Below, one piece after another: positions 1 through 44,597 of a DNA stretch of 44,597 nucleotides (the stretch's first letter is position 1; every line of letters starts with the position of its first letter). The DNA is from Bacteroidales bacterium (GTDB taxonomy: Bacteria > Bacteroidota > Bacteroidia > Bacteroidales > UBA932), in NCBI GenBank assembly GCA_017464245.1, contig JAFUDV010000056.1:1-44597 (forward strand), written 5' to 3'. Under the pieces are notes generated by a model that worked only from the letters and a program-made list of their open reading frames with translations, did no database searches and was not told the origin of the DNA. The translations under genes were made by a program, and so were the position numbers.

Positions 1-1
1 C

Positions 2-757
2 ATCAACCATGACAAGGAGAGCGAGCCCGACATCTACAACGCCATCCGCCGCGATGCCCTGCTGGAGAACGTCACCGTCGACGCCGAGGGCAAGATCGAC
101 TTCGCCGACAAGAGCGTCACCGAGAACACCCGCGTGTCCTATCCGATCTACCACATCGAGAAGATCGTCCGTCCGGACAGCCACGGCCCCGCCGCCAAGC
201 AGGTGATCTTCCTCTCCGCCGACGCCTTCGGTGTCCTGCCGCCCGTCTCCATCCTCACCCCCGAGCAGACGAAGTACTACTTCCTCTCCGGCTTCACGGC
301 CAAGCTCGCGGGCACCGAGCGTGGTATCACCGAGCCCACCCCGACCTTCTCCGCCTGCTTCGGCCAGGCTTTCCTGGAGCTCCATCCGACCAAGTACGCC
401 GAGGAACTCGTGAAGAAGATGAAGAAGTCCGGTGCGAATGCTTACCTCGTGAACACCGGCTGGAACGGTACCGGCAAGCGTATCTCCATCCGTGACACCC
501 GCGGCATCATCGACGCCATCCTGAACGGCAGCATCGACAAGGCCCCGACCAAGCACATCCCGTTCTTCGATTTCGAAGTCCCGACCGTCCTCGAAGGTGT
601 CGATACCGGCATCCTCGATCCTCGCGACACCTATGCCGATCCTTCCGTGTGGGAGGAGAAGGCCAAGGATCTCGCCGGCCGCTTCATCAAGAACTTCCAC
701 AAGTACGAGTCCAACCGCGCCGGCAAGGCCCTCGTCAAGGCCGGTCCGAAGCTCTAG
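2..757 (+). CDS. pckA: Phosphoenolpyruvate carboxykinase (ATP), C-terminal part
   Basis: This converts oxaloacetate plus ATP to PEP and CO2, or runs in reverse to fix CO2 during fermentation, in the cytosol. The reading frame is open from base 2 and its start lies outside the window, so about 251 C-terminal residues are seen. Recognisable ATP-type PEPCK stretches are [15 protein letters not shown], the adenine and ATP-binding region [14 protein letters not shown], the segment [20 protein letters not shown], and [14 protein letters not shown] near the end. The protein stops with a normal C-terminus and is followed at once by a strong intrinsic terminator, so it ends its transcript. In Bacteroidales this enzyme usually runs in the CO2-fixing direction on the route to succinate and propionate; that is family knowledge, not visible here. 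Family assignment is very secure. Confidence 0.97.
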
Positions 758-780
758 TCCTCGTCACTTCACAGACTTGG

Positions 781-815
781 AAGGAGGTTGCTTTACGGAG
801 CAACCTCCTTTTTTT
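781..815 (+). terminator. Rho-independent terminator after pckA
   Basis: A perfect 12-bp stem (AAGGAGGTTGCT at 781-792 and its complement at 799-810) encloses a 6-nt loop. A run of T follows at 811-815. It lies 24 bases after the pckA stop and before the promoter of the next gene. Confidence 0.95.
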
Positions 816-841
816 GCAGGGAGAATGATTCCGATTTTTCG

Positions 842-849
842 TATCTTTG
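842..849 (+). promoter_or_regulatory. Bacteroidetes -7 box TATCTTTG
   Basis: This matches TAnnTTTG exactly. The ATG at 855 begins 6 nt after the box, so the transcript may be nearly leaderless; starts at 867 or 870 would give a short leader. A TTTG at 813-816 is 25 nt upstream, which is longer than usual spacing. Confidence 0.7.
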
Positions 850-854
850 TGTCC

Positions 855-2312
855 ATGGAAACCCAGATGATGAAACGTTGGTGCCTTGTCCTCGCGGGAC
901 TGGCACTTGCCTTGAGCGCATTTGCACAGCAGAAAGCAGAACCTTACCTGACCGTCAAGGAGATTCCCGACGGAGTCGTATTCCTTCCGCCGCCCCCGGA
1001 AGACGGAACGCCGCAGTTCGCGTATGACGAGGCCCAGTACCGTTGGGGCAAGACCCGGCGGGAAGGGGAGCGCGGGCTCCGGGCCATCCGGGAGGCGACG
1101 ACGGACGTGGATACCATGGCCGCGATGTTCAGCGGGGCGTTCGGGCTGAAACTATCCCGCGCCACCACTCCGAAGACCCTCCATCTGCTGGAGCGGAGCA
1201 TCCGGACCTTCCGTCTCGGCGCCACCCGGCCCAAGGCGACATACATGCGCCTGCGTCCCTTCGTCTTTTATCGGGAAGGAACGCTGATTCCGGCCTACGA
1301 GGAGGAAGAGCGGCACACCGGTTCCTATCCTTCCGGCCATACCGTCCGGGGCTGGGGCATGGCCCTCGTGCTGGCGGAACTCAATCCCGCCCGTCAGGAC
1401 ACCTTGCTCAAGGCCGGCTACGAGTGGGGGCAGAGCCGCGTCATCGCCGGCTATCACTGGCAGAGCGACGTGGATGCCTCCAGGCTCCTTTCCTCGGCGA
1501 CTTTCGCCCGCCTGCAATCCAGTGAGGACTATCGGAGGGACTTCGATGCGGCGCTGGAAGAGCTGCAGGCCGTTGCTGCGCAGCAGCGCCTGACATGGGT
1601 CCCCAAACCGGAGGAACACCATCTGGTTCCGGACCGGAAAGCCGTGAAAAACAGCCCGTACAAGAGCCACAAGAATTACGGGAAGCGGATCGCCGTCTTC
1701 GGCGGCTCCCTGTCCGTCAACAAGGAGTCCGATGCGGCCAAGCAGCAGTGGGCCGATCTCCTGGATGCCGAAGTGACGACCTATGGCGTCGGCGGGGCGG
1801 GCTTTTCCAACCTGCAGGGCTACACGCTCCAGAAGCAGGTGGAGATGGCCGGTGTGTACGATGTCTATGTCCTCTGGGCGTCCACCAATGACTACACCAA
1901 CAGTCGGGAGTGCGGCTCCTGGATGGACTATACCGCCCTGGACGGTTATGACGAAAGCAAGCTTTCCACCCAGTGCGGAGGCATCAACTACTGCATCAAG
2001 ACCCTGCTGGAAAAGAACCCGGAGGCGGAGATCTACTTCTTCACGTCCCTCCGTTTCTTCGGGGCTGACGCCGGCCATAATCCTTTTTCTACGGAGCCCA
2101 ACAAGACCGGCAAGACCTTCGCCGATTACATCGAGGGCCAGAAAGCCTGCTGCGCCTACTACGGCATCCCGGTGCTGGATCAGTTCAATCTCCAGGGAAT
2201 CAATGAATTCAATGTGGATAAGTTCTATGTGAAGGACAAGCTCCACATGAATGAGGACGGCTACCGGCGCATCGGTCCGGTCCAGGCCGCCTTCCTTGCG
2301 GACGGCCGCTGA
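855..2312 (+). CDS. Class A acid phosphatase (PAP2) fused to SGNH/GDSL hydrolase
   Basis: Two enzymes lie in one secreted or envelope protein of about 485 residues. A signal peptide (MMKRWCLVLAGLALALSAFA) is followed by a PAP2 class A phosphatase domain. It carries all three catalytic blocks: KATYMRLRP (K-x6-RP), GSYPSGHT near residue 156, and SRVIAGYHWQSD (SR-x5-H-x3-D) near residue 196. A linker leads to an SGNH domain with block I GGSLS near residue 283, block II glycines in YGVGGAGFSN, block III WASTND and block V DKLHMNEDG with the Asp/His pair near residue 460. The phosphatase half should hydrolyse phosphomonoesters in the periplasm. The substrate of the SGNH half (acyl, acetyl or sugar ester) is unknown. 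The start could also be ATG 867 or 870, which fits the signal peptide better. A weak hairpin overlaps the stop codon. Confidence 0.88.
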   Translation: METQMMKRWCLVLAGLALALSAFAQQKAEPYLTVKEIPDGVVFLPPPPEDGTPQFAYDEAQYRWGKTRREGERGLRAIREATTDVDTMAAMFSGAFGLKLSRATTPKTLHLLERSIRTFRLGATRPKATYMRLRPFVFYREGTLIPAYEEEERHTGSYPSGHTVRGWGMALVLAELNPARQDTLLKAGYEWGQSRVIAGYHWQSDVDASRLLSSATFARLQSSEDYRRDFDAALEELQAVAAQQRLTWVPKPEEHHLVPDRKAVKNSPYKSHKNYGKRIAVFGGSLSVNKESDAAKQQWADLLDAEVTTYGVGGAGFSNLQGYTLQKQVEMAGVYDVYVLWASTNDYTNSRECGSWMDYTALDGYDESKLSTQCGGINYCIKTLLEKNPEAEIYFFTSLRFFGADAGHNPFSTEPNKTGKTFADYIEGQKACCAYYGIPVLDQFNLQGINEFNVDKFYVKDKLHMNEDGYRRIGPVQAAFLADGR

Positions 2313-2319
2313 TTTTTTT
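2298..2319 (+). terminator. Weak terminator overlapping the stop codon
   Basis: GCGG (2298-2301), loop ACGG and CCGC (2306-2309) form a short stem. The TGA stop and then seven T residues (2313-2319) follow. The stem is only 4 bp, so the call is tentative. Confidence 0.45.
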
Positions 2320-2380
2320 ATCGTTGTACGGTTGGACAGTGCCGTCGAATACATCCGCAACGGAAAGGAAGATACGCTCG

Positions 2381-3334
2381 CTACCGAGCCGTGACCGTCA
2401 GCCCGTCATGGGCGGGCTGGACGTCGGAGCGGATGCCGCGTTCGGCGCAGAGTCGCCGGAGTTCGTCGCAGAAAGCGTCGTGGGAAGGGAAAGCGTGACT
2501 CAGGTGCGTCAGCCAGGTATGCTTTGCACCGATGCGTCCGGCCAGTTCCAGGGCCTGGTCCAGCGAGAAATGCGAATGGTGGGGATGATAGCCCACCGTG
2601 TTCAGCGACACATGCTCCAGCCCTTCCAGTTTGGAAAGCTCGCTTTCCGGCAGGGAACTCATGTCCGTGATGTAGGCAATCTTCCCAAACCGGAATCCCA
2701 GCACGGGCATCTGGTCGTGGTAACCCCGGATGGGAATGACATTCAGGTACTTCACTCCGTCGGCCGTGCCGCTGTCCGGACCCGGCAGGGCCGGCAAGGC
2801 AGGCACGACGGCATTGTCCGACGGGACAAGCGATCCGTCCCTCTGGCGGTAGAAATAGCCGATGTCATGGACCCATTCCAAGTCGCCGGTGTTCTCCAGG
2901 GAGGTGATACGGAAAGGCTTGTCGTCGATGACATGGACATGCCATTCGGGGGCGCCGGGGTACTTGTGCTCGGCAAAGGCGTAAGCATAGTCGTTCCGCA
3001 GCGACTTGAGCACCTCCGGCTCGCAGTAGATCTCCACCGCCTTCCGGTCGATGTAGTTGAACGACCGCACGTCATCCAGGCCGCCCGTATGGTCTTTGTG
3101 CTTGTGTGTCAAGAGGATGGCATCCAGATGTCGGATGTCCCGCGCGAGCATCTGCATCCGGAAATCCGGCCCCGCGTCGATGAGTACCTGGAATCCCTCG
3201 TACTCCACGAACGCCGCCGCCCGGAACCGCTTGTCATGCGGGTCCGCCGACCGGCACACCGCGCACTGGCATCCGATGATCGGAATTCCCTGCGAGGTCC
3301 CCGTCCCCAAGAATGTGAGCTTTACTTCACTCAT
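2381..3334 (-). CDS. Metallo-beta-lactamase fold hydrolase (PhnP-like)
   Basis: A cytosolic phosphodiesterase-type hydrolase of 317 residues. The diagnostic metal site THKHKDHTGG (HxHxDH) is present in the first third. The N-terminus LTFLGTGTSQGIPIIGC with the following CxxC-type cysteines resembles the PhnP/lipoate-B-associated MBL subfamily, which contains phosphodiesterases acting on cyclic phosphates. Later conserved histidines are in NTVGYHPHHSHFS and WLTHLSH. The ATG at 3334 is chosen over an upstream TTG at 3349. It begins 4 nt after the mtaB stop, so it is the last gene of the TamB operon. No phn genes are near, so a role in phosphonate degradation is unlikely; the substrate is unknown. 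Confident for fold, not for substrate. Confidence 0.88.
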   Translation of the reverse strand: MSEVKLTFLGTGTSQGIPIIGCQCAVCRSADPHDKRFRAAAFVEYEGFQVLIDAGPDFRMQMLARDIRHLDAILLTHKHKDHTGGLDDVRSFNYIDRKAVEIYCEPEVLKSLRNDYAYAFAEHKYPGAPEWHVHVIDDKPFRITSLENTGDLEWVHDIGYFYRQRDGSLVPSDNAVVPALPALPGPDSGTADGVKYLNVIPIRGYHDQMPVLGFRFGKIAYITDMSSLPESELSKLEGLEHVSLNTVGYHPHHSHFSLDQALELAGRIGAKHTWLTHLSHAFPSHDAFCDELRRLCAERGIRSDVQPAHDGLTVTAR

Positions 3335-3338
3335 ATCT

Positions 3339-4628
3339 CTAAATGACAATGTTTTCCAGAGTGTTCACGAGCGCCGGGTCGTAGGGCTTTTCGAGGCGGA
3401 TGTAGTTGCCGGTATAGCCGGACATCCGGCCATCCTTGACGCTGGATTCCCAGAGGACGCGTTCGGGGAGGCCTTGGTTGGCGTCAACGAAGGCGGCGTG
3501 CAGTTCTTCGCACAGGGCTTCCAGCCGCGCGACACGTTCCGTCTTCACGCTGTCCTGGACCTGGTCGGGCATGACTGCGGCTCGGGTACCCGGGCGCTTG
3601 GAGTAGGGGAATACGTGCAGGAAGGCCGGTTTGATCCGGTCCTTCAGGAAGTGGTAGGTCTCCTGGAACAGTTCCTCCGTCTCGCCCGGAAGGCCCACGA
3701 TGACGTCGATTCCGAAAAACACCTTCGGCTCTCCGGGATGCTCCATCGCCTGGCGGATGTAGTCGATGCGGGAGGCGAACAGCGCCGTGTCATACCGGCG
3801 GCCGACTTTCTTCAGCAGGGTGTCGCTGCCGGACTGGAGCGGGATGTGGAAATGCCGCTGGAACTTGGTGCCGGAGGCGATCCAGTCGATGATTTCTTCC
3901 GTGATGAGGTTCGGCTCGATGGAAGAGATCCGGTATCTGTCGATCCCTTCGACCCGGTCCAGCGCCTTGAGCAGGTCCAGGAAGGATTCGCCCGTCGTGC
4001 GCCCGAAATCGCCTGTGTTCACGCCTGTGAGAACCACCTCGCGGATGCCTTTTGCGGCAATCTGCTCCGCCTGCTTCACGAGCTCGCAGATGGGAATGTT
4101 CCGGCTGCGGCCGCGGGCGAACGGTACGGTGCAGTACGCACAGAAGTTGTTGCACCCGTCCTGAACCTTCAGGAACGAGCGCGTCCGCTCTCCGGAGGAG
4201 TAGGCCGGCAGGGTTTCGGCGAGATCCCTTCGTCGGCCTTCGGCCTCCTCAGGATGACCGCTGTCGGTCATTCCGCCATCTGTCCGGGCCGCCAGCATCG
4301 CGAGCGTCCCGTCCACGAGCCGCGGTTTTTCCACGGCTGTGAACACCCGGCTGACGCCTTCGATCTCGTAGAGTTTCTCCTTTTTGAGCTCGGCGTAGCA
4401 GCCGGTGACGACGATGAGGGCCTCCGGGTTTGTCTTGTGGGCCCGCCGCATGAGGTTGCGCGACTTCTTTTCCGCCGTTTCCGTTACGGCGCAGGTGTTG
4501 ATCACATATACGTCGGCCACGGCGCTCCAAGGGACCACTTCCAGTCCATGGGCGACGAAACCGCGGTCGTACGTGGAGGTTTCGGCGTAATTCAGCTTGC
4601 ACCCCAGGGTTGTGAAGGCGACTTTCAT
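3339..4628 (-). CDS. mtaB: tRNA (N6-threonylcarbamoyladenosine37-C2) methylthiotransferase
   Basis: A radical-SAM enzyme that turns t6A37 into ms2t6A37 in ANN-decoding tRNAs. The 429-residue protein has the MTTase N-terminal domain with cluster cysteines C10 (TTLGCKLN), C46 (NTCAVTE) and C77 (VTGCYAE). The radical-SAM motif DGCNNFCAYC follows (C159, C163, C166), and a C-terminal TRAM-like region ends the protein. The ATG at 4628 overlaps the TGA of the upstream methylase gene (ATGA). The N-terminal/radical-SAM linker holds an unusual stretch, about residues 119-136 (SGHPEEAEGRRRD), encoded by a palindromic repeat (see the repeat at 4221). MiaB is the main alternative, but the N-terminal sequence MKVAFTTLGCKLN and the length fit MtaB. 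Its substrate modification is made by TsaD, encoded at 9972. Confidence 0.92.
   Translation of the reverse strand: MKVAFTTLGCKLNYAETSTYDRGFVAHGLEVVPWSAVADVYVINTCAVTETAEKKSRNLMRRAHKTNPEALIVVTGCYAELKKEKLYEIEGVSRVFTAVEKPRLVDGTLAMLAARTDGGMTDSGHPEEAEGRRRDLAETLPAYSSGERTRSFLKVQDGCNNFCAYCTVPFARGRSRNIPICELVKQAEQIAAKGIREVVLTGVNTGDFGRTTGESFLDLLKALDRVEGIDRYRISSIEPNLITEEIIDWIASGTKFQRHFHIPLQSGSDTLLKKVGRRYDTALFASRIDYIRQAMEHPGEPKVFFGIDVIVGLPGETEELFQETYHFLKDRIKPAFLHVFPYSKRPGTRAAVMPDQVQDSVKTERVARLEALCEELHAAFVDANQGLPERVLWESSVKDGRMSGYTGNYIRLEKPYDPALVNTLENIVI
4221..4260 (-). repeat. REP-like palindromic repeat inside mtaB
   Basis: On the minus strand this reads GGTCATCCTGAGGAGG, then a core palindrome GGCCGAAGGCC, then GACGAAGGGATCTC. 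It resembles the dispersed GTCATCCTGAG...CGAAGGATCT repeats that I recall from intergenic DNA of many bacteria (not verified here). It is read through in frame and encodes about 13 charged residues in the linker between the two MtaB domains. Confidence 0.65.
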
Positions 4629-5332
4629 GCGAGAATCAGGAAAACACAGGGACGTTTGCCGATGGTGACGGGATGCTCCTTCCACCGGGTGACGGACATC
4701 GTCCGGATGTAGGCATCGGGCTGGGTGATGTTGGCGGCGACGGTGAGCATCGTCTTTCCGGAACAGGTGGCGACCAAGTCGGCGAACAGGGCGTCGTTCC
4801 GGTACGGGGTCTCGATGAGAATCTGTGTCTGCTTCTCCGCGGCGGACCGTTTCTCGAGCCGGCGGATGGCGGCGCGCCGCTCTTCCGTCTTGGCCGGTAT
4901 GTAGCCCACGAAGGCGAAGGACTGCCCATTGAGTCCGGAAGCCATCAGGGCGAGCATGAGGGAGGAGGGGCCCACCAGGGGAACGACCTCGATCCCTTCC
5001 CGGTGGCAGAGGGCCACCAGGGCGCTGCCCGGGTCCGCCACGGCGGGGAGTCCCGCCTCCGAAATGAGCCCCACGTCGCGTCCATGGTCGAACAGATGGA
5101 CCAGGGGGGCGATTTCGGCCGGAGCGGTATGCTCGTTGAGCTCGTGGAATTCGAGCCCTTCGATATGTCCTTTCAGTCCCGCCTTGGAGAGATAGCGGCG
5201 TACCGTCCGCACTTCCTCGACTACATAACAGTCGATGTGCTGCAGGAGGTCCAGCACCGGCGCGGGAATCACCTCGGCCGGGTCGCCTTCTCCGAGCGGA
5301 GAGGGAATCAGATAGAGTCTGCCTTTATTCAT
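4625..5332 (-). CDS. SAM-dependent tetrapyrrole methylase family protein (RsmI-like)
   Basis: A cytosolic methyltransferase of 235 residues. The N-terminus GRLYLIPSPLGEGDP corresponds to the RsmI opening LYVVATPIGN. The next conserved stretches are VEEVRTVRRYLSKAGL, LISEAGLPAVADPGSALV (SAM-binding, RsmI DAGTPLISDPG position) and PLVGPSSLMLALMASG. RsmI makes the ribose methyl group of 16S rRNA C1402. This shorter form lacks the RsmI C-terminal extension and is the kind common in Bacteroidetes, so the exact target is uncertain. Its ATG lies inside the last codons of the TamB gene (8-nt overlap), and its own TGA overlaps the mtaB start, so translation is probably coupled across the three genes. 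Confidence 0.85.
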   Translation of the reverse strand: MNKGRLYLIPSPLGEGDPAEVIPAPVLDLLQHIDCYVVEEVRTVRRYLSKAGLKGHIEGLEFHELNEHTAPAEIAPLVHLFDHGRDVGLISEAGLPAVADPGSALVALCHREGIEVVPLVGPSSLMLALMASGLNGQSFAFVGYIPAKTEERRAAIRRLEKRSAAEKQTQILIETPYRNDALFADLVATCSGKTMLTVAANITQPDAYIRTMSVTRWKEHPVTIGKRPCVFLILA

Positions 5333-8300
5333 TCGTCACGATGGGATGGGCTTTTCCGGTGGAGTCGATCTGGAGGATGCGCCGCCGGGCGGGCTGCAAG
5401 GCCTCCTGGGCGGCTTGTTCCTCCCGTTGTTCCCGCGTAGAGAACACGTCCTGGACCAACTGGCGGAAGCTGTTGAATTCTCTCTGGTAGGCGATACCCA
5501 CGCCGTTGCGCTGGCTGTTGTCCAGGTAGCTGGTGTACTGGTCGGCGGAATGGGAGAACAGGTTCAGCCGGATGGTTCCCGGCTTGTCCAGCTTGATGTC
5601 GATGTCGATGTCGCCCGCCATCTCGTCCGTGGTAGTCCCGAACAGCCGCCGGTTGCCGATGGTGCCGTTCACAACCACGCGGTTGTTGAACAGCTGGGTG
5701 GACAGGGCCACGTCGAAGATGTTGTTGCCGGCCGTTCCCTGCTGGTAGTTGAGTCCGAGGTCCAGCGGGATGTCCAGCTTCTGGAAGATGCTGTTCAGCT
5801 GTCCCGCCATGATGCCGGTCATGTTGGAATACAGCATGTTGGTACTGCCGGTCGTGATGATGCCGGAGTCCTCGTTCGGGAGGAAGCTGTTCGCGATCAG
5901 CAGGTACAGGAACTGCTTCATCTTCTTGTCGTCCGTGTTCAGGGCGCTTTCCACCAGCCCCTCGGTGCCCGGGTCCAGCTCGGGGACTTCGATGTCGAAC
6001 TTCACCTGCGGATTCCGGAGCTTGTCGGTGATGCCGATCAGGCAGTTCACCTGACGACGGCTGCTTCCTTCCTCGGAAAGGCTCCCGGACAGGAGGTTGG
6101 AGATGTCGGCCTTGGTGGAATAGATGCCGGTCACGTCCAGTTCGGATTCCATCACGTCTCCCCGGAACCGGATGCTGCTGCCGTCCTGGATGCTGAACTC
6201 GCGGTTCACGATGCCCAGGGTGGAGAAATGGAAGTCGCCCTGGCTCAAGGTGTAGTCGCCGTTGATGGTGAACAGGTTCTGGCTTTCCCGCACGCGCAGG
6301 TCGATCAGGCCGTTGCCCAGGCCCCGGAGCGAATTCTCGCCGATATCGACATAGGCGGTGACGGCGGGCGTCGCGGACACCTTGACGCGGATGTCCAGGT
6401 CGCTCTTGGACTTCTTCTTGCTGCCCGTGCGCCCGGCCTGCATCAGGGTCTCGTACGGGTCCTCTTCCACGGGAACTTCCGGTTCCGTGAAGACGAGCAG
6501 GTCGCCCGTTGCCTTGGCGCTGCCGGAGCCCAGCGGGATATGGAGGTCGCCGCTTTTGACCGTCCGGGCATCCACGTCCAGGCGGACGGCATCGAAGGTC
6601 CCGGTAACATCCACCTTCCCCGTCCCGTAAACGGTCCCCGAGATGGGGCTCTTGCGCCCGGCGGGAATCCCCAGCACCTTCATCTGGTCGAACCGGACAT
6701 GCGTGTCCAGGCACGGGTCCTTGAATCCGCCGAAGAGAAGGCTGCCGGTCACGTTGCCCTTTCCTCCCACGCCGTCCGTCAGGGCGACCCGGGTGAAATG
6801 GAGCCCTTCCGTGTCCACGGAGACCGGACCGGAAATGCCATAGGTAACCTGGGTGAAGTCGATGCCCAGGCTGCCGTCCACGATCTGCGTCCCTTCGCTG
6901 GAAATCTCCAGCTTGTCCAGGGTGCCGCCCACATGGATCTTCCCGTCCAGTCCGCCGCCGAACTCGTTGAAGATGCCGGCGAGAATGGGCGCGGCATAGC
7001 CGAGGTCCAGCTTGGAAAGGGTGGCGTCGGCCCGGACGGACTTGTCCTTGGGATTCAGGAAGCCGTCCAGGTCGATGTTCCGGACGCCGTCCTGCTCGTT
7101 CCGGATGCGGAAATCGAAGCGCTGGTTCTCCTCGTCCCATCCGCTCCGCATCAGCAGGCGGCCGACCGGCCGTCCGGCGATGTAGGTGGAATCGCAGGTG
7201 ATGCCGGCGAGCAGTCCGACGGACGGTTGGGTGGGCGAGACCAGGCGGGCGCGTCCCGTCGCCTTTCCCTTCAGGTCCATCTTTCCCTTCATCAAGAAAG
7301 AATTGAGGAGGGAGATGTCGAAGCGGTCCAGCCGGACCGACAGCGTATCGGCCTTCGAGGAGGAAAGACCTCCGTCGGCCAGCAGTTCCTGCGGTCCGTT
7401 GGAAAGCCGGAGCTGCCCGATGCGGATGTCTCCGCCGCACACCGTCACGTCCTCGCTGTCGATGTCCCATTTCTCCCCGTTGTAATAGATGCTGGAAGGG
7501 AGGGCGCCGGCCGTGACGGTCAGGCCGCGTGCATCGCGGTCCAGCCGTCCTTCCAGCCGGAGGTCGCCCCGGCTCAGGACTTCGTCCCCGTTGTCGAAGA
7601 CGAAGTTCGCGCCGAACTGGTCATCGTCGGCCGTCAGGTTCAGCCGGCCCAGGAGGATTTCGAAGTCGCCGGCCCGCACGGCGCCGCCGGAGATGCCGGC
7701 ATGCAGCGCTCCGTCCCGGTTGTCGAAATCCAGTTTGAAATCCTTCACGTATTTGTCCTGGAGGGCCAGCCGGCCGGAGGTGATCCCTCCGGTGACGAGC
7801 CCGTCCCCATCCACCTTGAGTTTCAGGTCCGTATTCTTCTCGATATACAGGCCTGGGAGGAGGAAGCCGAGCAGCTTCTGGGTGTCATAGAACTTGAAAT
7901 TGGCTTCATAGGGACTTCCGTCCCACGGTTTCTCGCTGTCGGTCAGGAGGGAAGGCAGTTCCCTCCGCACCAGGAGTTCCTTGAGGTCGGCAACCATGTC
8001 CAGGGCGGATTTCCCGCCGACGAAGGTCCCTTCGGCGAAGTCGGCGTTGAAGCGGATCCGGTGGATGTCGTCGTTGGCATGGGCGCTGGCCGTGACATCC
8101 CCGACCTCATAGCGGCCGGCGGCGTTCTCCAGGACGACGTCGCGGAGGTTCACCTCGCCGAGGAGGTCACGGTCGCGGGTCCGGATGAAGTTGGCGTCGG
8201 CCTGGAGGGAGACCTTGGAGGGCCCCCGCTTGTCCAGGTGAAGGGCGTTGAGGTCGGCATAGCCGACATTGGCATAGAACCGGTAAGCGGCGTTCCGGGT

Positions 8301-9911
8301 CTTGGGCGCCAGGTCGAAGGTGCCCTGGAGCAGGAAGTTCAGGTTGGGATCGTTGCAGACGATGCGGCCGTCGAAGGCCTGTCCCGAGTAGGTGCCCGCC
8401 GCTTCGATGCCGGTGTAGTCGTAGCCGAGGGCGCGGAGGCCGGACACTTTCAGGGAGTCGATCCTCACCTGCGGGTTGCCCTTCGCGAGGACGGCCTCGA
8501 GCCCCGTTTCCAGGGTGACCGGCCCAAGGGCGTCGATGCCGGCGATGCGTCCGGCGTCCAGGTTCCGCGTCCGTGCGGTTCCGCCGATGGCGATGTCCCG
8601 GCTGCGGTCCAGGATGTTCCGGAGGGTCAGGTCCACGTCGGCCGCACCGGCAGACGTGTCCAGGCAGCCCTGGACGGCAAGGCGGTTCAGGGTCCCCTTT
8701 GCGGTGGCGTCCAGCCGGAGGTTCGTTCCCTTGGCGATCTGGGAGAGGTCCAGTTCCGTGGCCGGGGACCATTCCCGGATGAAAGTGGCAATTCCGTCTG
8801 TCGTAAACAGGAAGTCCTTGACCTTGAAATCCATCCGGGTCGTGTTGATGTCGGGGAGGCCGTTCATGGAACCCTCCACCTTGCCGGAAACGCCGCTTCC
8901 GAGTTCGTTGAAGGAGAGTCCCTTGACATGGAAATTCTCCACCGTTCCATCCACCTTTCCGGCCATCTCGGCCTTGAAGGTGTATTCTTCAAGGTTCGGG
9001 GAAAAGTGGCTGACCGTCTGCATGGAGAAGACGGTGGGGGCGGCGAATTCGCCTTCGAGGCGCACCTTGCGGAGGAAGTCGCCGTAATCGTCCAGGGGAC
9101 CCAGCAGACGGAGATAGCGAAGGTGGAGGTCGGAGTCGTCGTCCTGGATGTGGAGCTTGTCCAGCAGCACCTGCCCATGGCCCGCCTTCACCTTTCCGGA
9201 CAGGTCATGCACGTTCCATCCGCACTTCTCCGCAATCCGGATATGGTCCGCGTTGCCGATGATTTCCCCGTCCTTGACGAGCAGGTCCGATGCATGGATG
9301 TCCGCCACGACGTCCAGGTCGTCCCAGTCGATGACGTGGTCGGACACGGGCTCCCGCCCCTCGTCGGCCTTCCGCTGGGCGGCGGGATGGTTGAGCATCC
9401 GGAAACGGAAGCCTTCGATATCCACCCGGGAGGCCTCCAGAAGGTCGCCGAAATCCTTCTTGGGTTCTCCGGAAGGCTTCAGGCCCAGGATGCGCGACAG
9501 GTTGCTGGTGGCTTTTTCACCGGGGGCGCCGGGCTCCGTGACGAGGTTGAAACTGCCTCCTTCCAGCCGCAGGCGGCTGACGGAGATCCGTTCCTTGTGG
9601 AGGAGCCCCTTCAGGGAGAACCGGGCCGACAGGGTGCCGACGCTCAGGAGCGTGTCCTGTGCCGGGAGGAGTCCGCCCCGGTAGGGATGCCGGTCCTTCA
9701 CGACCACGTTCCGGAGGACGAGGGCGTCGAAGGGTTTCACGGTGACGCCGCCCACCTCGATGTCCGCGTCGATGTTCCCGGCGAAACGCTCCACCGCCTT
9801 CCGGGCGAGATAGGTCTGGACAGCGGGGGACTCGACGGCGACGACGAGGGCCAGCAGCAGCAAGAGCAGCACTGCCAGCACGCGGAACGTTATGCGAAGA
9901 CCCTTCTTCAT
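5325..9911 (-). CDS. TamB-like translocation and assembly module protein (AsmA/DUF490 superfamily)
   Basis: A very large envelope protein (1528 residues) anchored in the inner membrane by one N-terminal helix (FRVLAVLLLLLLALVVAV). The rest is a repetitive beta-rich body of alternating aspartates, glycines and hydrophobics, as in AsmA/TamB bridge proteins that span the periplasm. The C-terminal DUF490/TamB region is recognisable in GDFHFSTLGIVNREFSIQDG and SGIMAGQLNSIFQKLDI, and in the closing DVALSTQLFNNRVVVNGTIGNRR. The family moves phospholipids or helps assemble outer-membrane proteins. The ATG at 9911 is preferred to the TTG at 9914. A -7 box lies just upstream. It is the first gene of a four-gene operon whose other members modify RNA or hydrolyse phosphoesters. 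No TamA partner is visible here. Confidence 0.9.
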   Translation of the reverse strand: MKKGLRITFRVLAVLLLLLLALVVAVESPAVQTYLARKAVERFAGNIDADIEVGGVTVKPFDALVLRNVVVKDRHPYRGGLLPAQDTLLSVGTLSARFSLKGLLHKERISVSRLRLEGGSFNLVTEPGAPGEKATSNLSRILGLKPSGEPKKDFGDLLEASRVDIEGFRFRMLNHPAAQRKADEGREPVSDHVIDWDDLDVVADIHASDLLVKDGEIIGNADHIRIAEKCGWNVHDLSGKVKAGHGQVLLDKLHIQDDDSDLHLRYLRLLGPLDDYGDFLRKVRLEGEFAAPTVFSMQTVSHFSPNLEEYTFKAEMAGKVDGTVENFHVKGLSFNELGSGVSGKVEGSMNGLPDINTTRMDFKVKDFLFTTDGIATFIREWSPATELDLSQIAKGTNLRLDATAKGTLNRLAVQGCLDTSAGAADVDLTLRNILDRSRDIAIGGTARTRNLDAGRIAGIDALGPVTLETGLEAVLAKGNPQVRIDSLKVSGLRALGYDYTGIEAAGTYSGQAFDGRIVCNDPNLNFLLQGTFDLAPKTRNAAYRFYANVGYADLNALHLDKRGPSKVSLQADANFIRTRDRDLLGEVNLRDVVLENAAGRYEVGDVTASAHANDDIHRIRFNADFAEGTFVGGKSALDMVADLKELLVRRELPSLLTDSEKPWDGSPYEANFKFYDTQKLLGFLLPGLYIEKNTDLKLKVDGDGLVTGGITSGRLALQDKYVKDFKLDFDNRDGALHAGISGGAVRAGDFEILLGRLNLTADDDQFGANFVFDNGDEVLSRGDLRLEGRLDRDARGLTVTAGALPSSIYYNGEKWDIDSEDVTVCGGDIRIGQLRLSNGPQELLADGGLSSSKADTLSVRLDRFDISLLNSFLMKGKMDLKGKATGRARLVSPTQPSVGLLAGITCDSTYIAGRPVGRLLMRSGWDEENQRFDFRIRNEQDGVRNIDLDGFLNPKDKSVRADATLSKLDLGYAAPILAGIFNEFGGGLDGKIHVGGTLDKLEISSEGTQIVDGSLGIDFTQVTYGISGPVSVDTEGLHFTRVALTDGVGGKGNVTGSLLFGGFKDPCLDTHVRFDQMKVLGIPAGRKSPISGTVYGTGKVDVTGTFDAVRLDVDARTVKSGDLHIPLGSGSAKATGDLLVFTEPEVPVEEDPYETLMQAGRTGSKKKSKSDLDIRVKVSATPAVTAYVDIGENSLRGLGNGLIDLRVRESQNLFTINGDYTLSQGDFHFSTLGIVNREFSIQDGSSIRFRGDVMESELDVTGIYSTKADISNLLSGSLSEEGSSRRQVNCLIGITDKLRNPQVKFDIEVPELDPGTEGLVESALNTDDKKMKQFLYLLIANSFLPNEDSGIITTGSTNMLYSNMTGIMAGQLNSIFQKLDIPLDLGLNYQQGTAGNNIFDVALSTQLFNNRVVVNGTIGNRRLFGTTTDEMAGDIDIDIKLDKPGTIRLNLFSHSADQYTSYLDNSQRNGVGIAYQREFNSFRQLVQDVFSTREQREEQAAQEALQPARRRILQIDSTGKAHPIVTNE

Positions 9912-9918
9912 CAATCTA

Positions 9919-9926
9919 CAAATTTA
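9919..9926 (-). promoter_or_regulatory. -7 box TAAATTTG for the TamB operon
   Basis: The match to TAnnTTTG is exact on the minus strand. The ATG begins 8 nt downstream. It is arranged back to back with the tsaD promoter; the two -7 boxes are 13 bp apart. Confidence 0.7.
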
Positions 9927-9939
9927 AGAATAAAATCCG

Positions 9940-9947
9940 TATCTTTG
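9940..9947 (+). promoter_or_regulatory. -7 box TATCTTTG for tsaD
   Basis: Exact TAnnTTTG match. The tsaD ATG is 24 nt after the box. No clear TTTG is seen at the -33 position, which overlaps the divergent TamB promoter. Confidence 0.7.
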
Positions 9948-9971
9948 CAGTCCTAAACGGAACATTTGAGT

Positions 9972-10994
9972 ATGGCAGACATCATCCTGGGCATCGAGTC
10001 CTCCTGTGACGACACTTCGGCGGCCGTCATCCGGGACGGTGTCCTCCTATCCAACGTCATCGCTTCGCAGCAGGTCCACAAGGACTTCGGCGGCGTGGTG
10101 CCGGAACTGGCTTCCCGGGCGCATGAACAGAACATCGTCCCGGTGGTCTCGCAGGCGCTGGACAAGGCCGGCGTGAAGCCGGAGGAACTGACGGCCATCG
10201 CCTTCACCCGCGGCCCGGGCCTGCTGGGCTCGCTCCTGGTGGGGACATCTTTCGCCAAGGCATTGTCTCTCTCGCTGGACATTCCCATGGTGATGGTGAA
10301 CCACCTGCAGGGCCATATCCTCGCGAATTTCATCCGTCAGCCGGACAAGCCGGTGACGGAACCTTCCTTCCCGTACCTGTGCCTGCTGGTTTCCGGCGGC
10401 AACTCACAGATCGTCAAGGTGGCGAGTCCCCTGGAATACGAGATTCTGGGGCAGACCATCGACGACGCGGTGGGGGAGGCCTTCGACAAGTGTTCCAAGA
10501 TGCTGGGACTGGGCTATCCCGGAGGACCGGTCATCGACCGTCTCGCGAAGCTGGGCGATCCCGACCGGTTCCATTTCGCGAAGCCCAACATCCCCGGGCT
10601 GGACTACAGCTTCAGCGGCATCAAGACCTCCCTCCTGTATTTCGTCCGGGACGAGATGGCGAAGGATCCGCATTTCCTGGAGAACAACAAGGAGGACCTG
10701 TGCGCCAGCTTCCAGAAGACCCTCATCGACATCCTGATGGGCAAGCTCATCCGGGCGGCGAAGGAAACCCGCATCCGTGAAATCACCATCGGCGGCGGCG
10801 TTTCCGCCAACAGCGGACTCCGCGAACGGATCGTGTCGGAAGGAAAGAAACGCGGCTGGAAGACCTACCTCCCGGAGTTCAAGTTCACGACCGACAACGC
10901 GGCCATGATCGCCGTCGCCGGCTGGTTCCGCTACAAGGCGGGCGAACGTACCCCCCTGGACGTCGCTCCCGTTTCCCGCCTGGCCGACTATTGA
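9972..10994 (+). CDS. tsaD: tRNA N6-adenosine threonylcarbamoyltransferase
   Basis: TsaD transfers the threonylcarbamoyl group from TC-AMP to A37 of tRNAs that read ANN codons, working with TsaB and TsaE. The 340-residue ASKHA-fold protein has the expected length. It opens with ILGIESSCDDTSAAVI and has the metal-binding histidines H111 and H115 in VNHLQGHILA, the same residue numbers as E. coli. Further blocks are ELASRAHEQNI, LVSGGNSQIV, GEAFDKCSKMLGLGYPGG and GGGVSANSGLRE. ATG 9972 is chosen over a TTG at 9966. The stop lies 1 nt before the next ATG, so it is co-transcribed with the FAD protein. No tsaB or tsaE is in the window. Confidence 0.97.
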   Translation: MADIILGIESSCDDTSAAVIRDGVLLSNVIASQQVHKDFGGVVPELASRAHEQNIVPVVSQALDKAGVKPEELTAIAFTRGPGLLGSLLVGTSFAKALSLSLDIPMVMVNHLQGHILANFIRQPDKPVTEPSFPYLCLLVSGGNSQIVKVASPLEYEILGQTIDDAVGEAFDKCSKMLGLGYPGGPVIDRLAKLGDPDRFHFAKPNIPGLDYSFSGIKTSLLYFVRDEMAKDPHFLENNKEDLCASFQKTLIDILMGKLIRAAKETRIREITIGGGVSANSGLRERIVSEGKKRGWKTYLPEFKFTTDNAAMIAVAGWFRYKAGERTPLDVAPVSRLADY

Positions 10995-10995
10995 C

Positions 10996-12531
10996 ATGAA
11001 AGAGTTCGAAATCGCCAAGAAGATCGGGAAGGATCTGACCGACACCGAGTTGAAAGAAGCGGCTGCCAAGGCGTTGGGTGTCAAGCCGGAGAAAGTTGGG
11101 GACGTGGTCGTGACCAGGCGTTCCGTGGATGCCCGGCAGGAGATCCTGTACCGTTACCGGGTGCAGGCCTGCCGCCAGGGAGAGGTCTATGAACCGTACC
11201 GGCTGCCGGCGTATCGGGATGTCCATGAGGCGGAGCCGGTGATTGTCATCGGTGCCGGTCCGGCTGGACTGTTTGCCGCCTTGACGCTCCTGACGCGAGG
11301 GCTGAAGCCCGTGATCCTGGAGCGGGGCAAGGATGTGCACCGTCGCAAAGCCGACATGGCGAAACTGTCGGTGGAAGGGGTCATCGACCCGGATTCCAAC
11401 TATTGCTACGGCGAAGGGGGAGCGGGCGCCTTTTCCGACGGAAAACTGTTCACGCGTTCTTCCAAGCGGGGTGACATCCGGGAAGTGCTGCACCAGTTTG
11501 TCCGCTTCGGAGCCGATCCGTCCATCCTCATCGATGCGCATCCGCATCTGGGAACGGACAAGCTGCCCACGATCGTGGAGAACATCCGGCTCTGCATCGA
11601 AGAGCACGGCGGCGAATACCACTTCGACAGCCGGGTGACGGACATCGTCCCGGTCGCCGGCGGTTTCGAGGTCCATACGGCCGATACGGTGTACAAGGCG
11701 GCGAAAGTGATCCTGGCGTCGGGCCATTCCGCCCGTGACATCTACGAGATCTTCGACCGGCGCGGATGGGCTCTGGAAGCCAAGGGCTTCGCGCTGGGTG
11801 TGCGCGTGGAGCATCCGCAATGGCTCATCAACCAGATCCGCTACCACGGGAAGTACCAGCCCTACATGCCCACGGCGGAGTATTCCTTCGTCCAACAGGT
11901 GGAAGGGCGTGGCGTGTTCTCCTTCTGCATGTGCCCGGGCGGCATCCTGGTTCCTTCCTCCACGGAGGACGGGACGGTGGTCCTGAACGGGATGTCCAAT
12001 TCGGCCCGTAATTCCAAGTGGGCCAATGCTGGCGTGGTCGTGCAGATTGAACCGGGCGACCAGCCTGCTGAATACCAGGGACCTTTCGCGCTGATGGATT
12101 TTCAGCACGACATCGAGAAAAAGATGTACGAGTACGTGTCCTCCCATGGCGGGAAGCATCCGCTGTCCGCTCCCGCCCAGCGCATGAAGGACTTCTGCCG
12201 CGGAATCGTCTCGAAGGACCTTCCCAAGACCTCCTACCATCCGGGTGCCTGGTCCTCGCCGCTGCACGAACTCCTGCCCGAGCACGTGGCCCTGCGCCTG
12301 CGCCGGGCGTTCCCGCAGGTGGACCGCCAGATGCACGGCTACTATACGAATGACGCGCTGCTGCTGGGCGTGGAATCCCGGACGTCTTCTCCGGTGCGCC
12401 TTCCGCGCAATCCGGAAACGCTGGAGCATGTGGACGTTCCGGGCCTGTATCCCTGCGGGGAAGGCGCAGGCTACGCCGGGGGCATCGTCTCCTCCGCCCT
12501 CGACGGCATCAACTGCGCGGAAAAGGTATAG
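10996..12531 (+). CDS. NAD(P)/FAD-dependent oxidoreductase
   Basis: A 511-residue flavoprotein of the conserved bacterial family annotated only as FAD-dependent protein. Residues 1-75 form a small N-terminal domain (KKIGKDLTDTELKEAAAKAL). The FAD dinucleotide-binding motif PVIVIGAGPAGLFAAL follows at about residue 81, with the acidic ribose-binding end ILERGKDV. Other conserved parts are YCYGEGGAGAFSDGKL and the C-terminal FAD-closing segment GLYPCGEGAGYAGGIVSSA. Substrate and electron partner are not known. It follows tsaD by 1 nt. Its TAG stop abuts the stop of the convergent S51/ATP-grasp gene with no space for a terminator. Confidence 0.88.
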   Translation: MKEFEIAKKIGKDLTDTELKEAAAKALGVKPEKVGDVVVTRRSVDARQEILYRYRVQACRQGEVYEPYRLPAYRDVHEAEPVIVIGAGPAGLFAALTLLTRGLKPVILERGKDVHRRKADMAKLSVEGVIDPDSNYCYGEGGAGAFSDGKLFTRSSKRGDIREVLHQFVRFGADPSILIDAHPHLGTDKLPTIVENIRLCIEEHGGEYHFDSRVTDIVPVAGGFEVHTADTVYKAAKVILASGHSARDIYEIFDRRGWALEAKGFALGVRVEHPQWLINQIRYHGKYQPYMPTAEYSFVQQVEGRGVFSFCMCPGGILVPSSTEDGTVVLNGMSNSARNSKWANAGVVVQIEPGDQPAEYQGPFALMDFQHDIEKKMYEYVSSHGGKHPLSAPAQRMKDFCRGIVSKDLPKTSYHPGAWSSPLHELLPEHVALRLRRAFPQVDRQMHGYYTNDALLLGVESRTSSPVRLPRNPETLEHVDVPGLYPCGEGAGYAGGIVSSALDGINCAEKV

Positions 12532-14436
12532 CTATTCCGTCAGATACTTGAAGTATGCGTCGATCTCCGGACGCGTCTTCAGCCGTACCATGTACACCTG
12601 GTCGCCGAGATCGTCGGCCAGGGCCGGGCTCATGCGGGTGCACATGACCAGCGCTTCGCCGTAGCGGGCCAGGACATCTTCATGGGAGTGCTTGTAGGCG
12701 TGGACGTCGCGCCTGCCCACGTAGGCGCAGTAGAACTGCTCTCCAAAGGACTTCCGGCGCTCGCCGAAGGCCACCATGTCGGCCCAGATCTGGAAGACGT
12801 CGGTGGAATGCGCATAATTCATCATGTCCGGGGTGAAGCCACCCGGCGGGCGCATGTTCACTTCCAGACCCACATAATCACCTTTCTTCCCGAGACCTTC
12901 CCGGTCGCGGTCCAGCTGGAAGAACTCCAGGTGGACGAAGCGGTTCACGATGCCGAAGGCCTTCACCGTCCGCCGTCCGATGGCGGCGAGTTTCGCGGGA
13001 ACGGTCTTGTTCACCCAGTAGCAGGTGTCCAGGTTGTCGTGGACGATGTCCATGATGGGGGTGGGGAAGACGCTGTTGTTCTCGAAAACGGGCTCGCCCT
13101 TGTCGTTGAAGATGGCGTCGTAGGACACCAGGAGCCCGGTGATGAACTCTTCGATGACGAACTGGCCGTAGTTGTCCGGGTGGCTGCGGAACCACTCGGT
13201 GAGCTGCGTGTCGTTCTCCAGCTTGAAGGTTCCGGTGGCTCCCACGCCGTTGTCCGGCTTGGCGATGACGGGATAGCCGGTCTTCTTGACGAAGGCTTTC
13301 ACCTTGGCCTCGCCCTCGGAGCACTTGATTTGCCGGGCCGTGGGAATGCCGCCCAGCGCATAGTACTTCTTCATCTCGGACTTGTTCTTGATGGAAGCGA
13401 TGCGGTCGGTCTTCAGGCCGGTGGTGACGTTGAAGTCCGTCCTGAGGCGGGCATCCTGTTCCAGCCAGTATTCATTGTTGGACTCGATCCAGTCGATCTT
13501 GCCCCACTTGTGGGCGAACCAGGCGACGGCCCGGTACACCTCACCGTAGTCTTCGAGGTTGTTGACCTGATAATAGTCTGAAAGCGAGTTCTTCAAATCC
13601 TGGGAAAGATACGCATAGGGCGTATCCGCGATGCCCAGTACATTGACCCCGTTGGCCTTCGCTCCGGCGCAGAAGTGCCAGTAGCTGTCGGGGAAATGGG
13701 GGGAGATGAATATTAAGTTCATGAAACTGTAAGTTTGGTTTTCTTCCGAAATCTTGCGCATGCCGCCCTGCGTGATCTCCCACGCCTCGCCGAAAAGGGT
13801 GGAGCGGCCGTCCTTCACCATCACGTATCCTCCGTCGGGGAAGGTGTAGAACCGGTGGCGCCAGCTGTCCGGGAAGACGACGTCCTCGAACAGCCGCTGC
13901 CCGTCCAGGACGACATTCCGTACCTGATGGTAGTGGGGGACCAGGTTGATGTCCGTCAGCCCGAGGCCGCGGAGCCACCGGCAGTAGGCGGGATCCGCCG
14001 CCTCACCGTCCAGTTCGGGGTGCGAATAGACCCGGTCGGCGCAGTTCATGCTGCCGGCGCTGCATCCCATCACGACGCCGTCGAAGTCCCGGAGGATTTC
14101 CTTCAGGCCGGTTTCGTGGAGGAAGCGGTTTTGGGTGGGAACATGTCCGCCGCACAGGACAACCCAGTGGGCGCGTGCTACGAGATCCTTGATTTCCAGC
14201 GCATTCCGCCTGTCCAGCATCACGATCTCTTCGGCCTCGATGCCGGAGTTGCGGATACAGGCGCTCATTCCCTCCAGGACGGAGTCCGTAAAGGCCTCGT
14301 CGTCCGGGGCGGCACTGACGAGGAGCACCCTCGGACGGGGTGGAAGCTCCGCCTTTACGCGGGAGAGAAAGCCGTTGTCCGAGGTGAACCGGTCCTGTCC
14401 GAACCGGGTGGGACTGCCTGTCAGGAAGAGCGTCAT
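12532..14436 (-). CDS. Fusion of peptidase S51 (peptidase E-like) and ATP-grasp ligase
   Basis: One 634-residue protein joins two opposite activities. Residues 1-230 are a peptidase S51/cyanophycinase-like alpha/beta domain. It has the nucleophile elbow GCSAGS (Ser126), VVLCGGHVPTQNRFLHETGL before it and a candidate catalytic His in LVPHYH (about 168-170). Residues 239-634 are an ATP-grasp domain. It starts MNLIFISPHFPDSYWHF, binds ATP through YPVIAKPDNGVGATGT and EEFITGLLVSYDAIF, and has the Mg-binding end LEVNMRPPGGFTPDM. ATP-grasp enzymes join a carboxylate to an amine; S51 enzymes cleave aspartyl or isoaspartyl peptides. The product is unknown. The joint holds an in-frame ATG at 13722 in AT-rich DNA, as if two genes had fused. 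No signal peptide is seen, so it should be cytosolic. Confidence 0.87.
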   Translation of the reverse strand: MTLFLTGSPTRFGQDRFTSDNGFLSRVKAELPPRPRVLLVSAAPDDEAFTDSVLEGMSACIRNSGIEAEEIVMLDRRNALEIKDLVARAHWVVLCGGHVPTQNRFLHETGLKEILRDFDGVVMGCSAGSMNCADRVYSHPELDGEAADPAYCRWLRGLGLTDINLVPHYHQVRNVVLDGQRLFEDVVFPDSWRHRFYTFPDGGYVMVKDGRSTLFGEAWEITQGGMRKISEENQTYSFMNLIFISPHFPDSYWHFCAGAKANGVNVLGIADTPYAYLSQDLKNSLSDYYQVNNLEDYGEVYRAVAWFAHKWGKIDWIESNNEYWLEQDARLRTDFNVTTGLKTDRIASIKNKSEMKKYYALGGIPTARQIKCSEGEAKVKAFVKKTGYPVIAKPDNGVGATGTFKLENDTQLTEWFRSHPDNYGQFVIEEFITGLLVSYDAIFNDKGEPVFENNSVFPTPIMDIVHDNLDTCYWVNKTVPAKLAAIGRRTVKAFGIVNRFVHLEFFQLDRDREGLGKKGDYVGLEVNMRPPGGFTPDMMNYAHSTDVFQIWADMVAFGERRKSFGEQFYCAYVGRRDVHAYKHSHEDVLARYGEALVMCTRMSPALADDLGDQVYMVRLKTRPEIDAYFKYLTE

Positions 14437-14461
14437 GGGCCAATCGTCGTTTTTTCGTCCG

Positions 14462-14492
14462 CAAAATTACTGTGTTTCCGCCAAATATCAAA
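14462..14492 (-). promoter_or_regulatory. Promoter for the S51/ATP-grasp gene
   Basis: -7 box TAATTTTG (minus strand, 14462-14469) and -33 TTTG (14489-14492), separated by 19 nt, as expected for Bacteroidetes sigma. The ATG at 14436 follows about 25 nt after the box. Confidence 0.75.
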
Positions 14493-14566
14493 TTCTGGCA
14501 TGGAAATTGGATAATCCTTTCTGCTCCCGGTATCGGGAAATGACAACTAACACTTTAATCCAAGAA

Positions 14567-15118
14567 ATGGAAAAACTCAACAAACCCGCCATCCTGGTCG
14601 TCGATATGCTCAACGACTTTGTGACCGGCTCCATCGGCTGCCCCCGCGCCGTGGAAATCCTCCCTGCTACCGCCCGTCTTCTGGAAGCGGCCCGCGAGAA
14701 GGGTGTTCCTGTCATTTACTGCAACGATGCCCATCTTCCGGGTATCGACCGTGAACTCCAGATCTGGGGCGACCATGCGCTCGTCGGCACCCCGGGTGCG
14801 GAGGTGGTTCCCGAACTGAAACCGGAAGAGGGCGACTATGTCGTCCCCAAGCGCCGTTACAGCGGCTTCTTCCAGACGGACCTGGACATCCTTCTCAAGG
14901 AACTGGGTGTCAAGACCGTCATCATCACAGGCCTCCACACGCACATGTGCTGCCGCCACACCGCCGCGGATGCGTATTGCCTGGGCTATGACGTGGTGGT
15001 CGCGAAGGAAGCCACGAACTCTTTCACCGAGGAAGACTACCAGTACGGCCTCTCCTATCTGAAGATGTGCTACGGCGCCGACGCCTATACGAACGAAGAA
15101 CTCATCGCCGCTTTCTAG
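14567..15118 (+). CDS. Isochorismatase-family hydrolase, nicotinamidase-like
   Basis: A 183-residue cysteine hydrolase. The triad is visible: Asp13 in ILVVDMLNDF, Lys95 in VVPKRRYSGF, and Cys128 in TGLHTHMCCRHTAADA. The CxxxTA spacing and the cis-peptide region fit nicotinamidase-related amidases such as PncA/YcaC rather than true isochorismatases. Nicotinamidase would return nicotinamide to NAD synthesis; substrate assignment is inference. The start at 14567 (MEKLNKPAIL) matches family N-termini. An in-frame ATG at 14540 would add nine residues. No TAnnTTTG box was found in the 130-nt gap upstream. A strong terminator follows. It is divergent from the S51/ATP-grasp gene. Confidence 0.88.
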   Translation: MEKLNKPAILVVDMLNDFVTGSIGCPRAVEILPATARLLEAAREKGVPVIYCNDAHLPGIDRELQIWGDHALVGTPGAEVVPELKPEEGDYVVPKRRYSGFFQTDLDILLKELGVKTVIITGLHTHMCCRHTAADAYCLGYDVVVAKEATNSFTEEDYQYGLSYLKMCYGADAYTNEELIAAF

Positions 15119-15144
15119 GAAGCAGCGTTTTTTCAACAAGCACG

Positions 15145-15175
15145 GGCGGTCCACACGGGTGGGCCGCCTTTTTTT
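15145..15175 (+). terminator. Rho-independent terminator after the isochorismatase-family gene
   Basis: GGCGGTCCA (15145-15153) pairs with TGGGCCGCC (15160-15168), with one G-T pair. Seven T residues follow. It ends 5 nt before the stop codon of convergent mnmA. Confidence 0.92.
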
Positions 15176-15180
15176 GCAGG

Positions 15181-16587
15181 TCAAGCAATCACCCCGCTGC
15201 CCAGCATTTCGTCACCGTCATACCAGACGGCGAACTGGCCCGGCGAAATGCCGCGCTGGGGGGCGTCGAAAAGGATGAAAAGGCCGTTTTCCCGGCGGAG
15301 GAGCGTGGCGCCCTGAAGCGGCTGGCGGTAGCGGATGCGGACGCGGTTGCGGCGGATTTCGCCCACCGCCATCGCGAGGTCCTCGCGGATCCAATGGATT
15401 TCGGACGGGTCGATACGGAGACAGAAGCGGCTCAGCCCCTTGTGGTTATGACCTTCGCCCACGAATACGGTGTTGGTTTCCGTGTCCGTGTCGATGACGA
15501 AGACGGGCTCCGCATGGCCGCCTACGCCAAGGCCCTTGCGCTGGCCGATGGTATAGAACTGCGCTCCTTCGTGCGCACCGACGATGGCACCGTAAGGGTT
15601 GGGCTTCAGGCGCGTCTTCTTGATGTGCTTCTTGCCGCTGCGGTAGGTCTCGTACTCGAAACGGATGTCGTAATGGAGCGGCGTGGCGAGGCGGGTGAGG
15701 TCCTCGTCGGAGAGGGCGGCGACTTTCGCCGCATCGAAGGGGCTTTCGCCCAGCGGCTTGCCGTCCGTCGTCAGGATCTTCTCTTCCGGTGCATACCGGA
15801 CGGTACGCTCCAGGGGAACACCCTCCCGGAGAAGGCCGTCCAGCGAGGCTTGCTGCCACTGGTAAAGCGTGTCGTCGGCATACCAGGCGTCATAGACTTC
15901 GATGATGTCGCCTTCCACGGAGCGGAGTTTCTGTTTCAGGAAAGTGGGGAGATCGACCTTGCCCACGAAGCAGATGCCCTGGGAGTCCTTCTTCTCCGCC
16001 GAGGGAAGGTCGGCCTCCTTGGCCAGGCGGCGCACTTCCGGCTTGACGATGTCCCCGATGGGGAAAAGGGCCTTGGAAAGCTGCTCCTGGGTCAATTGGC
16101 ACAGGAAGTAGGTCTGGTCCTTGTTGGGGTCGGATCCTTCCAGGATGCGGCAGGTGCCGTCTTCCAGGACCTCTTTCCGGCAGTAGTGGCCGGTTGCCAC
16201 AAAGTCCGCCCCGTATTTTTCCGCGATGCGGAGGAAGGCGTCGAACTTGATCTCCCGGTTGCACAGGACGTCCGGATTGGGGGTGCGGCCTTTGGCGTAC
16301 TCGTCGAACATGTAATCCACGACCCGCTGGCGGTATTCCCGGGACAGGTCCACGAAATAGAAGGGGATGCCGATCTTCCGGGCAACCATTTCCGCGACGA
16401 AGCGGTCCTCCTCCCACTCGCAGTCCCCGTGAAGGGTGGCATCGGCCTCATGCCAGTTCTGCATGAACATCGCGAAGACGTCGTAACCCTGCTCCTTGAG
16501 GAGGAGGGCCGCCACGGAGGAATCCACGCCGCCGGACAGTCCGACGCAGACTTTGATTTTACGGTTTTCGAGGTCGAAGGATGCCAT
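15181..16587 (-). CDS. mnmA: tRNA-specific 2-thiouridylase with an enlarged central insertion
   Basis: MnmA activates U34 of Lys, Glu and Gln tRNAs with ATP and inserts sulfur to give s2U34. The PP-loop SGGVDSS is at 18-24. The nucleophilic cysteine is C109 (PDVLCNREIKF), the second catalytic cysteine C205 (SQGICFVGK), and the tRNA-recognition block FYTIGQRKGLGVGG follows. At 468 residues it is about 100 longer than E. coli MnmA (about 370). The surplus lies at about residues 231-335, between EGDIIE and GAIVGAHEGAQ. Shorter insertions at this point occur in Bacteroidetes MnmA as I recall. It has its own promoter and is divergent from cdd. Downstream it converges on a terminator. Confidence 0.95.
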   Translation of the reverse strand: MASFDLENRKIKVCVGLSGGVDSSVAALLLKEQGYDVFAMFMQNWHEADATLHGDCEWEEDRFVAEMVARKIGIPFYFVDLSREYRQRVVDYMFDEYAKGRTPNPDVLCNREIKFDAFLRIAEKYGADFVATGHYCRKEVLEDGTCRILEGSDPNKDQTYFLCQLTQEQLSKALFPIGDIVKPEVRRLAKEADLPSAEKKDSQGICFVGKVDLPTFLKQKLRSVEGDIIEVYDAWYADDTLYQWQQASLDGLLREGVPLERTVRYAPEEKILTTDGKPLGESPFDAAKVAALSDEDLTRLATPLHYDIRFEYETYRSGKKHIKKTRLKPNPYGAIVGAHEGAQFYTIGQRKGLGVGGHAEPVFVIDTDTETNTVFVGEGHNHKGLSRFCLRIDPSEIHWIREDLAMAVGEIRRNRVRIRYRQPLQGATLLRRENGLFILFDAPQRGISPGQFAVWYDGDEMLGSGVIA

Positions 16588-16606
16588 AACTTCCGTTTTT
16601 CAACCG

Positions 16607-16614
16607 CAAAAGTA
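16607..16614 (-). promoter_or_regulatory. -7 box TACTTTTG for mnmA
   Basis: Exact TAnnTTTG match on the minus strand. The mnmA ATG (16587) follows after about 19 nt. It is back to back with the cdd promoter. Confidence 0.7.
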
Positions 16615-16635
16615 ATGATTTTGGAAAATTATTCC

Positions 16636-16643
16636 TATTTTTG
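16636..16643 (+). promoter_or_regulatory. -7 box TATTTTTG for cdd
   Basis: Exact TAnnTTTG match. The ATG at 16649 begins 6 nt after the box, the same distance as at 842, so the mRNA should be leaderless or nearly so. Confidence 0.7.
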
Positions 16644-16648
16644 ACACT

Positions 16649-17131
16649 ATGACTGACAAAAGGATCATTATCGATTACATCGAGTACTCCTCCTTGGAGG
16701 AGATGGAACCCATGGACCGCGAACTGGCTCTCGCAGCGCTCGACGCCCGTGGCGGCTCCTATTCCCCCTATTCCAAGTTCCGGGTCGGAGCGGCCCTCCG
16801 GCTGGAGGACGGGACCATCGTCAAGGGGGCGAACCAGGAGAACAATGCCTATCCTTCCGGCCTCTGCGCGGAACGGACGGCCATGTTCGCCGCCGGGGCC
16901 AACCATCCCGGCGTCGCTTTCGACACCCTCGCCGTCGCCGGCGGGAACGGAGATACGGTCTGCGAAATGCCCGCCGCCCCCTGCGGTGCCTGCCGCCAGG
17001 TGATGGCCGAGTACCAGCGGCTGTACGGGAAGCCCTTGAAAATCATCCTTATCGGCACGCATTCCATCTACAAGTTCTCCAAGGTAGAGGACATCCTTCC
17101 CCTGATTTTCGACAGCCTGGTCGTCGAATAA
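16649..17131 (+). CDS. cdd: Cytidine deaminase
   Basis: A small tetrameric-type zinc cytidine deaminase (160 residues) that converts cytidine and deoxycytidine to uridines in pyrimidine salvage. The zinc and catalytic residues are in GLCAERTAMFA (Cys and the proton-shuttling Glu of CAE) and APCGACRQVM (PCxxC). SYSPYSKFRVGAAL is the usual substrate-binding start, and GANQENNAYPSG carries the conserved ENNAYP-type segment. The first about 25 residues (IIIDYIEYSSLEEM) form an N-terminal extension. The ATG lies directly after a -7 box. The SRP RNA gene follows 47 nt downstream with its own promoter. Confidence 0.96.
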   Translation: MTDKRIIIDYIEYSSLEEMEPMDRELALAALDARGGSYSPYSKFRVGAALRLEDGTIVKGANQENNAYPSGLCAERTAMFAAGANHPGVAFDTLAVAGGNGDTVCEMPAAPCGACRQVMAEYQRLYGKPLKIILIGTHSIYKFSKVEDILPLIFDSLVVE

Positions 17132-17143
17132 GTCCGCCGGGGT

Positions 17144-17174
17144 TTTGCAAGTCTGCGAAAATTGACTACCTTTG
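17144..17174 (+). promoter_or_regulatory. Promoter of the SRP RNA gene
   Basis: -33 TTTG (17144-17147), 19-nt spacer, -7 TACCTTTG (17167-17174). The RNA would start at about 17179, 5 nt after the box, which agrees with the first base of the terminal stem. Confidence 0.85.
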
Positions 17175-17178
17175 CATC

Positions 17179-17275
17179 GGGAAAGTCTTACACGACCAGC
17201 TCCCTCTGAACTCCCCCAGGGCAGGAATGCAGCAAGGGTAGGAGGTCGTAGCGGTGCGATGTAATCAGCTTTCCC
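17179..17275 (+). ncRNA. ffs: Signal recognition particle RNA, small 4.5S type
   Basis: An RNA of about 97 nt that binds Ffh to target proteins to the membrane. The ends GGGAAAG and CTTTCCC pair, ACGACC pairs with GGTCGT, and CTCC pairs with GGAG. The apex is the conserved SRP domain IV: CCCAGGGCAGGAATGC with GGAA tetraloop closed by GCA/TGC, then the asymmetric bulge AGCAAGGG. Six T residues follow the terminal stem (17276-17281), so the molecule also ends as its own terminator. It has its own strong promoter. The next ATG is only 17 nt after the RNA end. Confidence 0.93.
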
Positions 17276-17292
17276 TTTTTTCGTATCCGACC

Positions 17293-18483
17293 ATGATTGC
17301 CGTTTATACCATCACTTCGGGCCTCCACGACGAGGCCGCCGTCAGCAAATTGTCCGATGCGTTCCTGAAAGGGGTGTTCCCCGAAGGAGACTTCGCGTTC
17401 AAGGGTTCCGATTTCCGTGATTTCGGTACGCATACCCTGGACCTCATCTATGTCCGCACCGGCGGCGCGGAGGGGATTTTCAAGTCCCTCCTTCCCGAGT
17501 TGCTCGCCCGGGGCATCGACCGGTATTACCTCCTGACCTCCGGAAAGAGCAATTCGCTGGCTGCGTCGCTGGAAATCCTGTCCTATCTGCGCCAGCAGGG
17601 ACTCAAAGGCGAGGTCCTGCACGGAAGTGACGCCTACCTCCAGCAGCGGGTAAGGTCGATTGAAAAGGTGCAGGAGGCCCGTGCGCACCTCCGGGACATG
17701 CGTATCGGCGTCATCGGCCAGCCGTCCGACTGGCTCATCGCCTCCCAGGCCGACCCGATCGCCCTGCTGGACCGGCTGGGCGTCCGGATGGTGGAGGTGC
17801 CCATGGAGGAACTGCTGGTGGAGATCGGCAGGGCCCAGGGCGAACCGGCTCCGGCGGAACAGCCGATGGACCGGAAGGTCCGGGACGCCTACCCCGGGGC
17901 CGTGAAAATCTACAACGCGCTGAAGGTGCTGGTGGAGCGGTATCGGCTGGATGCCTTCACGCTCCGGTGTTTCGACCTCCTCACGACCGTCGGCAATACC
18001 GGCTGCCTGGCCCTGTCCTGTTTCAATTCGGAAGGGATTCCGGCGAGTTGCGAAGGGGATGTCCCCGCCCTGCTGTCCATGATGGTCTCCCATGCCCTTA
18101 CCGGTGTCAGCGGCTTCCAGGCCAATCCCGCGCGCATTGACGCGGAAACCGGCGAAATGCTGTTCGCCCACTGTACGATTCCCTTCAACATGGTGGAAGA
18201 CTGGCAGTTCGACACCCATTTCGAATCCGGTATCGGCGTGGGGATCCACGGCATTTTCCCCGAGGGACCGGTCACGGTATTCAAGGTCTCGGGCGACCTG
18301 AAGCGGCATTTCGTTGCCGAAGGGGAACTCCTGGGCAACCAGTACGAGCAGAACCTCTGCCGCACGCAGGTGAACCTGCGGCTCCGTCCGGAGGATGTCC
18401 GCTATTTCCTCACGGACCCTATCGGCAATCACCATGTTATCATTCCGGGCCACTGCAAGTCCCTGTTTGAGGAACTGCTATAG
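17293..18483 (+). CDS. L-fucose/L-arabinose isomerase-like protein
   Basis: A 396-residue cytosolic protein of the fucose/arabinose isomerase fold. Family signs are the C-terminal half with SCFNSEGIPASCEGDVPALL (acidic metal ligands), FAHCTIPFNM (His ligand), HFESGIGVGIHGIFPEGP, and the end segment IGNHHVIIPGH. The N-terminal half has Rossmann-like stretches (LDLIYVRTGGAEGIFKSLL, MRIGVIGQPSDWLI). It is shorter than FucI (about 590) and resembles the fucose-isomerase-like proteins of Bacteroidetes whose sugar substrate is not known to me. It has no fuc neighbours. The ATG is 12 nt after the SRP RNA T-tract, so it may depend on read-through. Its TAG abuts the convergent DUF4249 stop. Confidence 0.82.
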   Translation: MIAVYTITSGLHDEAAVSKLSDAFLKGVFPEGDFAFKGSDFRDFGTHTLDLIYVRTGGAEGIFKSLLPELLARGIDRYYLLTSGKSNSLAASLEILSYLRQQGLKGEVLHGSDAYLQQRVRSIEKVQEARAHLRDMRIGVIGQPSDWLIASQADPIALLDRLGVRMVEVPMEELLVEIGRAQGEPAPAEQPMDRKVRDAYPGAVKIYNALKVLVERYRLDAFTLRCFDLLTTVGNTGCLALSCFNSEGIPASCEGDVPALLSMMVSHALTGVSGFQANPARIDAETGEMLFAHCTIPFNMVEDWQFDTHFESGIGVGIHGIFPEGPVTVFKVSGDLKRHFVAEGELLGNQYEQNLCRTQVNLRLRPEDVRYFLTDPIGNHHVIIPGHCKSLFEELL

Positions 18484-19359
18484 GGGAAACGGGAGCAACC
18501 GCTTGAAATAGGGACGGAAGGGATCCTCCACCGTCACGCTGGCCCGGCTGACGGGACAGACGGCAAAATACCCCAGGACCCGCTCCCCGCGGATATTCGT
18601 GGGAACGTTCGCCGGCTGGGGTGTAAAGAGGGGGATGGACACACCGCCCATCGTCAGGGCGACCAGATAGTCGTAATAGCCCTTATCCAGCGTCCAGACT
18701 TCCTGCGTGAGCACATCTCCGGTCTCCAGATACTTGAAACAGTCTCCATACTGCTTCCTGAGGAGTTCGGACTGGAGCAGGCCGGTAATCGGAAAACCGG
18801 CCACCTCGGCGCTGTTGAAGAATTTATCGTCGGAGACGATGGCCATCGAGAAGGGAGGGTACAGGCCGTTGACGGCGTGGGTGAGGAGGAAACAGCTTTC
18901 GATCTCCTTCTCGTAGCCCCAGACGGCGAGGGTCCACAGGCTGTCGGAATCCATCGTCTTGCCTCCGGCGAAGGCGTAATCCACGGCGTCCAGCCGGAAG
19001 CCGTTCTCGGGCATGGTGGCTTCCGCTTCGTAGTCGTCCCCTTCCGCAAGAGAGATGCGGAGCCTGTACTCGACGCCCTCTTCGCAGGCGTATCCTTCCG
19101 GCGCTTCATAGACTCCCGGCTCCTTTTCGTCGAAAACGATGTCATTGACCCGGACGGACGCACCGCTTACCATGGGCTGCGATTCCTGGCGGAAGTAGGA
19201 GATGGTGCGGGAAAGGGTGATCCGCTGGGGATCTTCCTTCCGGTCGGTCAAGGTGGCCTCGACCGCCAGGTATTCGTGGTAATCCGACCGGGATTGCAAG
19301 TCCACCTTCTCCGTGCAGGAGACAAGGGCCAGAAGCAGGGGTATGAGGATCTTTTTCAT
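18478..19359 (-). CDS. DUF4249 family lipoprotein
   Basis: A 293-residue predicted lipoprotein: MKKILIPLLLALVSC gives a short signal peptide with lipobox cysteine 15. After it come TEKVDLQSRSDYHEYLAVEATLTD and a beta-rich body with YRLRISLAEGDDYEAEATMP, typical of DUF4249 proteins of Bacteroidetes. These are encoded directly after a TonB-dependent receptor. The family is thought to act as a surface or periplasmic partner of that receptor; the ligand is unknown. Here it starts 3 nt after the receptor stop and is the last gene of the three-gene unit. Its stop codon abuts that of the fucose-isomerase-like gene. Confidence 0.85.
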   Translation of the reverse strand: MKKILIPLLLALVSCTEKVDLQSRSDYHEYLAVEATLTDRKEDPQRITLSRTISYFRQESQPMVSGASVRVNDIVFDEKEPGVYEAPEGYACEEGVEYRLRISLAEGDDYEAEATMPENGFRLDAVDYAFAGGKTMDSDSLWTLAVWGYEKEIESCFLLTHAVNGLYPPFSMAIVSDDKFFNSAEVAGFPITGLLQSELLRKQYGDCFKYLETGDVLTQEVWTLDKGYYDYLVALTMGGVSIPLFTPQPANVPTNIRGERVLGYFAVCPVSRASVTVEDPFRPYFKRLLPFPL

Positions 19360-19362
19360 CGG

Positions 19363-21720
19363 TCAGAACTGGATGTTGCACGAGAGGGAGGGGATGACGG
19401 CGAACAGGTAAATCTTCGCCGACTGGGCCTCCTCGTCTTCGCGGTTGTAGGTAAATGCGATGGACCAGGCGTTATGGCGGGAGTAGGCGTTGTACAGCGA
19501 CAGGTTCCACTCCGTGCTCCACCGCTTCTGGGCAGCCCTCCGGGCCGTCCGGTAGGTAAGGGAGAGGTCCATCCGGTGATAATCCGGGAGCCGGTCCTCG
19601 TTCCGGGAGGAATACACGGGCACCCAGCGGTCCATATAATTGAACCGGCCCACAGGGTAGGTCGTGGGGGCGCCGCTGTAGAACACCCATTCGGTGGAGG
19701 CCGACCATCGCTTGGAGAAGTCATAGGCGAGCACGAAATTGACGGCGTGCTCGTGGTTCAGCGGCGACGGGTAGGGATTGCCGCCGTTGAGTTCCGGAAT
19801 GTGGTAGAAAGACCGGGACCAGGTGTAGGCGAGCCAGCCGTTCCAGCGGGCGAAATCATACTTGAGCATGAGTTCCGTCCCGTAGGAGCGGGAAGTGCCG
19901 AAGCGAAGCAGCCCTTCCCGGTCGGGATCGGCCAGGACGAGCCCCGGGTTGTCCACGAAATCCATCGCACCCCGGTTGTCCTTGTAGAAACCCTCCAGGG
20001 AGAGTTTCAGGGCCTGCTGCGCAAAGAGGAAGTTCACTCCCAGGGAGTACTGGTCCGAACGCTGCGGCCGTACGTTGGGGGATGCGGTGAACCAGGCGTC
20101 CACCGGGCTTCCGGTGATGCTGATCCGGGACTGCTGGAGATACTGGAAGCTGCGCACGTAGGCCGCCTTGAAGGAGAGGTCCTCGGTCACCGGGAAGGAG
20201 GCCGATACGCGCGGTTCCAGCCCGGAGAAAGACTTGATCGCTTTTCCTTTCCCGACCTCTTCGGTCTTCGTCAGTTCATGGGTGTCAGGATCGAAGTACT
20301 TCTGCTCGGTGGGGCCGAGGGTGGTGAACGTGGAGAACCGGAATCCGTAGCGGACCGTCGCCTTTCCGATCTTCTGCTCGTTCTGGAGATATACCGACGG
20401 CTGGACGGCATAGTTCTCCGGGAGTTTCACCGCCTGGATGATGGATTCCTCGTCCCGGGGCTTCGTGTCTCCGGGAACGACCCCGAAAAACGCCCCCTGC
20501 AAACCGGCCTTCAGGGTGTTGGATCCGTTGATGTACCAAGTCCATCCCACCTTGATCCCTGTCTCCCGGATTTCCTGGCGGGTATCGAAGTCGGCATTGT
20601 CCATCTCCGTTCCGATATCATTGCGGTACAGGGAGTTATAGACCGTCACGTCGGAGGTCAGGCGGGGGGTGTACACATGGTTCCAGCGCAGGGACTGGGT
20701 GTGGTTCGCAAAGCCGAACACCATCTCGCTGAGGTTGAATTCCTGCATGCTGAATCCGAAGACGTCCTTTCCGCTGAAAGCGCTCAGGTACACCCGGTCC
20801 TTCTCGCCGGCAATCCAGCTGAACTTCCCGTTCAGGTCGTAGAAGTACATCTGCGTCTTGTCCGGCAGCTTGGCGCCGATGAAGGGAAGGAGCAGGTCCA
20901 TGTACGTGCGGCGTCCCGCCAGCATGAAGGAGAGCTTCTCCGGTACGATGGGCCCTTCCACGAAGAGCTTGGACGTAATCAGGCCGAGGGAGGCATTTCC
21001 ACCGAAAGAACGGTTGTTTCCGTCCTTGGTGGAGATGTCCAGCACGGAAGAGAGCCTTCCGCCGTAGGAGGCGGGGAAATCGCCCTTGTACAGGTCCGCG
21101 CCGCGGATGGCGTCCCCGTTGAACATGGACAGGAATCCCAGGAAATGGCCGCAGTTGTACACCGGCGCCCCGTCCACGAGGATGAGGTTCTGGTCCACGC
21201 CGCCGCCCCGTACGCTGAACCCGGTGGATCCTTCACTGGGAGTCTGTACGCCCGGCATCATCTGGATGACGCGGATGATGTCCGCTTCGCCCATGAGGGT
21301 GGGCATCTTCTGGACCAGGCCGGCGTCCACGCGTTCCAGGCCCATCTGGGGCAGTTTGATCTCCTCCCGCTTGGAACGGGAAAACACCGTGGCAGCGTCC
21401 AGTTCGTTCCGGTCCTGGTGCAGGTGGAAGTCCAGTTTGACGGGATGGCTCAGGTCCACGGGCTGCTCCTGGGTGACGTAGCCGAAGTAGGCGCAGCTGA
21501 CCGTATGTTTTCCGGCGGGGACGGTCAGGGAGTAGTACCCCACGGCGTCGGTTGCGACGCCGGTTTTCCGGTCTTCCAGATAGACGACAGCCTGCTGGAG
21601 CGGTTCTCCGCTCTCCGCGTCCCGGACATAGCCCGATACGACGGATTTACGGCCCTGGGCGCTTCCTGTCAGGGAAAGCAGCAGGAGGACAAGCCCGGTC
21701 AGATGACTTTTCAGGGTCAT
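19363..21720 (-). CDS. TonB-dependent receptor with carboxypeptidase-like regulatory domain
   Basis: A 785-residue outer-membrane transporter. A signal peptide (LTGLVLLLLSLTGSAQG) leads to a CarboxypepD_reg-like beta-sandwich (VVSGYVRDAESGEPLQQAVV ... GYYSLTVPAGKHTVSCAYFGY). The plug follows, with PTLMGEADIIRVIQMMPGVQ, TGFSVRGGGVDQNLILVDG and VYNCGHFLGFLSMFN. The rest is a 22-strand type barrel that ends in the aromatic residue F (SLSCNIQF). The ATG overlaps the flavoprotein stop (ATGA). Downstream lies its DUF4249 partner, not a SusD, so it is a TonB/DUF4249 pair rather than a classical polysaccharide locus. The substrate cannot be read from sequence. Confidence 0.93.
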   Translation of the reverse strand: MTLKSHLTGLVLLLLSLTGSAQGRKSVVSGYVRDAESGEPLQQAVVYLEDRKTGVATDAVGYYSLTVPAGKHTVSCAYFGYVTQEQPVDLSHPVKLDFHLHQDRNELDAATVFSRSKREEIKLPQMGLERVDAGLVQKMPTLMGEADIIRVIQMMPGVQTPSEGSTGFSVRGGGVDQNLILVDGAPVYNCGHFLGFLSMFNGDAIRGADLYKGDFPASYGGRLSSVLDISTKDGNNRSFGGNASLGLITSKLFVEGPIVPEKLSFMLAGRRTYMDLLLPFIGAKLPDKTQMYFYDLNGKFSWIAGEKDRVYLSAFSGKDVFGFSMQEFNLSEMVFGFANHTQSLRWNHVYTPRLTSDVTVYNSLYRNDIGTEMDNADFDTRQEIRETGIKVGWTWYINGSNTLKAGLQGAFFGVVPGDTKPRDEESIIQAVKLPENYAVQPSVYLQNEQKIGKATVRYGFRFSTFTTLGPTEQKYFDPDTHELTKTEEVGKGKAIKSFSGLEPRVSASFPVTEDLSFKAAYVRSFQYLQQSRISITGSPVDAWFTASPNVRPQRSDQYSLGVNFLFAQQALKLSLEGFYKDNRGAMDFVDNPGLVLADPDREGLLRFGTSRSYGTELMLKYDFARWNGWLAYTWSRSFYHIPELNGGNPYPSPLNHEHAVNFVLAYDFSKRWSASTEWVFYSGAPTTYPVGRFNYMDRWVPVYSSRNEDRLPDYHRMDLSLTYRTARRAAQKRWSTEWNLSLYNAYSRHNAWSIAFTYNREDEEAQSAKIYLFAVIPSLSCNIQF

Positions 21721-23213
21721 TTCTGGGAAAGGGCCTTGGCGGCGGACTGCCCGGCGAGATAGCCGGTGGAGAAAGCAAGCTGGAGGTTATATCCGCCGGT
21801 GTCGGCGTCCATGTCCAGCACTTCGCCGCAGAAATACAGCCCGGGCTGCTTCTTGGATTCCAGCGTCTTGGCGACGACCTCCGAGGTGGAAATGCCGCCG
21901 GCGGTGATGACGCTCCGCTCGAAGCCCACGAAGCCGGCGATGTCCATCTTCCAGTCCTTGAGGGCGGCAGCGAGGGAGTCCACGCTCACTTTCGGGTTCA
22001 TCTTGAGGAAGGGGAGGGTGAGTTCCCATGGCATCAGCTTCCCGAGCATGATGCGGAACAGGCGCTGGAAACTCTGCCCCTTGGACCGGTCGTCATGGGT
22101 GACCTCCTCCCATTTCTGATGGACGTCCTCATTGAGCTTTTCCAGTTCCACGGCCGGTTTCAGGTCGATGGAGATGCTGACCTTCTGCCCGTTGTTCAGG
22201 GCGTTCACGGCCTTCCGGCTCACCATGAATCCGAGCGGGCCTTCCAGGCCGCCGTCCGTGAATTCAATGTCGCCGAACTCGCTCTGGGCCTCCTCTCCGT
22301 TGATGAAAAGGGTGAGCTGTACGTTCTCCAGGTTGTTCCCGTTGAACATCTCACCCAGCTCGGACAGGGGCTTGATGCGCTCGATGTGCTTCTCGAACTT
22401 GGGGTACCATTCGGGCAGGGGAGCGATCCTGCGCTCCTTCACCTTCCCATAGACCGTGCGTCCGCGGAACGCCTGCCGGATCTCGCCCGCGAGGGCGCTC
22501 TGCTCTGTCTTGTATCCCTCGGGAACGAGGGCGGTAAGGGACGGGTAGCAGGCTTCCACGGTGTGTCCCAGCTCCTCCGCCCACATGTAACCGTCTCCGG
22601 TAGAACCGGTTCCGGGATAGGAGAGGCCGCCGGTGGCGATGATGAGTTTCGGGCAGGTATATTCCTCCGTCTCAATCTTGGTCTCGACCTTGAACTGGGG
22701 CTTCTTGCGCGGGTCGTCGCTCGGGATGCGCCGCTCCTTGGTAATGGTCCGGACGGTGTCCAGGCTGTAGCCCCTCGGGGTCTTGTCCACGGTCTTGACT
22801 TCGCAGCCGGTCACCACTTTCACGCCGGAGAGGGTGCAGGCCCTGAGGAGCGTGTCCACGACGTCGCCCGCCATGTGGGACTCGGGGAAGGCGCGGTCGC
22901 CGCGCTCCACGACACTCCGCAGGCCGTTCGCCTTGAACAGCTCGATCAGGTTTCCAGGGGTGAGGTTGTGCCAGGCGGGGCTGACGAAATTGGTGTCGGT
23001 GCGGACGTGGTCGGCGAAGTCGCTCCACTCCTTGACGTTGGTGAAGTTGCAGCGGCCCTTGCCGGTGATCATCACTTTCCGGCCGGCCTTGGGCATCTTC
23101 TCCAGCACGGTCACCGTCCCCCCATTCTCCGTCTGGGCCAAAACCTCCGCAGCGCCCAGTGCCGCAACCAGTCCGGAAGCTCCGCCTCCGATTACAATGA
23201 CGTCAGATTTCAT
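21717..23213 (-). CDS. HI0933/YhiN-family NAD(P)/FAD flavoprotein
   Basis: A 498-residue cytosolic flavoprotein. The FAD motif VIVIGGGASGLVAALGAAEV is at the N-terminus. The family-typical KAGRKVMITGKGRCNFTN comes next, then LIIATGGLSYPGTGSTGDGY and the C-terminal GLYFCGEVLDMDADTGGYNL with the closing FSTGYLAGQSAA. HI0933-type proteins are widespread and their reaction is still unclear. It is the first gene of an operon with the TonB receptor and DUF4249 protein; a link to redox handling of an imported ligand is only a guess. About 80 residues longer than YhiN, with the extra part around KERRIPSDDPRKKPQFKV. Confidence 0.88.
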   Translation of the reverse strand: MKSDVIVIGGGASGLVAALGAAEVLAQTENGGTVTVLEKMPKAGRKVMITGKGRCNFTNVKEWSDFADHVRTDTNFVSPAWHNLTPGNLIELFKANGLRSVVERGDRAFPESHMAGDVVDTLLRACTLSGVKVVTGCEVKTVDKTPRGYSLDTVRTITKERRIPSDDPRKKPQFKVETKIETEEYTCPKLIIATGGLSYPGTGSTGDGYMWAEELGHTVEACYPSLTALVPEGYKTEQSALAGEIRQAFRGRTVYGKVKERRIAPLPEWYPKFEKHIERIKPLSELGEMFNGNNLENVQLTLFINGEEAQSEFGDIEFTDGGLEGPLGFMVSRKAVNALNNGQKVSISIDLKPAVELEKLNEDVHQKWEEVTHDDRSKGQSFQRLFRIMLGKLMPWELTLPFLKMNPKVSVDSLAAALKDWKMDIAGFVGFERSVITAGGISTSEVVAKTLESKKQPGLYFCGEVLDMDADTGGYNLQLAFSTGYLAGQSAAKALSQK

Positions 23214-23232
23214 AGAGTCTCAAAAATTTCCG

Positions 23233-23240
23233 CAAAAATA
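23233..23240 (-). promoter_or_regulatory. -7 box TATTTTTG for the flavoprotein-TonB operon
   Basis: Exact TAnnTTTG on the minus strand. The flavoprotein ATG at 23213 follows after 19 nt. The box lies just downstream of the tRNA terminator, so the operon is separated from the tRNA. Confidence 0.7.
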
Positions 23241-23262
23241 CGAAAAAAACGGATAGGATACG

Positions 23263-23292
23263 AAAAAAGCAGGCGTTTCAGCCTGCTTTTTC
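23263..23292 (-). terminator. Terminator after tRNA-Thr
   Basis: A perfect stem AAAAAGCAGGC/GCCTGCTTTTT (23264-23274 with 23281-23291) with loop GTTTCA. On the minus strand it ends in six or more T residues directly after the tRNA. Confidence 0.92.
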
Positions 23293-23293
23293 G

Positions 23294-23366
23294 AGCCACT
23301 CAGGAGGCTCGAACTCCCGACCTGCGCGTTACGAATGCGCTGCTCTACCGACTGAGCTAAAGTGGC
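23294..23366 (-). tRNA. tRNA-Thr (anticodon CGU)
   Basis: A 73-nt cloverleaf. Acceptor GCCACTT pairs with GAGTGGC, the D arm is GCTC/GAGC, and the anticodon loop TTCGTAA gives anticodon CGT (codon ACG). The T arm is GGGAG-TTCGAGC-CTCCT. CCA is not encoded. U36 and A37 make it a predicted substrate of TsaD (t6A). The bottom anticodon-stem pair 31-39 is A-C, a mismatch where other Thr tRNAs have A-U. Promoter and terminator flank it closely, so it is a single-gene transcript. Confidence 0.96.
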
Positions 23367-23394
23367 TTGGTCCGATTTCGTTGAATCGGGATTG

Positions 23395-23424
23395 CAAATA
23401 TAGGAAAAATATTTGGAATCCAAA
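23395..23424 (-). promoter_or_regulatory. Promoter of tRNA-Thr
   Basis: -7 box TATATTTG (23395-23402) and -33 TTTG (23421-23424) with an 18-nt spacer on the minus strand. An inverted repeat CCGATT/AATCGG (23372-23389) lies in the short 5' leader between promoter and tRNA. Confidence 0.82.
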
Positions 23425-23431
23425 CAATTTT

Positions 23432-23758
23432 TCAACGAATCTGCGCAAGGGTCCGTTTGATGCGCTCCATGCGGGCGAGCGCTTTCCGGGAAGGCGGAAG
23501 CGGCAGGAAGCGACCGGCATTGGCCTCCTGGAAACTGGCGGCATAGGTGTCCGGCATGGAACAGGCTTCGACCCGTGCCGTGATGACGCTATAGTAGAAG
23601 ATTCCGGAGAAATCGGCCTCCAGAAGCCCTCCGGCCCCCTCTTCCAGTGTCCCGCCGGCAAGAAGGCTCCGTACCCGGTCCACCGCCTCCTCCAGGCTTC
23701 CGGCCTGGAACAGGACGGTCCCGCTGTCCATCAGTTTCACTTGGTCCGTATGAGTCAT
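23432..23758 (-). CDS. Small protein of unknown function
   Basis: A 108-residue protein that I do not recognise. It has no signal peptide or membrane segment. The first part (MTHTDQVKLMDSGTVLFQAG) could form a small alpha/beta fold, and LEEAVDRVRSLLAGGTLEEG looks helical. The last third is basic and helical (LPPSRKALARMERIKRTLAQIR) and might bind nucleic acid, but that is a guess. Codon use resembles its neighbours and the ATG at 23758 follows a near -7 box (TAATTTCG, one mismatch), so it is probably real. It shares its upstream gap with the divergent binding lipoprotein. Confidence 0.65.
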   Translation of the reverse strand: MTHTDQVKLMDSGTVLFQAGSLEEAVDRVRSLLAGGTLEEGAGGLLEADFSGIFYYSVITARVEACSMPDTYAASFQEANAGRFLPLPPSRKALARMERIKRTLAQIR

Positions 23759-23770
23759 TGCGTGTTCTTT

Positions 23771-23803
23771 TTTGCGAAATTACGCAGATTTTCCTTAATT
23801 TTG
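23771..23803 (+). promoter_or_regulatory. Promoter of the binding lipoprotein gene
   Basis: -33 TTTG (23771-23774), 21-nt spacer, -7 TAATTTTG (23796-23803). The ATG follows 19 nt after the box, leaving no room for a riboswitch. Confidence 0.72.
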
Positions 23804-23822
23804 AAATGAAAATCGATTCACC

Positions 23823-24830
23823 ATGAAACGTCCGTTCCGTCTGTTCCTTCTCCTGCTGCTGTCCTCCTGCATGCATCGGCCTGCGCCGGCTCCGGGAAGC
23901 ATGGAATATGCGCAGTGGTTTGACATCCAGGGAAACAAGGTCGTCATCACGTCTCCCTATGGAGCCCCGGCCGATACGCTGGAAGTAGCGGAGCCCATGC
24001 GGAGCATCGTGTGCATGTCTTCTTCCTATATCGGCTTCCTGGACGCCCTGGGCTGCGATTCCGTCGTGACGGCCGTGTCCGGACTGAACTACGTGGCGGA
24101 TCCTCAGGTGCGGGCCCATGCGAAGGATGTGGGCTATGACGCCGCCCTGGATTATGAGATGATCGTGAACCTGCATCCGGACCTGCTGCTCACTTACGCC
24201 GTCTCGGCAGCGGAACCTCCTTATATCCAGAAACTGAGGGACCTGGGCATCCGTACCGCCGTCATCCACGAGCATCTGGAAAGCCATCCGCTGGCCCGGG
24301 CGGAATACATCAAGCTGTTCGGGCTCCTGACCGGCCGGAAGGTGGAGGCGGATTCCCTTTTTGCCGGCATCCGTGACCGGTATCTGTCGCTCGTCGTCCA
24401 TCCGGACGAGCCGGTCAACGTCCTCGTCAACATTCCGTATGCCGACCAGTGGTACATCCCTGGCGGCAGCAATTATATGACCCGGCTCATCCAGGATGCA
24501 GGGGGGGAGGTACTCGGCGCCGTTCCCGGGCAGAACCAGTCCTCCGTCATCTCCGTGGAGAAGGCCTTCGAATATGCCCGGGAGGCCGATTGCTGGCTTA
24601 ATCCGGGGTGGTGCGCCACCAAGGCCCAGCTCTGCAGCGTCCATCCGCTCTTTTCCGAATTCCCGGTCCTGGAAAAGCCCGTCTGGAACAATACGAGACA
24701 GGCTACGCCGGGAGGCGGCAACGCATTCTGGGAGACCGGTCCGGTCCGGCCCGACCGGATACTGGAAGACCTCCGGGCCATCTTCGACGGCCGGGAGGTC
24801 CCCATGGAGTACTATCTGTCCGTGAAATAG
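23823..24830 (+). CDS. ABC-type metal/cobalamin substrate-binding lipoprotein (BtuF/FepB-like)
   Basis: A 335-residue lipoprotein: signal peptide RLFLLLLLSSC with lipobox cysteine. The body follows the periplasmic-binding-protein fold of the iron-siderophore/B12 group. RSIVCMSSSYIGFLDALGC starts the first lobe, LDYEMIVNLHPDLLLTYAVS is the typical 'NxExILxLxPDLV' element, a long helix linker follows, and then VNVLVNIPYADQWYIPGGSNYMTRLIQDAGG in the second lobe. It should deliver a siderophore, haem or corrinoid to an inner-membrane ABC importer. No permease or ATPase is next to it, and the following gene converges 2 nt away, so it is an orphan component or works with a remote transporter. Confidence 0.86.
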   Translation: MKRPFRLFLLLLLSSCMHRPAPAPGSMEYAQWFDIQGNKVVITSPYGAPADTLEVAEPMRSIVCMSSSYIGFLDALGCDSVVTAVSGLNYVADPQVRAHAKDVGYDAALDYEMIVNLHPDLLLTYAVSAAEPPYIQKLRDLGIRTAVIHEHLESHPLARAEYIKLFGLLTGRKVEADSLFAGIRDRYLSLVVHPDEPVNVLVNIPYADQWYIPGGSNYMTRLIQDAGGEVLGAVPGQNQSSVISVEKAFEYAREADCWLNPGWCATKAQLCSVHPLFSEFPVLEKPVWNNTRQATPGGGNAFWETGPVRPDRILEDLRAIFDGREVPMEYYLSVK

Positions 24831-24832
24831 GA

Positions 24833-25798
24833 TCAGAACAGTTTCCCGCTGCCCCACTTGCTGGCGAGTCCTGCAAGCTCGTCGGCCGTGGCCGGCCGGT
24901 TCAACGCCTCCTTGCGCTCCTTTTGGAAGCGCTGCTTGAGGCGGGCGAACTGGCGCTTGGTGTCCAGGGTGAAGTCGCCGTTCTCGATCCAGGCGAAGTA
25001 GGAGGGTTCGCTCTCCCAGATCTCCCGGGCGGTGCGTCCCTTGTGCTTGCCGAAACTGATGGTGGGCTCGCCGTCGTCATTGTAGTACAGGCGTCCCGCG
25101 AAGTCCACGTTGCGGGCGCGGGCACCGATCTTGGAAAGGGCGTCCACGTCGTTCTTCAGGACTTCCTGCTGGTATTCGGTCGGCGCCTGATAGCGGTCCA
25201 GCTGGGCCTTGAGCACTTCATAGGTGGCCAGTGTGTCGGCCTCGGCCGTATGGGCGTTCTCGAAATCCTTCCCCCCGCAGTAAAACCGGTAGGCGGCGCG
25301 CAGGTTCCGTGGCTCCATGTGGTGGTAGATGTTCTGCACGTCCACCATCCTGCTCTCGTGCAGGTCGATGCCCTCGATGCAGCGGAGCATCTCCGCGGCC
25401 TTGTCGTGGGCCTTCGGGTCGGAAAGGCGCGTCTGGCAGTAGTCGCGCACGCGCTCGATCTCCTCCGCCAGCATGGGCAGGTCGAACTTCGTGGAGTTGA
25501 AGCCCGCGAGGTCGCTGCCGGAGAGCCATCCGGCCACTTCCGGGAGCACTTCGATGAACTTGGGGCAGTCCACCAGGTCCTCGTCCTTCACGCCGTTCAC
25601 TTCCGACGCGCTTGGATTGATGGGGATGACGCGGTGGTTCCTGAAGTCCCAGGGCTTGATCTTCCAGGTCTTGACCTTGACCTCACCGTCCGGCATCGCT
25701 TTCACGAAGCTGAGTTCGATGATGCCGTCCGTGGCGATATTAAGGCCGGTGCTCTCGATGTCGAAGAAGAGCAGCGGCCTTGTAAGATTCAGTTCCAT
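24833..25798 (-). CDS. DnaQ-like 3'-5' exonuclease with C-terminal extension
   Basis: A 321-residue DEDDh exonuclease. The acidic residues are in LLFFDIESTGLN (D, E), LAGFNSTKFDLPML (D), and HTAEADTLAT (H, D). About 130 further residues follow, including ISFGKHKGRTAREIWESEPSYFAWI. That stretch resembles the small DUF3820-type motif that follows exonuclease domains in some bacteria, and a basic tail ends the protein. It starts 6 nt after the dnaN stop and so shares the sliding clamp transcript. This makes a proofreading or repair role at the replication fork plausible (inference). The main alternative is an RNase T-like or general DNA-repair nuclease. Confidence 0.88.
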   Translation of the reverse strand: MELNLTRPLLFFDIESTGLNIATDGIIELSFVKAMPDGEVKVKTWKIKPWDFRNHRVIPINPSASEVNGVKDEDLVDCPKFIEVLPEVAGWLSGSDLAGFNSTKFDLPMLAEEIERVRDYCQTRLSDPKAHDKAAEMLRCIEGIDLHESRMVDVQNIYHHMEPRNLRAAYRFYCGGKDFENAHTAEADTLATYEVLKAQLDRYQAPTEYQQEVLKNDVDALSKIGARARNVDFAGRLYYNDDGEPTISFGKHKGRTAREIWESEPSYFAWIENGDFTLDTKRQFARLKQRFQKERKEALNRPATADELAGLASKWGSGKLF

Positions 25799-25804
25799 AG
25801 AGCT

Positions 25805-26926
25805 TTACGAAATCATGATCGGCATCAGGATGCCGCAGATCTTCTCGGTTTCGGCCTCTTCCTCGGCAGGGAGGATGAGGGCGGCGCGGCGGGCGTCCGC
25901 GAACTTGATCACGACCCCGTTGCAGCCCATGTTGGAGAGGATTTCCGTGAGGAAGGTGGACTTGAAGCCGATGGTGAGTTCGTCACCGGCGTAGTCGCAC
26001 ACGATCTTCTCATAGGCGGCGAGGGCGAAGCCCAGGTCCTGTGCCGACACTTCCAGCTGTCCTTCCTTGAGGGTGAGCTTGATGTGGTTGGAGGCCTTGT
26101 TGGAGCACACGGCCACGCGGCGGACGGTGTTCAGCAGGAGGGTGCGGTCGATCTTCAGGACGTTGGAGTTGTTCTGCGGGATGACGTCGCGGTATTTCGG
26201 GTACTTGCCCACGACCAGGCGGCAGATGAGCGTGGTGCCGCCGAAGGTGAACTGGGCGGAGCTGCCGTCGAACTGGACCTCCACCGTCTCCACGTCCTTG
26301 CCGATGATGCTGCGGAGCACGTTCGCAGGCTTCTTGTGCAGGATGAAGGAGGCTTTCTCGGAAGCCTTCACGTCCGGGGTGGTGTAGCAGATGAGCTTGT
26401 GCGAATCCGACGCCACGAGGGTGGTGGAAGCCGGATCGATGTCGAAGAAGATACCGTTCATCGCGGGGCGGATTTCGTCGTCGGCCGTGGCATAGACCGT
26501 GCCCTGGATGCCTTCCACGAGGCGCGCGGCCGGGAATTCCACTTTCTGCGCGTCCTCGCCGGTGCCCTTGATCTCGGGATAGTCGTCGGCCGGGAAGTAG
26601 GGGAGGACGGAATTACCGCTGGCCCAGGCGCACTCGAACGAACTGTCGTTGACGGTACGGATGCGGACGGGCTGGTCCGGGAGCTCCTTGAGGAGGTCGA
26701 TCATATGACGGGCCGGGACGGCGATGCTGCCTTCTTCCTCGGCACCCTCCACCTCGATGGAAGTGCGGAGCGTGAGTTCTGAATCCGAGGCGGTGACCTC
26801 CAGGCGGCCGTCCTTCAGGACGAACAGGAAGTTCTCGAGGATCGGGAGGGGAGACTTGGACGGAATGGCCTTGGAAACGTCCAGGAGGCCCTTGAGCAAG
26901 TCGGTGCTGGAAATGTTCAGTTTCAT
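25805..26926 (-). CDS. dnaN: DNA polymerase III sliding clamp subunit beta
   Basis: The 373-residue ring-forming processivity clamp of the replicase. The N-terminus MKLNISSTDLLKGLLDVSKAI and the segment LPILENFLFVLKDGRLEVTASDSE are typical of DnaN. MNGIFFDI and LVASDSHKLICY mark the second domain. The C-terminal segment ends in ICGILMPIMIS where E. coli ends VVMPMRL. The length is as expected. The ATG at 26926 is chosen over an extended alternative start at 27013, because the family begins here and a -7 box lies between them. The mRNA leader is about 50 nt, longer than most in this window. The exonuclease gene follows in the same transcript. dnaA is not nearby. Confidence 0.97.
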   Translation of the reverse strand: MKLNISSTDLLKGLLDVSKAIPSKSPLPILENFLFVLKDGRLEVTASDSELTLRTSIEVEGAEEEGSIAVPARHMIDLLKELPDQPVRIRTVNDSSFECAWASGNSVLPYFPADDYPEIKGTGEDAQKVEFPAARLVEGIQGTVYATADDEIRPAMNGIFFDIDPASTTLVASDSHKLICYTTPDVKASEKASFILHKKPANVLRSIIGKDVETVEVQFDGSSAQFTFGGTTLICRLVVGKYPKYRDVIPQNNSNVLKIDRTLLLNTVRRVAVCSNKASNHIKLTLKEGQLEVSAQDLGFALAAYEKIVCDYAGDELTIGFKSTFLTEILSNMGCNGVVIKFADARRAALILPAEEEAETEKICGILMPIMIS

Positions 26927-26983
26927 ATCGCGATGCTTATTGTCCGGTGGTTCGGGAGGGCCCTTGAAGGGTTCCTCGAATGA

Positions 26984-26991
26984 CAAATATA
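26984..26991 (-). promoter_or_regulatory. -7 box TATATTTG for dnaN
   Basis: Exact TAnnTTTG match on the minus strand, 57 nt before the dnaN ATG. This gives a leader of about 50 nt. No clear -33 TTTG at the usual distance. Confidence 0.68.
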
Positions 26992-27055
26992 AGAATTTTC
27001 TCGCAAATGGCATAAATCTTGAAAATTTTAGCGCGGCAAATAAACTGTGTACTAT

Positions 27056-28507
27056 ATGAAAAGAGGATTTTTAACCGTTCTGCTGTCGGTTCTCGCGGGA
27101 GGACTGACCGCCTTTGGCGTCGTGAAAGCCAATGAAAAGACCCTGGATCCCGTACGGCTCGTGAATGAGAATGGCAGCGTGGAATACCGTACTGTCAATC
27201 TGGCAGAATCCGACTATCCCGACTTCACCTATGCCGCCGAATCGGCCGTCCAGGCCGTCGTCTATGTGGAAGTGACCGTCCAGCAGACGACCCGACGCGG
27301 CATCGACCCGTTCGAGTATTTCTTCGGCTTCGGCGACGGCTACGGCTTCGGCCAGCCCCAGTCCCGAGAGGCGAAGGGCAGCGGCTCCGGCGTCATCATC
27401 CGTCCGGACGGCTACATCGTCACCAACAACCATGTCGTGTCCGGCGCCTCCAAGATCACCGTGACCACGAACGACAACCAGCAGTTCGACGCGACCGTCG
27501 TGGGTACCGACCCCGCCACCGACGTCGCCATCATCAAGGTCGATGCGCAGAACCTTCCTACCCTTCCGCTGGGCGACAGCGACCAGCTCCGCCTGGGCGA
27601 ATGGGTCCTGGCCATCGGTTCTCCGCTCGGTGCCCAGCTCCGCAGCACCATCACCGCCGGCATCGTGAGCGCCAAGGGCCGCTCCATTCCCGACGGCAGC
27701 GGCGAATTCAAGATCGAATCCTTCATCCAGACCGATGCGGCCGTGAACCCCGGCAACTCCGGCGGCGCCCTCGTGAACAAGAAGGGTGAACTGGTGGGTA
27801 TCAACACCGCTATCGTCTCCCAGACTGGCTCGTACACCGGCTATTCCTTCGCCGTCCCGGTGAACATCGTCAAGCGGGTGGCCGGCGACCTGATCGACTT
27901 CGGCTCCGTCAAGCGCGCCATGCTGGGCATCACCATGCAGCCCATCGATAAAAAAATTCAGGAAGAATTGAAACTTAATTCGATGAACGGCGTATATATT
28001 TACGAGGTTACGAAGGGAAGTGCCGCCGAAGAGGCCGGCCTGCACAAGGGCGACGTGATCATCGCCATTGACGGCCAGAAGATTACGGACGGTGCCTCCG
28101 TACAGGAGAAGGTCAACAGCTTCCATCCTGGCGACAAGGCTGTCATCACCTATATCCGTGACGGAAAGGAGAATACCGCCGAGGTGACCTTCCACGCCGC
28201 TGCCACTCAGAATGGCGAAACGGACGTGGATGGGTCGGTTGCTTTCTACGGTGCCCGCCTGAAGGCGATGGATGCCGGGGAACTCAAGGCGAAGGGCCTG
28301 CGTTCCGGTGTGAAGATCGTCTCCGTGGGACAGGGAAAGATGGCCGAGGCCGGCGCTACCAGCGGTTCCGTCATCCTGTACGTGAATGACGAGCCCGTTT
28401 CGAAACCCGAAGACGTGATCGCCAAGGCGAAGAAGGCCCAGCGCGGCATCTACATCGAAGGTGTGGATGAAAACGGCAAGTCCTTCTATTTCGGCTTTGG
28501 CAAGTAA
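27056..28507 (+). CDS. Periplasmic serine protease, HtrA/DegP family
   Basis: A 483-residue quality-control protease and chaperone of the periplasm. An N-terminal signal or anchor segment (GFLTVLLSVLAGGLTAFGVV) is followed by the trypsin-like domain. The triad is His126 (VTNNHVVSG), Asp156 (ATDVAIIKV) and Ser235 (NPGNSGGALV). Two PDZ domains follow, about 280-375 (LGITMQPIDKK ... GDVIIAIDGQKI) and 395-480 (YGARLKAMDAGELKAKGLRS). The glycine- and aromatic-rich stretch FEYFFGFGDGYGFGQPQ is the LA-loop type insert. The ATG at 27056 is preferred to an alternative codon at 27047. A hairpin terminator lies after the gene, just before rpoD. Confidence 0.95.
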   Translation: MKRGFLTVLLSVLAGGLTAFGVVKANEKTLDPVRLVNENGSVEYRTVNLAESDYPDFTYAAESAVQAVVYVEVTVQQTTRRGIDPFEYFFGFGDGYGFGQPQSREAKGSGSGVIIRPDGYIVTNNHVVSGASKITVTTNDNQQFDATVVGTDPATDVAIIKVDAQNLPTLPLGDSDQLRLGEWVLAIGSPLGAQLRSTITAGIVSAKGRSIPDGSGEFKIESFIQTDAAVNPGNSGGALVNKKGELVGINTAIVSQTGSYTGYSFAVPVNIVKRVAGDLIDFGSVKRAMLGITMQPIDKKIQEELKLNSMNGVYIYEVTKGSAAEEAGLHKGDVIIAIDGQKITDGASVQEKVNSFHPGDKAVITYIRDGKENTAEVTFHAAATQNGETDVDGSVAFYGARLKAMDAGELKAKGLRSGVKIVSVGQGKMAEAGATSGSVILYVNDEPVSKPEDVIAKAKKAQRGIYIEGVDENGKSFYFGFGK

Positions 28508-28532
28508 GGAACGGCCAAAGACAGCAATACCG

Positions 28533-28571
28533 TTACGGTCAGTTTCTTACGGAGACTGACCGTAATTTTTT
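28533..28571 (+). terminator. Hairpin terminator or attenuator between htrA and rpoD
   Basis: TTACGGTCAGT (28533-28543) pairs perfectly with ACTGACCGTAA (28555-28565). The stem can extend 3 bp inward, and six T residues follow. The rpoD ATG begins only 9 nt after the T-tract, so the element could also control rpoD. Confidence 0.88.
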
Positions 28572-28579
28572 ATACATAC

Positions 28580-29440
28580 ATGAGACAGCTTAAGATTACA
28601 AAGTCCATCACCAACCGCGAGAGCGCATCCCTGGACAAGTACCTCCAGGAGATCGGCAGGGAAGAGTTGGTGACCCCGGAAGAGGAAGTGGAACTGGCCC
28701 AGCGCATCCGCAAGGGCGACCCCGTAGCCCTCGAGAAACTCACCCGCGCGAACCTCCGTTTCGTCGTGTCCGTCGCGAAGCAGTACCAGAACCAGGGCCT
28801 GAGCCTTCCGGACCTGATCAATGAGGGCAACCTTGGCCTCATCAAGGCCGCCGAGAAGTTCGACGAGACCCGCGGCTTCAAGTTCATCTCCTACGCCGTG
28901 TGGTGGATCCGCCAGAGCATCCTCCAGGCCCTCGCCGAGCAGAGCCGCATCGTGCGCCTCCCGCTGAATCAGGTGGGTTCCCTGAACAAGATCAACAAGG
29001 CCCTCTCCAAGTTCGAGCAGGAGAACGAGCGCCAGCCTTCCAACGAGGAACTGTCCGAAATGATCGACGTCCCCAAGGACAAGATCTCCGATACCCTCCG
29101 CGTGAGCGGCCGCCACGTTTCCGTGGATGCCCCGTTCGTGGAAGGCGAGGACAACAGCCTCCTGGACGTTCTCCCCAATGACGACTCCCCGATGGCCGAC
29201 CGCGGCCTCGTGAACGAGTCCCTGAACACCGAGATCGAGCGCGCCCTGTCCACCCTGACGGACCGCGAGCGCGAGATCGTGAAGTCCTTCTTCGGCATCG
29301 GCTGCCAGGAGATGACCCTCGAGGAGATCGGCGAGCGCTTCGGCCTCACCCGCGAGCGTGTCCGCCAGATCAAGGAGAAGGCGATCCGCCGGCTCAAGAG
29401 CCCGTCCCGCAGCAAACTCTTAAAGGGATATCTCGGATAA
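28580..29440 (+). CDS. rpoD: Primary sigma factor, Bacteroidetes short type
   Basis: The housekeeping sigma subunit of RNA polymerase, 286 residues. Region 1.1 is absent; region 1.2 starts [20 protein letters not shown]. Region 2 is intact ([38 protein letters not shown]), region 3 includes [20 protein letters not shown], and region 4 ends with [20 protein letters not shown] and [19 protein letters not shown]. This is the sigma-ABfr type that reads -7 TAnnTTTG and -33 TTTG promoters, which match the promoters found throughout this window. Its TAA overlaps the argS ATG (TAATG). The upstream gap holds a terminator and no clear promoter; a near box TAATTTTT (28563-28570) overlaps the hairpin. 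Confidence 0.97.
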
Positions 29441-31221
29441 TGGCACCGGAAAAATTCATTCAGAATAAGTCCGCTGAAGCGATCAAGGCCTTGTACGGGG
29501 CCAATGTGCAGGCGGAGAGCCTCCAGGTCGCCGTGACCCGGAAGGAGTTCGAGGGCGACTACACCCTCGTGACGTTCCCGCTTCTGAAGATCACCCACAG
29601 CGCCCCCGACGCGACGGGGAACGCGATCGGCGCATGGCTCGTGGACAATGTCCCCGAGATTTCCGCCTATAATTCCGTGAAGGGGTTCCTGAACCTCTCC
29701 TTTTCGCCCGTTTACTGGGACGAGACTTTCGCCGAGATCGCCGCGGACGCGGACTACGGGCAGCTTCCCTCCACCGGAAAGCGGGTGATGGTCGAGTTCT
29801 CCTCGCCCAACACCAACAAGCCCCTCCACCTCGGTCATATCCGCAACAACCTTCTCGGTGACAGCGTGTCCCGCTTGCTGAAGGCCTGCGGCAACGAGGT
29901 CATCAAGTCCACGATCGTGAACGACCGTGGCGTGCACATCTGCAAGTCCATGCTGGCCTGGCAGAAGGAGTTCCAGGGCAAGACCCCGGAATCCACCGGC
30001 ATCAAGGGCGACCACCTTGTGGGGGACTGCTACGTGGCCTTCGACAAGATGTACAAGGCCGAGGTCCGGCAGCTCATGGAGCAGGGAATGACCGAGGACG
30101 AGGCCAAGAAGGCCGCCCCTTCCCTGAAGGAGGCCCACGAGATGCTCGTCAAGTGGGAGAAGGAGGATCCGGAGGTCCGCGCCCTGTGGGCCATGATGAA
30201 CGGCTGGGTCTATGCCGGTTTCGACGAGACCTACGCCGCCCTGGGCATCACCTTCGACCAGATGGACCATGAGTCCGAGACCTATCTCCTTGGCAAGGAA
30301 CTGGTGCAGAAGGGGTTGGATGAGGGCGTGTTCGTTCGCGAGGCCGACGGTTCCGTGTGGTGCGACCTCACGGCCGACGGTCTGGACCGCAAGCTCGTTC
30401 TCCGTGGAGACGGCACTTCCGTCTATATCACTCAGGACCTTGGCACCGCCGAGCGCCGGTTTGCCAAGTACGACCTCGATTCCCACGTGTATGTCGTGGG
30501 TAACGAGCAGGACTACCACTTCCAGGTCCTGAAGCTCATCCTGAAGAAACTCGGTTTCGACTGGGCGGACCAGATCTACCACCTGTCCTACGGCATGGTG
30601 GAACTCCCGGAAGGCAAGATGAAGTCCCGCGAGGGAACCGTCGTCGATGCCGACGACCTCATCCAGAGCATGTACGAGGAGGCGAAGAAGACCTCCGAGG
30701 AAAGCGGCAAGCTCGCCGACCTGTCGGACGAGGAGAAGGAGCGCCTGTACCATGTCATCGGTCTTGGCGCCCTCAAGTACTTTATCATCAAGGTCGATCC
30801 CAAGAAGACGATGCTCTTCAACCCGAAGGAATCCATCGACTTCAACGGAAACACCGGCCCCTTCATCCAGTACACCCACGCCCGGATCTGCTCGATCCTC
30901 CGGAAGGCCACGGTCTCCTATGGCCCCGAGGACATCACGAACGACCTGGAACCCAGTGCGAAGGAAGTGCGCCTCATCAAGCTCCTGGGCCTGTTCCCGG
31001 CCAAGGTGGCGGAGGCAGGCAACGCTTTCAGCCCGGCGGTCGTCGCGAACTATGCGTACGACCTGGCAAAGGAGTTCAACCAGTACTATCACGACACCCC
31101 GATCCTCCGCGAAGAGGACCCGAAGGTCCTGAAATTCCGCTTGGAACTGATCTCCGTGATGGCCCGCACCCTCCGCACCGCGATGGGCATCCTGGGCATC
31201 GAACTCCCGGAGCGGATGTAG
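29440..31221 (+). CDS. argS: Arginine-tRNA ligase
   Basis: Class I aminoacyl-tRNA synthetase charging tRNA-Arg, 593 residues. The N-terminal Add1 domain (residues 1-110) is followed by the catalytic Rossmann fold with the HIGH motif as HLGHIRNN in SPNTNKPLHLGHIRNN. The KMSKS region is KMKSREGTVVDADDL. SVYITQDLGTAERRF and VGNEQDYHFQVLKLIL are typical Arg-class elements. The C-terminal DALR anticodon-binding helices end in ARTLRTAMGILGIELPERM. It is translationally coupled to rpoD through a TAATG overlap, an unusual pair that would tie sigma factor and a synthetase to one transcript. A hairpin follows. Confidence 0.97.
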   Translation: MAPEKFIQNKSAEAIKALYGANVQAESLQVAVTRKEFEGDYTLVTFPLLKITHSAPDATGNAIGAWLVDNVPEISAYNSVKGFLNLSFSPVYWDETFAEIAADADYGQLPSTGKRVMVEFSSPNTNKPLHLGHIRNNLLGDSVSRLLKACGNEVIKSTIVNDRGVHICKSMLAWQKEFQGKTPESTGIKGDHLVGDCYVAFDKMYKAEVRQLMEQGMTEDEAKKAAPSLKEAHEMLVKWEKEDPEVRALWAMMNGWVYAGFDETYAALGITFDQMDHESETYLLGKELVQKGLDEGVFVREADGSVWCDLTADGLDRKLVLRGDGTSVYITQDLGTAERRFAKYDLDSHVYVVGNEQDYHFQVLKLILKKLGFDWADQIYHLSYGMVELPEGKMKSREGTVVDADDLIQSMYEEAKKTSEESGKLADLSDEEKERLYHVIGLGALKYFIIKVDPKKTMLFNPKESIDFNGNTGPFIQYTHARICSILRKATVSYGPEDITNDLEPSAKEVRLIKLLGLFPAKVAEAGNAFSPAVVANYAYDLAKEFNQYYHDTPILREEDPKVLKFRLELISVMARTLRTAMGILGIELPERM

Positions 31222-31243
31222 ATCCATCCTTTGTCAATGAAGA

Positions 31244-31270
31244 ATCGCCAGCCTTGCACGGGCTGGCGAT
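31244..31270. terminator. Shared hairpin between convergent argS and phosphohexomutase genes
   Basis: ATCGCCAGCC (31244-31253) pairs with GGCTGGCGAT (31261-31270). Neither side has a long T-run, but both have short AT-rich tails. It may serve both strands. A run of nine G follows at 31282-31290. Confidence 0.65.
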
Positions 31271-31298
31271 ATTCTTGTGTTGGGGGGGGGCTGAAAGC

Positions 31299-32963
31299 CT
31301 AGCTGATGAACTGGGCCTTGAGCAGCTCGATCTTCTCGGGGGCGTCGTCGCCCTTCGCGCCGAAGTAAAACTTGATCTTGGGCTCGGTGCCGGAAGGACG
31401 GACGGAGACGACGTCGCCGGCCGCGTTGAAGAACTGGAGGACGTTGGACTTCGGGAGTCCGGTCTCCTCGGGCTTGTTGTAATCGATGACCTTCACGAGC
31501 GGGCTGCCGGCGATCTCCTTGGGAGGGCAGGCGCGGTAGTCGGCCATGATCTTCTGGATTTCCTCGGCGCCGGTCTTGCCCTTGCGGACGATGTACACCA
31601 TCTTCTCCACGTACAGGCCGTACTCCTTGTACACCTTCTGGAGGAGCTGGTAAAGGGTCATGCCCTGGTCGGCGGCCCAGGCGGCGCACTCGGCCACGGC
31701 ACAGCCGGCGACCTGCGCGCACTTGTCGCGCACGAAGGAACCGAGGTTGAATCCATAGGATTCTTCGCCGCCGCAGATGAACGTGGACTTGCCTTCCTGG
31801 AGTTTCTGGATTTCGGCGATGTACTTGAAGCCGGTGAGGACGTTGTAGCACTTCACGCCGAAGTGTTCGCAGATGGCGGCGAGCAGTTCGGAGGTGACGA
31901 TGGTCTTGACGCAGTACTGGTTGCCGTCCAACTTGCCGAGCTCCTGCCAGCGGGTGAGGATGTAGTAGGTGAGGAAGCTCCAGGTCTGGTTGCCGGTGAG
32001 CTGGACCATCCTGCCTTCGTTGTCACGGACGGCGATGCCCAGGCGGTCGGCGTCCGGGTCGGTGGCGAGGACGAGGTCCGCGCCCACTTCGTCGGCCTTC
32101 TCCAGGGCCATCTTCATGGCCGCGGGCTCCTCCGGGTTCGGGGAGACGACCGTCGGGAAGTTGCCGTCGTTGACGTCCTGCTCGGGGACATGGATGACGT
32201 TCTTGAAGCCGATGCGGGCGAGGGCTTCGGGCATGAGCCTGACGCCGCAGCCGTGCAGCGGGGTATAGACGATCTTGAGGTCCGCGTGGCGGGCGACGGA
32301 TTCCGGGGACAGCATGAGGGAAAGCTGGTCCTTCAGGTAGCACTCGTCCACTTCGGCGCCCATGATCTCGATGCCGCCGGGGACGATCCCCTCGGCCGGG
32401 GTGAAGCGGACGTCGGCCGGGTCCTCGATCTTCGCGACCTCGGCGACGATGTCCTTGTCCACGGGAGCGGTGATCTGGCCGCCGTCGCTCCAGAAGACCT
32501 TGTATCCGTTATACTCCTTGGGATTGTGGCTGGCCGTGACCATGATGCCGGCGGTCGCGCCCTTGAAGCGGATGGCGTAGCTGAGTTCCGGAGTGGGACG
32601 CAGGGCGTCGAACAGGTACACGTGGATGCCGTTGTTGGAGAGGACGTCGGCGGAAATCTCGGCGAACAGGCGGGAATTGTTGCGGCTGTCGTGGGAGATG
32701 CAAACGCTGGCCGGGCCGGCGATATGCTGCTTGATGTAGTTTGCAAGGCCCTGGGTGGCCATGCCCACCGTGTACTTGTTCATCCGGTTGGTGCCCACGC
32801 CCATGATGCCGCGAAGACCGCCGGTGCCGAATTCGAGGTTCCGGTAGAAGGCATCCTCCAGGCCTACGGGATCGGTTTCCTGCAGTTTGCGGACTTCCGC
32901 CTTGGTCTCAGCGTCGAAGTTTCCTTCGAGCCAGCTCTTGACCACTTCCTTGTAATCTTTCAT
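31299..32963 (-). CDS. Phosphoglucomutase/phosphomannomutase family enzyme
   Basis: A 554-residue alpha-D-phosphohexomutase that interconverts hexose 1- and 6-phosphates. The four family sites are present: the catalytic phosphoserine loop in TASHNPKEYNGYKVFWSDGG, metal loop ATDPDADRLGIAV, sugar loop CGGEESYGFNLG, and phosphate-binding RPSGTEPKIKFYF. The N-terminus FGTGGLRGIMGVGTNRMN is the usual start of the first domain. Its size fits the Bacteroidetes phospho-sugar mutase (PgcA-like) rather than the shorter PMM/GlmM group. ATG 32963 is preferred to an alternative start at 32993. It has its own promoter, divergent from the methyltransferase. Confidence 0.94.
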   Translation of the reverse strand: MKDYKEVVKSWLEGNFDAETKAEVRKLQETDPVGLEDAFYRNLEFGTGGLRGIMGVGTNRMNKYTVGMATQGLANYIKQHIAGPASVCISHDSRNNSRLFAEISADVLSNNGIHVYLFDALRPTPELSYAIRFKGATAGIMVTASHNPKEYNGYKVFWSDGGQITAPVDKDIVAEVAKIEDPADVRFTPAEGIVPGGIEIMGAEVDECYLKDQLSLMLSPESVARHADLKIVYTPLHGCGVRLMPEALARIGFKNVIHVPEQDVNDGNFPTVVSPNPEEPAAMKMALEKADEVGADLVLATDPDADRLGIAVRDNEGRMVQLTGNQTWSFLTYYILTRWQELGKLDGNQYCVKTIVTSELLAAICEHFGVKCYNVLTGFKYIAEIQKLQEGKSTFICGGEESYGFNLGSFVRDKCAQVAGCAVAECAAWAADQGMTLYQLLQKVYKEYGLYVEKMVYIVRKGKTGAEEIQKIMADYRACPPKEIAGSPLVKVIDYNKPEETGLPKSNVLQFFNAAGDVVSVRPSGTEPKIKFYFGAKGDDAPEKIELLKAQFIS

Positions 32964-32998
32964 GTGTCTATGTGTTTTTAGTGTTATTGCCAATCATA

Positions 32999-33006
32999 CA
33001 AATATA
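32999..33006 (-). promoter_or_regulatory. -7 box TATATTTG for the phosphohexomutase
   Basis: Exact TAnnTTTG match on the minus strand, 35 nt before the ATG. It is back to back with the methyltransferase promoter; the boxes are 12 bp apart. Confidence 0.7.
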
Positions 33007-33018
33007 AGGATTATTGCT

Positions 33019-33026
33019 TATTTTTG
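33019..33026 (+). promoter_or_regulatory. -7 box TATTTTTG for the methyltransferase
   Basis: Exact TAnnTTTG. ATG codons at 33029 and 33035 follow at 2 and 8 nt, so the mRNA is probably leaderless with start at 33035. Confidence 0.7.
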
Positions 33027-33034
33027 CAATGCAA

Positions 33035-34351
33035 ATGACGTTCTCCGATTTCATATTGCAGCACGAAGGCGACGATCCGGTCCGCCTCCTTCTCTCCAGG
33101 GACCGTTTCCCCGACGTGGACATGGACCTCGCAGCGACGACCCTGGAGGTGCGTTCCCGGCTCCGGACCAAGGTCCCGGAGTGGTACGCCGTCCCGTCAC
33201 TGGTTTATCCTTACCGGCTCTCCGGCGAACAGTGCAGTTCAAGTGAGACCGCCAGGTATAAGGCAATGGTTTGCGGGAGCAGTTTGGTCCCCGAACCGTC
33301 GCTTTGCGACCCCTCCCCTAAATGGGCCCCACCCGCGTTTGTGGCCGCGGGTGGCCACAGGGTCGGGGACCAAACCGCTCCCGCAAATGATCGTTTGAGA
33401 ATTGCTGATCTGACCGGGGGAATGGGGGTGGATGCGTGGGCGTTCGCGCAAGTTGCCACGGAGGTGCTGTATAATGAGATGAAGGTGGAGTTGGCGAATG
33501 CGACGGAATTGAATTTCAGGGAGTTGGGGGTGAAGAACGTGCGGTTCCGGAATGAAAGGGTGGAGCCGGGGAAGGTGCGGGAAGTGCTCGATGGGTTCGA
33601 GCCGGATGTCATTTTCCTGGATCCGGCGCGTCGGGCGGAGGACGGACGGAAGGTGTTCCTCATCGAGGACTGCCAGCCGGATGTGCTGACGCTGCTTCCG
33701 GAGCTTTTCGCGGCGAGCCGGTTCGTGCTGCTCAAACTTTCGCCGATGGCGGACATCACGATGGCCTGCAAGCGGCTCTCGCCTGTGCGGGAGGTGCATG
33801 TGGTGGCTGCAGGAGGGGAGTGCAAGGAACTGCTGTTCCTCCTGGACCGGGAATGGTCCGACACCCCTGTGACCTTCATTGTCGAAGGCGGCGCTGTGAT
33901 GGAGATTCTCGGTCAGGCCGGGAATGACGTGGCGTTTGGTCTCCCCATACCTGGGCAGTTTCTCTTCGAGCCCGGAAAGGCCCTGCTCAAGGCCGGGGCG
34001 TTCGATCTGCCTTGCGACCGGTTCGGATTGACCAAGGTGGGACAGCATACGCATCTGTATGTGGGTGGGGAGGTCCCGGAGCAATTGCGCCCGTTCGGAA
34101 AGGTGTTCGAAGTTCTGGAGGTGCTGCCCTTGAACAACCGGACGATGAAGGAGGCCGGGAAGCGCTGGCCGAAGGCAGAGGTGACGGCCCGGAACGTGCC
34201 CATGACCTCCGAGGTGCTGCGGAAGAAGACCGGCTGCGCCTCGGGCGGGGACATCCACCTGTTCGGCGTCCGGGCCGATGCCGCCACGGAGGCGGGCAAT
34301 TATTTGATAATAACCAAGAAATATCCATCTTCCAAAACAGATAGACCATGA
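33035..34351 (+). CDS. THUMP-like class I SAM-dependent methyltransferase with repeat-encoded insert
   Basis: A 438-residue cytosolic methyltransferase, probably acting on RNA, of the Bacteroidetes THUMP-like/PG_1098-type family. The N-terminal helical part holds EQCSSSETARYKA. The SAM-binding motif I is RIADLTGGMGVDAWAFA, and the catalytic-type motif is FLDPARR (the D-P-A-R-R of this family). GECKELLFLL and the C-terminal ferredoxin-like domain (GKVFEVLEVLPLNNRTMKEA) follow. Residues 79-118 do not belong to the family: they are encoded by a 118-bp palindromic repeat that enters between TARYKA and the SAM domain without breaking the frame. The end overlaps the CPBP gene start (ATGA). Start 33035 is chosen over 33029 because of the nearby -7 box. 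Confidence 0.85.
   Translation: MTFSDFILQHEGDDPVRLLLSRDRFPDVDMDLAATTLEVRSRLRTKVPEWYAVPSLVYPYRLSGEQCSSSETARYKAMVCGSSLVPEPSLCDPSPKWAPPAFVAAGGHRVGDQTAPANDRLRIADLTGGMGVDAWAFAQVATEVLYNEMKVELANATELNFRELGVKNVRFRNERVEPGKVREVLDGFEPDVIFLDPARRAEDGRKVFLIEDCQPDVLTLLPELFAASRFVLLKLSPMADITMACKRLSPVREVHVVAAGGECKELLFLLDREWSDTPVTFIVEGGAVMEILGQAGNDVAFGLPIPGQFLFEPGKALLKAGAFDLPCDRFGLTKVGQHTHLYVGGEVPEQLRPFGKVFEVLEVLPLNNRTMKEAGKRWPKAEVTARNVPMTSEVLRKKTGCASGGDIHLFGVRADAATEAGNYLIITKKYPSSKTDRP
33270..33387. repeat. 118-bp MITE-like inverted-repeat element inside a coding gene
   Basis: The ends TTTGCGGGAGC and GCTCCCGCAAA start a terminal inverted repeat of 25 bp with one mismatch (A/G at position 12), extendable to 28 bp with two. 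The interior holds three more palindromes: GTCGC-TTT-GCGAC, CCACCCGCG with CGCGGGTGG, and TGTGGCC with GGCCACA. It contains no transposase. It is open in the host gene frame and encodes residues 79-118 of the methyltransferase. No clear target-site duplication: ATG flanks both sides, which could be chance. Confidence 0.85.
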
Positions 34352-35181
34352 CAAGGACCGACACTTCTTTCTGGAAATGGCTCCTGCTTTTCATCGCGGG
34401 CTGCCTCCTGTTCCTTTTCGCATACGGATTCTCATCCGTTCCGACGGCCCTGGATGAGGCCATCGGCATGCCGGTCTGGTTGCAGGCCATCCTGTGTGCC
34501 CTGACTTCCGCCGGCGTGCTGGGGCTCTATGCGCTGTGGTGGAAATGGACCGAGAAGCGGGCGGCGGCGGACCTTCCCCTGCGCCGGCTGGCCGGGGATA
34601 CGGCCCTTGGCTTCGGCATCGGCATTCTCTTCTTCATCCTGGTGACGGGATGCATCGCCCTCCTGGGCGGATACCGCATCGATCGCATTTCCTGGGACTG
34701 GAATGCGCTGGTCAAGAGCCTGTTCATGTTCCTGGTCGTCGGAGTCGGGGAAGAGGTCCTGTTCCGCGGCATCGTGTTCCGGATGGTCGATGACCGGTGG
34801 GGGACCGCCGTCGGCCTCATCGCATCGGCCCTGATCTTCGGCTTCGTCCATATCACCAATGACAACGCTACGGTATGGTCCTCCCTGGCCATCGCCGTCG
34901 AGGCCGGCCTCCTGCTGGGTGCTGCCTATAAGTGGTCCGGCACCCTGTGGCTTCCCATCGGCATCCACTGGGCCTGGAACTACTTCCAGGGCCCGGTTTT
35001 CGGCTTTGCAGTCTCGGGAAACGGCACCCCGTCCCTCATCACCCCTGTCATCCAGGGTTCCGACTGGCTCACCGGCGGCTCCTTCGGCGCCGAAGCCTCG
35101 ATCCCCGCTTTCGTCCTGGGCCTCGCCCTCGCTATTTTGTTCTTGTATTCTCGGAAACGTACTGACGGCACCAGTCGGTAA
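34348..35181 (+). CDS. CPBP family intramembrane metalloprotease
   Basis: A 277-residue membrane protein with about eight hydrophobic segments (first WLLLFIAGCLLFLFAYGF). The ABI/CPBP motifs are GEEVLFRGIVFR (EExxxR), ALIFGFVHI (FxxxH), and IGIHWAWNYF (HxxxN/B). Relatives include the prenyl-endopeptidase Rce1 and bacteriocin-immunity proteins. Bacterial substrates are mostly unknown. The ATG overlaps the methyltransferase stop, so the genes are coupled. The last 50 nt overlap the 3' end of nth on the other strand, so the two mRNAs are complementary at their ends. Confidence 0.9.
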   Translation: MTRTDTSFWKWLLLFIAGCLLFLFAYGFSSVPTALDEAIGMPVWLQAILCALTSAGVLGLYALWWKWTEKRAAADLPLRRLAGDTALGFGIGILFFILVTGCIALLGGYRIDRISWDWNALVKSLFMFLVVGVGEEVLFRGIVFRMVDDRWGTAVGLIASALIFGFVHITNDNATVWSSLAIAVEAGLLLGAAYKWSGTLWLPIGIHWAWNYFQGPVFGFAVSGNGTPSLITPVIQGSDWLTGGSFGAEASIPAFVLGLALAILFLYSRKRTDGTSR

Positions 35182-35779
35182 GGGGACATTCCGCACATTT
35201 GGGGGCCCGGGCGGTGCAGGTATAGCGTCCGTGTAAGATGAGCCAGTGATGGGATTTCGCCCGGAGGTGCTCCGGAATGTGCCGCTCCAGGTCGCGTTCC
35301 ACCTCCAGGGGCGTCTTTCCGTCGGACAGCCCCAGCCGGTGCGAGACCCGGAAGACATGGGTGTCCACGGCAATGACGGGCTTGTCATAGACGATGGAGG
35401 CGATGACGTTCGCCGTCTTTCGTCCCACGCCGGGCAGGGTCATCAACGCGTCGATGTCGGAAGGGACTTCGCCGCCGAAATCGGCCAGCAGCTTCTGCGC
35501 CATGGCAATCAGGTGCTCCGTCTTGGAGTTCGGATAGGAAACGCTTTTCACATAGGGGAATACCTCATCGAAAGTAGCGGCCGCCAGGTCCTGGGGAGTG
35601 GAGAAGCGTTCGAACAGGGGAGGGGTGACAAGGTTTACCCGGCGGTCGGTGCACTGGGCCGACAGGATCACCGCCACGAGCAGCTGGAACGTGTCCGTAT
35701 AGTGGAGTTCGGTCTCCGCGACGGGCCGGTTGGCCTTGAACCAGCCGATTACGGCGGAAAAGCGTTCTTTCCGGGTCAT
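35132..35779 (-). CDS. nth: Endonuclease III (DNA glycosylase/AP lyase)
   Basis: A 215-residue base-excision-repair enzyme that removes oxidised pyrimidines. The helix-hairpin-helix with catalytic lysine is LPGVGRKTANVIA, and the catalytic Asp is in VDTHVFRVSHRLGL. The [4Fe-4S] cluster has the exact spacing C-x6-C-x2-C-x5-C (CTARAPKCAECPLTDWC). The N-terminal segment LVAVILSAQCTDRRVN is also conserved. Its ATG overlaps the stop of the ABC ATPase (ATGA). The 3' end overlaps CPBP by 50 nt. Confidence 0.97.
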   Translation of the reverse strand: MTRKERFSAVIGWFKANRPVAETELHYTDTFQLLVAVILSAQCTDRRVNLVTPPLFERFSTPQDLAAATFDEVFPYVKSVSYPNSKTEHLIAMAQKLLADFGGEVPSDIDALMTLPGVGRKTANVIASIVYDKPVIAVDTHVFRVSHRLGLSDGKTPLEVERDLERHIPEHLRAKSHHWLILHGRYTCTARAPKCAECPLTDWCRQYVSENTRTK

Positions 35780-36477
35780 ATCGTCAGGTCCAGGTCGAAG
35801 GTGTTGTCTTCGAAAAGCTCCTCGCAGTGCTCGTCGGCGCAGGAAAAGACGCGCCCGGGATACCGTTCGAAGATGGAACGGTTATGGGTGACCATGACGA
35901 TGGCGGTGCCGTCCTCGTTGAGTTTCCTCAGGAGTTTCTGGATGCCGTCGGCCGTTTCACCGTCCAGGTTGCCCGTAGGCTCGTCGGCGATGATGACCTG
36001 GGGCTTGTTCAGCAGGGCGCGGGCGATGGCGATGCGCTGCTGCTCGCCGCCGGAAAGCTGGTGCGGCATCTTGTGGGCCTTGGTCTCCATGCCTACGTCC
36101 TCGAGGACCTCGGTGATCCGGGAGGCGATTCCGCTGCGGTCCTTCCAGCCGGTGGCGCGCAGGACGAACTCCAGGTTCGCCTCCACGCTGCGGTCCATCA
36201 GCAGCTGGAAGTCCTGGAACACTACGCCCAGGCGCCGACGCAGCATCGGTATGTCTTTTGTACGGATTCCCCGGAGGTTGAATCCGCAGACGGTCCCTTC
36301 GCCGCTCAGCAGGCGGTTCTCCGCCGTCATCGTGCGGATGATGGAGGTCTTTCCGGTGCCCACCTTGCCAACGATATAGACGAAGTCGCCCGGATGGATG
36401 GCCATGTCCAGGCCGTAGATGACGACGTTCTCCCCGTTGAGGATATCGGCGCCGCTGAATCGGATGATGGGTTCCAT
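35776..36477 (-). CDS. FtsE-like ABC transporter ATP-binding protein
   Basis: A 233-residue ABC ATPase. Walker A is GKVGTGKTS, the Q-loop is VVFQDFQLL, the signature is LSGGEQQRIAIARALL, Walker B is VIIADEP with the D-loop GNLDGE, and the switch histidine is MVTHNRS. The sequence pattern (MLRRRLGVVFQDFQLLMDRS, ADEPTGNLD) is that of FtsE and the MacB/LolD group. FtsE with FtsX controls cell-wall hydrolases at the septum. No FtsX permease is adjacent; instead nth follows with a 4-nt overlap, so identity as FtsE is likely but not proved. ATG 36477 is chosen because upstream sequence lacks family similarity. It has its own promoter. Confidence 0.88.
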   Translation of the reverse strand: MEPIIRFSGADILNGENVVIYGLDMAIHPGDFVYIVGKVGTGKTSIIRTMTAENRLLSGEGTVCGFNLRGIRTKDIPMLRRRLGVVFQDFQLLMDRSVEANLEFVLRATGWKDRSGIASRITEVLEDVGMETKAHKMPHQLSGGEQQRIAIARALLNKPQVIIADEPTGNLDGETADGIQKLLRKLNEDGTAIVMVTHNRSIFERYPGRVFSCADEHCEELFEDNTFDLDLTI

Positions 36478-36499
36478 TGCGTTTTTGGACTGTATAGGA

Positions 36500-36507
36500 C
36501 AAAGATA
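36500..36507 (-). promoter_or_regulatory. -7 box TATCTTTG for the FtsE-like/nth operon
   Basis: Exact TAnnTTTG on the minus strand, 22 nt before the ATG. It is divergent from the TPR promoter. Confidence 0.7.
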
Positions 36508-36521
36508 ATCAGAAAATTTCG

Positions 36522-36529
36522 TAAATTTG
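36522..36529 (+). promoter_or_regulatory. -7 box TAAATTTG for the TPR/barrel operon
   Basis: Exact TAnnTTTG match, 19 nt before the ATG at 36549. Confidence 0.68.
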
Positions 36530-36548
36530 TAAAATAATAACCTTGACG

Positions 36549-39482
36549 ATGAAGAAAAGAACCATACTGGCCGCCGCGGCCGCTCTCCTGGTTGCCGCAG
36601 CCTCCGCCCAGACCCCGGAATACCGCCGGGCCGTGGAACTCTACGAAGGCGGCATGTATGCCGAGGCCGCCCGCCTGTTCGCCGGCCTTCCCGGCAGCGA
36701 GGCCGAGGGATACGCCGCCCTGTGCGCCATCGAGCAGCGAACGCCCGGCTACGAAGCCATTGCCGAATCATTCCTGGACCGCTGGCCCGAATCCCTCCTG
36801 GTCCCCCAGGTGAATTTCCGCTGGGGACAGGACCTTTTCGACCGTGGGCTGTATGAGGATGCCGCGTACCGTTTCGGCTGTGTTTCCCAGGAGGAACTCT
36901 ATCCCGCCCAGGTCTCCGAATTCGCCTATAAGAAGGCCTACAGCTCTTTCGGTGCCGGCGACCTTTCCCTCGCCCGGATGCAGTTCCAGAAGATGCAGTC
37001 ACTGCCTTATTCCGACTATACCGCTCCTTCCGAGTATTCGCTGGGATATGTGTGCTACTCCCAGGGCGACTTCCGCGAAGCGGCCGACTGGTTCGCCAAG
37101 TCCGCGGCCGACCCCCGCTTCACCCAGCTGGCGAACTACTACATCCTCGAATGCCGGTTCATGGAGAAGGACTACGACTATGTCGTGAAGTTCGGCGAAG
37201 ACCTTTTCGGCAAGGTCCCGGAGGACCGTCAGCCGCATCTGGCACGGATCATGAGCGAGTCCTACCTGGTCCTCGGCGATACGGAAAAGGCCCGTTCCTA
37301 CTACCAGAAGAACCTCGAGAGCAAGGCTGTCCGCAACCGGTCGGACTATTTCCATGCCGGCTCCGTGATGTATGGCGTGAAGGACTGGCAGGGCGCTGTG
37401 GACAACTTTTCCCAGATGCCCGAGCGTACGGATTCCCTGGGCCAGATCGCGAACTACCAGATGGGGTACAGCTACATCCAGCTCCGGAACAAGGTGGCTG
37501 CGATGGAGGCCTTCAAGGACGCCGCGGCCCTGGGCTACGACAAGGAGATCCAGGAGGATGCGTATTTCAACTATGCGAAACTTGCCTTCGACCTGAACGG
37601 TGACGTCTCCGCCTTCAACGACTACATGAAGCGCTACGACGCCCTGGCGAAGGGCGACCAGATCTACAGCTACATGGCGATGGCCGCCCTGGCGAACCAT
37701 GACTACGAGGCCGCCGTGGAGGCTTACGACAATATCGACGAACTGGATCCCCGGATGCAGTCCAACTACATGAAGGCCTATTTCCTCCGGGGCCAGCAGC
37801 TCATCGAGAAGGGCTCCTGGCGGGATGCCGTGCCGCGCCTGAAGGCGGCAGCCTACTACAGTTCCCGTCACGACCCGTTCAACCAGCTTTCCCGCTACTG
37901 GGCGGCTGAATCCAGTTTCCGGGACGAGAAGTACGACGATGCCCGCAACGTGCTGATGGACCTGTACAACCTGTCGGCCCTGGACGGCAAGCCGGAAGGA
38001 GACCTCATTCCCTACAACATCGCCTACACCTACTTCAAACAGGGGGACTATCCCGCTGCCCTGAAGTGGTTCAACAACTTCCTGGAAGGCCGTCACGACG
38101 CCTTCGGGGCCGATGCTGAGACACGCATCGGCGACTGCTACTTCTTCCAGAAAGACTATACGACCGCCATCGCCGCCTTCGAGCGCAAGCTCGCCGACTA
38201 TCCGGATGCCGATGACATCTATCCGTATTTCCGCGCCGGCGTGGCGTCCGGCCTGGTCCGTGACTTCCCGCGCAAGGTCCGGTTCCTGGAGCGGGTGAAA
38301 CAGGCTTCACCGTCCGCCCCGTATTACTCCGAGGCGATGTACGAACTGGGGCGGGCCTATGTCTCCGTCGGGGAAGAGGAGGACGCCGTCCGCGCCTTCC
38401 GGACTCTCCGCACTGCGACGACGGATCCCGAATATGCCACGAAAGCCCTCCTCGAGCTGGCGATGATCGCCCGCAACGGCGGGAACGATTCCCAGGCCCT
38501 GGCCTACTACAAGCAGGTGGCCGAACAGGGCGGGGACCATGCCGACGACGCGCTGCTCGCCATCGAGTCCATCTACCGTACCCGTCAGGAGCCCGACGCC
38601 TATCTCGCCTATGTCAACAGCCTGGGCGACAAGGCTTCCCGTACCGATGCCCAGAAGGAGGACGTGTATTTCGGAACGGCCGAGGAGATCTTCCTGGCCG
38701 GCAACTATGCGAAGGCCGAATCGACCTTCCGCAGCTATCTCGAAAAGTATCCGGAAGGGGCCAAGGTGCCCCAGGCCGAGTTCTACCTGGCCGAGAGCTA
38801 CCGTGGCCTCGGCGACAAGGAGAAAGCCTGCGACCACTATGTCGCTGCCCTGGACAAGGGACTGGACGGCTCTTTCCTGGAAACGGCCTGCCTGCACTAT
38901 GGCGACCTTGCCTATTCCCTGGGCCGTTACGGAAAGGCCTATGGCGCCTACAGGAAGCTCAGGGACGTGGCGCGGCTGGAAGACAACCGCCTCGCCGCCG
39001 ACATGGGCCTGATGCGCTCCGCTTTCCGCGCCCGTGAGTATGCCGATGCGATCGATGCTTCCGGCAGTATCCGTTCCAACCGCCAGGCGACGGCCGCCCA
39101 GCGCCGGGAGGCCGAGTATGTCCGCGCGAAGTCCTGTCTCGGGATGAGCCGTCGTGCGGAGGCCTACGGTATCTTCGAGCAGCTGGCCAAGGAACCTTCC
39201 ACCGCGGAAGGCGCCGAGTCCGCCTATCTGATCATCCAGGACCAGTTCGACCGGGCCGATTTCGCCGGCATCGAGGAGAAAGTCTATGATTTCGCGGCCA
39301 AGGCCGGCGGCCAGAACTACTGGCTGGCAAAGGCTTTCATCGTCCTCGGCGACACCTTCGCGGAGAACGGCAACATGGCCCAGGCCAAGGCGACCTTCGA
39401 GAGCATCAAGTCCGGCTACACCCCGTACGGACCCGAGGACGAGGTGCTGGACCAGGTCAACCTCAGGCTCAAGAAACTTTAA
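36549..39482 (+). CDS. Large periplasmic tetratricopeptide repeat protein
   Basis: A 977-residue exported protein: signal peptide MKKRTILAAAAALLVAAASA, then repeats over the whole length. The TPR/Sel1-like pattern is visible as successive helix pairs with A-x-x-x-F and Y-x-x-A signatures. Examples are GGMYAEAARLFAGLPG, DYTTAIAAFERKLADYPDAD, GNYAKAESTFRSYLEKYPEG and GRYGKAYGAYRKLRDVAR; the loops often carry P-x-x-P or YPE-like ends as in BamD/YbgF repeats. This suggests a periplasmic scaffold that binds envelope proteins. It has no enzymatic motif. The outer-membrane barrel gene starts 13 nt downstream, so the two are very likely partners (inference). The ATG at 36549 replaces a TTG at 36543. 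Confidence 0.9.
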   Translation: MKKRTILAAAAALLVAAASAQTPEYRRAVELYEGGMYAEAARLFAGLPGSEAEGYAALCAIEQRTPGYEAIAESFLDRWPESLLVPQVNFRWGQDLFDRGLYEDAAYRFGCVSQEELYPAQVSEFAYKKAYSSFGAGDLSLARMQFQKMQSLPYSDYTAPSEYSLGYVCYSQGDFREAADWFAKSAADPRFTQLANYYILECRFMEKDYDYVVKFGEDLFGKVPEDRQPHLARIMSESYLVLGDTEKARSYYQKNLESKAVRNRSDYFHAGSVMYGVKDWQGAVDNFSQMPERTDSLGQIANYQMGYSYIQLRNKVAAMEAFKDAAALGYDKEIQEDAYFNYAKLAFDLNGDVSAFNDYMKRYDALAKGDQIYSYMAMAALANHDYEAAVEAYDNIDELDPRMQSNYMKAYFLRGQQLIEKGSWRDAVPRLKAAAYYSSRHDPFNQLSRYWAAESSFRDEKYDDARNVLMDLYNLSALDGKPEGDLIPYNIAYTYFKQGDYPAALKWFNNFLEGRHDAFGADAETRIGDCYFFQKDYTTAIAAFERKLADYPDADDIYPYFRAGVASGLVRDFPRKVRFLERVKQASPSAPYYSEAMYELGRAYVSVGEEEDAVRAFRTLRTATTDPEYATKALLELAMIARNGGNDSQALAYYKQVAEQGGDHADDALLAIESIYRTRQEPDAYLAYVNSLGDKASRTDAQKEDVYFGTAEEIFLAGNYAKAESTFRSYLEKYPEGAKVPQAEFYLAESYRGLGDKEKACDHYVAALDKGLDGSFLETACLHYGDLAYSLGRYGKAYGAYRKLRDVARLEDNRLAADMGLMRSAFRAREYADAIDASGSIRSNRQATAAQRREAEYVRAKSCLGMSRRAEAYGIFEQLAKEPSTAEGAESAYLIIQDQFDRADFAGIEEKVYDFAAKAGGQNYWLAKAFIVLGDTFAENGNMAQAKATFESIKSGYTPYGPEDEVLDQVNLRLKKL

Positions 39483-39495
39483 ACAGACGATTACG

Positions 39496-41232
39496 ATGAG
39501 ACAGCATATCCTTGCAACCGGTTTCGCGGCGGCACTGACCGCCCTCGCCTATGGACAGAACCTCAACCCCACCGTGGAGGTGACGAATGCCTACGAAGGC
39601 GGCGCCTCCTCCATCGTCAAGCCTCTCCAGAAAATGGCCGTGCCGGATTCGGTAACGACTTTCAACCTGGATTTCGACTACGCGGTATTCGACAATCCCT
39701 ACCGTGGGGCCTATGAATTCAAGCCGTATTATGTGCAGTTGAAACCGGCTCCGAAGCCTTCCACCGAGAACAGGTTCTATCTCCGTGCCGGCGCAGGCTT
39801 CACCCTGCATCCGGAGCTGGACCTGGTGTGGACCCCGCTGAGGAAGGAAGCGTTCCAGATGGACGTGTATGCCACGCATCATTCCTACTTCGGCCGCTAT
39901 CACCAGTTCGCGCCGGAAGCGGCGGGGGAGGGCGCCTATGTCTTCAAGCCGACGGGCGGGAAGATGGACGGATACCTCTCCGACACCCGTGTCGGGATCG
40001 ACGGCCGTTATGGCTGGGACGGCGGCGAGGCGACCCTCGACGTCTCCTACCGCCACCGGATGGCAGACGATGCCTTCCGGTACCAGAAAATGGGCGGATT
40101 CGCGGCTGTGGGCCGTGTCCGCTCCCTTCCCTCCGATGCTCCGCATTTCCTGTATGACGCGAAAGTGGACTACCATTTCCTGGGCAGCGACCTGTCCAAG
40201 GCCATGGTCGTCGCCCCGCTGGAGCAGACCTTTTCCGAAAGCCGCTTCCGCTTTGATGGAACCTTTGGCCCGGTGCTGGATGCGGACCGCCGGATCGTTG
40301 CCGACGTGAACATGCAGATCGCCCGCTACAGGGGCGACCTTGCCGGCTACACGGGCATCCTTTCCCTGACGCCCAAGTATGAATTCGCCTTGAACGACTG
40401 GCGTTTCAGCCTGGGTGCCAAGGTCTCCACCCTGATCTACTCCGACGACTATTCCGTCTGGCCCGATGCGTACCGCCACAAGTCCGGCCGCATTTTCCCC
40501 GACGTCCATATCGACTACCATCTCCTGGACGACCGTCTGATCCTGCAGACTTCCGCTACGGGCGGGGACCGCTTCAACACAGTGTCGGGTGCTTTCTATG
40601 CCCATCCTTTCTCCTACCTGGACCTGTATGGCCATTCCCTGGAGCGGATCCGGGCCATGGTCGGCGCCCGCGGCAACATTGCCAGCCGTTTCCGTTATGA
40701 CCTCCAGGCCGGGTACGCCCGTTGGAGCCGGACTCCGCTGGAGGGTTTCATGAATGACGCCGACATCTCATCGTCGTACTATGATCCGGATGCCGTCCTC
40801 CACTACATGCCCGCCGTCTTCGAATCGGACCCTTTCAATCTCCTGTTCGCTGAACTGGATTATGGCTGGAAATCGGAGAGCGTTACGGTGGACGGCAAGC
40901 TGGCCTATCGCTGGACGAACCTGGCGGAGGAAGGCATCGGCTTGGCGGGCACTTTCGCTCCTGCCGCTTTTACGGGCTGCATCCGCCCTGCCTGGCATTG
41001 GGGCGAACGCTTTGCCGTCGGAACGGACATCGCGTGGTCCACTTCCCGGAAGTCCGGCATCTATTCCGTCCCCGGCTGGGTGGACCTGGGCCTTTTTGCC
41101 GAGTATCATTTCACCCGCAGCCTGGGCTTCTGGGCCAAGGGCGGCAACCTGCTGAACCAGGCGGTCCAGCGCACCCCGCTCCATGCTGAGGCCGGCATGT
41201 ATTTCACCGCCGGAGTGGTCTTGAATTTCTAG
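39496..41232 (+). CDS. Outer-membrane beta-barrel protein, plug-less TonB-receptor-like
   Basis: A 578-residue exported protein. After the signal peptide (MRQHILATGFAAALTALAYG) a short segment VEVTNAYEGGASSIVKPLQK follows. The remainder is amphipathic beta-strands with alternating aromatic and polar residues (FYLRAGAGFTLHPELDLVW, KVDYHFLGSDL, GLFAEYHFTRSLGFWAKGGN), ending in VVLNF with the C-terminal phenylalanine that outer-membrane insertion uses. No plug domain or TonB box is seen, so it resembles the barrel half of a TonB-dependent receptor. It follows the TPR protein by 13 nt. A joint envelope function is inferred. A transport function is possible but the ligand is unknown. Confidence 0.85.
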   Translation: MRQHILATGFAAALTALAYGQNLNPTVEVTNAYEGGASSIVKPLQKMAVPDSVTTFNLDFDYAVFDNPYRGAYEFKPYYVQLKPAPKPSTENRFYLRAGAGFTLHPELDLVWTPLRKEAFQMDVYATHHSYFGRYHQFAPEAAGEGAYVFKPTGGKMDGYLSDTRVGIDGRYGWDGGEATLDVSYRHRMADDAFRYQKMGGFAAVGRVRSLPSDAPHFLYDAKVDYHFLGSDLSKAMVVAPLEQTFSESRFRFDGTFGPVLDADRRIVADVNMQIARYRGDLAGYTGILSLTPKYEFALNDWRFSLGAKVSTLIYSDDYSVWPDAYRHKSGRIFPDVHIDYHLLDDRLILQTSATGGDRFNTVSGAFYAHPFSYLDLYGHSLERIRAMVGARGNIASRFRYDLQAGYARWSRTPLEGFMNDADISSSYYDPDAVLHYMPAVFESDPFNLLFAELDYGWKSESVTVDGKLAYRWTNLAEEGIGLAGTFAPAAFTGCIRPAWHWGERFAVGTDIAWSTSRKSGIYSVPGWVDLGLFAEYHFTRSLGFWAKGGNLLNQAVQRTPLHAEAGMYFTAGVVLNF

Positions 41233-41251
41233 GAAAAAATTGCTATATTTG
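41221..41251 (+). promoter_or_regulatory. Promoter of gyrB
   Basis: -33 TTG (41221-41223), 20-nt spacer, -7 TATATTTG (41244-41251). The -33 element overlaps the last codons of the barrel gene. The leader to ATG 41278 is about 21 nt and contains an out-of-frame ATG at 41262. Confidence 0.78.
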
Positions 41252-41265
41252 CATGTTTATAATGA

Positions 41266-44597
<3,332 letters not shown>

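Follow-up and report, generated by a model that had tools for sequence, protein, structure and literature searches.

A palindromic element read in frame through a Bacteroidales methyltransferase gene: evidence for a genus-wide repeat family with a folded core and site-specific arms

The window examined here, a stretch of 44,597 nucleotides from an assembly of a Bacteroidales bacterium, carries a methyltransferase gene whose reading frame runs unbroken through a palindrome of 118 bp. How does such a structure come to lie within coding DNA, and is it a peculiarity of one gene or a member of something more widely dispersed? The first-pass annotation had described a palindromic element at 33270-33387 that is read through as protein inside the methyltransferase; these coordinates are right, and the host frame is indeed open across it. 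The features to which the following discussion refers are these:

33035..34351, plus strand: host gene, a PG_1098/THUMP-like class I SAM methyltransferase of 438 aa including the insert (open reading frame, Pfam, DLTGG)
33270..33387, minus strand (taken as the folded one): the whole palindromic element (fold, arms, structure-model match)
33270..33294, no strand assigned: left arm of the outer stem, of site-specific sequence that differs in other copies; one mismatch against the right arm
33363..33387, no strand assigned: right arm of the outer stem, paired with the left arm over 25 bp
33298..33310, no strand assigned: hairpin A, GTCGC-TTT-GCGAC (from the fold); other copies have different hairpin A types
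33315..33326, no strand assigned: hairpin B, vestigial, CCC...GGG (from the sequence)
33332..33336, no strand assigned: pseudoknot partner, CCCGC on the plus strand and GCGGG on the folded strand, pairing with the hairpin C loop
33340..33359, no strand assigned: hairpin C, TGTGGCC-GCGGGT-GGCCACA, its loop in the pseudoknot (from the sequence; stem and loop covary)

Folding of the 118 bp yields -78.2 kcal/mol for the plus strand (z -9.10) and -85.7 kcal/mol for the minus strand (z -9.57), and for neither strand did any of 200 dinucleotide shuffles equal the native value. A structure model built from 68 copies of the element matches the window copy on the minus strand at 33276-33381, with 99.8 bits. 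The place of hairpin B is taken in other copies by segments that vary in both sequence and length (alignment A1, columns 56-77). Rfam returned no match at E<=1 around the window element; a scan of five other loci returned two microRNA models overlapping the element of one of them (L289), far below the gathering score.

The host protein matches Pfam PF22013 and PF18096, both over cut-off, and the DLTGG at its residues 125-129 is invariant across 25 aligned sequences. The element accounts for residues 79-118, the plus frame being open throughout, which agrees with the roughly 40 coding-strand residues initially read there. The first-pass annotation also gave relatives only a short linker where the element sits before DLTGG, and this holds: from the RYK motif to DLTGG, 17 relatives without the element have 9-21 residues as against 48 in the window protein, and seven loci with the element have 47-68. 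The alignment with relatives that had been proposed as a check shows residues 79-118 not to be conserved, and they are missing from all 17 of these parsed relatives. The survey covered 61 genus genomes, 55 of which gave a methyltransferase match; 30 of these were fetched and two named loci added, and six were not parsed. The linkers of L239 and L244 (48 and 50 residues) hold another long in-frame insert at the same place, with the core absent, and this methyltransferase linker thus accepts more than one type of insert. In genome G078 the structure model matches elsewhere in the same gene, near residue 300.

Counting copies, the other check that had been proposed, shows the element to be multicopy, with 10 structure-model matches in its own genome, where BLAST found six further places and a search for the core pattern added others. 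Across the genus, 84 of 101 genomes have a structure-model match, with up to 36 in one genome; among 198 genomes of the order the model matches five, two of which belong to the genus, leaving 3 of 196 outside it. The core pattern, with up to two mismatches allowed, occurs in 16 of 61 genomes including the window's own, all 16 being among the 37 genus members; 293 genomes from outside the genus yielded no match. Named genomes, when scanned, gave at least 116 stretches, and among the matches listed all are, by title, Bacteroidales/Bacteroidia assemblies, many from ruminants. Carriage by phage was considered and set aside, viral contigs having given no exact match to the core pattern. Two groups of copies depart from the rest. 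The subfamily of G016 (L168, L171-L176, L178-L184) has its arms and a long hairpin B in common and was probably amplified recently. G238, a genome of another family, has 16 model matches, and the three of these that were read (L274, L278, L280) have common arms, unlike most genus copies. We parsed 164 copies, 160 of them distinct, from uncultured assemblies; they were gathered by the core pattern, so that statements on core sequence are ascertained and those on arms, frame and orientation less so, and copies at the same site are not independent of one another. Our best reading of this distribution is that the window element is one copy of a genus-wide, presumably mobile but non-autonomous family of approximately 100-170 bp.

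What the copies have in common is a folded core of three hairpins and one pseudoknot, with covariation; the pseudoknot had escaped the first-pass annotation. Across the 68 aligned copies the minus-strand structure comprises 43 pairs in six helices, and 94.9% of its cells are paired as opposed to 74.0% after shuffling. For the core pairing none of 500 shuffles was as high, and sliding the partners gave at most 48.8%. The pseudoknot joins the hairpin C loop to a downstream GGG run and is complementary in 194 of 202 contexts through five types of pairing: CCCTC/GAGGG (180 contexts), CCCGT/ACGGG (8), CCCAT/ATGGG (4), CCCAC/GTGGG (1) and CCCGC/GCGGG (1), the last being the window copy itself. Since the search pattern demands CCC and GGG, these counts actually test two of the five pseudoknot pairs. 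Seven of the eight non-complementary contexts have a CCCCC loop, and a different register may allow pairing in some of these. Within-genome homogenisation of the core was also considered; the sign of it was weak, with within-genome identity exceeding same-site identity in 12 of 19 genomes, and we make no claim of it.

The arms behave quite differently. The near-perfect 25-bp terminal inverted repeats of the first-pass annotation stand as a description of the window copy, whose arms pair over 25 bp with one mismatch; most copies do not share the arm sequence, and these are not terminal inverted repeats (TIRs) of the kind found in MITEs. The shared-TIR reading was abandoned after copies were compared side by side. 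Over the family, 3444 of 3682 arm positions (93.5%) are Watson-Crick paired, whereas dealing the right arms at random among the 160 elements gives 45% on average. The arm consensus is degenerate, its information falling near zero from about 25-28 nt; average agreement of an arm with this consensus is 12.7 positions out of 23, compared with 21.8 of the innermost 24 positions paired to its own partner. In genome G007, six of 15 matches were read: five have mismatch-free arms of 27-31 bp and one has 29 bp with a single mismatch. L294 and L298 of that genome have identical cores and different yet perfect arms of 28 and 30 bp, and L284 and L289 have part of their arm sequence in common. Since the G016 subfamily, the G238 copies and the L284/L289 pair share arm sequence, arms can travel with the element.

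Changes within arms were counted over the innermost 20 positions between copies at the same site, in pairs that are not independent. Same-orientation pairs show 539 two-sided changes that keep pairing, 157 one-sided changes and 51 two-sided changes that leave the position unpaired; for opposite orientations the corresponding counts are 408, 151 and 47. Restricting the pairs to those with flank identities of 85% or more gives 22, 10 and 0 (same orientation) and 24, 17 and 5 (opposite), two-sided paired changes being less dominant in these close pairs. The mismatches are themselves asymmetric: in core orientation there are 123 A.C and 30 G.T, whichever strand the gene is on, and among in-frame copies the ratio is 34 to 1 and 30 to 8 for the two gene orientations. 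This bias points to the minus strand as the folding strand, although a single fixed mismatch may contribute to the A.C excess, 79 of the 123 falling at arm positions 8-16. In the outer stem of the 68 aligned copies, read on the folded strand, the 5' arm contributes the G to 54 of the G.U pairs and the U to 19.

Placement relative to genes was judged by conservation of the coding frame in both flanks. This test took the place of one from open frames alone, which chance openness makes unreliable where DNA is GC-rich. It assigned a class to 112 copies and left 52 of the 164 unclassed: in 69 the two flanks share a frame, in 28 they share a strand but differ in frame, and the other 15 have flanks coding on opposite strands. 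Reading through the element is uninterrupted in 64 of the 69 same-frame copies and meets a stop in five. Because six of the 64 run into a stop within 75 nt, on one side or on both, the criterion was tightened; the 58 in which the frame stays open for 75 nt or more on each side are taken as lying in genes, at 16 sites, 32 with the core in plus sense and 26 in minus. As openness belongs to the definition of an in-gene copy, the fair contrast is with the remaining 33 same-strand copies, among which the flanks of L046 alone form one open gene elsewhere, amounting to one possibly broken gene. In 25 of these 33 copies outside open genes, approximately 32 nt or less separates the start of the element from the first stop in the upstream frame.

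Within genes, both senses are present at nine of the 14 sites that have two or more copies, and five of the six reading frames are used; the conserved UAA falls in the sixth, an unused frame that 7 of 164 copies leave open. Taking the five remaining frames of each of the 64 same-frame copies, 164 of 320 are open. Between copies sharing an in-gene site, the difference in core length is a multiple of three in 82 of 119 pairs, as against 1890 of 5565 pairs of copies not in genes. Splicing or bypass of the element is not needed, because in-gene copies preserve the frame. The hosts scanned are MtaB, RibF, YgiQ, TruA, TrmB, MurB, YggS, RsmA, a glycosyltransferase-like and an aminotransferase-like protein, with an E2 acyltransferase and M20 peptidases as further hosts; the in-frame inserts (in MurB, RibF, TruA, TrmB and others) would add 37-59 residues upon translation. 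At the MurB site, the place that the element occupies in L017 is taken by another repeat in L044 and by another, short palindrome in L063.

The element also occurs in either direction at what is otherwise the same place. Multiple copies are present in 27 of 89 site clusters (in one case as two copies in a single genome), and both orientations in 16; among same-site pairs, 105 agree in orientation and 75 are opposed. In L061/L065 and L056/L146, whose flanks are still 87-90% identical, an arm mismatch or indel moves together with the core, and therefore the whole element has been flipped. A fresh insertion and the inversion of an old copy are indistinguishable here.

The reading that we lean towards, at somewhat better than even confidence, is that of a non-autonomous element akin to the Rickettsia palindromic elements, spread across the genus and lying in frame in genes, whose palindromic arms are maintained by fold-back or template-switch copying. 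The folded strand (minus in the window), with its outer stem, three hairpins and pseudoknotted hairpin C, would be the conserved part and is probably what the mobility machinery recognises, while in the outer stem palindromy would outweigh sequence. An arm may be re-copied from its partner through fold-back or template-switch DNA synthesis, a process that would keep the arms matched as their sequence drifts, might extend into host DNA, and would invert the element. Template switching between inverted repeats is described as homogenising arms and inverting spacers (PMC8604942), and this would account for arms that are matched but drifting and for the flips. Family members sit inside genes and just past stop codons; within genes, presumably only insertions that keep the frame survive, and the element would be translated as a linker of 37-59 residues. 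The copy number, the covarying fold, the copy-specific arms, the in-frame placement, the inversion at single sites and the short linker of element-free relatives are observed; a mobilising enzyme, the copying mechanism, the RNA or single-stranded DNA state of the folded strand, and the production and tolerance of the peptide are inferred. Against this reading count the failure of the Y1 search to find an enzyme, the lack of a fixed-length target duplication, the groups of copies with common arms, the lesser dominance of two-sided paired changes in close pairs, and the A.C over G.T bias, which plain template switching does not predict.

The sequence just beyond the arms bears on how the outer stem arises. 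Insertion may itself copy flanking sequence: of 146 copies, nine have an inverted match of at least 9 nt beyond the arms but no more than 50 nt away, as compared with 6 of 724 mismatched controls (Fisher 1.7e-4). Two of the nine, L056 and L039, owe the match to a bulge that breaks the arm, and another two, L062 and L089, represent one site. At this last site an inverted repeat of the upstream gene's end lies beyond the element, and the element-free relatives L072, L104 and L120 have the gene end only. Copying at insertion and copying afterwards are indistinguishable as sources of such an extension into the flank. A variant, which we regard as improbable, is that the element brings the folded core alone and that the outer stem is made at each new site, in either orientation, by inverted back-copying of adjacent DNA. 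To our knowledge, transposition of a core that acquires its own palindrome would fall outside TIR transposons, REP/RAYT elements and retroelements.

Among 147 copies, exact adjacent repeats of 2, 3 and 4 nt were found 6, 9 and 1 times and those of 5-9 nt not at all, and shared words of at least 5 nt near the ends occur in 36, above the dealt control; no target duplication of fixed length was seen in these copies, with short direct repeats somewhat in excess of controls. A T stands at position -3 in 78 of the 147 and at +1 in 65, a weak target preference. Eleven pairwise displays of empty sites gave mostly poor alignments. The search for a mobilising enzyme was confined to the Y1 family and yielded none. 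Weak, RAYT-like matches to Y1_Tnp are present in 30 of 41 genus genomes, 29 over cut-off, mostly in ORFs of about 280-380 aa and often several per genome. It is reasonable to ask, then, whether a conventional HUH (Y1, RAYT-like) transposase moves a folded single strand, as proposed for REP, with the arms serving as a variable outer hairpin of single-stranded DNA. The commonness of Y1 matches in the genus, the base preference outside the ends, and the strand-specific pairing, with G.T tolerated on one strand, all speak for such an arrangement. However, the core pattern occurs in none of 24 Y1 loci fetched (a subset of those listed, each with some 1-1.5 kb of flanking sequence), the arm ends bear neither GTAG nor CGTC as a fixed tag, and among these incomplete genomes G000 and G014 have copies and no Y1 match while G009 and G010 have Y1 matches and no copy. 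On balance we think a Y1 transposase of this type unlikely to be the agent.

A second alternative dispenses with mobility altogether and takes the element for a functional RNA structure selected at each site through compensatory changes. Covariation of the stems and pseudoknot would be expected of such an RNA, and the A.C over G.T bias resembles what G.U pairs on one RNA strand would produce. It is difficult to reconcile an RNA of this kind with in-gene copies that lie in both orientations to their host genes, within genes that are unrelated, and with the same site being empty in relatives, and we give this account a low probability.

More doubtful still is the proposal that the core inserts into palindromes that existed beforehand, as some REP dimers are reported to do (PMC3733652). 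The window's own genome has a short palindrome, at L008, where L028 (with its second copy) and L031 carry the element; it is a candidate for either a deletion remnant or an older target. L021 has an extra inverted repeat outside its arms. By eye, though, no long palindrome is seen at the site in three relatives of L062 or in the 17 insert-free methyltransferases, and for a single genome to have identical cores within perfect arms that differ (28 and 30 bp) would call for many long perfect targets. That the element is an artefact of metagenome-assembled genomes is scarcely credible: the named genomes are uncultured assemblies and hairpins assemble poorly, but separate assemblies are occupied at the same sites and core lengths at shared in-gene sites differ by multiples of three to the extent given above.

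On the reading of an element with arms maintained by copying, the range of protein-coding selfish palindromes would grow beyond the Rickettsiales to take in a host-associated (rumen/gut) genus of Bacteroidales, which may be Cryptobacteroides or a near neighbour. Furthermore, the number of species and the presence of both orientations at one site render the upkeep of coding palindromes testable in terms of fold selection, template switching and the insertion process. The first-pass annotation knew of no such element in this group, and the best-ranked matches among open-licence PMC papers likewise contain none for Bacteroidales or under similar names.

Several known systems invite comparison. 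The coding palindromes of Nematomorpha mitochondria (PMC6649704) are likewise perfect inverted repeats within translated genes; there, in contrast, both arms encode conserved protein, and a dispersed core is not mentioned in what that account provides. The template switching of PMC8604942 shows the same arm homogenisation and spacer inversion, but is described as a mutational process in yeast genes with no repeat family. REP sequences with RAYT (PMC3733652) are similar in being short hairpins, with some copies in ORFs and some in palindromes, whereas the present element has no terminal GTAG/CGTC tag, keeps its conserved part internally, and shows no core beside the Y1 loci fetched. Bacterial MITEs such as Correia/NEMIS, ERIC and RUP (PMC2229807) are also small and non-autonomous, with inverted ends, and lie between and inside genes. 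Those elements have TIRs, several with target duplications; here most arms are unshared and no fixed duplication is seen, and arms common to several copies are the exception, as in the G016 subfamily and the G238 copies. In behaviour the likeness is to the Rickettsia palindromic elements, repeats of about 100-150 bp that enter ORFs without destroying them and are found as inserts at the same locus in orthologues (PMC3767692, PMC10969869, PMC2229807). That likeness, first proposed in the first-pass annotation, is upheld by a dispersed repeat lying in frame in the coding DNA of unrelated genes, with 58 copies at 16 sites. The Rickettsia elements and the Wolbachia WPE are comparable to the present family in length (about 100-150 bp), palindromy, several copies per genome, in-frame position in protein genes, and the same place in orthologues. 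The Bacteroidales family differs from them in its lineage, and may differ in arms that are mostly specific to the copy, in a covarying pseudoknotted core, in inversion between orthologues, and in the use of five of the six reading frames.
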